This document shows, piece by piece, positions 1 to 36,922 of a stretch of 36,922 nucleotides of DNA. The notes under the pieces are model-generated. The model searched no databases. It was not told the DNA's origin and saw only the letters and a program-made list of their open reading frames with translations. The position numbers were made by a program, and so were the translations under genes. Source of the stretch: Microgenomates group bacterium Gr01-1014_7. GTDB lineage: Bacteria > Patescibacteriota > Microgenomatia > Daviesbacterales > UBA10151. The number at the start of each line of letters is the position of its first letter. Positions within the stretch are counted from its first letter, which is position 1. The DNA is taken from positions 1-36,922 of the forward strand of contig VMGD01000011.1 in assembly GCA_007376405.1 (NCBI GenBank). The letters are read 5' to 3'.

Positions 1-47
1 AACAAATCTACCGTGGTCAACTTGAAATGTTTGAGGGTTTACCCTAG
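1..47 (+). CDS. C-terminal fragment of an unknown protein (cut by window edge)
   Basis: The frame starting at base 3 reads QIYRGQLEMFEGLP and stops with TAG at 45-47. Only 14 full codons are visible, so neither family nor reality of the gene can be judged. It is listed because a gene end here would fit the hairpin-forming sequence that follows at 71-90. Confidence 0.25.
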   Translation, partial: QIYRGQLEMFEGLP

Positions 48-70
48 ACTCAAGGTTGATGTGTTAGATA

Positions 71-90
71 CCTCGCAGCTTGCTGCGGGG
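71..90. repeat. Short palindrome (possible terminator or REP-like element)
   Basis: CCTCGCAGC and GCTGCGGGG form a 9-bp stem with one G-U wobble around a 2-nt centre. No T-run follows on the + strand, so it is a weak terminator. It sits just before the unresolved start of the next gene. Confidence 0.35.
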
Positions 91-207
91 TAGTTCATTG
101 CTCCGGTTGAAGACTGGCCTTCGGTCTTAAGAAAATTACATGCCCTTAGTCTTAGGGAAACTACAGCAGCCCAACCTGATAATCCCCTTCCTACTATTGG
201 CTGGGAA

Positions 208-990
208 GTGGAAAGTCCGAGGAAACCGTTCAACAATTCCATGTCAGGCAGATACGCAATCTTCTTCGACCTTATGGGGTTACCAAGAAACAAGGTTAAC
301 ACCAATGTAGTTGCGGGAAATGTAACCTCGTATCAAACTTTCTGGGAGTTTTCTCCCATGCCCGCATGCAGTTCGGCAGTAGCAAATAGAACCTTATGCG
401 AGCTAATAAAAGGGGGTTTTATTCCCCATCTTGAAGGTCCGTCTACAGATCAGGACAGATATAATTTGCTTGATGACAAACTTGTGTCAATGCACATTAA
501 TATTGGTATTCCGGATTGGCTCCTGCAAGTACGCGATGCGGGAGACAGGCATCCGGATATTCTAATCCTGGCATCCGCTTTTGAGTTAGCCTATACCTCA
601 CCTGAAAGATTTTCAAGAAGAAGTCAAAAATCTGTCATTGTTAGCCTTAAAAATGCCGAAACAACCAAAAAGTCTACAGAACAACCAAAAAGACTTGAAT
701 TAAAAGCCTTTGAGGTAAGTGACTTTAGGACTTACCGGCTGATTGAAGAAATCCAGCTCGTAGCTGCGGCTGCTTTTTGTGCAATAGGAGAACACCAGGG
801 ATTAACACGGCAGATTGGGGATGTGGCATTTGACAGGATAGATTCAATATACAGCAGATACTCAATAAGTCCTTCAATAATAACGGAAGAAAAAAAAGTT
901 GTTAGTTTGCTAGGGGAAACAGATATTCAAAGGGAATTAAGGAAGTTATTAACAGACTGTGCCCATCAGGTAAGATTGGCTATCCGTTAA
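208..990 (+). CDS. Hypothetical soluble protein, 260 aa from a GTG start
   Basis: I recognise no family. The protein has no signal peptide or membrane segment. Cysteines are scattered, and the second half is mixed charged and helical with a basic KRLELKAFEV stretch. The GTG at 208 is the first conventional start, but the frame stays open back to base 94 and the upstream codons read like protein (WPSVLRKLHALSLRE), with no ATG, GTG or TTG in that stretch. The true start may therefore be an ATT near 97, or the 5' end may be damaged. The stop overlaps the stop of the convergent methyltransferase gene by 4 nt. Confidence 0.55.
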   Translation: MESPRKPFNNSMSGRYAIFFDLMGLPRNKVNTNVVAGNVTSYQTFWEFSPMPACSSAVANRTLCELIKGGFIPHLEGPSTDQDRYNLLDDKLVSMHINIGIPDWLLQVRDAGDRHPDILILASAFELAYTSPERFSRRSQKSVIVSLKNAETTKKSTEQPKRLELKAFEVSDFRTYRLIEEIQLVAAAAFCAIGEHQGLTRQIGDVAFDRIDSIYSRYSISPSIITEEKKVVSLLGETDIQRELRKLLTDCAHQVRLAIR

Positions 991-1799
991 ACACGAAACT
1001 CATATCTTGCCCGCCTTTCCCCATCACCAACAGTCCAATCTCCTGCCAGGCGTACTGGTGTGGTCAGGTGCTGACCACTCCCCTGAAAGGCAATCCCACC
1101 TCTATTAAACTGGAAGCCATACTCACGCCCCCAAAAAGCCTGAAGGAGAGCATAATCTTCCGGTGAAGAAAAATACCGCGAAAGCATTCCGGCATCCAGA
1201 AAACCAAAGCCTCCTGGTTTCAGGAGCCGATAAGATCCTCTTATAGCAGTAAGTGGATCACCAAGATATCGTAAGGTTTTTACCGACACTACAGAGTCAA
1301 ATCCTTCTAACATCGAATGGGAAAGGTTTTGAGTATCGTATATGAGATAGGTTATTTCCCTCTCTTCATCGCTGCGTCTTTGCCTATTGCTTCGCCAATC
1401 AAAGGCAGATATTCCTGTAAGCTCGACCAATAATTCTTCCTTTTTGTGAAACAAGGAACGGGAGAACCAATTTGATCTCTGATTAAAACGTCTGTCCAAA
1501 TCCCGCAAAGCTCTTGCAGTCCCGCAGCCTATGTCCAAAATCCTTGATTTTCTTCCTTCAAGTCGGGCTTGTTTCACAACATCATACAAAGCATCACGCC
1601 ATGTTACTATTTGATTATCAAGGATAAATATGGGGAGATTTGGTTCGTAAGAAACGTAGGGGTCAGTTCCGAAGGCCCCGCGGTCGATGCCATATTCCCA
1701 CTGACTGGTTCCATGCAATGCAAAAGTTACCTGCCTTAAATTCTTAACGCCAGTAAAGCTCAATCTTGCTTTGGCTCCAGCTTCAGGATTTGCTAACAT
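987..1799 (-). CDS. Class I SAM-dependent methyltransferase
   Basis: A 270-aa Rossmann-fold methyltransferase. Motif I is visible as ILDIGCGTARAL, the SAM-binding glycine loop. Later blocks FDSVVSVKTLRYL (strand 4) and RLLKPGGFGFLD (post-motif III) follow in the usual order. The substrate cannot be read from the sequence. The N-terminal ~80 residues before motif I are longer than in minimal methyltransferases and may form a substrate lid. A TATACT box lies 8 nt before the ATG on the minus strand, so the transcript is probably leaderless or nearly so. The gene is convergent with the unknown gene ending at 990. Confidence 0.8.
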   Translation of the reverse strand: MLANPEAGAKARLSFTGVKNLRQVTFALHGTSQWEYGIDRGAFGTDPYVSYEPNLPIFILDNQIVTWRDALYDVVKQARLEGRKSRILDIGCGTARALRDLDRRFNQRSNWFSRSLFHKKEELLVELTGISAFDWRSNRQRRSDEEREITYLIYDTQNLSHSMLEGFDSVVSVKTLRYLGDPLTAIRGSYRLLKPGGFGFLDAGMLSRYFSSPEDYALLQAFWGREYGFQFNRGGIAFQGSGQHLTTPVRLAGDWTVGDGERRARYEFRV

Positions 1800-1820
1800 A
1801 AGTATATAGTATACTACATT

Positions 1821-1860
1821 TACCCATGCCCGGCATGGGTTGAGGCGACATGCCGGGATT
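1821..1860 (+). repeat. Palindromic repeat family A, copy 1 (intergenic)
   Basis: A 40-nt element beginning TACCCATGCCCGGCATGGG and ending CATGCCGGGATT. CCCGGCATG and CATGCCGGG form a 9-bp stem over an 11-nt loop, and CCCATGCC/GGCATGGG offers an alternative pairing. It is identical to the reverse complement of 5790-5829 and differs at one base from 28865-28903. Its end overlaps the stop codon of the S41 protease gene. Confidence 0.9.
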
Positions 1861-2869
1861 AAAGCACCTTTTTTACTGCCCCGATTAATTCCCGGTTCCG
1901 GAAATAATTAAAAAGCTGCTCCTCCCAGTCAGGTGATTTAATATTTACATCTGGGTCAACTCCCCTTCCCTCTATTGGCTGGTTGTCATCCCGCAAAGTT
2001 AAAGAATGAACTAAAAATATGGAATATTTTTCACTTGATGAGATCTGGTTTTCCAGAGGGAAAACCCGCTCCACGCTCCCCCATCCTTTGGTTGGCACGC
2101 CCACCGCTACACCTATATGGTATTTTTTCATGGATGCTGCCATCATCTCCGCTGATGATTGAGTATTGTTGTCTATCAAAATTACAATCTGTTTATATTT
2201 TGCAAGAGACGGCAATTCATCGGTAGTAGTTTTAAAGGGTAAATACTCTCCCTTTTTATAAAAATCAAACCCGTATTGATTCTTACCCAAAAAAAGTCCT
2301 AGAAAGTAGGCTGTAGAGTCTATAGCTCCGCCAATATTGCCCCGCATATCCAAAATCAAGGAATTTACTTTTTCATTATCCCTGTGCGCGTCAAATGGTT
2401 TTACAAATTCATCCAGAGAGGTTGGGGAAAATTTGTCAAATTTTACATATAAAACAGTACCAATTAATTTGTTGGAAATAGTAGGCTCAACTATTCCTGT
2501 TTCGGGATTCCTGTTTTCAACTATATTTTTCAGGGCAACTTCCTGTTTTTGGGTATAAAGCCCGGATCTCCCTGCAGGAGGAAGTGCAGATAAAACCAGG
2601 CTAGCTGCCTCCGAAGCCTGATTAGTCTTGCTTTGTGCCTGTTTGAACAAATCTTTTAGCTTTTCATCGGAAATATTATCCCAGTAATTCTCTTTAATTT
2701 TGTTATACACTTCATCTAAAAATGCCTTAGGGGTATTTTTTTCTTGTACTGCTTGTTGCTTAGGTTGTCCATGGGTAACATACCAGTATCCTGAAAATAC
2801 CCCCAAAGAGAAAATAAGAAGAAAAATAACTGTCTTTTTAACCAGCTGTGTATTATTTTTGTCTTTCAT
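1859..2869 (-). CDS. S41-family (C-terminal processing) peptidase, membrane anchored
   Basis: A 336-aa serine protease of the CtpA/Tsp family, expected to act outside the membrane. Residues 12-31 are one hydrophobic anchor. The core carries the S41 signature LILDMRGNIGG (171-181), a SSAE block at 238-241 supplying the nucleophilic serine, and the TKGWGSV block at 260-266. In typical CtpA enzymes the last block reads T-x-G-K-G, with lysine as general base; here lysine is two positions earlier (Lys261) and tryptophan sits in its place. No PDZ domain is apparent between the anchor and the core. A short period-7 repeat that can supply -10 boxes separates it from the divergent DUF475 gene. Confidence 0.85.
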   Translation of the reverse strand: MKDKNNTQLVKKTVIFLLIFSLGVFSGYWYVTHGQPKQQAVQEKNTPKAFLDEVYNKIKENYWDNISDEKLKDLFKQAQSKTNQASEAASLVLSALPPAGRSGLYTQKQEVALKNIVENRNPETGIVEPTISNKLIGTVLYVKFDKFSPTSLDEFVKPFDAHRDNEKVNSLILDMRGNIGGAIDSTAYFLGLFLGKNQYGFDFYKKGEYLPFKTTTDELPSLAKYKQIVILIDNNTQSSAEMMAASMKKYHIGVAVGVPTKGWGSVERVFPLENQISSSEKYSIFLVHSLTLRDDNQPIEGRGVDPDVNIKSPDWEEQLFNYFRNRELIGAVKKVL

Positions 2870-2911
2870 AATATACTTAATACATAATACTTAATACTTA
2901 ATACTTTTTCC
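2870..2911. promoter_or_regulatory. Divergent promoter region built from a 7-nt tandem repeat
   Basis: ACTTAAT-type units repeat with period 7 between about 2874 and 2905. On the + strand TAATAC (2899-2904) lies 7 nt before the ATG at 2912. On the minus strand TATTAA lies 7 nt before the ATG at 2869. Both flanking genes thus look leaderless, and changes in unit number could alter promoter strength. Confidence 0.45.
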
Positions 2912-3826
2912 ATGGATTTTTTATCAATCATTTTAATAATTTTCGGACTGGCTCTTTTTGAAACAGTATCATCCGTAGATAATGCCATTATCAATGCCCA
3001 GGTACTTTCCACAATGGGTGAGAAAGCCAAAAAGTGGTTCCTTACCTGGGGGCTTCTGGTTGCTGTTTTTGTGGTAAGGGGGGCACTGCCATGGCTGATT
3101 GTCTGGGCAGTTTCACCCGGGCTTGGTCCAGTAGGTTCCCTGACAGCTACATTTAGCGGGGATCCAAGAGTAACGGAATCTATTGAATCTTCGGCCCCAA
3201 TGCTTCTTATAGCAGGAGGAGTGTTTATGATATTTTTGTTTTTTTACTGGCTGTTTTTGGAGCCAAAATACTATGGATTGATTGGCGAAAAATTTATTCA
3301 TTCCCAGGGAGTCTGGTTTTACGCTATTATATCCATATTACTTTCAATTATTGTCTGGCTTGCGCTAAAGGTAAATCCTCTGCTGGCATTTGGAGCGGTC
3401 CTGGGTTCAACTTTATTTTTTATAACACACGGGTTTAGAGAAAATGCCGAAAAAGTGGAAAAGCAGCTTGAAGGTAAGTCAGGCGCTATTACGGATACCA
3501 GTAAAGTTTTTTTTCTAATGGTGATTGATGCCACATTTTCATTGGATGGCGTTTTGGGAGCATTTGCTTTTACGCTGTCAGTGCCTTTGATTTTACTGGG
3601 TAACGGGCTGGGAGCAGTGGTTGTGCGGCAGTTTACTGTTTCCAATATAGAAAGAATTAAAAAATATGTATTCCTGAAAAACGGGGCCATGTATTCTATT
3701 TTAATTTTAGGTGTTGTAATGCTTCTTGAAGCGTTTGGTTTCCACATCCCAAGCTTTGTATCCCCCATTGCAACAGCCTTAATTGTAGGCTACTTTTTCA
3801 TGAAATCCAGAAAGGCTATGATATAA
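2912..3826 (+). CDS. DUF475 / TerC-superfamily integral membrane protein
   Basis: A 304-aa polytopic protein with about eight hydrophobic segments. Two family motifs with buried acidic residues are visible, ETVSSVDNAIINA near the N-terminus and DATFSLDGVLGAF in the second half, the pseudo-repeat typical of TerC-like proteins thought to handle metal ions. The actual substrate is unknown. The stop codon overlaps the ATG of the next gene by one base (TAATG), so the two are likely translated together. Confidence 0.85.
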   Translation: MDFLSIILIIFGLALFETVSSVDNAIINAQVLSTMGEKAKKWFLTWGLLVAVFVVRGALPWLIVWAVSPGLGPVGSLTATFSGDPRVTESIESSAPMLLIAGGVFMIFLFFYWLFLEPKYYGLIGEKFIHSQGVWFYAIISILLSIIVWLALKVNPLLAFGAVLGSTLFFITHGFRENAEKVEKQLEGKSGAITDTSKVFFLMVIDATFSLDGVLGAFAFTLSVPLILLGNGLGAVVVRQFTVSNIERIKKYVFLKNGAMYSILILGVVMLLEAFGFHIPSFVSPIATALIVGYFFMKSRKAMI

Positions 3827-4752
3827 TGTTTTTAATGTCCAGAATTATTCTGCTTGTTGTACTGATAATTATTCTCTTGGTATTTTTTTCCAAACTTGAG
3901 GTAGTTAAAACCTATTCCCAAAAAGACGGTAATGTTAAAGGGGTTTTGGTTGCAAAAGGAGATGATGAGAATAAATCCGGTTCATCCGGATCTGATTCAA
4001 AAGATTCTGACAAGAAATCTGAAGATAAAAAATCAGAAGAATCAAAATCAGAAACCGAAACCCCTCAAGGAGCAAGGATTGAAACTAGGGAGGAACCCCA
4101 AAAACAAAAGACTGAAATAAGGTTTGGGGAGGGAGAAAAAATTAAAACCAGAGTTGAGGAGGGAAGGACAAGAATTGATGTTACCTCCGGCGGAGTAAAG
4201 GTAAGATATGAAATAAGAGATGGAAGGGTTACTATAAAAGCTAAAACGCAAGAGGGTGAGGGGGTACCAGAAGGAGAGCTTTTTAAGATAACAGAGCGTT
4301 TGGATAAAACAGGCATTAAAATAGCAACAGAAGGAGGGAAACTCTTGGTTGCAAGAGGAGCGGTTGGAGCACTCTCAAACTTTCCCCTCCAGGTTGACCT
4401 AAATACCAATCAACTGATTGCATCAACATCTGCAGGAGCAAGGGTTTTGACCACTCTTCCTGATCAGGCAGTACAAAATATGCTTGCCGCAAATGTTATA
4501 TCAAGGCTGGGTCCTCAAGCAGTTGCAAAAGGGGTTCTGCAGGGTTCTGTAACATCTGTTTCAGATATAATTGCCCTGGGGGAGCAAAACGGAGTGCCTG
4601 TTTATGAAATTTTAGGACTGCGTGACCAAAGGTTGTTGGGATTTATTCCCGTTACCACTCAAGTTAAGGTAACTGTATCTGCCCAAACCGGGCAACTGAT
4701 ATCCACTCAACAATCCGTACTTGCCAATATAATTGATATTCTGTCACCTTAA
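3826..4752 (+). CDS. Anchored extracytoplasmic protein with PepSY-like C-terminus
   Basis: 308 aa. Residues 5-22 are a hydrophobic N-terminal anchor. Residues ~45-90 are a low-complexity Ser/Lys/Glu/Asp linker. A basic and acidic beta-rich stretch (~95-165) follows. The end (YEILGLRDQRLLGFIPVTTQ then VTVSAQTGQLIS) resembles a PepSY unit, in which a strand-turn ends with a D/Q-x-x-T-G-x-I/L motif. I infer a surface or periplasm-like protein that binds or inhibits something, possibly a protease, since an S41 protease gene lies nearby. No catalytic motif is visible. It is translationally coupled to the DUF475 gene and convergent with the next gene two bases away. Confidence 0.6.
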   Translation: MFLMSRIILLVVLIIILLVFFSKLEVVKTYSQKDGNVKGVLVAKGDDENKSGSSGSDSKDSDKKSEDKKSEESKSETETPQGARIETREEPQKQKTEIRFGEGEKIKTRVEEGRTRIDVTSGGVKVRYEIRDGRVTIKAKTQEGEGVPEGELFKITERLDKTGIKIATEGGKLLVARGAVGALSNFPLQVDLNTNQLIASTSAGARVLTTLPDQAVQNMLAANVISRLGPQAVAKGVLQGSVTSVSDIIALGEQNGVPVYEILGLRDQRLLGFIPVTTQVKVTVSAQTGQLISTQQSVLANIIDILSP

Positions 4753-4754
4753 TT

Positions 4755-6350
4755 TTACCAGAAAAAGTTGTTTTTGTAAGTCCCAGTATATAAGGAGTTA
4801 GTTATTGGGCTTTGGGGGAAAACCTGCAAAGACTTTTGGATAAATTGCTTGCCTTTATCCTCATATCCTGAATAAAGCAGAAAAAATCCCATTCTTAAGT
4901 AAGACAAATGATTATTAAATTTATAATTATTAGGATTTATACTTGACAGGTCCAGTGCCTGAAGATTACTTTCCTCCTTTACCAAAACTACCATAAAATC
5001 ATCAAGGAAAATAAGTTTCCAGGTTTTGTCTTTTAAAACTCCTTGTAGAAAACTTCTGCCCCAGGGAGTCTGGTCAGTGTGGGGAAATATGATGGTCCGG
5101 AAATTGTACTGCCCTTCCAGTTCTTTAAATTTATTATAATCAAACTGGGTAGGGATATATGTGTCTGTAAAGAATTTTGCAGGGTATGCTTCCGGCCTTC
5201 CGTCCACAAATACTTCATACTTTGGATAGGCCCGGTAAATAATATAACTTCCAATGTCAAAATTATTATATATTGGCCCGGGCAAATTATTTTTCAGTGC
5301 AAAATCCAAAGCTCCTTTACCGCTTTCTATAAATTTTAAAGATAGGGTGTTGCCATCTTCTCTGTACTTATAATATGAGCCATTTAAATAAAAAAAGCTT
5401 TCAAGTATTAGGAAAAATCCAAAAAAAATAGGCAAAAATTTAAGGTTTAAGTTTCCGGAATTTTGCAAAACTGCAGGCAGGGACAGGAAAACAAGATAAG
5501 GGAAACTGCGCACATTCATAAGTGAAAGTATCAGACCTGCCAGGGCAAGCAGCGCATATTTAATTTGCAAGCCTGTACGAAAGAAAGCAAAAGCAAGTGA
5601 TATTAAGATAATAACTACCGATATTTTTACAAATAGAAAATTAGGGTTTCTAAACTGAATGCTTTCCAGCAAAACAAAAGTCTGATTTTCTACAATAGTG
5701 TATCCGTAGTTTTGGGTGACATTCAAGGGGTATAAAATTCCGGATAGTCCATTTGGATTAAGCAGGCTTACAATTATGGATAGGGCCAGAATCCCGGCAT
5801 GTCGCCTCAACCCATGCCGGGCATGGGTAAGCAAAAAGATAGCCTGTAGTAAAAGGCCAATAAAAAAATAAATGTGGGTATTGATCCAAAGGAGCTGGAT
5901 TAAAGGCAAAAGATAAATAGATTTGTTATTTTTGGTAAGAATATAATAAGTTAAGGCAGTAAACAGGAAACTAAATATTTCCGGCCGCAGTTCCAGCCTC
6001 TCCCGCAACACATGCAGGAATATAAATCCAATGGGTAATAACCAGGGGGATTTAATATCTTTAATCACCAGCCAGACAGAAAGTATCAAAATAATAATTT
6101 TTAGTAGTAAAAATAGCTGCAAAGTATTGGTGGACGCAAAAAAATATGCTATTACTTCAAACAGCCAGTGGGTGTTTATAAACGGAAAATCCGGATTAGT
6201 GTAAGAGAATAAATTGTTTTTTGGTATTTGACCTGTTTGTACAATAATCTCCCCCAGCTTAATATGTCTTCCCAAATCCTGGTCAAAGGAATGATCGGTT
6301 CTAAATGAGAAACTAAAAACAAAAAACAAAAGTAAAATTTTAGCCCACAT
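4755..6350 (-). CDS. Large polytopic membrane protein, GT-C glycosyltransferase-like
   Basis: 531 aa with about 10 membrane segments and a ~180-residue soluble C-terminus. The first outer loop has the DQDLGRHIKLGEII pattern followed by FSYTNPDFPFINTHWLFE. This acidic-aromatic loop is common in GT-C-type lipid-linked sugar transferases of CPR bacteria. The C-terminal part contains NNFDIGSYIIYRAYP and VFVDGRPEAYP, then a TPR-like helical pair at the end. The sugar donor and acceptor are unknown. Residues ~174-187 (THARHGLRRHAGI) are encoded by the palindromic repeat at 5790-5829 and look inserted between two membrane helices. TACAAT sits 6 nt before the ATG, so the transcript is probably leaderless. 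Confidence 0.7.
   Translation of the reverse strand: MWAKILLLFFVFSFSFRTDHSFDQDLGRHIKLGEIIVQTGQIPKNNLFSYTNPDFPFINTHWLFEVIAYFFASTNTLQLFLLLKIIILILSVWLVIKDIKSPWLLPIGFIFLHVLRERLELRPEIFSFLFTALTYYILTKNNKSIYLLPLIQLLWINTHIYFFIGLLLQAIFLLTHARHGLRRHAGILALSIIVSLLNPNGLSGILYPLNVTQNYGYTIVENQTFVLLESIQFRNPNFLFVKISVVIILISLAFAFFRTGLQIKYALLALAGLILSLMNVRSFPYLVFLSLPAVLQNSGNLNLKFLPIFFGFFLILESFFYLNGSYYKYREDGNTLSLKFIESGKGALDFALKNNLPGPIYNNFDIGSYIIYRAYPKYEVFVDGRPEAYPAKFFTDTYIPTQFDYNKFKELEGQYNFRTIIFPHTDQTPWGRSFLQGVLKDKTWKLIFLDDFMVVLVKEESNLQALDLSSINPNNYKFNNHLSYLRMGFFLLYSGYEDKGKQFIQKSLQVFPQSPITNSLYTGTYKNNFFW
5790..5829 (-). repeat. Palindromic repeat family A, copy 2 (inside a gene, translated)
   Basis: An exact reverse-complement copy of 1821-1860. 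In the minus-strand gene it adds 13 codons (THARHGLRRHAGI) without a frameshift or stop. The insert is Arg/His-rich, unlike the hydrophobic neighbours LLQAIFLL and LALSIIV. Confidence 0.9.
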
Positions 6351-6362
6351 GTAGAAATTGTA
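6351..6362 (-). promoter_or_regulatory. Leaderless promoter -10 box (paired with an identical one at 7420-7431)
   Basis: On the minus strand TACAATTTCTACATG places a -10 box 6 nt before the ATG at 6350. The same 15 bases precede the ATG at 7419. Transcription would begin at or next to the A of the ATG. Confidence 0.6.
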
Positions 6363-6403
6363 CCATTTAATTATTTATTCACTTCTGCTATAATTGTTCC
6401 ATC

Positions 6404-6646
6404 ATGCAAAAAAGGAAAACTGCAAAAGTATTTAAATATACGGCAGTATTTGAACCGGATCCTACTGGAGGTTTTACTGCTACAATTCCTGCCTTGCCAG
6501 GATGTATTTCAGAAGGAGACAGTTTTGAGGAGGCACTAACTAATATTAAGGAGGCTGCAGAACTTTATCTTGAAGATTTAAAGAGGTCCGAAATTCCAAA
6601 CGAAAGAGGACCTATTGTTGTTTCCCCTATTGAAGTAGCATTATGA
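6404..6646 (+). CDS. hicB: HicB-family antitoxin
   Basis: An 80-aa HicB/UPF0150 protein. The partial RNase-H-like fold is shown by YTAVFEPDPTGGFTATIPAL, then PGCISEGDSFEEALTNIKEA and an acidic helix ending DLKRSE. It normally neutralises the HicA mRNA interferase. No extra DNA-binding tail is visible after residue ~70. TATAAT at 6389-6394 lies 9 nt before the ATG. The stop TGA overlaps the ATG of hicA (ATGA). Because hicA is broken, this is probably an orphan antitoxin. Confidence 0.88.
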   Translation: MQKRKTAKVFKYTAVFEPDPTGGFTATIPALPGCISEGDSFEEALTNIKEAAELYLEDLKRSEIPNERGPIVVSPIEVAL

Positions 6647-6785
6647 AATCTCTAAGACCTAAAGAGATAATTAGAATTTTGGAAGATCGTGGTTTCGTAT
6701 TTATCAGGCAAAAGGGCAGCCATAGGTTATATAGATAAGAAATATTTTAAAGCAGGCCGGAATGACCTCGCAGGATATTGAATAA
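6643..6785 (+). pseudogene. hicA: HicA toxin remnant with internal deletion
   Basis: The start reads MKSLRPKEIIRILEDRGF and continues VFIRQKGSHRLYR, the N-terminal half of HicA including the catalytic-histidine GSH block, then a TAA at 6736-6738. In another frame from 6738 the codons read RNILKQAGMTSQDIE and stop at 6783-6785, which is the usual HicA C-terminus. The middle part (the strand with V-P-x-H and the E-L-x-x-G-T-L region, about 25-30 residues in intact HicA) is missing. A deletion not divisible by three explains both the loss and the frame change. Confidence 0.85.
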
Positions 6786-6792
6786 ATCCAGA

Positions 6793-7419
6793 TTAATAAC
6801 AATTTCCAAATCCTACAAAACAAAAAAGCACAGCTATGAGGTTTAGTGCCATATGGGAAATAAATACAAGCAAAAGATTGGGATAGAAATAATAAATTGT
6901 AGCCCAGCCAATACCCGCTATAAATGTCATGGCCAGGCTTAATGCAGGTAAAGGATAGATTATGTGAGGGAAAGCATAAAGCAACGAATTAACAAGAATA
7001 ACTAAAGGAATTGAAGCGGAAACTGATTTAAGCCTTGGAATTAAAAAACCTCTGAATACAAATTCCTGGGTAAAACTGATAGGTATAAACAAATACTGAA
7101 AATGGGCCTTCGTCCACCAGTTATCCATTGGGTGTCTGCCCAAAATTGCAGCCAGAAAAATTATTCCCACTCCACCAACAAAAGTTAAGGCCAGGTAGGG
7201 TATTACAGCTTCTTTGAGATTATCAACTCGAATTCCAAGTTGTTTAAGATTCCACTTTTCAATAAATGTTATAAAAACAACAACAAAAAAAATTGTGGTT
7301 AGAACAAGGAAACGATACTGAAGTGGAATTATCTGAAAATACAATAGGAGTATCGGGGCAATAAACAGCAGCAAAATTTCTATTATTACTTTTATTCTCG
7401 GATTAATTTTAATCAGCAT
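6793..7419 (-). CDS. CPBP-family intramembrane metalloprotease
   Basis: 208 aa, six to seven membrane segments. The CPBP (CAAX protease and bacteriocin-processing, Abi) signatures appear in order: QEFVFRG at 118-124 (family EExxxR), a histidine in YAFPHI at 152, and ISHMALN at 188-194 with His and Asn. The first Glu of EExxxR is Gln here, while Glu119 and Arg123 remain, so activity is uncertain. Substrate unknown. TACAAT lies 6 nt upstream of the ATG. The gene follows the rhomboid gene in the same direction but has its own promoter. Confidence 0.8.
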   Translation of the reverse strand: MLIKINPRIKVIIEILLLFIAPILLLYFQIIPLQYRFLVLTTIFFVVVFITFIEKWNLKQLGIRVDNLKEAVIPYLALTFVGGVGIIFLAAILGRHPMDNWWTKAHFQYLFIPISFTQEFVFRGFLIPRLKSVSASIPLVILVNSLLYAFPHIIYPLPALSLAMTFIAGIGWATIYYFYPNLLLVFISHMALNLIAVLFCFVGFGNCY

Positions 7420-7431
7420 GTAGAAATTGTA

Positions 7432-8073
7432 TCACCTAAAAAATCTCCCCACCACCCATCCAAAAACAAATCCTCCCGCATGGGCGAAGAAGGCTACTCC
7501 GCCCATAGACGCGGTATCCGCAACAATAGATGCTGTCCCTGAAAAAAGTTGAGTTATAAACCAGTAAAAAAGCATTACCGAAGCAGGAATATCCACCACT
7601 GTAAAAAAGCCAAAAATAGGAACCAAAGTCTTAATGGTATGGTGGCTAAAGAGAGCAAAATATGCTCCCAATACCCCTGCTATTGCCCCCGATGCCCCAA
7701 GCATGGGAATATCCCCCGCGGGCATTAGAATATACTGGGCAAATGCCCCGGCCGCCCCTGAAGCAAGGTAAAATACGGGGAAAAATAAAAATCCCAGCCT
7801 CCCCTCCACATTATCCCCGAATATCCATAAGAAAAGCATGTTGGAGATAATATGAATAAACCCCCCGTGCAAAAACTGGCTGGAAATAAAAGGAAATAAA
7901 GTTTCAGGCAAAGAAAAATCAATCAGTCTTGGAATTAAGGCAAATTGGGATATAAAGGTTTCGGGGTCAGGAGCGCTAATTTCCAGGAAAAATACACAAA
8001 TATTTGCAGCAATAATTGCAATTACCCAGAAGGGGAAAATATTAGCAGGATGGGAATCTCTTAAAGGTATCAC
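7432..8073 (-). CDS. Rhomboid-family intramembrane serine protease
   Basis: 213 aa with six membrane segments. HGGFIHIISNMLFLWIFGDN (69-88) is the classic second segment with the conserved His and Asn. GASGA (126-130) carries nucleophile Ser128, and HAGGF (198-202) carries the catalytic His198. The dyad is complete, so it is probably active and cleaves membrane-spanning substrates. The start overlaps the stop of the FNR-like gene by 4 nt (ATGA type), so the pair forms an operon. Confidence 0.92.
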   Translation of the reverse strand: MIPLRDSHPANIFPFWVIAIIAANICVFFLEISAPDPETFISQFALIPRLIDFSLPETLFPFISSQFLHGGFIHIISNMLFLWIFGDNVEGRLGFLFFPVFYLASGAAGAFAQYILMPAGDIPMLGASGAIAGVLGAYFALFSHHTIKTLVPIFGFFTVVDIPASVMLFYWFITQLFSGTASIVADTASMGGVAFFAHAGGFVFGWVVGRFFR

Positions 8074-8747
8074 TGGTAACCTGTAAATCTTTCTATTTTA
8101 ATGTTTTCATTTGTGACTCCTGCGTCTGTTAATGACTTTTGTACTGCTTCAACCATTGGAGGGGGCCCCACCACCATATATAGATTCTCATTAACAGATG
8201 GAAAATATTCTTTAATAAAATCTGCATCTATTTTTCTGCCTTCCCCGGCCATGATTAATATTAGCCGGATAAAATCAAAGCTTTGGACTTCAGTAAAAAA
8301 GGCAGTGGAATTTTGATCCCGATTTGAGTATAAAAGAGTAATTTTGTAGGGCAATTTTTCTTCTGCTACGTAACTTAGCATGCTCATAAAAGGCGTTATG
8401 CCTATTCCTCCGGCAATGAATACCAGTGGCTTGGATGTATCTTCCGGCAAAGTAAAAACTCCCGCGACAGGACCGAGTTCTACTTCAGTTCCAACAGGAA
8501 GCTCGGCCAGAGTTTTTTTAAAACCGGAATCAGTCAGTCTGGTAGCAAAAGTAATTATGCCTTTTTTATTGGGAGAATTAACTATGGAAAAATGTCTTCT
8601 GTTCCCCCGCTCATCAGGATATTTAAGGTCCCTTAATGTAATAAAACAATATTGGCCCGCTTTAAAAGTAAATGGCTCTGCAACCTCAAAAATTACCTGC
8701 AAAGTTCCCGTTGCAATTTCTTTTTTACTTTTGACTTTCCCTCTCAT
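8070..8747 (-). CDS. FAD/NAD(P)H oxidoreductase, FNR-like
   Basis: 225 aa from the ATG at 8747. A FAD-binding barrel shows FKAGQYCFITL and RRHFSIVNSP (family RxYS block, here RHFS). It is followed by an NAD(P)H-binding domain with AGGIGITPFMSML and VVGPPPMVEAVQ. No ferredoxin or globin domain is attached, so the electron acceptor must be another protein or a small molecule. I prefer the ATG at 8747 to an upstream ATG at 8765, because a TATACT box lies 8 nt before 8747 and a repeat starts at 8763. It is co-transcribed with the rhomboid gene. Confidence 0.85.
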   Translation of the reverse strand: MRGKVKSKKEIATGTLQVIFEVAEPFTFKAGQYCFITLRDLKYPDERGNRRHFSIVNSPNKKGIITFATRLTDSGFKKTLAELPVGTEVELGPVAGVFTLPEDTSKPLVFIAGGIGITPFMSMLSYVAEEKLPYKITLLYSNRDQNSTAFFTEVQSFDFIRLILIMAGEGRKIDADFIKEYFPSVNENLYMVVGPPPMVEAVQKSLTDAGVTNENIKIERFTGYQ

Positions 8748-8762
8748 ATGTACTAAGTATAG

Positions 8763-8793
8763 CATGCGCGATAGATTGCGTGATTATTGCGCG
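8763..8793 (+). repeat. Palindromic repeat family B, copy 1 (before fic)
   Basis: It starts CATGCGCGATAGATTGCG and ends GATTATTGCGCG. It matches 9893-9923 at about 26 of 31 positions in the same orientation. The fic gene lies between the two copies. Confidence 0.7.
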
Positions 8794-8802
8794 GTAGTAT
8801 GA

Positions 8803-8808
8803 TATAAT
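8803..8808 (+). promoter_or_regulatory. -10 box of fic (leaderless)
   Basis: TATAAT, 7 nt before the ATG at 8816. Repeat B occupies the -35 side. Confidence 0.55.
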
Positions 8809-8815
8809 ATAGTTC

Positions 8816-9874
8816 ATGCTAAATCCCAGATACACTATTACCCCAAAAACTTTATCCAATATGACAGAGATTGCCGGGATCAAGGCAGTGGTTGAGCGGT
8901 CAAGGGTGCTGCCTCTTAATGAAGCTCAACTACGTCGGCAGGCAATTTTAAGGATGGCTCATACTTCAACATCTATTGAAGGTAATAAACTGGCCCAGTT
9001 TGAAGTTGGAAAAGTAATTGAAGGGAAGGCTGTAAGAGCCTCACAAAAGGACATCCTGGAAGTAGAAAACTATTATAAAGCCTTGAAACTTCTGGATGAA
9101 ATGTCTAAATCAAAAAAGGATATTACGGATGATGAAATATTAAAACTTCATAGAACAGTTATTGCCGGGTTGGTAGAAAACAAAAAATCAGGTAAATGGA
9201 GGCCGGGAGATGTGTATGTTTTAGATGATTTGGGTGATGGCAGGGAAATGCTTAGGTTTAAAGCTCCTTCTGCAAAACAGGTTCCTACGCTCATAAGGAG
9301 CCTCCTTGCCTGGCTAAAAGCATCAAAAAAGGAAAATATCCACCCAATTATCCGGGCAGCTACCTTGCATCTTGAATTTGTATCTATTCATCCTTTTACA
9401 GACGGTAACGGCAGGGTGGCAAGACTGCTGACTCAACTGCAGCTTTACCGGGATGGATGGGATTTTAGAAAGATACTTGTTTTGGATGATTATTACAACA
9501 GGGACAGATTGTCTTATTATAATGCCGAAGCGGCAGTCCAGGGTAAAATTTATAAAAAGAATGCGGATTTTTCTTCCTGGTTTGAGTATTTTACCACCGG
9601 TTTTCTGGTTGAGGCCAGAAAAGCCATGGAACAGATTAAATCAATCGGGTTTGGTAAAGTTTCCAGGAAATCCGAGCAAATCTTTTTGGGCCGGGATGAA
9701 ATCCAGATTATGGACTTTTTAACCACCACCGGAAGGATTACCTCCGATGATGTGGTGGATATATTGGGAGTTGCCAAAAGAACAGCCCAGCTCAAACTTA
9801 AAAATTTATCGGATAAAGGCCTTCTTAAATTATCCGGCAAAGGCCCGGCCAGTTATTACACTCTTGCGAAGTAA
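8816..9874 (+). CDS. fic: Fic-domain protein (AMPylase/nucleotidyl transferase) with C-terminal winged helix
   Basis: 352 aa. The Fic motif HPFTDGNGR (192-200) is complete, with catalytic His, the Asp/Asn anion site and Arg. An inhibitory-helix motif TSTSIEGN (50-57) with its Glu lies upstream, so this is a class II, self-inhibited Fic protein. The last ~70 residues (IMDFLTTTGRITSDDVVDIL then AKRTAQLKLKNL) are a winged-helix domain that could bind DNA or mediate pairing. Fic enzymes transfer AMP or other nucleotides to target hydroxyls; the target here is unknown. It is flanked by two copies of repeat B, which suggests that it moved in as a cassette. Confidence 0.93.
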   Translation: MLNPRYTITPKTLSNMTEIAGIKAVVERSRVLPLNEAQLRRQAILRMAHTSTSIEGNKLAQFEVGKVIEGKAVRASQKDILEVENYYKALKLLDEMSKSKKDITDDEILKLHRTVIAGLVENKKSGKWRPGDVYVLDDLGDGREMLRFKAPSAKQVPTLIRSLLAWLKASKKENIHPIIRAATLHLEFVSIHPFTDGNGRVARLLTQLQLYRDGWDFRKILVLDDYYNRDRLSYYNAEAAVQGKIYKKNADFSSWFEYFTTGFLVEARKAMEQIKSIGFGKVSRKSEQIFLGRDEIQIMDFLTTTGRITSDDVVDILGVAKRTAQLKLKNLSDKGLLKLSGKGPASYYTLAK

Positions 9875-9927
9875 TGGTGAGCGTAGTCGAACCATGCGCA
9901 ATAATATGCGCGATTATTGCGCGATCT
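9875..9927 (+). repeat. Composite palindromic repeat after fic (family B copy 2 plus a GTCGAAC element)
   Basis: TGGTGAGCGTAGTCGAACCA begins next to the fic stop codon. It runs into the second family B copy (9893-9923), where GCGCAATAAT and ATTATTGCGC form a 10-bp stem over ATGCGCG. The far arm supplies the last codons (KIAQ and stop) of the minus-strand gene at 9914. Confidence 0.7.
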
Positions 9928-10279
9928 TTCTTCCCACAAGTTCCGAAACAACTTCCTCAAGTTGAGGAATAAGATCTGATTGGGTTTTGAACGTGACAAA
10001 TGTTATTTCGGATTTTGCCCCGCGTACAACAGCTGCCCCTATTATCCTTTCTCTAAATTCCATTTCGGGATTATTTTCCTTAAAAAGGCAAACCAATTCA
10101 GTTCCTTTCTGAGTTCCATAGATGATTTCCTTCCAAGTCCCGTTTGAGTTAGAGGCATCAGGTAGCACAGTTAGAAAATGGCTGGTATCCAATGCTAACT
10201 TATCTAAAACCGTGGCTTGCTCAGAAGTTATGCCCACAGTTCCGTATCTTTCTCTTATAAAAACAACTATCACTGTCAA
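9914..10279 (-). CDS. Hypothetical protein, 121 aa (TTG start)
   Basis: No family recognised. The protein is mixed alpha/beta and soluble: an Ile/Val-rich first strand (TVIVVFI), a central DTSHFLTVLPDASNSN segment and an acidic C-terminal helix QLEEVVSELVG. The final residues KIAQ are encoded by repeat B, so the original C-terminus may have been replaced. The TTG start at 10279 lies inside the 3' end of the next upstream gene (59-nt overlap), so the two are likely coupled. Confidence 0.5.
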   Translation of the reverse strand: MTVIVVFIRERYGTVGITSEQATVLDKLALDTSHFLTVLPDASNSNGTWKEIIYGTQKGTELVCLFKENNPEMEFRERIIGAAVVRGAKSEITFVTFKTQSDLIPQLEEVVSELVGRKIAQ

Positions 10280-10565
10280 TTCCAGCTCTTTTGTAAAATT
10301 GGTGAATTGATTCTATAAAAGTAATATAGGGATCAGGTAAACGCCTCAGTCTCGGATCCAAAAAAGCAGTCATTGTCCCAACAATGAATGTCCTAAATCC
10401 ATTCGGGGAAGTTTCTAATCTGGTCCTATAAGTCTCAAATTCAATATCTGTTAAAAAAACACCCGGTGTATAGGGGTAAGTTACCTTCATTCCAAACCTC
10501 CCAGCCCCATCCCTTGAATCAAATCTTCTAATTAAATGTGAATAATTTACGTGTTCAATTGCCAT
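10221..10565 (-). CDS. Hypothetical protein, 114 aa
   Basis: Starting at ATG 10565 the protein reads MAIEHVNYSHLIRRFDS. It is soluble, with several aromatic-rich segments (VTYPYTPGVFLTDIEFETYR) and a Cys near the end. No family recognised. A longer frame to 10646 exists but would run into sequence that looks like the upstream region of the divergent RRM gene, so I reject that extension. It overlaps the next gene by 59 nt. Confidence 0.5.
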   Translation of the reverse strand: MAIEHVNYSHLIRRFDSRDGAGRFGMKVTYPYTPGVFLTDIEFETYRTRLETSPNGFRTFIVGTMTAFLDPRLRRLPDPYITFIESIHQFYKRAGIDSDSCFYKRKIRNCGHNF

Positions 10566-10633
10566 AGTTGACTTTTTTACCAGATATGAGACAATATGTA
10601 AAGTGGTTAAAGTGTATTTAGTGTGTATACAGT

Positions 10634-10673
10634 AATTCACCTCCACGGAAATTTTAAAGATGGGAGGTGAATT
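10634..10673 (+). promoter_or_regulatory. Hairpin that masks the Shine-Dalgarno site of the RRM gene
   Basis: AATTCACCTCC (10634-10644) is perfectly complementary to GGAGGTGAATT (10663-10673), giving an 11-bp stem over an 18-nt loop. The 3' arm contains the entire Shine-Dalgarno GGAGGTGA, followed by T's and a TTG start at 10677. Folding would hide the ribosome site, so temperature, a protein or an RNA could control opening. The stem followed by T's could also act as a weak terminator. Confidence 0.65.
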
Positions 10674-10676
10674 TTT

Positions 10677-10937
10677 TTGAATAACAAGAAACTTTTTGTA
10701 GGTTCGCTGCCTTGGGCTGTTGATGATGCCAAGCTGGCTGAGATTTTTGCTCAGGCAGGTAACGTTGTTTCAGCACAGGTTGTAAAAGACCGCGAAACAG
10801 GCAGATCAAGAGGCTTTGGTTTCGTCGAGATGTCGACGGACGAAGAAGCTCAGGCTGCTGTAAATAATTTAAACGGAACGGATATGGAAGGCCGCAAGAT
10901 CGTAGTTAACATTGCCCGTCCCCGTGAAGACAGATAA
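10677..10937 (+). CDS. RRM-domain RNA-binding protein (Rbp-like)
   Basis: 86 aa, one RRM and little else. RNP2 is KLFVGSLP (residues 5-12) and RNP1 is RGFGFVEM (45-52), with the aromatic residues that stack on RNA. It resembles the single-RRM Rbp proteins of cyanobacteria and other bacteria, several of which are cold-induced. The start is TTG, chosen because GGAGGTGA lies 7 nt before it. A hairpin covers this site (10634-10673), so autoregulation or thermal control is plausible. It is convergent with the RibD-like gene with no gap. Confidence 0.9.
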   Translation: MNNKKLFVGSLPWAVDDAKLAEIFAQAGNVVSAQVVKDRETGRSRGFGFVEMSTDEEAQAAVNNLNGTDMEGRKIVVNIARPREDR

Positions 10938-11516
10938 TTAATTCTCTACACTATAACGTAGGAATAATTCATCATTAATGGGCTTTATTGATAGGGGCTT
11001 TAATTTTTTAGTGGAATTTGGAGGAAATAGTACTCCTTCGACTAGAGTTAAGGTTTTACCCTGCTCACTGCCAAATATTTTGGGGGATATTGTTAAGAAG
11101 ATTTCATCTATTAAGTCCTCCTTTAGGAATGAGCCTAAAAGGGTGGGGCCTCCCTCTACTAACACATTTTTATAACCTTTCTTATATAAATCACTGGATA
11201 ACTTTTTTAAATCATGAGTTCCAACTATAAAGGGGAGATTAGGATCTTTACCCAGTTTTTTTCTTAATTTCTTGAATTCTTCTTTCTGGAGGGATTTTTT
11301 TGTAATATCCCCGAATTCCAGATATAGATTTTTGCCATGGATTAAACAATCTGCATAGGTTCTAAGTTCTGTGAGTACCTGATAATCTATTTTACTTCCT
11401 ATTGGCCAATAGCCCGGCACTTTAACCTGAACCTTACCGTCTACAGTTTGAACAAAATTGGTATAAAAGAAGGGGCGGCCGGAGACAATAGGAAACTTAA
11501 GTTTAGGATATAGCAT
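10938..11516 (-). CDS. RibD C-terminal domain reductase (DHFR-like fold)
   Basis: 192 aa. The first strand reads YTNFVQTVDGKV, the substrate/NADPH loop of this family. VLVEGGPTLLGSFL with IDEIFLTISPKIFG is the conserved second half. In riboflavin synthesis the domain reduces the ribosyl-amino-pyrimidine, but here the deaminase half of RibD is absent and no other rib gene is present, so the true substrate is unknown. It overlaps the next upstream gene by 14 nt, so the two form an operon with an ECF-S-like membrane protein. Confidence 0.85.
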   Translation of the reverse strand: MLYPKLKFPIVSGRPFFYTNFVQTVDGKVQVKVPGYWPIGSKIDYQVLTELRTYADCLIHGKNLYLEFGDITKKSLQKEEFKKLRKKLGKDPNLPFIVGTHDLKKLSSDLYKKGYKNVLVEGGPTLLGSFLKEDLIDEIFLTISPKIFGSEQGKTLTLVEGVLFPPNSTKKLKPLSIKPINDELFLRYSVEN

Positions 11517-12168
11517 GTTCCAATCTTGGTAGGATTTTCTTTTCGGCCAGATAATTTAGGACATGTTTTACTATGACAAATGATCCCGCTATTCCGGCTG
11601 CAAAAAGGAGCCGCTCGGAAATAACCACCGGAATAAGTCCCTGCCAGACAGAAGCTTTCAGATTAAAAGCCCATATCCAGGCAGCTCCTCCAACAGAATG
11701 GGCTGTAAAGGTGGCCCCCAGGCTCCTCATATATAAATTACTCCTGAATCTGTAGGCAATCAACGGAATCAGCCAGAAAAGGGTATAATACGGCACTTCC
11801 CTGCCTATTGGATGTGCCAGGAAAGCAAAAATCCCTATGAAAGGAGCTATTAAAATCCATGTGTTACCTACGGTTTTTTTATTAATTACTGCAAAGTAAT
11901 AAACAGCAAACAGGGTTGGGAAAAGCCTGATTATAGCCCCGGTTGTCCACGGAGTCTGTTTAACCAGATTATTAACCACTTCAACTACCAAAACAGAGCC
12001 CACTCCGGCAATTGGCCCCAAAAATGCTCCGGCAATGGGGGCAAAAAAGTCAAATAAAGTAAAAGATACATTTGATCCCGCCAGCTTATTAAAAGGCATT
12101 TGCAGGGTGACAAATCCCAGTATTGTAAAAAGAGCCAGAAAAAGAAGTTTCTTTCGGTCTATTTTCAT
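11503..12168 (-). CDS. Membrane protein resembling an ECF transporter substrate-binding (S) subunit
   Basis: 221 aa, about six membrane segments. The stretch FDFFAPIAGAFLGPIAGVGS has the Gly/Ala-rich pattern of S components of ECF vitamin transporters, which dock on a shared EcfA/EcfT module. No ATPase gene is nearby, so it would need a distant one. The overlap with the RibD-C gene makes a vitamin or pterin-like substrate tempting, but this is only inference. A TTTAAT box lies 6 nt before the ATG. Confidence 0.5.
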   Translation of the reverse strand: MKIDRKKLLFLALFTILGFVTLQMPFNKLAGSNVSFTLFDFFAPIAGAFLGPIAGVGSVLVVEVVNNLVKQTPWTTGAIIRLFPTLFAVYYFAVINKKTVGNTWILIAPFIGIFAFLAHPIGREVPYYTLFWLIPLIAYRFRSNLYMRSLGATFTAHSVGGAAWIWAFNLKASVWQGLIPVVISERLLFAAGIAGSFVIVKHVLNYLAEKKILPRLEHAIS

Positions 12169-12226
12169 AAGGATATTAAAATAGTCTAACTTGCCTAAAA
12201 AGTCAATAACTTAGTTACTGTTATCC

Positions 12227-12478
12227 TTAGTTATACACCCTAGATCTGTGGCCTGCGGAGAGCACATCCACAATTTTATCCTGCGTATTAACCTTATAAA
12301 TTATCCTGTTGATCCCGAATCGATAGGAGAAACGGCGGTCCAGTTCTCTTGATAATGGCTTCCCCAGTAGCGGGTTTTCTTTAAGCTCTGCCAACACTTC
12401 AATAATTTCTATCTGGTTCTCCTTCTTAAGTTTTTTGATTTGCTTTTCTGCCCTGGTGGAAATACGCAGCTCAAACAT
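12227..12478 (-). CDS. RelE/ParE-superfamily toxin
   Basis: An 83-aa toxin of a type II module. FELRISTRAEKQIKKLKKEN is the usual first strand and helix, and YRFGINRIIYKVN then VDVLSAGHRSRVY carry the basic and His/Arg/Tyr residues of RelE-like ribonucleases. It would cut mRNA on the ribosome unless held by the antitoxin encoded just upstream (8-nt overlap). No truncation is seen. Confidence 0.88.
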   Translation of the reverse strand: MFELRISTRAEKQIKKLKKENQIEIIEVLAELKENPLLGKPLSRELDRRFSYRFGINRIIYKVNTQDKIVDVLSAGHRSRVYN

Positions 12479-12746
12479 TTATATTAAGCTCTTTCTTAAG
12501 TTGTTCAAAACTAACATAACGACCTGCTTTAATATCGTCTTCTCCCTCCTTAATAGCTTTCATAAGTTCCGTATCTGCCAGAATTTCATTTGTCTCTTTC
12601 AAGGATTCAAGTTCTTCTGCGGACATCAAAACCGCTGCAGGCTTGCCATTAACCGTAATAATGTATTCATCAAGGAGCCTTGTGGCCCTATCAACCAAAC
12701 TGGTTAAATTAGCCCTTGCTTCCGTAATGGGTAAAGTTTTTGTCAT
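12471..12746 (-). CDS. Phd/YefM-family antitoxin
   Basis: 91 aa. The N-terminal DNA-binding fold is seen as LPITEARANLTSLVDRATR and YIITVNGKPAAVLMSAEEL. An acidic, likely flexible C-terminal tail (ADTELMKAIKEGEDDIKAGR) would wrap the toxin. It usually represses its own operon, and direct repeats in the promoter fit this. It is the first gene of the pair. Confidence 0.9.
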   Translation of the reverse strand: MTKTLPITEARANLTSLVDRATRLLDEYIITVNGKPAAVLMSAEELESLKETNEILADTELMKAIKEGEDDIKAGRYVSFEQLKKELNINV

Positions 12747-12782
12747 AGTTTAATATTACAAAATTCTGTACAAAATTGTCAA
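12747..12782 (-). promoter_or_regulatory. Promoter and possible operator of the YefM/RelE pair
   Basis: On the minus strand TTGACA (12777-12782) and TAATAT (12753-12758) are 18 nt apart, and the ATG follows the -10 box by 6 nt. Within the spacer, TACAAAATT occurs twice on the + strand with a 12-nt period, a candidate binding site for the antitoxin. Confidence 0.6.
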
Positions 12783-12793
12783 GAGGGGTTCGT

Positions 12794-13177
12794 TTACTGA
12801 TTCCCAACAGCAATAATGTTTCCTGATGGATCTTTAAACCAGGCAAACTGTAAATTGCCCCAATGGGCAATGTTGTTTTCATCAGTTTTTATGGATTCCA
12901 TGTCATAGGATTCAAAAGTTACACCTTTGCCTTTCAGCTCATTGACTGTTGCCAAAACATCATCCACCTTAAAGGAAGCCACTGTATTTTGCGGGATTGG
13001 CAAACTGCTTTGATAAACATAAAGTCTTGTGCCTCCCCCTGCCTCAAACATTAAGCCCATATCCTCAGAAAAATCAGCCACCTGTTTAAGACCAAGCTTT
13101 TCGGAATAAAAGGCTTTGGCCGCATTTGTATTGGAAACAATTAAAGTTGCCGTAACCGGCGCATCTGCTAAATTCAT
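12794..13177 (-). CDS. VOC-superfamily protein (glyoxalase/bleomycin-resistance fold)
   Basis: 127 aa, two beta-alpha-beta-beta-beta units: VTATLIVSNTNAAKAFYSEK starts the first and VASFKVDDVLATVNELKGKG the second, ending WFKDPSGNIIAV. VOC proteins bind a metal or a hydrophobic ligand; I cannot assign the ligand set. A strong Shine-Dalgarno AAAGGGGGTG precedes the ATG, so this gene has a leader, unlike many of its neighbours. Confidence 0.85.
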   Translation of the reverse strand: MNLADAPVTATLIVSNTNAAKAFYSEKLGLKQVADFSEDMGLMFEAGGGTRLYVYQSSLPIPQNTVASFKVDDVLATVNELKGKGVTFESYDMESIKTDENNIAHWGNLQFAWFKDPSGNIIAVGNQ

Positions 13178-13283
13178 ATTTTCACCCCCTTTCTTTGTAA
13201 ACTAAAGTTTAACTTCCAATGATGATTTTTTCAATATATCAAATTTTGCAAGGGTTTTACGCTTATAATATATTCCGTTTAAT

Positions 13284-13721
13284 ATGACAGCTCCTGACTC
13301 GGAAAAAAACCAGGATGAGGTAAAGGCCCTGTTTATAGCTCATACCAAAGCCGCAATATTAGCCGGCTTAAGGGAAGTAAGCGTAGTACCTGCTCTTTCC
13401 CCTGAAGAAACGGAAAAAGCAGTGGAGGATGTTGCGGTAATTGTGGACCATGTAAGTAGATTCCCTGCTTTTTGGGAAGCAATTGTCTGCTGCAATGAAA
13501 AAGGATTTATGGTATTTAGTGTAAGAGAACCTCCGCCTACCAGTAAGTATGAGTCGCGCCCGCGTGATTCCAGTCATTTATCTTCAACAGTGCAAAGCAG
13601 ACTTAGAAAAACAAATATCTCTGTTATACCTCTTGCACAAGATAAAACACTGGATGGTGTTCTGGAGGAAACGTTCAGGGACTTCAATGCAATTTTCCTA
13701 TGGAGATCAGGACCGGCCTAG
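13284..13721 (+). CDS. Hypothetical protein, 145 aa
   Basis: No family recognised. An acidic N-terminus is followed by helical segments (KAAILAGLREVSVV; EETEKAVEDVAVIVDHV) and a strand-rich end. Two cysteines lie in WEAIVCCNEKGFM. TATAAT at 13264-13269 lies 14 nt before the ATG. The gene ends 12 nt before a block of palindromic repeats, so its 3' end may have been altered. Confidence 0.5.
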   Translation: MTAPDSEKNQDEVKALFIAHTKAAILAGLREVSVVPALSPEETEKAVEDVAVIVDHVSRFPAFWEAIVCCNEKGFMVFSVREPPPTSKYESRPRDSSHLSSTVQSRLRKTNISVIPLAQDKTLDGVLEETFRDFNAIFLWRSGPA

Positions 13722-13733
13722 GAAGATGTACTT

Positions 13734-13836
13734 GTCGAACAGGAGCGATTGATCTTGAACCCTTCGATACTTCGACTGCGCTCAGTACTCAGGGCGAGCT
13801 ACTCCCCTTGTTAGATTCTATCCTAAAACACTGGAA
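13734..13836 (+). repeat. Repeat family C, copy 1, split by a TTCGAC-type palindromic element
   Basis: It begins GTCGAACAGGAGCGA and TCTTGAAC, and ends ATTCTATC...ACACTGGAA. Both ends match 15080-15146. Between them, about 13761-13812 holds a different element (CCTTCGATACTTCGACTGCG then CTCAGTACTCAGGGCGAGC) in place of the right hairpin arm of copy 2. The TTCGAC/CTCAG element is of a type seen in many bacterial genomes. The remaining gap to 13975 shows nothing I can name. Confidence 0.7.
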
Positions 13837-13975
13837 TCCTTCAACATTTGATCCTGAAATCTTCAATATGAGAAGTGCAAATTACCCACAAAATTATGTT
13901 TTTTGAGGCTAAATTTAGAGTTGCATTATAAGAGGGGTTATGATAATATACTTTTATCACGATGACTGGACTAGC

Positions 13976-14488
13976 CTAAGGTTTCGACCGACCGCGAATG
14001 CCAGTCTTTTTTTGTTCTAAAGAATTCTTAAGCAAATCTACTCTAACAATATAGTTGTTATATTTTCTCAACAGGCCCGAATAATGTCTATTTGGTGCCA
14101 GTATAAGAAGTAATTTACCTTGTTGTTCTAAATACTCAACCAAACAGTGAAAATCTCCATCGCCAGAAACAATAATTGCTTTATCATAATTTTCAAACTG
14201 AATCATAGTGTGAAGTACAAGCTCAGCGTCAACATTCCCCTTAACTGATTTATCTGGTAACTCCATGGTAGGTTTAAGGATTACCAGAAAACCCATCTTT
14301 TGCAAGTTTCCATAAAGAGCCTCATTACCTGGTTTGTAGCCGATAAACAAATAAGCCTCTATAATGTTATATTTATTACGCAGATATTGTCTAAACTTAC
14401 GCCAATCAAGTTTCCAGCCCTGTGAGCGAACTCCTAAATTGAGATTCTGGCTATCAATGAAGGCGTAATTTTCCAGTTTCTTTTTCAT
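13976..14488 (-). CDS. NYN-domain (PIN-like, LabA/DUF88) ribonuclease-fold protein
   Basis: 170 aa. The acidic metal-site motifs appear in order: FIDSQNLNLG (Asp12), KGNVDAELV and VSGDGDF. NYN proteins are PIN-like nucleases thought to act on RNA. Nothing after the domain except a basic tail (EQKKTGIRGRSKP) that could contact nucleic acid. A TAAAAT box lies 7 nt before the ATG, suggesting a leaderless transcript. It is followed upstream by the CheD-like gene on the same strand. Confidence 0.85.
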   Translation of the reverse strand: MKKKLENYAFIDSQNLNLGVRSQGWKLDWRKFRQYLRNKYNIIEAYLFIGYKPGNEALYGNLQKMGFLVILKPTMELPDKSVKGNVDAELVLHTMIQFENYDKAIIVSGDGDFHCLVEYLEQQGKLLLILAPNRHYSGLLRKYNNYIVRVDLLKNSLEQKKTGIRGRSKP

Positions 14489-14520
14489 CCAGATGATTTT
14501 ACCACAAGAAGGTTCAACTG

Positions 14521-15066
14521 CTATGAAATTAATTTCGTTATAAGGCCGGTTCTGGTATCCAACTTAAAATCTTGTTCCTTTCGAAATTCGCTTCCTTGGA
14601 ATTGGCCCTTTCGCTTTAATTCGCTGATTATTTCTTCAACTCTTGTATTAATTTGTTCATTTTGACTACCCGATCTATATGAAGAATTGACATTGAAGAC
14701 ATAAAAAACCCAATTTTTACCACCGATACCTTCACCTGTTTCTATTAAACGACGGGCGTAATAATTGAATTCTCCAAAAGGTTTACCTGCTTCTTGGGCA
14801 AATTTAATTGCAGCCTCCACCTCTGGTGTGGTGAATCCTACTGTGCGCATATGATCAATCTCATCAAAATACACATGTGCTACACCTCCGACCTTTACAT
14901 CTGGATCAAAAATAGCTATACCAATGCAGGTATTTAAACCTCCCGTTCCTACTTTTGGTCTTTCGTCTGTTGCATTTGTTACAGCAACTTCTCCCAAATG
15001 AACGAGCTTGGTCAATCTGCCACTCGTTCTTAATGTTTCTGTAGAATCAACAGCTTTTTGTTCCAT
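14521..15066 (-). CDS. CheD-like glutamine deamidase-fold protein, no chemotaxis context
   Basis: 181 aa from ATG 15066. The segment VGTGGLNTCIGIAIFDPD then VKVGGVAHVYFD matches the CheD core. Thr41, Cys47 and His64 have the same spacing (6 and 17) as the Thr21/Cys27/His44 triad of Thermotoga CheD as I recall it. The C-terminal part (NTRVEEIISELKRKGQ then DFKLDTRTGLI) matches the CheD end, where N-x-x-T-G follows. CheD deamidates chemoreceptor glutamines. No che or receptor gene is in the window, so the target is probably different. The frame stays open to 15192, but that extension runs through repeat C and is rejected. Confidence 0.7.
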   Translation of the reverse strand: MEQKAVDSTETLRTSGRLTKLVHLGEVAVTNATDERPKVGTGGLNTCIGIAIFDPDVKVGGVAHVYFDEIDHMRTVGFTTPEVEAAIKFAQEAGKPFGEFNYYARRLIETGEGIGGKNWVFYVFNVNSSYRSGSQNEQINTRVEEIISELKRKGQFQGSEFRKEQDFKLDTRTGLITKLIS

Positions 15067-15079
15067 TTTTTCTCTTTCA

Positions 15080-15146
15080 GTCGAACAGGAGCGAATAATC
15101 TTGAACTGCTCCTGCCACTGGCAAATTCTATCATAGAACACTGGAA
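15080..15146 (+). repeat. Repeat family C, copy 2 (intact hairpin)
   Basis: GTCGAACAGGAGCGA...TCTTGAAC, with CAGGAGC and GCTCCTG forming a 7-bp stem, then ATTCTATC...ACACTGGAA. It matches both ends of copy 1 at 13734-13836, which has lost the GCTCCTG arm. It lies just upstream of the CheD-like gene start. Confidence 0.65.
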
Positions 15147-15211
15147 AATAGGAACGTTTGAACAAATAATGCTGCTGAAAAATAATCAGCAAATGGGATA
15201 TAATCAGGTAT

Positions 15212-15430
15212 ATGAATACTGATGACCCAAATCAAGCACCGCCTAGCGACAATAACCAGCAACAGACAACAGATTCTGGTAGCGATTCTGGTCAACCACT
15301 GACAGATTTAGTTGATGCACTCCAATCAGTTGATACGGAGTCACCGGAAGCATCATTAAACCCAACAAGCATAGATGACAATAATGGAGGCAGAATAGAG
15401 TTAAACGAAGATCCGCCTATTAAGAAGTAG
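15212..15430 (+). CDS. Small acidic, low-complexity protein
   Basis: 72 aa, rich in Asp, Gln, Asn, Ser and Pro (PPSDNNQQQTTDSGSDSG) and probably unstructured. No family recognised. TATAAT (15199-15204) lies 7 nt before the ATG, so the start is well supported and leaderless. It ends 4 nt before the terminase-like gene, so the two likely share a transcript. It could be a scaffold or accessory protein of an integrated element. Confidence 0.55.
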   Translation: MNTDDPNQAPPSDNNQQQTTDSGSDSGQPLTDLVDALQSVDTESPEASLNPTSIDDNNGGRIELNEDPPIKK

Positions 15431-15434
15431 CACC

Positions 15435-15833
15435 TTGAACCCTATGGATACTGCTCAAACCGATCAAGAATTATTTGAAAAAGAATTAAATACCAGCAGG
15501 CTAGATATTGACGAACTTGTTGGAGGCGATAAGGAAATGCCGATATTCTTATCAGAATGGTTAAAAAATGGACTCAATGCCAGCGCAGCTTACAAAACCT
15601 TACACCCCAACGTCAGTGATGCTTCAGCCAGAGTCTTAGGCTCAAAAAAGTTAACAAAGATTAACATTTCCGCTATTTTGGCAGGATATGATCTTGGGTA
15701 TAGTGATTATATCCTGGGTCTTAAAGAAGGTTTAGCTGCCATGAAATTTAATGAACAAACAGGAGAAAAAGTACCAGATTATAAAGTGAGATTAGAATTC
15801 CACCGTATTTTAGGTAAGCTATTAGGATTTTAA
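15435..15833 (+). CDS. Terminase-small-subunit-like DNA-binding protein
   Basis: 132 aa. Residues ~35-75 (FLSEWLKNGLNASAAYKTLH then SDASARVLGSKKLTKINI) form the helix-turn-helix typical of phage terminase small subunits, where 'xN-A-xx-AY...SD-x-SAR-LG' recruits packaging machinery to DNA. The rest is helical and ends RLEFHRILGKLLGF. No large terminase, portal or capsid gene is present, so it is an isolated phage-type gene or a DNA-binding protein borrowed by the element that also carries the serine recombinase. Confidence 0.5.
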   Translation: MNPMDTAQTDQELFEKELNTSRLDIDELVGGDKEMPIFLSEWLKNGLNASAAYKTLHPNVSDASARVLGSKKLTKINISAILAGYDLGYSDYILGLKEGLAAMKFNEQTGEKVPDYKVRLEFHRILGKLLGF

Positions 15834-15853
15834 CTAATCAGCATTTAAGTAAC

Positions 15854-17428
15854 TCATTTTTGTAGAGAACATTTAGTTTGTGATGCAAAAAAGTCTCGGA
15901 GTTTTGCTGATTCGTTTATGACATTACCATGATCTAATCTCCAAGCATATAGGTGAGATAAAGGTGTCTTCTCATGATGAATAAATTGGCCAGCTAGAGT
16001 ATTGACAACTACCTCTTCTCCACACAGCATCTTTTTAATGGATTCTTCATCATACAAAAGCATCGGAAAGTCTCTTGGATTAGTTATATTTCTTTTGATC
16101 GCAAACGGAATGGTTATGGACCAGTCTAGGAGCATTAGACGGTTAGTATCTTGGCCTGTGTATACAAAAATATCATCACTTTCACCTTTCGGTACAAAAT
16201 CATCTATTTGGTTCCACACATTATTTACAGCAGTAATTGATCTATAAGGCAATTGAGAGGATAAGAGCATATTAGTATAGAATATGTTTAATCCTAAAAT
16301 TAACAAACAAATAGTTAAAAAATACTTTCTGTTCACAGATGTTATAAAACTTGACACCAAATAAGCTAAAGCGATTGAAGATATTGTCAGGTATCTATAA
16401 GAGGTTCCCGCAGCTATATAACTGTAAAACCACCAGTTTGGTAAGTAGGCTATCGGTATAAACAATAAGAAAAACAATCGCCATTGAAGTTCATTTGTCC
16501 TAAGTTTCAGAAATCTGATTGCTGTTAAATATAAGAAAATTAATAAAAAGAAACATGATAGTAATGACAAAAAGGTAGGAGAAGATAAACCAGCAATTTC
16601 CTGTATGGGTATGATCCAGCCAATTGAGAGATTACCGATAGAAGCAAAGAAGTTACTTATTCTGGGGATAAAATCTCCTGAAATAATACCAATTGATTCA
16701 GTAGACCTAGATACTAAACCGCCCGTTCCTTTACCTTGTAAAATTGAAAAAGTCAGCAAAAGCAAAAATAAAAAGGTTATTATTCGCAGTATTGCTAATT
16801 TTGCTCTCTTTTGACTAGGGCTTTTTATAAAGCTGAGAATATCCCAAATCACTATTAAAGCAGGAAGACCTGTAGCTCTTGCAGGAGAGATGAAAATACT
16901 TATCAGTAAAAATGGCAATGAACAAATAAATCCAATTAAACTATTCTCTTCAAAAGATTTTACCCAATAATAAAAGCCTATACCAAAAAATATTATTATT
17001 AAGGCAGCTGCATGATTGCTGGCCCAAGTAAATGATTCTATCCCAATAACTGTGGTTGAAAAGAATAAGCCTGCCAAAGCAGCCGTTTTAAATGATTTAG
17101 TGATTCCTAAAATCATCAGAGACACGCTAAGAGAGGCCAGTATTTTTAGAACAAGTCCTTCTATCTGCCAATACAGAGGATTAAGTTTAAAAATTGGTCC
17201 AAAAAACATCTGTTCTAGGGTCATGCCTGGATGGTCTGGTAACCCAAGGAGAGTTAAGAGTAACTCTGGCCTGTAATATGCCATCCAAAGACGGCTCCAA
17301 TCATCCTTCCAAAAATGAAAGTTCAGAGATTGCCAAGAACTGATGAAAACTAAAACAGTTATTGAAAAGGTATAGATTAGGACTGATTTTATCGGTGGTG
17401 AGAGTAATCTATTTTCCTCATTTTGCAT
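15854..17428 (-). CDS. Large polytopic membrane protein, GT-C-like
   Basis: 524 aa with ~11 membrane segments. The first outer loop has LNFHFWKDDWSRLW, an acidic-aromatic loop like that of GT-C lipid-linked glycosyltransferases. The C-terminal ~110 residues are soluble and cysteine-containing. Substrate unknown. TATTAT lies 6 nt before the ATG on the minus strand. It is divergent from the recombinase gene and may be cargo of the same element. Confidence 0.65.
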   Translation of the reverse strand: MQNEENRLLSPPIKSVLIYTFSITVLVFISSWQSLNFHFWKDDWSRLWMAYYRPELLLTLLGLPDHPGMTLEQMFFGPIFKLNPLYWQIEGLVLKILASLSVSLMILGITKSFKTAALAGLFFSTTVIGIESFTWASNHAAALIIIFFGIGFYYWVKSFEENSLIGFICSLPFLLISIFISPARATGLPALIVIWDILSFIKSPSQKRAKLAILRIITFLFLLLLTFSILQGKGTGGLVSRSTESIGIISGDFIPRISNFFASIGNLSIGWIIPIQEIAGLSSPTFLSLLSCFFLLIFLYLTAIRFLKLRTNELQWRLFFLLFIPIAYLPNWWFYSYIAAGTSYRYLTISSIALAYLVSSFITSVNRKYFLTICLLILGLNIFYTNMLLSSQLPYRSITAVNNVWNQIDDFVPKGESDDIFVYTGQDTNRLMLLDWSITIPFAIKRNITNPRDFPMLLYDEESIKKMLCGEEVVVNTLAGQFIHHEKTPLSHLYAWRLDHGNVINESAKLRDFFASQTKCSLQK

Positions 17429-17472
17429 GACTCAATAATACCATCCCAAGGTAGCTTTGGTATAATCCTTTA
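17429..17472. promoter_or_regulatory. Divergent leaderless promoters of the membrane protein and recombinase
   Basis: Only 44 bases separate the two ATGs. TATTAT (minus, 17435-17440) is 6 nt from the left ATG and TATAAT (plus, 17461-17466) is 6 nt from the right ATG. The two promoters overlap in their -35 zones and should interfere with each other. Confidence 0.6.
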
Positions 17473-19020
17473 ATGGATGAGCCAGAGTTAGATTTTACTA
17501 AGCTAAAGTATGTTCTTTATGCCAGAAAGTCTACAGATGACCCTCAAAGGCAAGTAAGATCCATAGGCGACCAGATATTTGAATGTAAACAATTAGCTTC
17601 AAGGCTTGGATTAAATCTTGTTAAAGTCTTAGAAGAAACAAAATCAGCTAAGAAACCAAATAAACGACCATTATTTAGACAAATGTTAAATGACCTTAAA
17701 AAAGGTGTCTATGATGGCATATTAGCTTGGAATCCAGATAGATTGGCTCGGAATATGAAAGAAGGTGGGGAAATCATAGACATGATAGATGAGGAAGAAA
17801 TTAAGGATTTAAAGTTTGTTACCCACCACTTTACCAAAGATGCTAACGGCAAAATGCTTTTAGGAATGAGTTTTGTGCTAAGTAAGCAATATAGTGACGA
17901 TCTATCTCAAAAGGTAACAAGAGGTGTCAGAAGGAACTTTGCAGAGGGCAAATCCGCAATCCCCAAACATGGGTATATCAGAACTGAGGAAGGTTATTAC
18001 AAACCTGATGGTAAAAACTTTGAGCTAATCTGTACAGCTTGGGAGTTAAGATCAAAGGGTGAATCTTTAGAGGATATAACTAAATTTATGAATGATAACA
18101 ATTATTCAAAAGTTATTAAACGAACAGGCAGAAAAGTTGATATGGATATAAAGATTTTAACTGACATTTTCCATGACCCTTTTTACTACGGCATTTTAGT
18201 TCAGGCTAAACAAACTGTAGATTTAAGAGAAATTTATAACTTCCAACCTGCTACGACCGAAGATATTTACAATCAAGTTCAGGAGCTTTCAATTAGAAGA
18301 CTGAAACCATTTAATACTAAACACAGATTAGCTTTTTATCCACTCAAAGCTATGGTTAGATGTTCCTTTTGTGGGCATAATATGGTAGTTGGCCCATCAA
18401 CTGGAAGTAAAGGCACAAGATACCTCAACTATAGATGTGATAATAAGCTCTGTTTAAGAAAAAAGAGATCAATACGAGCCAAAGAAGTATTTAACTGGAT
18501 CTATGGATTCCTAAAAGATGGGCTCAATTTAACTGAGGAAGATTATAAGCGGTACTACCATGATCTAACTAGACTCACAGATGATAAAAGGCAGAAAATA
18601 GGCATAGAGATCCATAGCAAGCAAGGTAGGATAAAAGTAATTGACCAGGAGATCAAAGAACGCTCTTTAGGACTTCTAACGCTCAATATTCAGCCAACAG
18701 TCAAGAAAGTTAATGAGGATAGAGTGTTGGAGCTTGAGCAGGAGAAAGAAGAATTACATGCGAAAATTGAAGAGCTTAAAGCAAAACTAACAAATTCAGA
18801 AGATGATAGATTATCCATTGAAGAGTTCTTGAACCTATCAAAAAATGCTGGTGTAATAGTCCAAAGTGCCAATGCAATTATAAAAGATAAGATTTGTAGA
18901 GAAATATTCTTGAACTTCACTGTCAATGAGGAGAAAGTATTGTCATACCAGCTTAAACCCCACTTTGCAGAGATGCTAAAAAGCAAGCAACAACGTACTA
19001 GTCGGGGTGAGAGGAATTGA
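17473..19020 (+). CDS. Large serine recombinase (site-specific integrase)
   Basis: 515 aa. The resolvase-type catalytic domain starts YARKSTDD with nucleophile Ser20 and shows the conserved DGILAWNPDRLARNMKE block. A recombinase domain follows (~170-290), then a zinc ribbon (RCSFCGHNMV...RCDNKLC), a coiled-coil region (~385-440) and a short tail. The set is complete, so it is probably active. The last codons (RGERN, stop) lie inside the tRNA-Pro gene on the opposite strand, so the tRNA 3' half is the likely attachment site and this is the element's right edge. TATAAT lies 6 nt before the ATG. No directionality factor is recognised. Confidence 0.93.
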   Translation: MDEPELDFTKLKYVLYARKSTDDPQRQVRSIGDQIFECKQLASRLGLNLVKVLEETKSAKKPNKRPLFRQMLNDLKKGVYDGILAWNPDRLARNMKEGGEIIDMIDEEEIKDLKFVTHHFTKDANGKMLLGMSFVLSKQYSDDLSQKVTRGVRRNFAEGKSAIPKHGYIRTEEGYYKPDGKNFELICTAWELRSKGESLEDITKFMNDNNYSKVIKRTGRKVDMDIKILTDIFHDPFYYGILVQAKQTVDLREIYNFQPATTEDIYNQVQELSIRRLKPFNTKHRLAFYPLKAMVRCSFCGHNMVVGPSTGSKGTRYLNYRCDNKLCLRKKRSIRAKEVFNWIYGFLKDGLNLTEEDYKRYYHDLTRLTDDKRQKIGIEIHSKQGRIKVIDQEIKERSLGLLTLNIQPTVKKVNEDRVLELEQEKEELHAKIEELKAKLTNSEDDRLSIEEFLNLSKNAGVIVQSANAIIKDKICREIFLNFTVNEEKVLSYQLKPHFAEMLKSKQQRTSRGERN

Positions 19021-19073
19021 ACCTCCTGCTTCTCGCTCCCAAAGCGAGCGTTCTACCGATGAACTACACCCCG
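19002..19073 (-). tRNA. tRNA-Pro (UGG)
   Basis: 7-bp acceptor CGGGGTG/CACCCCG, discriminator A, anticodon loop TTTGGGA, T-loop TTCAATT and D-loop ATCGGTA, all standard. CCA is not encoded. The 3' half is antisense to the end of the recombinase gene. Confidence 0.95.
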
Positions 19074-19093
19074 TTATTATAGGCCAGTACCAG

Positions 19094-19176
19094 TACCCAG
19101 GGAGGGACTCGAACCCTCACGTCCTCGCGGACAACGGCTCTTAAGGCCGCACTGTCTACCATTCCAGCACCTGGGC
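19094..19176 (-). tRNA. tRNA-Leu (UAA)
   Basis: An 83-nt class II tRNA with long variable arm. Acceptor GCCCAGG/CCTGGGT, anticodon loop CTTAAGA, T-loop TTCGAGT, discriminator A, no CCA. It is transcribed with tRNA-Pro, 20 nt apart. On the minus strand TAGAAT (19194-19199) is a candidate -10. Confidence 0.95.
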
Positions 19177-19252
19177 ATCAGTTTTACCTCCGTATTCTAC
19201 CAAATAATTTGCCCTGTTGACAGATACAAATTACAGGAGGACAATTAATTTT

Positions 19253-20347
19253 ATGACCAAAACCCTAAAAGATACTTTGCGTGAAATCCAGATCACCCTT
19301 GGCAAGCCTCATAAAACCTTTGCCGGGGCCCTGAAATATTATTTAAGCTTTCTAAATATCACGGAGGCAGGCGAGAAACTTCCCTCCGCAGCTCCAAAGA
19401 CGCAAAAAATAGATACAATAACTTATGGAAAAATTACCTGGGCAGATGTAAAAGACCCTACCAGGAGGGAAATTGCCGAAATAGCTAAGGAATATCCTTT
19501 TCACCCTCTTCACCTTGAGGATTGTATTTCCCGTGGACAATCTTTAAAAATAGAGCAAAACGACGAAGACAAATATTTATTTTTACTGTTCCGCTTCCCC
19601 TATTTAAACCCTCACCAGAAAAGCATTACTATAAACCAGATTTGTTTTTTCCTGGGGGAAAATTATCTGGTTACCGTCCATGAAAACGCAACCGATACCA
19701 TCTCAACCATATTTAATGACTGCAAAGAAAGCCAGGAGCAGCGCAAGGCATACATTGGAACTTCGTCTTCCCATCTTTTATATACCATAATAAATAAACT
19801 GACAGATGACCTGTCTCCTGTTTTGGACCAGGTTTTAAAAGAGGTGGAAGAGGCGGAGGATGTAGTTTTTGATGACAAAGTTTCGGGTGTCTATAAAATA
19901 GGCCAGCTGCGGCGCAAAATCATCAGCCTAAGGAGGGTAATCGGGCCTTTAAGGACTCTTCTTGCGGATATTGCAGCAAGGATAAATAAATTCAGCTCAA
20001 CCAATTTTACGGTTTATTTTGAAAATATTACCCATCAGGTTGAAAAAACCTGGGAAACTCTGGAGGAAGCCAGGGAAACTGTTGAGATTTACAAGGATTC
20101 GGATTTTACATATTCAACCGAAAAAACCAACAAAATTTTATCGGTGCTTACTATTATCTTTACTTTATCTATTCCTGCAACTGTTTTAGGTACTTTTTAT
20201 GGTATGAATATTTTACTCCCGGGGGGGTTGGAAAGCGATTCCTGGAATTTCTGGGGTAAGTACACAAGCTTTATTATTATTATTCTTGCAGCTTCTATAC
20301 CCGCATTACTTATGCAGATGTACTTTAGAAAAAGAGGCTGGTTTTAG
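19253..20347 (+). CDS. corA: CorA-family divalent metal (Mg2+/Co2+) channel
   Basis: 364 aa. The C-terminal two membrane segments carry the selectivity motif YGMN (GTFYGMNI), and the protein ends with the basic MYFRKRGWF tail of this family. A long soluble N-terminal domain and stalk helix (DQVLKEVEEAEDVVF...) precede them. CorA forms a pentameric Mg2+ channel. I choose ATG 19253 because CAGGAGG lies 11 nt before it; an upstream TTG at 19217 is in frame but lies within TTGACA, a likely -35 box. Confidence 0.93.
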   Translation: MTKTLKDTLREIQITLGKPHKTFAGALKYYLSFLNITEAGEKLPSAAPKTQKIDTITYGKITWADVKDPTRREIAEIAKEYPFHPLHLEDCISRGQSLKIEQNDEDKYLFLLFRFPYLNPHQKSITINQICFFLGENYLVTVHENATDTISTIFNDCKESQEQRKAYIGTSSSHLLYTIINKLTDDLSPVLDQVLKEVEEAEDVVFDDKVSGVYKIGQLRRKIISLRRVIGPLRTLLADIAARINKFSSTNFTVYFENITHQVEKTWETLEEARETVEIYKDSDFTYSTEKTNKILSVLTIIFTLSIPATVLGTFYGMNILLPGGLESDSWNFWGKYTSFIIIILAASIPALLMQMYFRKRGWF

Positions 20348-20373
20348 ACTCAAATTTTGGGCGCTTTTATCCC

Positions 20374-20402
20374 TTGACATCAAGTAAATGATATGTTAAA
20401 AT
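20374..20402 (+). promoter_or_regulatory. Promoter of the transposase fragment
   Basis: TTGACA (20374-20379), 17-nt spacer, TAAAAT (20397-20402), then ATG after 6 nt. One of the best promoter matches in the window. Confidence 0.6.
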
Positions 20403-20408
20403 GAGGCT

Positions 20409-20786
20409 ATGGAAGAAAGATTTAGCCTCGGAGCATTTTTAATAAAATTTGGTACTCCTGATAAGTGTTTAAAGACTATTTTTGACTTACGTTTCCCTAA
20501 AGGAGCTTTTTGTGAATCTTGCAAGATGGTAACAAAGTTCTACAGAGTAGAAGGCCGACCCCTATATGCTTGTTCTTGTGGATGGCAGATTTCTCCTTTA
20601 GCTGGAACTATCTTAGAAAAGACTACTACTCCACTACAATACTGGTTCTACGCTGTTTTTATCATGTCTACAACCCGTTCTGGGGTATCTGCTAAGCAGT
20701 TACAGAGAATGTTAGGTGTAACTTATAAAACAGCTTGGAGTGTCAAGTATAATTTAATATTGTGCAATATTACGGCAAAATTATAA
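20409..20786 (+). pseudogene. IS1595-type transposase, N-terminal fragment
   Basis: 125 aa. The zinc ribbon CESC...YACSCGW and the following AGTILEKTTTPLQYWFYAVF and GVSAKQLQRMLGVTYKTAW are the N-terminal half of ISXO2/IS1595 transposases. After KTAW the sequence changes to SVKYNLILCNITAKL and stops, so the whole DDE catalytic domain is lost. A good promoter remains, so a short DNA-binding peptide may still be made. Confidence 0.8.
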
Positions 20787-20905
20787 TTTAAAATTGTGCA
20801 TTTTTTAGTAAAATAATTAATCCTTCTTTTTAAAATAATGACCTACGATAAGGGATACTCACAAGTAATTCATGCAGTTTATGCTAAAATCAGGCATTAA
20901 TAAAT

Positions 20906-21802
20906 ATGATTGAACTATATCGTGCTAATAATAAATTCGATGTCAAAAATCGACATAGAAATGTTTATGCTTATAGAGAATTTTTACTTGGGAATAAAGA
21001 TGAAGGAAGATTGGATTGTGACTTTGAAGAAATACAAAGATTTGTACAAACAGATACTGCACATCGCATCCCGAATGAACTTGTACAATTTTTTGCTGTT
21101 ATGGAGAAATGGCAACTTGTTGTTCCTGATGACTTTGATGAACGATTAATATTTCTGGGAAGACGTGTTGCTACTGCGGAAAATATTTTACTTCAAGAAG
21201 CTCAGGCAACGATTTATATAGAAGCTGGTTTCACTAAATGTGGGCCTTTACCTTATGGAATAGGAGGGATTGATCTGGCAACAATTATGCCTGATTCGAA
21301 TGGGGACAAGCGTATTGTTGGTATACATTATCTATGCTGCACTAATCAAACTACTAAAGTTAATAACGGCCGGGGAAGAATGGACGCTACTCATGTAGAC
21401 GTTTCCCTAAAAGAGGAAGAATATACTCGGCTCCCAACACCATTTGATTCCTTCTTACCACCGATTGTAGATATACCAAGAGAAGTTTTTAATCATCCTA
21501 TGCCAATTCTTACTGTGCCGGTTGGTGCAATTATGACACAAGCTATGATAGATGAACTACCAGAACCCCATAGACAAGCTTTGAGTGTTTCTCCATCTAA
21601 TAGACTCCAACTTATCAAAATAGGAGGACGAGGAGATGAAAACATGGATTTTGACCAAGGAGTATCATTATATATTGAAGAAGGACACATTAAGTTAGGT
21701 TTATTAAAACCATTAGGAGATAATAGACCATGGCACATAACAATTCCTGAAACTCTAACAAAAAACAGATTTATATCCTCGCCTGATGATATTAAAATTT
21801 GA
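20906..21802 (+). CDS. Hypothetical protein, 298 aa
   Basis: No family recognised. Soluble; the first ~60 residues are basic and helical (VKNRHRNVYAYREFLLGN), the middle contains MPDSNGDKRIVGIHYLCC with a Cys pair, and the rest is beta-rich with many prolines (PTPFDSFLPPIVDIP). TAAAAT lies about 18 nt before the ATG. It sits between two transposase remnants and is AT-rich, which suggests acquired DNA. Confidence 0.55.
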   Translation: MIELYRANNKFDVKNRHRNVYAYREFLLGNKDEGRLDCDFEEIQRFVQTDTAHRIPNELVQFFAVMEKWQLVVPDDFDERLIFLGRRVATAENILLQEAQATIYIEAGFTKCGPLPYGIGGIDLATIMPDSNGDKRIVGIHYLCCTNQTTKVNNGRGRMDATHVDVSLKEEEYTRLPTPFDSFLPPIVDIPREVFNHPMPILTVPVGAIMTQAMIDELPEPHRQALSVSPSNRLQLIKIGGRGDENMDFDQGVSLYIEEGHIKLGLLKPLGDNRPWHITIPETLTKNRFISSPDDIKI

Positions 21803-21865
21803 TTATAAATAGTTTCCTACAAAATAATAGGTTTCATAGGATTTGTCTTATTTCAGATTAGGTTA

Positions 21866-22367
21866 CAGGACTTACGCACCTGAATAATCAGTTTTTACAG
21901 TTTTAACCACTAAAAATATATCCCACTGGGAATTTGTGCCTGTATTAAATACTGCTCAACAAACCTTAATTTTTGTTTACAGGTAAGGGAATCATGGGAG
22001 ATTTCAGGTAGGCAAAGAGTGCATCTTGGATGATTTTACTCTTGGCCTCATACCAGGATATGTTTTCTTCCAACCGCTTCTTTTCTAAAGCCAGGAAGGA
22101 AAGAATGCTGCAAAATATATGTGTTCGGAGTATTCCCAGATTATCTTAGGGGTTAATTTAATCCTGGATAAAAATCTGGTAATTGAATCATGGGCTGTAT
22201 CTGAAACCAAGGAAGCAAATTGGGTGGCTGTGAAGTTAGTCTGGGCTGATATCAAAAACTGACAGTAACTTTTCTTAGAACACTTTCTTTTAACCAATGT
22301 CATCACCACCTAACCTCCGTCCCTATCCTAATTTTAACAAGTTAGTGGGTTAATTGCGTAAGTCCTG
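21866..22367. mobile_element. Internally deleted insertion sequence (MITE-like), 502 bp
   Basis: Perfect 13-bp terminal inverted repeats: CAGGACTTACGCA at 21866-21878 and TGCGTAAGTCCTG at 22355-22367. The interior holds N- and C-terminal pieces of one transposase on the minus strand. Ends intact and middle lost is the usual form of a non-autonomous derivative. No clear target duplication is visible at the borders. Confidence 0.75.
21966..22309 (-). pseudogene. Deleted transposase (N- and C-terminal pieces)
   Basis: The N-terminal piece reads KSYCQFLISAQTNFTATQFA then SDTAHDSITRFLSRIKLTPK, like the N-terminus of IS4/IS701-type DDE transposases, and stops in frame at 22085. A second frame reads SILSFLALEKKRLEENISWY then KSKIIQDALFAYLKS and stops at 21966, like a transposase C-terminus. 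The catalytic middle is absent; the junction is near 22130. Confidence 0.7.
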
Positions 22368-22375
22368 AAGTAGTT

Positions 22376-22528
22376 TTAAATTTTCTTAATAAGCCCTAAA
22401 AACTTTTTCTTTTCAACACTACCTTCTTCAGTAATCTTATGTATTTTTTGATCTTGAGGATACCTTTCTTCTATCTCTCGGTTCTTTCGTTGAACTCGTT
22501 TTAAAGTAAGGTTCGGAAATTGTTTCAT
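22376..22528 (-). CDS. Small basic hypothetical protein, 50 aa
   Basis: The frame reads MKQFPNLTLKRVQRKNREIE then ERYPQDQKIHKITEEGS and ends KKKFLGLIKKI. It is highly charged and lysine-rich, probably helical. No family recognised. The stop is 9 nt from the right end of the deleted insertion sequence. Short length makes it uncertain. Confidence 0.4.
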   Translation of the reverse strand: MKQFPNLTLKRVQRKNREIEERYPQDQKIHKITEEGSVEKKKFLGLIKKI

Positions 22529-22584
22529 ATCTGGCTATAATTATACCCCATACTATCTACCTACTACTTGAGGTGGAGGTATAT

Positions 22585-22665
22585 ATGCCTTTTTGGGGGG
22601 TTGACAGATACACGGAATGGGTAGACAATGAGTTTATAAATCTCGAAGACAAAAGAGCAGTCTAG
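22585..22665 (+). CDS. Putative microprotein or leader peptide, 26 aa
   Basis: GAGGTGGAGGT lies 4 nt before an ATG, followed by MPFWGVDRYTEWVDNEFINL, then EDKRAV and TAG. The strong ribosome site for such a short frame is notable. It lies 31 nt before the membrane-protein gene at 22697 and could be its leader. Coding cannot be proven from one sequence. Confidence 0.4.
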   Translation: MPFWGVDRYTEWVDNEFINLEDKRAV

Positions 22666-22696
22666 GGATTTTTTTAGTGAGAAAGGGAAGTATACC

Positions 22697-23116
22697 ATGA
22701 CTACCAGAAGCTTAACACCGGTCGGGAAATTTTTTCTTAAAATTACAGAATGGGTAGGAACTCCTATATCTGCGATTATCCATACCCTCCTTTTTGGAGG
22801 GATTTTTTTGCTTAAACTGGTTGGATTTTCCACGGAATTTGTTCTGGCAGTTCTAACAACTACGGTTGCCCTGGAAGTAATATATCTTGCTATTTTTATT
22901 CAGCTCTCAATTAATAAAAGCGCAAGGACCCTGGAAAAAATGGAAGAGGAAGTTGCTGCCATCAGGGAAGATGAAGTAAAAACCCATACCATACTAATTC
23001 ATCTGGGCCATCAGATGAAAGCCATACAGCAGGATTTGGATATTCTTAAGAAAAACGGTTTCCTGAAGTCATCCAATGGCAACGGCAAACACCCGATCAG
23101 ACGAGCCCATGCATAA
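22697..23116 (+). CDS. Small membrane protein with two helices and a coiled coil (DUF1003-like)
   Basis: 139 aa. Two membrane segments (~19-40 and ~47-70), then ARTLEKMEEEVAAIREDEVK and LIHLGHQMKAIQQDLDILKK form a cytoplasmic coiled coil, with a basic tail. The order resembles DUF1003 and small low-affinity-iron-permease-like proteins, but the match is loose. GAAAGGGAAG supplies a Shine-Dalgarno. The SIMPL gene follows after 20 nt with its own -10 box. Confidence 0.55.
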   Translation: MTTRSLTPVGKFFLKITEWVGTPISAIIHTLLFGGIFLLKLVGFSTEFVLAVLTTTVALEVIYLAIFIQLSINKSARTLEKMEEEVAAIREDEVKTHTILIHLGHQMKAIQQDLDILKKNGFLKSSNGNGKHPIRRAHA

Positions 23117-23136
23117 AGTGTGGTATTATTAAATTT

Positions 23137-23877
23137 ATGTATTCCAGATTTACTTTGCCTCTAGCCTGGATATTAACTTTTTTTGTCCTGCTTTTTATAT
23201 ACACCAAATTTTTGGGCCCAATTCCCTTTTCTGTGAACTCTGTTACCACTACCAAATCCACCACCTTTGATGTAACCGGTGAAGGGAAAGTAATTGTTAA
23301 ACCGGACGTGGCAATGGTTAATGTGGGGGTGAGAACTCAATCCCAAACTGTTGATGAAGCTCAAACTCAGATGGATTCTTCTATAAATAAGGTTCCCCAG
23401 GCTCTAAAGGATTTAGGCGTTGACCCAAAGGATATTCAAACAACAAATTACAACATCAATCCTGATTATGACTTTTCAAAAGGTTCACAAAAAATAAAAG
23501 GCTATACCGCCAGCACAACGCTTTCCGTGAAAGTGAGAAGTATAGATAAAGTAAATAGCATTATTGATGCTGCAACAGCAAACGGAGCAAATGAGGTTTC
23601 AGGTGTAAGTTTTGACATTGATGATAAAACAAAAGCCCAAAATGAGGCAAGGGAAAAAGCAGTGGCCGAAGCTAAGAAAAAGGCTGAAGAAGCCTCCAAA
23701 ATTGCCGGGTTTAAATTGGGAAAAATTATCAACTATAGCGAAAATTTTGGAGAAGGTCCAGGACCGATTTCCCTTAGAGCCATTGGTGCCTTAGGGGCTG
23801 AGGATACTAAGACTCAAGTTGAGCTAGGCTCATCTGAAATAACTGTAACTGTGACTTTAAGCTATGAGATTCAATAA
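23137..23877 (+). CDS. SIMPL-domain (DUF541) protein, membrane anchored
   Basis: 246 aa. Residues 7-25 form a membrane anchor or uncleaved signal. The SIMPL domain begins FDVTGEGKVIVKPDVAMVNV and includes DIQTTNYNINPDYDF, GYTASTTLSVKV and the Ala/Lys-rich helix AREKAVAEAKKKAEEASKIA, ending VTVTLSYEI. Such proteins assemble outside the membrane in a range of bacteria, but their function is poorly known. TATTAT lies 7 nt before the ATG. It is convergent with the DUF1761 gene. Confidence 0.9.
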   Translation: MYSRFTLPLAWILTFFVLLFIYTKFLGPIPFSVNSVTTTKSTTFDVTGEGKVIVKPDVAMVNVGVRTQSQTVDEAQTQMDSSINKVPQALKDLGVDPKDIQTTNYNINPDYDFSKGSQKIKGYTASTTLSVKVRSIDKVNSIIDAATANGANEVSGVSFDIDDKTKAQNEAREKAVAEAKKKAEEASKIAGFKLGKIINYSENFGEGPGPISLRAIGALGAEDTKTQVELGSSEITVTVTLSYEIQ

Positions 23878-23879
23878 TC

Positions 23880-24281
23880 TCAGAACATACTCCCTAAAAT
23901 TGCTCCCATGACTAATAAATTAGCCAAAGCATAACCTGCATCAATAAAATAAAGATTCATAGGTCTTTTGGCAAACATATAATTTCCAATCATAGTGGTT
24001 GCTACAAACCCCAGCCATGCCCAAAGACCAGTCTTTGCTCCTAAGATAAGATTAAATGCTCCTGCATAATGAATAAAGAGAGATAAGATGTATGCCTCAA
24101 TCAAGGCTCCTATAAACATAGTCCCATACATTTTAGGTATATCCTTTTTATTAACATCATCCTTGCTTATGCCTACTAATTTCATCCAAGCCTTACCAAA
24201 TAAAGGCCCGTACCATAAGGATCCAACAACCATGGCAGCAACTGCAGAAATTACCACTGCTACATAATTTACTTGTATCAA
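23880..24281 (-). CDS. DUF1761 small membrane protein
   Basis: 133 aa, four membrane segments. The family-typical start VNYVAVVISAVAAMVVGSLW then YGPLFGKAWMKLVGIS is clear. Function unknown. The start codon is TTG, fixed by GGAGGTG 7 nt upstream; the same arrangement (GGAGGTGA, 7 nt, TTG) is used by the RRM gene at 10677. Confidence 0.85.
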   Translation of the reverse strand: MIQVNYVAVVISAVAAMVVGSLWYGPLFGKAWMKLVGISKDDVNKKDIPKMYGTMFIGALIEAYILSLFIHYAGAFNLILGAKTGLWAWLGFVATTMIGNYMFAKRPMNLYFIDAGYALANLLVMGAILGSMF

Positions 24282-24328
24282 GATTCCTCACCTCCCCACA
24301 CCACATTATGTAATTTTATTAGGACTTA

Positions 24329-24357
24329 TTGTCAAGTAGGTAGTTTTTGGTTAAAAT
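24329..24357 (+). promoter_or_regulatory. Promoter of tRNA-Gly
   Basis: TTGTCA (24329-24334), 17-nt spacer, TAAAAT (24352-24357), ending 25 nt before the tRNA. The same boxes (TTGTCA, 18 nt, TAAAAT) precede tRNA-Arg at 26240-26269. Confidence 0.55.
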
Positions 24358-24382
24358 ATGTTTACACTGAACGAAGTGAAGT

Positions 24383-24454
24383 GCGGGTGTAATTCAGCGG
24401 TAGAATGTCACTTTTCCAAAGTGAACGTCAGGGGTCCGACTCCCCTCACCCGCT
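24383..24454 (+). tRNA. tRNA-Gly (UCC)
   Basis: Acceptor GCGGGTG/CACCCGC, discriminator T, anticodon loop TTTCCAA, D-loop AGCGGTA. The T-loop is TCCGACT, so position 55 is C where almost all tRNAs have U (pseudouridine). CCA not encoded. Confidence 0.95.
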
Positions 24455-24462
24455 CACGAGTC

Positions 24463-25317
24463 CTATAGTTTACTCTGGAAGTATTCATAAACAGCTTTTG
24501 AAATTTCAGCTATTTTTTGGGCTGTTTTTTCGGGTGAATCAGTTTCAGTTAAAACTACTATTACATAATCTCCCTTTGGAGTAAAAACTATTCCTACGTC
24601 ATGCTCAAAAAAGCCAATGTCCGCAGTTTTGTGGGCCACTCTTACACCTCCCGGTAAATTTTTAGTTATCCTATCCCTAACCTGCTGCCTGCTTAGAATT
24701 TCCAGCATTTTTTCTGATGACTCTTTATCAATGATCCGGCCCGCATAAAGTTCCTCAAAGAACCTTGCCATATCCGAAGCTGTAGTTTTTACAGGCGGGC
24801 CTGGAGAAGATTCATTAAATCCATACTTTAGAATAAAATCATTAATTTTGCTGCTGCCCATTTTAGAGGTTAAAAGTAAGGCAGAATAGTTGTGGGAAAT
24901 GGTTATCATCTGCTCTATAGCATCCTTAACTGTTAGAGTTATCTCTCCCTCTGTTAATTCAGCTTCATCCGAGGCAATATCAAACTTGGTATTCAAATCA
25001 GCAATGTCCCCTGATAAAATCTCATCTTCTTTTAAAGTTCCATCCTTAATCTTTTCAAACACCGCTCCCAAAAGCCACAGCTTATAAAGACTGCCGGCCT
25101 CAAAGGATTCATGCTCATTTTTAGCAAAAGTTTCTCCTGTTTTTAGATTTTCAATGTAAATTCCATATTTCCCTTTTTCACCTCTTAATTCGTTATCTAC
25201 AACCTGCTTTAAATTGGGTTTGGCAAAAGGGGTTACTAAATCCTTACTGCGCTGGCTAAAACTAAAAATAAGTAATATAATCACTATCCAGATGATCAGC
25301 TTAATTTTTCTTGCCAC
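24463..25317 (-). CDS. Class A beta-lactamase-fold serine hydrolase, membrane anchored
   Basis: 284 aa from a GTG start. Residues 6-20 are an N-terminal anchor. SLYK (76-79) is the catalytic SxxK, SHN (141-143) takes the place of SDN, and HKTAD (229-233) takes the place of KTG. All three active-site blocks are present, with His in SxN and Ala in place of the Gly of KTG. It may be a penicillin-interacting or peptidoglycan-acting enzyme and not a resistance enzyme; the sequence cannot decide. It faces tRNA-Gly, ending 9 nt from it. Confidence 0.85.
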   Translation of the reverse strand: MARKIKLIIWIVIILLIFSFSQRSKDLVTPFAKPNLKQVVDNELRGEKGKYGIYIENLKTGETFAKNEHESFEAGSLYKLWLLGAVFEKIKDGTLKEDEILSGDIADLNTKFDIASDEAELTEGEITLTVKDAIEQMITISHNYSALLLTSKMGSSKINDFILKYGFNESSPGPPVKTTASDMARFFEELYAGRIIDKESSEKMLEILSRQQVRDRITKNLPGGVRVAHKTADIGFFEHDVGIVFTPKGDYVIVVLTETDSPEKTAQKIAEISKAVYEYFQSKL

Positions 25318-25328
25318 AAGTATCTAAT

Positions 25329-25640
25329 TTAGAGGCTTTGAAGGTCTTCGTCAACAGTGGAAAATTCCTCTTCCCCATTTTCTATTTTAATCGCGTTAAC
25401 GTCTTTTTCCAGGGTTTCTATGCCGCCTGCAGTTACGGCTTCTTTCTTTGCCGAGCCTTTCCCCTTTTGAGCAATTGTCAGGTACCAATATACTCCCGCA
25501 ATTATTAGAAGCACAACTACTCCCACGGCAACAAACCACAATTTATTCCTTCCTCCTGCAGGAGTTTGGGAAACAGTTACTGGAGCTTTGAGAATAGCTG
25601 CCTGTGGAGTTACCGGTTGTACAGGCTGATTATTATCCAC
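25329..25640 (-). CDS. Small single-pass membrane protein, 103 aa
   Basis: A GTG start with AAAGGAGGG 5 nt before it, the Shine-Dalgarno lying within the last codons of the upstream gene. Proline/Gln/Val-rich cytoplasmic N-terminus (QPVQPVTPQAAILKAPVTV), one membrane helix (~32-52) and an acidic outer tail. No family recognised. It overlaps the upstream gene by 8 nt and ends 12 nt before the beta-lactamase-like gene's start, so all three may form an envelope operon. Confidence 0.6.
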   Translation of the reverse strand: MDNNQPVQPVTPQAAILKAPVTVSQTPAGGRNKLWFVAVGVVVLLIIAGVYWYLTIAQKGKGSAKKEAVTAGGIETLEKDVNAIKIENGEEEFSTVDEDLQSL

Positions 25641-26208
25641 CTTTACCCTCCTTTGTGTTTGATTTTGCAGTCTTTATTGCATTGGCAACAGATTGTTTGG
25701 CATCAACAACCAGCGCTCTTACCGCCTTTAGATCCGTATGCAGACTATCCCTTAAACTTTGAGAATCTGTTTTTACTTTGGATTCTGAGGTTACTACCAA
25801 AGTGTAATCCTTTTCTGCTTGTGCCGAAACTGCTGCTTTGGCAGCATTTATGGCTGTTTTGGCATCTGCAGTTGATGCGCCCTCTATCTTTTCCAGTTTA
25901 GTTAAAATAGAAGTCATTTTATCCAGGTGCTTTAGCATGGATGCGGTTTGTTTCTGGTTTATTTTATTCAAATTTTCACTGATTTTTGCGGAATATGTGG
26001 CCTTTTTTCTGTCCTTAAAGGCATCAAGCTTTTTCTTTAAAGCCGCCTCCCTGGTAGCCATTTTTTCTTTTACTGCAGCAACCTTTTCCTTACGGGTAGT
26101 AGTACCTTCTTCTTTTGCATAGGCAGGACCGGCACAGGTTACCAGGAAAAAACTCAAAACAATTGCAGGAAGAATTACAATTATCCACGAGGCAGGTTTA
26201 AATTTCAT
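25633..26208 (-). CDS. Secreted or lipid-anchored helical protein, 191 aa
   Basis: A signal sequence (9-26) is followed by LVTCAGPAYAKEE, which can be read as a lipobox (LVTC) or as a signal peptidase I site after AYA. The mature part is Ala/Lys-rich and nearly all helical (REKVAAVKEKMATREAALKK), ending in a Lys/Gly tail. It resembles extracytoplasmic coiled-coil proteins; function unknown. It heads a short operon. Confidence 0.6.
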   Translation of the reverse strand: MKFKPASWIIVILPAIVLSFFLVTCAGPAYAKEEGTTTRKEKVAAVKEKMATREAALKKKLDAFKDRKKATYSAKISENLNKINQKQTASMLKHLDKMTSILTKLEKIEGASTADAKTAINAAKAAVSAQAEKDYTLVVTSESKVKTDSQSLRDSLHTDLKAVRALVVDAKQSVANAIKTAKSNTKEGKGG

Positions 26209-26239
26209 AGATTACTTAACATTATCACAAAATAATTAT

Positions 26240-26269
26240 TTGTCAACTAACCCCCTAAACTGGTAAAAT
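26240..26269 (+). promoter_or_regulatory. Promoter of tRNA-Arg
   Basis: TTGTCA (26240-26245), 18-nt spacer, TAAAAT (26264-26269), 9 nt before the tRNA 5' end. Confidence 0.6.
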
Positions 26270-26278
26270 ACTATTAAT

Positions 26279-26351
26279 GCCCCCATAGCTCAGTAGATAG
26301 AGCAGGGCGGTTCTAACGCCAAGGTCGAGGGTGCAAATCCTTCTGGGGGTG
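26279..26351 (+). tRNA. tRNA-Arg (UCU)
   Basis: Acceptor GCCCCCA/TGGGGGT, discriminator G, anticodon loop GTTCTAA. The D-loop is AGTAGATA (usual AGTGGATA), so position 18 is A. The T-loop is TGCAAAT, so position 55 is G. The first pair of the anticodon stem is G-A. CCA not encoded. Confidence 0.93.
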
Positions 26352-26771
26352 CTAATATATTACCTGATCTTCATTCTCAAAAGCTTTTTTAAAGGCAAAA
26401 AACATACTTCTTGCTCCTCTTAAGGCACTTAACGTATTAAGAGGAGGTTGTTCCGTAGCCCTTGAGCCGTCACTGAAGCTACGAAAATATCTAATATAGA
26501 TAGCCAAGGGACTGATACTTACCTGCGCGGTTTCGTTTCCATCCACACCATTTTTGACTCTGCGTATTGAGAGCTCTCTTCTGTCTTTACCCATAAAGAG
26601 TTCCCTTTCATAAAATGATTTGCCATCCCTTACAGATTCACTGATTGGAATTCCCTTCTTACCATCTTCCGGACTGAAGAACTGAAAAAACCATTCCGCT
26701 GCCCTTTCAAGATCCCCTCCCTGTAAAACCTCACCCTCGGTTTGTGAACCTTGTTCCTTTGTGCCGCGCAT
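26352..26771 (-). CDS. Hypothetical protein, 139 aa
   Basis: The start ATG 26771 gives MRGTKEQGSQTEGEVLQ; a TTG at 26792 is possible but less likely. Charged N-terminus, then WFFQFFSPEDGKKG, ELSIRRVKNG, and a helix near the end (SALRGARSMFFAFKKAFE). No family recognised. Its stop touches the 3' end of tRNA-Arg. Confidence 0.5.
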   Translation of the reverse strand: MRGTKEQGSQTEGEVLQGGDLERAAEWFFQFFSPEDGKKGIPISESVRDGKSFYERELFMGKDRRELSIRRVKNGVDGNETAQVSISPLAIYIRYFRSFSDGSRATEQPPLNTLSALRGARSMFFAFKKAFENEDQVIY

Positions 26772-26798
26772 ACTAATAACAGGATACCACAATAGGAT

Positions 26799-27581
26799 TT
26801 AAAGGGGTATTATGCGTTTGGTAAATAAATAATCTGTAATTTCCCTGTTTAAAAAATCCACGCCCTTATCCGACGGGTGGATAAAATCTGTTGTATTAAT
26901 ATAGTCATCACCTGATTTTTCATAAATATTTATTAATGGGATTTTGTTTTTCTTTGCGTAGTCAATATGATTTTCAATATATTTTTTGCGTTCATTAGCC
27001 CAGACTGTCCTTTGTTCATCATTAAGCTTAACTACCCCTTCTCCATATCTGCTGCTATGGGGAGCAATTGTGGCCAGAAAAATTATCACTGCTCTAGGAT
27101 GTCTGTCTTTGATTTGTTTTATAGCCTGATCCAAAACTTCATGATGTTTTTTAAGGCCTTCTTCCAAAGACAAATGTGACAGGGGATTGTGGCCGAAAGA
27201 CTCAATTATAACTATGTCAAAATCAGTATTTAAAACAGGGTCATTAATTGCACCGTTATAATTAGTTAGATTTTGCAGACGTTCCGGCAAAGTTAAAATA
27301 TTAGTTGAACCCACACTAAAATTTTTTATGTTAAATTCTTTTTTTGGATAATTCTCATTAAGGTATTTTTTAATCCGGTCCCCCGAACCCAGCGCAGCTG
27401 TCATCGAATCCCCAACTAAAACGATAGAGTAAGAATTTTTTGGAGGTAATATATTTGGGGTAAATATTTTCCTTAACTGGTAAACAGGCTGCGGCAATGC
27501 CCGCTCAATTGGAGCAAATATATTGCCAAATCCCGAAAAAAACAAACAGCAGGCAGTAAAAATCCCAAAGTAAAAGTTCAC
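26799..27581 (-). CDS. SGNH/GDSL-family hydrolase, exported
   Basis: 260 aa. A hydrophobic N-terminus (3-22) acts as signal or anchor. Block I is LVGDSM with Ser59, block III-like IIESFGHNP supplies the Gly/Asn oxyanion residues, and block V is DFIHP with Asp232 and His235. A complete catalytic set points to an esterase or acetylhydrolase acting on envelope sugars. Its start overlaps the stop of the UDP-sugar decarboxylase-like gene by 4 nt, which supports a role in surface carbohydrate modification. Confidence 0.85.
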   Translation of the reverse strand: MNFYFGIFTACCLFFSGFGNIFAPIERALPQPVYQLRKIFTPNILPPKNSYSIVLVGDSMTAALGSGDRIKKYLNENYPKKEFNIKNFSVGSTNILTLPERLQNLTNYNGAINDPVLNTDFDIVIIESFGHNPLSHLSLEEGLKKHHEVLDQAIKQIKDRHPRAVIIFLATIAPHSSRYGEGVVKLNDEQRTVWANERKKYIENHIDYAKKNKIPLINIYEKSGDDYINTTDFIHPSDKGVDFLNREITDYLFTKRIIPL

Positions 27582-28519
27582 CTAAGATACTCTACCAATT
27601 TTTTAAGTCCTTCTTCAAGACTTACTTTTGGCTCCCAGTCTAATTTTTTCTTAGCTTTGCTTATATCAGGACAGCGTCTGACCGGATCATCCTCAGGGAG
27701 TTCTAATACATGTTCTACCTCAGATACTGACCCGGTTATTTTTTTAATTTTTTGTGCCAGTTCCAAAATAGTAAATTCTTGAGGATTTCCCAGATTATAA
27801 ATCTCACCTTTTTCTCCTTTTTCCATAGCAGCTATAATGCCATCAATCATATCGGAAACATAGCAGAAAGAGCGGGTTTGCTTACCATCCCCGAAAACCG
27901 GAAAAGGCTTGCCGGCCAGTCCAGCAGTAACAAATTCAATTACCACTCTTCCGTCATCAAGGGCCATTTTAGGGCCGTAGGTATTGAAAATCCGGATTAT
28001 TCTTCCATCAAGGTCTCTTGACCTGACAAAGGCCGCTACAATGGTTTCCCCGAATCTTTTGGATTCATCATAAATACTTCGCGGGCCTGTGGTAGATACA
28101 TTCCCTCTATATTCTTCCTTTTGGGGATGCTCCAGTGGATCCCCGTAAACTTCAGAGGTGGAAGCAAAAAACAGTTTTGCTTTTTTTGCTAAAGCTATTT
28201 CTGCCATTTGCCATGTACCCATGCTGTTTACCATCATGGTGCCAAAGGGAAGGGCGTGATAACTTTTTAAGCTATTTTTGTTGGGGGATGCGGGAGATGC
28301 TAAGTGATAAATTTGATCAACTTCAGACTCAATTTCAAATCTGTGGCTTACATCCTGTTTCAGAAACTTAAAATTAGAGTTAGATTTATATTCTTCAATG
28401 TTTTTTTCGGAGCCGGTCAGGAGGTTATCAATGCAAATTACTTCATGCCCCTGTTCCAGAAGTTTCCCGCATAAGTGTGAACCCAAAAACCCCGCTCCAC
28501 CCGTAACAACTATTTTCAT
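27578..28519 (-). CDS. UDP-glucuronate decarboxylase-like NAD-dependent epimerase/dehydratase (SDR)
   Basis: 313 aa extended SDR. The NAD site TGGAGFLGSHL (6-16), the ASPASP motif (74-79) typical of UDP-xylose synthase, STSEVYGDP (120-128), and the YDESK catalytic pair (Tyr150, Lys154) are all seen. RIFNTYGP and the late RRCPDISKAKK block fit as well. The likely reaction is UDP-glucuronate to UDP-xylose, feeding glycan synthesis. TATATT lies 6 nt before the ATG. Operon with the SGNH hydrolase. Confidence 0.88.
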   Translation of the reverse strand: MKIVVTGGAGFLGSHLCGKLLEQGHEVICIDNLLTGSEKNIEEYKSNSNFKFLKQDVSHRFEIESEVDQIYHLASPASPNKNSLKSYHALPFGTMMVNSMGTWQMAEIALAKKAKLFFASTSEVYGDPLEHPQKEEYRGNVSTTGPRSIYDESKRFGETIVAAFVRSRDLDGRIIRIFNTYGPKMALDDGRVVIEFVTAGLAGKPFPVFGDGKQTRSFCYVSDMIDGIIAAMEKGEKGEIYNLGNPQEFTILELAQKIKKITGSVSEVEHVLELPEDDPVRRCPDISKAKKKLDWEPKVSLEEGLKKLVEYLR

Positions 28520-28538
28520 GTTTTTAATATAACATAAA

Positions 28539-29777
28539 TTAAAGCTTGAATCTCCTGTCTGCTAAAAAGGGGTTGGGTTTACGGGACATGTAGGTAGAAC
28601 CTAAAAGAATCCCACGTTTTAAGGTAAACTCTCCGTATTTATTATTAATTTTATCCATTATTTTTAATATTACCTCCTGCCTTGTTATTTCCGGCAATAA
28701 ACTTAAATTCTGGGGAGTAAGTGGTTTTAGGTTTGAAACTGAACCTCCTATCATCCTTATTTCCCCTTTTTCCCATATCTCCCTAAAAATTCCCCATGCC
28801 GCTCTAAATATCTCCAGCCCATTATTAGTATACTGAATGGTAGTTTGCATTCCGCCTCCCTCAAACCCATACCCGGCATGGGTTGAGGCGACATGCCGGG
28901 ATTTTAATGCTTCTCTATACCAACAATACACTGTTTTTCCAACCAGATTTTTAGTCCGAAGTCTGACTGCTACCAGCTCACACAGTTTAAGCAAGATTTG
29001 GTAAATTTCTTCCGGATCGGCAGTATCATAATCTATAGTATGCCGGTGGCCCACAGATTTTACTTCCCCCTTTTCATAAAAGGGGATAATGGGTGAATAA
29101 TCCAGTCCTCTTGCCATGTTATATAAAATCTGCCCGTAACTTTTAAATGAAGCAAGTAAAGCTTCCAGGGGTGCTGCCCGCAATTGTTTGAAATTGCAAA
29201 CTCCCAGACTAAAAAGCCTTTTCTTTATTCTTGGGCCAATTCCGCAAATCTCGTCCAGCTCCTGTTTGTCCAGAACTTGAATGGCTGCTTCCTGATCCGG
29301 AATTACCACCAGCCCGTCCGGCTTTTGCAAACTTCCTGCCAGCTTTGCCATTAGTTTGTTATAAGAAATGCCGATTGAGCACCTCATCCATTCCCCCACT
29401 TCCTGCCTGATTCTTTTTTTAATCTCTTGTGCAGTAGTGACTGAACTGGACTCTATTTCTAAAAATGCTTCATCAATGCTAAATACTTCCAAATAAGGAC
29501 TGTAGTCTTTCAGGATATTTAAAAAGCGGGTGGTAGTAGCCAGATATTTATCCGAGTCTCCGGGAACCAAAATTATATTAGGGCAAAGTTTTTTGGCTTC
29601 CCATATTTGCATGCCGGTTTTAACTCCAAACTGCTTTGCTTCAACAGATGCCGCACCCAAAACAGTACGCTTTATTCTATCCCCACCTGTTACTCCAACA
29701 GGTTTACCCCTTAAGCGTGGATTAGCCTGCTGCTCAACACTGGCAAAATATGAATTAAAATCAATATGAAGAATCAT
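28539..29777 (-). CDS. dinB: Y-family DNA polymerase IV, with a repeat-derived insert
   Basis: 412 aa. The palm motif MILHIDFNSYFASVEQ has Asp6, and FSIDEAFLEIE holds the second acidic pair. A helix-hairpin-helix thumb block (LDEICGIGPRIKKRLFSLGV) and a little-finger domain follow. It performs translesion synthesis. Residues ~292-305 (SRHVASTHAGYG) come from repeat family A inserted in the little-finger domain; the flanking YREALK and FEGGGMQTTIQY would otherwise form adjacent strands. A small gene precedes it with 17-nt overlap. Confidence 0.93.
   Translation of the reverse strand: MILHIDFNSYFASVEQQANPRLRGKPVGVTGGDRIKRTVLGAASVEAKQFGVKTGMQIWEAKKLCPNIILVPGDSDKYLATTTRFLNILKDYSPYLEVFSIDEAFLEIESSSVTTAQEIKKRIRQEVGEWMRCSIGISYNKLMAKLAGSLQKPDGLVVIPDQEAAIQVLDKQELDEICGIGPRIKKRLFSLGVCNFKQLRAAPLEALLASFKSYGQILYNMARGLDYSPIIPFYEKGEVKSVGHRHTIDYDTADPEEIYQILLKLCELVAVRLRTKNLVGKTVYCWYREALKSRHVASTHAGYGFEGGGMQTTIQYTNNGLEIFRAAWGIFREIWEKGEIRMIGGSVSNLKPLTPQNLSLLPEITRQEVILKIMDKINNKYGEFTLKRGILLGSTYMSRKPNPFLADRRFKL
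28865..28903 (+). repeat. Palindromic repeat family A, copy 3 (inside dinB, translated)
   Basis: 39 nt, one mismatch to copy 1 (ACCCATA in place of ACCCATG). The dinB gene reads the opposite strand and another frame than the gene with copy 2, giving SRHVASTHAGYG, again without a stop or frameshift. Confidence 0.88.
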
Positions 29778-30009
29778 CTACAGCCTCCAAGTGCCACATC
29801 ATCTTATTTGTATCTAGTTTTAATCTATAAAAATTCCCTCCGGAAGAAACTGAAAAGTGATAAAATACACTACTGCCGTTTTTACTGGTATGCACCAGGT
29901 TAATCTGATCTATTTTTATTTTCCTGCCATGCCAGAAAAAAAGGTAAGGCTTTATGAGATTTCTTTCAAAAAACACCCAGACATTAATAACTTCATGTAT
30001 TTCTGCCAT
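29761..30009 (-). CDS. Hypothetical small protein upstream of dinB
   Basis: 82 aa, beta-rich: NLIKPYLFFWHGRKIKIDQI then SVFYHFSVSSGGNFYRLKLD and MMWHLEAVDDSSY. No family recognised. The end overlaps the dinB start by 17 nt, so translation is likely coupled. The start region overlaps that of the divergent gene at 29954; a GTG at 29976 would shorten the overlap. TATAAC lies 7 nt before the ATG at 30009. Confidence 0.55.
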   Translation of the reverse strand: MAEIHEVINVWVFFERNLIKPYLFFWHGRKIKIDQINLVHTSKNGSSVFYHFSVSSGGNFYRLKLDTNKMMWHLEAVDDSSY

Positions 30010-31672
30010 ATTATTTGTTATAGCCCCAAATATAACCCAAAGTCAAGAAGTATTTGCTATTTACGATCCATTATCTGCACCTAATAACAAATACGGCATT
30101 CATATTATTCAGGCTACGCCTGATGAATCGTCTCCTGCTGCCTCTTTAGTTAATTCCTCCGGCGGTGACTGGGGATACATTACTTTTTTAATAGAAAGCA
30201 AAGATAGAAACGAAAGCAAATGGCAGGAATTTTTTAATGATTTAAGACGCCGGCATTTAATCCCAATTGTCCGTCTTGCCACCAAACCTGTTAATGAATA
30301 CTGGGAAGTGCCTTATGAAAAAGAATATGAAGCCTGGGCTGATTTTTTGGATAATTTAAACTGGCCTGTTAAAAACAGATATGTGGTTATTTATAACGAG
30401 CCTAACCATGCTAAAGAATGGGGAAATTTTGTTGACGCTAAATCTTATGCGAAAGTGTTAGATCAGACTATCACAGCTTTAAAATCTAAAAACCGGGACT
30501 TTTTTGTACTCAATGCAGGGCTTGATTCAGCAGCCCCCTCAAAACTGCCCCAATATGAAGATCAGTTTAAATTTATGGAATTAATGAATGAAGAAGTCCC
30601 AGGAATATTTAATAAACTGGATGGTTGGGTTTCCCATTCTTATCCTAATCCGGGGTTTGTAGGATCCCCCGATGCAACAGGCAGAGGTAGTGTCAGGGGC
30701 TATATCTGGGAGTTGCAACAACTGCGGAAATTTGGAGTAACCAAAACTTTGCCGGTGTTTATAACAGAAACCGGCTGGAAACATGCAGAGGGATTAAAGT
30801 TAGACCCAAGCTTGCCGGATGCTGGAACCGTGGCATCCTACTATCTGCAAGCATTTCAATCGGCCTGGAATAACCCTCAAATAGTGGCAGTAACCCCCTT
30901 TTTATTAAGTTATTTGCAATCCCCTTTTGACCATTTTTCTTTTAAGAAGCCAGAGGGCAATGAATATTATCCTGTATATCAGACATTAGCTAACTTGACC
31001 AAACAAGCAGGAAAACCAATACAGGATATATTAGCCAAATTAACCAAAGGTGAAGTTTATTCATCCATTGTGGCCGGTGAAACCTACTCTATCTCTCTTA
31101 CTTTTAAAAATACCGGGCAGCCAATCTGGAATGATAGTTCCATAGTTAGTTTAAGAGCCGATACAGGTGCTAAGGAACTGGGTATAGACCCTGTTGAAAT
31201 AGCAAGAGGCATGAAAATAGAACCTGGTCAGGAGTATGAATTTAAAATTAATTTAAGAGCGCCCCTTTCGGGTATTTATAAGGTTTCACTTAATTTATTT
31301 GACGGAGAAAAACAGTTTAATTCAAAACCGGTTGAATTTACCACGGAGGTTAAATCTCCGGTAATTTTACGGGTCAAAACTGCTTTAACCTGGAAAAAAA
31401 GCCCGGCAGGGAATTATTATCTGACAGTAAAGGGCCCGACCGGAGACAGTATGCAGTTGGTGAATATAAACAGCGAAGGGGGCTCGAACAAAATAGAAGC
31501 CAGGTATTTGCTGCCGGATTATACTTTTGAATTCAGCCTGGAAAGGAAGTTTTACAAACCAAAAAGTATTAACTTAAAAGTCTATGCCGGAGAAAATATT
31601 CTTGACTTTGGAACCCTTAAACCGGATATCCTCGCAATCCTCCTCAATCTTCCCGCCTTCTGGAAACTATAA
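29954..31672 (+). CDS. Exported glycoside-hydrolase-like protein (GH-A clan) with C-terminal Ig-like region
   Basis: 572 aa with signal peptide (~1-33). The ~35-345 region is a TIM-barrel: YNEPNH (Glu149, likely acid/base) and FITETGWK (Glu272, likely nucleophile) are the two catalytic glutamates of clan GH-A enzymes, resembling GH39/GH5-type families. After residue ~365 an Ig-like module follows (YSISLTFKNTGQPIWNDSS then LRAPLSGIYKVSLNLFDG), like NBR1-type domains. Substrate unknown; likely a surface or host glycan. AAGGTAAGG supplies a Shine-Dalgarno. Confidence 0.72.
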   Translation: MRFLSKNTQTLITSCISAILFVIAPNITQSQEVFAIYDPLSAPNNKYGIHIIQATPDESSPAASLVNSSGGDWGYITFLIESKDRNESKWQEFFNDLRRRHLIPIVRLATKPVNEYWEVPYEKEYEAWADFLDNLNWPVKNRYVVIYNEPNHAKEWGNFVDAKSYAKVLDQTITALKSKNRDFFVLNAGLDSAAPSKLPQYEDQFKFMELMNEEVPGIFNKLDGWVSHSYPNPGFVGSPDATGRGSVRGYIWELQQLRKFGVTKTLPVFITETGWKHAEGLKLDPSLPDAGTVASYYLQAFQSAWNNPQIVAVTPFLLSYLQSPFDHFSFKKPEGNEYYPVYQTLANLTKQAGKPIQDILAKLTKGEVYSSIVAGETYSISLTFKNTGQPIWNDSSIVSLRADTGAKELGIDPVEIARGMKIEPGQEYEFKINLRAPLSGIYKVSLNLFDGEKQFNSKPVEFTTEVKSPVILRVKTALTWKKSPAGNYYLTVKGPTGDSMQLVNINSEGGSNKIEARYLLPDYTFEFSLERKFYKPKSINLKVYAGENILDFGTLKPDILAILLNLPAFWKL

Positions 31673-31709
31673 TTGTTTTTGGAAGCTGGTTGTTCTAAAA
31701 TTCCCAAAT

Positions 31710-33347
31710 ATGATTGCACCTGAAGGAATTGTGTCGAGGCCAGTTCTTGAAACATTGCCAAGAGATAGAAATGAACCTTTTTCCCTTCCCGCGTCACTTA
31801 TGGATGATTTAACTTATAACTTGGTTCAAATGCCTGATTTACTCGGAGCAGTTGATACCTCGGTTACCCGCACAGGTTCCTTAGTACTTGAAAGGTCCTT
31901 TAGACAACCTCCTACATCTCTTGATCTTATCAGGGCTAAACAGGAAGCAGTGCAGGAATTAGGTTCTAACAATAGATTAAGATATCGGGTTGAAGAGTAC
32001 TTGCATAGGGCAGCTAGTATGGAAGCAGATTTTTATACATATTTTCATGGTGACTACGCAGTTTGGCCACCTTCTGAGGAACATCATAATCTTTATACAG
32101 TTTATAAGGAAAGCAGAAGATTTATGCAATTTTTAACAGAAGGGGTAGATGGAGTACAAGCAGACTCTAACTACTTGAGTGATATTTTTTCCGGACTTAG
32201 AGATTTTTCTGGTAAAGATATCTATAATTGGGTTAAAAATCCACTTTATAGAAATCCTAGATTAACTAATGGTGCCAAAACTTCTTGGTTTATGCCTAGA
32301 TGGAAATTTTTACCAACAGATTATAAACCTGACTATTATGCTGCAATAATTCTTATGAGTATAGTTGTATATACGCCTATGAGTTTTTTACTTTTATCTA
32401 TAGGCTCTAATGATTATCCCGATATAGGCTCGCGCTTATTGGATACATTAAAAGCCGCTACTTTTTCAGGTAGTTTGATGGGTTCTATGATGGCATGCCT
32501 CATACCTTTGATGGGCGCGGGCAGAATGATGGATGATAGTTTATTTGTCAAACCTGTTGCTAATCGTTATTTTAAAAATGCAGATATAGCAGAAATAATT
32601 GATAATCTGGGAAAATTAGATGAAATCTTAACCTTTGTAAAGTATGGTGAAAGAGTCAATGGTTCTACCGTCTTACCGCATGTAACTGATGACCCTGTGC
32701 ATCATTTTTCAGCAAGAAATCTGAGAAATCCTCTAATGGTAATAGGAAATCCAGATTATGTTCCCAATGACGTTGATCTGGATGGAGCAAAGTTAACTTT
32801 CCTTACAGGACACAATAGTGGAGGAAAAACATCTTTATGTAAATCAATTGCACAAGCTCAAATTTTAGCTCAAAATGGTGCTCCAATTCCAGCAGAGGCT
32901 ACCCAAATTTCCATAGCTGACAGAGTTTCTTATCAAGCCCCAATGATTAATAGTTTAAAAGATACTGAAGGAAGATTTGGTACAGAAATTATTAGAGCAA
33001 GAGATATATTTTTCCAAACAACTCCTAGGAGTCTAGTTATGCTAGATGAGTTAATTGAAGCAACTACGTATGAAGAAAGACTAAAACATTCACAAGATAT
33101 TTTAGAAGGATTTTGGCATATTGGTAATAATACAGTTTTAGTCACCCATAACCATCAGTTAGTAGAACATTTTAGAGATCTGGGTATGGGACAATGTTTA
33201 CAAGTAGAATTTGACGGAAGGACGCCAACTCATAAGTTTGTTCCAGGAATTTCTAAGGAGAGTCATGCAGATGAAGTTATGAAAAGCCTAGGTTTTACAA
33301 GAGAAGATATTTTTGGGCATTTAAGGGATATAGGTTATATTCAGTAA
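31710..33347 (+). CDS. MutS-family ATPase with two membrane-type segments
   Basis: 545 aa from ATG 31710. Residues ~55-110 look like a MutS core helical region (SLDLIRAKQEAVQELGSNNR). Two hydrophobic stretches, ~211-231 and ~252-271, are unlike soluble MutS. The ATPase has Walker A LTGHNSGGKTS (365-375), the LAQNGAPIPA block, Walker B SLVMLDEL (441-448) and the VLVTHNH switch. No N-terminal mismatch-reading domain is present, so mismatch repair is unlikely; the family's membrane-linked members have no settled role. It follows the hydrolase by 37 nt on the same strand. Confidence 0.8.
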   Translation: MIAPEGIVSRPVLETLPRDRNEPFSLPASLMDDLTYNLVQMPDLLGAVDTSVTRTGSLVLERSFRQPPTSLDLIRAKQEAVQELGSNNRLRYRVEEYLHRAASMEADFYTYFHGDYAVWPPSEEHHNLYTVYKESRRFMQFLTEGVDGVQADSNYLSDIFSGLRDFSGKDIYNWVKNPLYRNPRLTNGAKTSWFMPRWKFLPTDYKPDYYAAIILMSIVVYTPMSFLLLSIGSNDYPDIGSRLLDTLKAATFSGSLMGSMMACLIPLMGAGRMMDDSLFVKPVANRYFKNADIAEIIDNLGKLDEILTFVKYGERVNGSTVLPHVTDDPVHHFSARNLRNPLMVIGNPDYVPNDVDLDGAKLTFLTGHNSGGKTSLCKSIAQAQILAQNGAPIPAEATQISIADRVSYQAPMINSLKDTEGRFGTEIIRARDIFFQTTPRSLVMLDELIEATTYEERLKHSQDILEGFWHIGNNTVLVTHNHQLVEHFRDLGMGQCLQVEFDGRTPTHKFVPGISKESHADEVMKSLGFTREDIFGHLRDIGYIQ

Positions 33348-33397
33348 TTTTTATTTCTTCACCTCGATATTTATACAAGGAATAGATGGTAAATTTT

Positions 33398-33625
33398 TTA
33401 GGATTTTAGATCAGGAATCATCTGATCCTTCTGATTAGGTTTTAATTTAAGTTTTCTTAAAGGAATAATTTTCCCGCTTACAGTTTTAACTTTGACATCA
33501 GCTCTAACTCTGATGGCAAAAAGAATATTTAACTTAATTAAAAACTTTAAAAACTTGGCTCTACCAAAAGCTCTGTCAGCACTTAAAATTATCCTTTTCT
33601 GAACCTTGTCAACCTGGGAGGTAGA
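33398..33625 (-). pseudogene. Transposase relic (IS4-type DDE core piece)
   Basis: The minus-strand frame reads KRIILSADRAFGRAKFLKFL then IKLNILFAIRVRADVKV, a pattern of IS4-family transposases (D-R-x-F...F-x-I-R). It ends with KLKLKPNQKDQMIPDLKS and a stop. No start, no N-terminal part and no inverted repeats found. The rest of the 33348-33691 gap shows nothing else. Confidence 0.65.
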
Positions 33626-33691
33626 CTACGTTGACACCTAGGGAAAATTGAGTTAAGGAAGCTCATTTTCCATACTTGGCATATAAGATTT

Positions 33692-33709
33692 TATATAGTA
33701 TTCTATATA
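33692..33709. promoter_or_regulatory. Operator-like palindrome over the promoter of the Phd/RelE pair
   Basis: TATATAG and CTATATA form a perfect 7-bp inverted repeat with a 4-nt centre. It overlaps TATTCT (33699-33704), the -10 box 7 nt before ATG 33712. A site for autorepression by the antitoxin is likely. Confidence 0.5.
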
Positions 33710-33711
33710 TT

Positions 33712-33987
33712 ATGAACACACTTATGCCAAGAACCGTTTCTGTATCTGATATTCAAAAAAACTACCGTAAGATTTTTAATACAGCAAAAAGAACTAAGGA
33801 ACCAGTGGTTGTCCTTGCAAATAACAAGCCCGAGGTTGCTATCATCGATTATGAGGCTTATGAGAATTTAAGAGCGGTTTCTTATGAGGCTGAAATAAAA
33901 GATACTCTTAGGGCAGCAGAGGAAGGTAGAAAAGAATATAAAGCAGGAAAAACTGTTAAAGCAAAATCCCTTGCCGCTTTAATTTGA
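33712..33987 (+). CDS. Phd/YefM-family antitoxin
   Basis: 91 aa from ATG 33712 (a second ATG at 33724). TVSVSDIQKNYRKIFNTAKR and EPVVVLANNKPEVAIIDYEA are the DNA-binding fold, and the tail AAEEGRKEYKAGKTVKAKS is the toxin-binding part. It ends TGATG into the toxin gene. It is not similar in detail to the pair at 12471, so it is a separate acquisition. Confidence 0.88.
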   Translation: MNTLMPRTVSVSDIQKNYRKIFNTAKRTKEPVVVLANNKPEVAIIDYEAYENLRAVSYEAEIKDTLRAAEEGRKEYKAGKTVKAKSLAALI

Positions 33988-34256
33988 TGACTATCACTCA
34001 AATTGAATATTCTACAAATTTTGTCAGACTATTTAAGAAACTAACCCCTGAAGTAAAGAAACAGGCTGTGAAAGCTGAATCACTGTTTAAGAAGAATCCT
34101 TTTTTTCCAAAACTAAAAACACATAAACTTTCAGGTAAGCTGGCTGGTTTGTGGGCTTTTTCCATTAACTATCAAGACAGGATTATATTTGAATTTATGG
34201 AAAAAGGTAAGGTATTATTCTACAAAATTGGCAGTCATGAAATTTATAAAGCTTAA
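33987..34256 (+). CDS. RelE/YafQ-type toxin
   Basis: 89 aa from ATG 33987 (an upstream TTG at 33984 is less likely). IEYSTNFVRLFKKLTPEVKK, the PFFPKLKTHKLSGKLAG core and the end FYKIGSHEIYKA with His match the RelE superfamily of ribosome-dependent mRNA nucleases. It looks intact. One-base overlap with the antitoxin gene. Confidence 0.85.
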   Translation: MTITQIEYSTNFVRLFKKLTPEVKKQAVKAESLFKKNPFFPKLKTHKLSGKLAGLWAFSINYQDRIIFEFMEKGKVLFYKIGSHEIYKA

Positions 34257-34272
34257 ATAATGTCATATGTAA

Positions 34273-34296
34273 TCAAGGAATAATTGCCAATTTTGC
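34273..34296 (+). repeat. 24-bp direct repeat, left copy
   Basis: TCAAGGAATAATTGCC and AATTTTGC. It matches 35216-35239 at 22 of 24 positions in the same orientation, 943 bp apart, with one gene and a small reading frame between them. Confidence 0.75.
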
Positions 34297-34387
34297 CGCT
34301 CATATATCCTCAAAGCAAGGAAATTATTTTAGCTATAGATATACTTCTAGCTAGCAATTTTCTACCAAAAGTGCTTAAATTTGCTTG

Positions 34388-35014
34388 GTGAAACAAGAAA
34401 GAGATCACATTAATATTAAAGGTTTAACATTGGTTAGTCCAGAATATGCGAGAACATGGGGTCTAGTTGTTCAAAATCCAGTTTTTATATCTCCAACTGA
34501 TTCAGTTGATATGAGGCCGCCCATCTATCAAGTAGAACTGACAACTAAGGTTTCAATTTTTGACCAAACTGATACCGAAACTATAGCAAGAATAAAAGAA
34601 TTCGTTCTTCACGGCATATCTGTGGAATATCGGCCTCAATCTGGTATGGGATATTTTGAAACTCCACTACTTACTGAACGGGTTACTCCAGATGATATAG
34701 CTTGGTTTGCGAGTGGTTGGGGTTTAGGTAGATGGGTCGCGGTTATTGAACCCTTGGGTAGAGTCAAAGAAGAAAATGATCCGCTGAAATACTTTAATAA
34801 AAGCACTGATGAACTAAAGGTTCAGAAAATCATGGCATTTTGTAGAGGTTGTTCTACCCAACTACAAGAAAATGGGCTGGCTGTTGATATTGGTAATAGA
34901 GGACGATTTTATCCTGTTTGTGGTTTAGCAATGCACGGTGAAGAAATAGCCTCCAAACAATGGCAATACTTTAGATTTTCTTTCCACCAAGATGGTAAAA
35001 TTATCCCTAGTTAA
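34388..35014 (+). CDS. Hypothetical protein, 208 aa
   Basis: A GTG start at 34388, chosen because TAAATT lies 6 nt before it; a TTG at 34385 is also in frame. Soluble, beta-rich in the first half (VSPEYARTWGLVVQNPVFIS), with a late FCRGCSTQLQENG segment that may bind metal or form a disulfide. No family recognised. It lies between the two 24-bp direct repeats. Confidence 0.55.
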   Translation: MKQERDHINIKGLTLVSPEYARTWGLVVQNPVFISPTDSVDMRPPIYQVELTTKVSIFDQTDTETIARIKEFVLHGISVEYRPQSGMGYFETPLLTERVTPDDIAWFASGWGLGRWVAVIEPLGRVKEENDPLKYFNKSTDELKVQKIMAFCRGCSTQLQENGLAVDIGNRGRFYPVCGLAMHGEEIASKQWQYFRFSFHQDGKIIPS

Positions 35015-35054
35015 AATATCACTGTATTTTCTTTTAACTTGATATAATAAGCTG

Positions 35055-35202
35055 ATGAAAAGAAAAGATAAGGGGAAAGACAAGAAATCAAAAGAGTTAT
35101 TGGAACTTTTAAAAATGGGTTACTTTGATACTTACTAGAGAAGAATTCGATAATTTAGAGAAAAGGGTAGATAAAGTAGAACAAAAAGTCATTTCGGTAT
35201 AA
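35055..35202 (+). other. Two overlapping tiny frames, possibly one frameshifted gene
   Basis: TATAAT (35043-35048) lies 6 nt before an ATG that opens MKRKDKGKDKKSKELLELLK then MGYFDTY and stops at 35138. In the +1 frame a TTG at 35125 reads MILTREEFDNLEKRVDKVEQ then KVISV and stops at 35202, a heptad-like coiled coil. Either a single small protein has suffered a frameshift, or two microproteins overlap. Confidence 0.35.
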
Positions 35203-35215
35203 ACTTACCTTGTTG

Positions 35216-35239
35216 TCAGGGGATAATTGCCAATTTTGC
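35216..35239 (+). repeat. 24-bp direct repeat, right copy
   Basis: TCAGGGGATAATTGCC and AATTTTGC; see 34273-34296. It lies 26 nt before the -35 box of the candidate RNA gene. Confidence 0.75.
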
Positions 35240-35264
35240 TATATTTTGACCTACTTTGTCCCAG

Positions 35265-35292
35265 TTGACAGACCACTGTATAACATTATATA
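35265..35292 (+). promoter_or_regulatory. Promoter of the candidate small RNA
   Basis: A consensus TTGACA (35265-35270), 16 nt, then TATATA (35287-35292); TATAAA at 35289-35294 gives 18-nt spacing. It predicts a start near 35299. No start codon follows in the correct position, unlike the window's protein-gene promoters. Confidence 0.6.
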
Positions 35293-35298
35293 AATATA

Positions 35299-35383
35299 GA
35301 ACCTGTAAAAAACCGCAAGGTTCGAATCAGTCGCAAGACCAATTCACAGGTTTCTAAGAATCCCGCTGCAAGGCGGGATTTTT
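35299..35383 (+). ncRNA. Candidate structured small RNA, ~85 nt
   Basis: Between a strong promoter and a strong terminator. AACCTGT (35300-35306) pairs with ACAGGTT (35346-35352), closing two hairpins: AACC-GCAA-GGTT (35311-35322) and GTC-GCAA-GAC (35330-35339), both with GCAA (GNRA) loops. The result is a three-way junction followed by the terminator hairpin. I recognise no known RNA family. The function is unknown; the pattern could serve as a ligand- or protein-binding RNA. There is no reading frame of note. Confidence 0.5.
35359..35383 (+). terminator. Rho-independent terminator of the candidate RNA
   Basis: AATCCCGC/GCGGGATT, 8-bp stem with a 6-nt loop, followed by TTT. Counting from the inner stem, five T's follow GCGGGA. 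The T-run is on the + strand, so it serves the RNA and not the minus-strand gene that ends at 35390. Confidence 0.75.
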
Positions 35384-35389
35384 AGTGAG

Positions 35390-35878
35390 TTATGGACCTA
35401 GTAGTGCAGCGGTACCTAAAGGAGTAGCGTATCTTTCTTTAGGATACCTCAATTGGACAAGTCCATCCGAATTCCTATCAGAAACTAATTTATAGACTTC
35501 CACAAATTCCCCAGTAATATCATCAATCGTGTCAAACATTACAGATCTTAGGGAAGGGGGAAGCACACCGTAACTTCTGTCGTGAAAGACAAAAATTGGT
35601 TCCGGCTCCAAATTTAATCCCTCATTATTTTGTTTTATGGCTTCATTATTTGGAGGGGGCCACCTGAATTCCAAGCTTAAACCTTGACCAACAAACCAGG
35701 CAGAACCAACTCTATGAGTTTTAATAGTTGGTAAAAACTTCTGGGACAAATAAACAGTGAATCCCTCAGTTCCTACGTAACCAATGTATCTTCTGCAGAA
35801 TCCAACGAGCCTTGTGCCGGTATATGCAACCTCATCCCTATCCCATTCATAATGTAGCATCAATCCTTCAACTTGCAT
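35390..35878 (-). CDS. Hypothetical protein, 162 aa
   Basis: No family recognised. Beta-rich and soluble, with several Trp/Tyr residues (HYEWDRDEVAYTGTRLVGFC, SAWFVGQGLSLEFRWPPP). A single Cys. TAGAAT lies 11 nt before the ATG. The stop is 6 nt from the small-RNA terminator, arranged tail to tail. Confidence 0.55.
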   Translation of the reverse strand: MQVEGLMLHYEWDRDEVAYTGTRLVGFCRRYIGYVGTEGFTVYLSQKFLPTIKTHRVGSAWFVGQGLSLEFRWPPPNNEAIKQNNEGLNLEPEPIFVFHDRSYGVLPPSLRSVMFDTIDDITGEFVEVYKLVSDRNSDGLVQLRYPKERYATPLGTAALLGP

Positions 35879-35938
35879 AATCCGAAATTATTCTAGCACA
35901 CTTTTGCAAAAGGATTAAATAGGGTAAAATAGAGGCAT

Positions 35939-36014
35939 GGTGGATGTAGCTCAAAAGTAGAGCATCTGTTTGTGGAACAGAAAGTAGCGGGAGCGTTACC
36001 CGTCATCCACCCCA
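35939..36014 (+). tRNA. tRNA-His (GUG) with unusual D- and T-loops
   Basis: G-1 present, acceptor GTGGATG/CATCCAC, discriminator C, CCA encoded at 36012-36014, anticodon loop TTGTGGA. Stems are intact, including T-stem GCGGG/CCCGT. The D-loop is AAAAGTA (position 18 A) and the T-loop AGCGTTA lacks T54, U55 and A58. G19 and C56 remain. TAAAAT at 35925-35930 is a candidate -10. Confidence 0.85.
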
Positions 36015-36099
36015 GATGGGATTTAGGTTGTTAGGACAAGCTAAAGTACTAAAATAGCCTAATAATTCAGCTAGAAAACTTTTTTGTTATAATGAATCC

Positions 36100-36831
36100 A
36101 TGTGGTTTTTTCTAGCTTTAGCTTCTGCTTTCTTTTATTCATTTCGCCGTTTCTCTGAAAAGAATTTAGCAAATAAAGCTGAACATTTTACATTGGGATT
36201 TGTAGTACAAGCTTTCTCCCTTCCCCTTATTACTTTATTACTCTGGTTTACCAATATTCCAACATTAACTTCTCTTTCAATACGTTTTTGGCTTCCGCTA
36301 CTTATAATTTGGATATTTTTATACCCAGCACAAGCTTATTTCTATTATAAATCCTTAAAGGAAGGCGAAATTACCTATGTACTACCTCTAATGAGCCTTA
36401 TTCCAATTTTTAATATACTTAGTTCCTGGATTTTAATACATGAAGTCCCCTCTTTTATTGGATTTCTAGGCATTATTACTATTGTTGCGGGAGTATATTC
36501 TCTCAATATAAAACCTAATATGAATATTTTTAGTCCTTTCACTTATCTTTTTAAGCATAAACCAGCTTTGTTTATGATTATCAATTGTCTTTGTTTAGCC
36601 ACTGGCTCAACGCTTGATAAAATAGCAATTCAAGCATCTAATCCATTATTCTATAGCTTTATCAATACACTGGGAGCCTCATTGATTCTGTTATTCATTG
36701 CAAAAATCATGAATCCAAAATTTAATTTAGATGTAAAGGATAATTTTAAAAGCTTTACAATTCTCGGTTTTTTACAAGCAGCTGCTTTTACTGGTTATAT
36801 AGTTGCCCTCAGTACTGGCATTGTTTCCTGA
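36100..36831 (+). CDS. EamA/DMT-family transporter, shortened C-terminus
   Basis: 243 aa with about eight membrane segments. The first EamA unit is complete (QAYFYYKSLKEGEITYVLPL then PIFNILSSWILIHE), and the second unit begins but ends at GYIVALSTGIVS, where family members (~290-300 aa, ten segments) continue with two more segments and a K-E motif. Premature stop or natural variant cannot be decided. TATAAT lies 6 nt before the ATG. A short palindrome follows the stop. Confidence 0.75.
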   Translation: MWFFLALASAFFYSFRRFSEKNLANKAEHFTLGFVVQAFSLPLITLLLWFTNIPTLTSLSIRFWLPLLIIWIFLYPAQAYFYYKSLKEGEITYVLPLMSLIPIFNILSSWILIHEVPSFIGFLGIITIVAGVYSLNIKPNMNIFSPFTYLFKHKPALFMIINCLCLATGSTLDKIAIQASNPLFYSFINTLGASLILLFIAKIMNPKFNLDVKDNFKSFTILGFLQAAAFTGYIVALSTGIVS

Positions 36832-36833
36832 CT

Positions 36834-36853
36834 TAGGACATTTTAGTGTCCTA
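36834..36853. terminator. Possible bidirectional terminator
   Basis: TAGGACA and TGTCCTA form a 7-bp stem over TTTTAG, between two converging genes. No long T-run, so weak. It contains the stop codon of the minus-strand gene. Confidence 0.35.
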
Positions 36854-36922
36854 TTAACTTAAGTAGTTCGATTTCCTCATTTAAGGCTGGATCTTCGATT
36901 GTTGTTTCAACGTAGGCAATCT
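36843..36922 (-). CDS. C-terminal fragment of an unknown minus-strand gene (cut by window edge)
   Basis: The frame reads IAYVETTIEDPALNEEIELL then KLIGH and stops at 36843. Acidic and helical. Too short to assign. Confidence 0.4.
   Translation of the reverse strand, partial: IAYVETTIEDPALNEEIELLKLIGH

Follow-up and report, generated by a model that had tools for sequence, protein, structure and literature searches.

The window analysed here is a stretch of 36,922 nt from Microgenomates group bacterium Gr01-1014_7 (contig VMGD01000011.1, positions 1 to 36,922), and at 35265-35385 it contains a promoter, then a three-way junction whose two hairpins are capped by GCAA, and finally a terminator. 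The RNA of about 87 nt that these elements would delimit (35299-35385) is called sRNA A in this work, and it is a small RNA gene that was not previously catalogued. The parts of the locus are as follows:

35234 to 35264, plus strand: upstream promoter block TTTTGCTATA TTTTGACCTA CTTTGTCCCAG, with TTTTG repeats phased at about 10 bp, immediately 5' of the -35 box
35265 to 35270, plus strand: -35 box TTGACA; TTGAC is invariant among the aligned sRNA A promoters
35287 to 35294, plus strand: -10 region TATATAAA; the spacer is 16 if read as TATATA and 18 if read as TATAAA
35299 to 35306, plus strand: closing stem, 5' strand GAACCUGU, from the fold; the stem is conserved, and the predicted transcript start lies about here
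35311 to 35322, plus strand: inner hairpin 1, AACC-GCAA-GGUU, from the fold; replaced by different hairpins in relatives
35324 to 35345, plus strand: inner hairpin 2 with a GCAA loop, from the fold; the equivalent helix covaries
35346 to 35353, plus strand: closing stem, 3' strand ACAGGUUU, from the fold; it continues into a conserved GUUCUC linker in most relatives
35354 to 35385, plus strand: intrinsic terminator CUAAGAAUCCCGCU-GCAA-GGCGGGAUUUUUAG, from the fold; the stem covaries
35940 to 36014, plus strand: tRNA-His (GTG), a conserved neighbour downstream of sRNA A

In the minimum-energy fold, the closing stem pairs 35299-35306 with 35346-35353 (8 bp), hairpin 1 pairs 35311-35314 with 35319-35322, hairpin 2 pairs 35324-35327 with 35342-35345 and 35330-35332 with 35337-35339, and the terminator pairs 35354-35367 with 35372-35385 and has a T-run at 35379-35383; all three hairpin loops are GCAA. 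The fold energy was -38.1 kcal/mol, compared with -18.65 +/- 2.88 in shuffled sequences (z = -6.75), and none of the 200 shuffles was as stable as sRNA A. A preliminary description of this DNA had proposed a consensus promoter (TTGACA, 16 nt, TATATA), a 7-bp closing stem around two GNRA hairpins and a terminator, with no reading frame to explain them. Both promoter boxes were found, with TATATA at 35287-35292 and a spacer of 16 to TTGACA, and alignment with relatives also permits a -10 element 1-2 bases farther downstream, which gives a spacer of 17-18. The closing stem and both GCAA hairpins were recovered in the fold, except that the stem measures 8 bp; the terminator was recovered as the hairpin at 35354-35385, and no reading frame codes through sRNA A.

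The predicted promoter is of the sigma-70 type, near consensus, with a conserved upstream block, and from the position of the -10 region the transcript would be expected to start near 35299. A generic promoter and terminator scanner reported neither the promoter nor the terminator of sRNA A, which is a consequence of its rules, because the -10 region lacks the T demanded at position 6 and the T-run is paired into the terminator stem. Having its own promoter, conserved among 20 aligned orthologues, and its own covarying intrinsic terminator, sRNA A has the make-up of an independently transcribed sRNA gene. RNA polymerase would initiate at the promoter with its upstream block and halt at the intrinsic terminator, and we are nearly certain that sRNA A is transcribed.

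Two further genes of the window were observed. In the region 17473-19073, a serine recombinase gene (Resolvase and Recombinase domains) overlaps with its 3' end an opposite-strand tRNA-Pro (19001-19073), to which a tRNA-Leu is adjacent, and this region looks like an integrated element. In the region 28539-30009 on the minus strand, a Y-family DNA polymerase gene (IMS domains) is preceded by a small overlapping ORF without a Pfam match; no promoter block was found in this region at 3 mismatches.

Distribution and covariation of sRNA A

BLAST recovered near-full-length homologues of sRNA A from further genera within its family (best E 4e-22), and the homologues retain all parts of the locus. Of the 45 genomes of the family, 32 matched a covariance model of sRNA A at E<=0.01, and in 23 the E-value was <1e-4; these E-values are rough, the covariance models being short-calibrated, and the matches were one per genome. 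When the model was run over 374 genomes of the class, little was found outside the family, the single exception being genome G141 of family f12, in which the promoter and the terminator flank two GCAA hairpins and a closing stem whose sequence is unrelated. The host group of sRNA A is made up of tiny uncultivated bacteria, a Daviesbacteria-like family of the Microgenomates.

Across twelve long-form orthologues, 96.1% of cells were paired and 33 double-change cells were counted, compared with 11.5 +/- 3.0 in shuffled alignments, and slid control alignments were all far worse than the true one. Within the family, the promoter block, the closing stem AACCUGU/ACAGGUU, the linker GUUCUC(U/G)AAG (GUUYUC..AAG) and the terminator are conserved, while the inner hairpins have been exchanged wholesale for others in relatives and the fold persists. 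In many orthologues the loop of hairpin 2 is 8-9 nt long and not of the GNRA type, a single inner hairpin is present in G025, G034, G037 and G022 and tandem hairpins in G023, G006 and G017, and the three-way junction is retained with a completely replaced closing stem in G009 and G007 and a partly different one in G015; these hairpin types, like the promoter classes counted below, were assigned by reading script output, without an independent classifier. In general layout, a closing stem encloses one hairpin or two, which are exchangeable and mostly have GNRA caps, and the GUUYUC..AAG linker and the terminator hairpin come next.

The preliminary description had named a lack of conservation in close relatives, a lack of covariation and an Rfam match as grounds for refutation, and none of these was observed. 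It had also named conserved GCAA loops as a sign of support, but because hairpins and loops vary among orthologues, these loops are not the conserved feature of sRNA A, and its suggestion that GNRA loops serve as functional docking elements gained no support. GCAA is an ordinary stable cap in these genomes, carried by the terminator loop too. In sRNA A the number of hairpins and the greater part of the sequence have changed, and this is as compatible with a role as structural element or spacer as with a regulatory one. The high variability of the inner hairpins might even suggest a chance hairpin cluster or a mobile hairpin element with no function as RNA, but this is contradicted by the conserved promoter, the covariation, the synteny and the single matches, and we consider it exceedingly improbable.

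Two pattern searches were also carried out. The exact core of sRNA A gave three genuine Microgenomates matches (G030, G005 and G032), and its matches in a Bacteroidetes MAG, a Desulfobacterales chromosome and one further MAG were rejected as chance matches without a terminator. A three-GCAA pattern mostly matched tandem repeats or coding sequence, and its informative matches outside the family were in G141, G091, G189 and G327. Tandem arrays of 20-40 bp units with CGCAAGCTTTGCTTTAGA-like sequence were met in the GCAA-loop search at L222, L226, L228 and L229 (G031, G023, G041 and G037).

At the gathering threshold, Rfam 15 reported only tRNAs in the window and no family over sRNA A, and again only tRNAs over the homologue loci L148, L235, L236, L115 and L116, in agreement with the preliminary description, which knew of no family with this layout. 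The best sub-threshold match was RNAI (RF00106), at 18.4 bits against a gathering threshold of 47, so sRNA A is not a member. This plasmid copy-number antisense RNA is similar to sRNA A in length and in its stem-loops followed by an intrinsic terminator, whereas sRNA A is chromosomal, gives a single match and is conserved beside tRNA-His, and no complementary primer RNA was seen. A diverged RNA-polymerase-binding or other housekeeping RNA (6S-like or SRP-like) could also have such a strong promoter and be matched once in most genomes of the family. However, 6S RNA is a long bulged hairpin and SRP RNA has a GGAA motif, neither of which is present in the short multibranched sRNA A, and Rfam gave no 6S or SRP match in sRNA A or its relatives; we regard this identity as highly improbable. 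A literature search turned up nothing on sRNA A, nor any description of a regulatory RNA in Patescibacteria.

A second small RNA and the tRNA-His neighbourhood

The same genome carries a second small RNA of about 55 nt, sRNA B (G000:C20:9187-9241; locus L148, 688-742, plus strand), in which a hairpin, UUYUC-AAG and a terminator follow one another downstream of the same upstream block. It was found in 27 of the 29 listed family genomes, with relatives in L118, L141, L143, L151-L160, L162-L164 and L169, and it covaries as well (30 double-change cells compared with 11.2); like sRNA A, it matches no Rfam family. Matches of the sRNA B model outside the family were rejected as generic terminators, since the promoter was missing. 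Most family genomes carry sRNA A and sRNA B as a pair, and by promoter, linker and terminator layout the two look paralogous. In some genomes sRNA B adjoins tRNA-Gln, and in others it lies upstream of a riboflavin-synthase-like gene (read by eye).

A same-strand tRNA-His lies downstream of sRNA A at 21 of 30 orthologous loci, and a homologue of the window ORF 29954-31672, which is located about 3.6 kb upstream of sRNA A and had no match in a Pfam search, lies upstream at 17 of the 30. By this synteny, the weak-scoring sRNA A loci are mostly still orthologues. In G141, too, tRNA-His (anticodon GTG) follows the sRNA A-like locus after about 50 nt. Such an arrangement, on the same strand in most genomes and in another family, would be expected if sRNA A were a cis element of the tRNA-His gene, i.e., a leader, attenuator or processing element. 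Nevertheless, sRNA A has its own terminator, its distance to tRNA-His varies from about 40 to 800 nt, the opposite-strand ORF 35390-35878 separates the two in the window, several tRNA-His genes have their own promoter-like sequence immediately upstream (read by eye), and sRNA B, with the same layout, adjoins other genes. A cis element is thus very unlikely, and it is very likely that sRNA A acts in trans, not on tRNA-His.

The promoter block shared with lexA

The upstream block was defined by aligning 20 orthologous promoters and by pattern searches with reversed-pattern controls. The aligned promoters share TTTTGCTATA-TTTTGAYCYA-TTTTGTCCYAG-TTGACA, with TTTTG repeats phased at about 10 bp. 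A 22-base pattern searched with <=3 mismatches in 43 family genomes gave 78 matches, compared with 13 for the reversed pattern, a control that preserves composition and loses the promoter context. By their downstream sequence, 17 of the 78 belong to sRNA A, as expected by construction because the pattern was taken from sRNA A promoters, 19 to sRNA B, 17 to lexA and 25 to other sequences. In the own genome, the block at 3 mismatches has three matches only, i.e., sRNA A, sRNA B (G000:C20) and lexA (G000:C22), the last identified by PF01726 and PF00717. A general promoter element was therefore rejected as an explanation of the block.

Thus, a promoter element is common to sRNA A and lexA, with 17 lexA matches in 43 genomes, the own genome included; many lexA promoters are without the block. 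A published LexA/SOS motif of Patescibacteria is cited in PMC8565304 and PMC7739468. Across 30 lexA promoters of the family we found the direct repeat TTCGGGTTnTnTTTGGTA, which sits in the promoter spacer of lexA family-wide (loci L085-L114; L149 in the own genome) and probably serves this lineage as its LexA operator. Unlike the block, the repeat is absent from the aligned sRNA A and sRNA B promoters, so direct LexA control of the sRNAs is unsupported, and a LexA operator in the sRNA A promoter was rejected; the common part is the upstream block. The block might also have no regulatory meaning and simply be a strong element of the UP type, and we consider the chances about even that through it sRNA A is expressed jointly with lexA and further DNA-damage genes.

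In other families, the block was found before small RNAs of f16 (G327, G189 and G128) that have GNRA-type hairpins and a terminator and appear homologous to sRNA A by promoter and layout, without a covariance match, and it stands before a lexA-like gene in f41 (read by eye). In f11 and f17, nrdR-like genes also have the block upstream (read by eye; L082 of G054 and L279 of G144), so that more genes may share it. The preliminary description had mentioned neither the upstream block nor sRNA B, and neither the neighbouring tRNA-His nor the connection with lexA.

Proposed role of sRNA A

Taken as a whole, sRNA A is probably a genuine small RNA gene acting in trans as a regulatory RNA; the gene itself is well supported, and the mechanism is our best guess. 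In its 3' layout (hairpin, U-rich linker, terminator and U-tail), its own promoter and its intrinsic terminator, sRNA A resembles Hfq-dependent trans-acting sRNAs, but it has almost no unpaired seed and no sequence similarity to them. Moreover, Hfq (PF17209) was found in 0 of 57 genomes while control genomes were positive, which sets sRNA A apart from sRNAs that depend on an Hfq encoded in the genome. KH_KhpA-B domains were found in 56 of the 57; KH proteins being near-universal, their presence is weak evidence for a KhpA/KhpB partner.

A base-pairing antisense sRNA would have its seed either in the GUUCUC(U/G)AAG linker or in the A-rich strands of the junction, and would pair with the purine-rich translation starts of several mRNAs. 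The site directly before the terminator is a typical position of sRNA modules, and the linker occupies it; GUUCUC is also retained where the 5' strand no longer pairs fully (UAAACC, UAGACC and AUGACC forms). However, sRNA A has few unpaired nucleotides, which disfavours long antisense pairing, sRNA B carries GUUUUC, so that a common seed is not retained, and Hfq was not found in the 57 genomes; we consider antisense pairing unlikely. In a tentative reading that we find somewhat more plausible, though still short of an even chance, the functional part may be the 3' module (U-rich linker, terminator and U-tail). An RNA-binding protein, for instance KhpA/KhpB, would hold this module, and the closed junction at the 5' side would act as a cap that stabilises the RNA. 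sRNA A would then be a stable regulatory RNA that works through its 3' module and the bound protein and is expressed alongside DNA-damage genes. Our broadest reading, which is doubtful, is that sRNA A and sRNA B are a paralogous, Hfq-independent pair of structured RNAs in several Microgenomates families, expressed from a dedicated promoter element common with lexA, that their 3' module is fixed while the hairpin cap at the 5' end evolves freely, and that they form an RNA arm of a DNA-damage or growth response in reduced genomes. With its promoter signature shared with lexA, sRNA A offers a concrete starting point for testing how RNA may regulate genes in bacteria that have no recognisable Hfq, and the promoter block could help to map genes under joint control in the genomes of uncultivated organisms.
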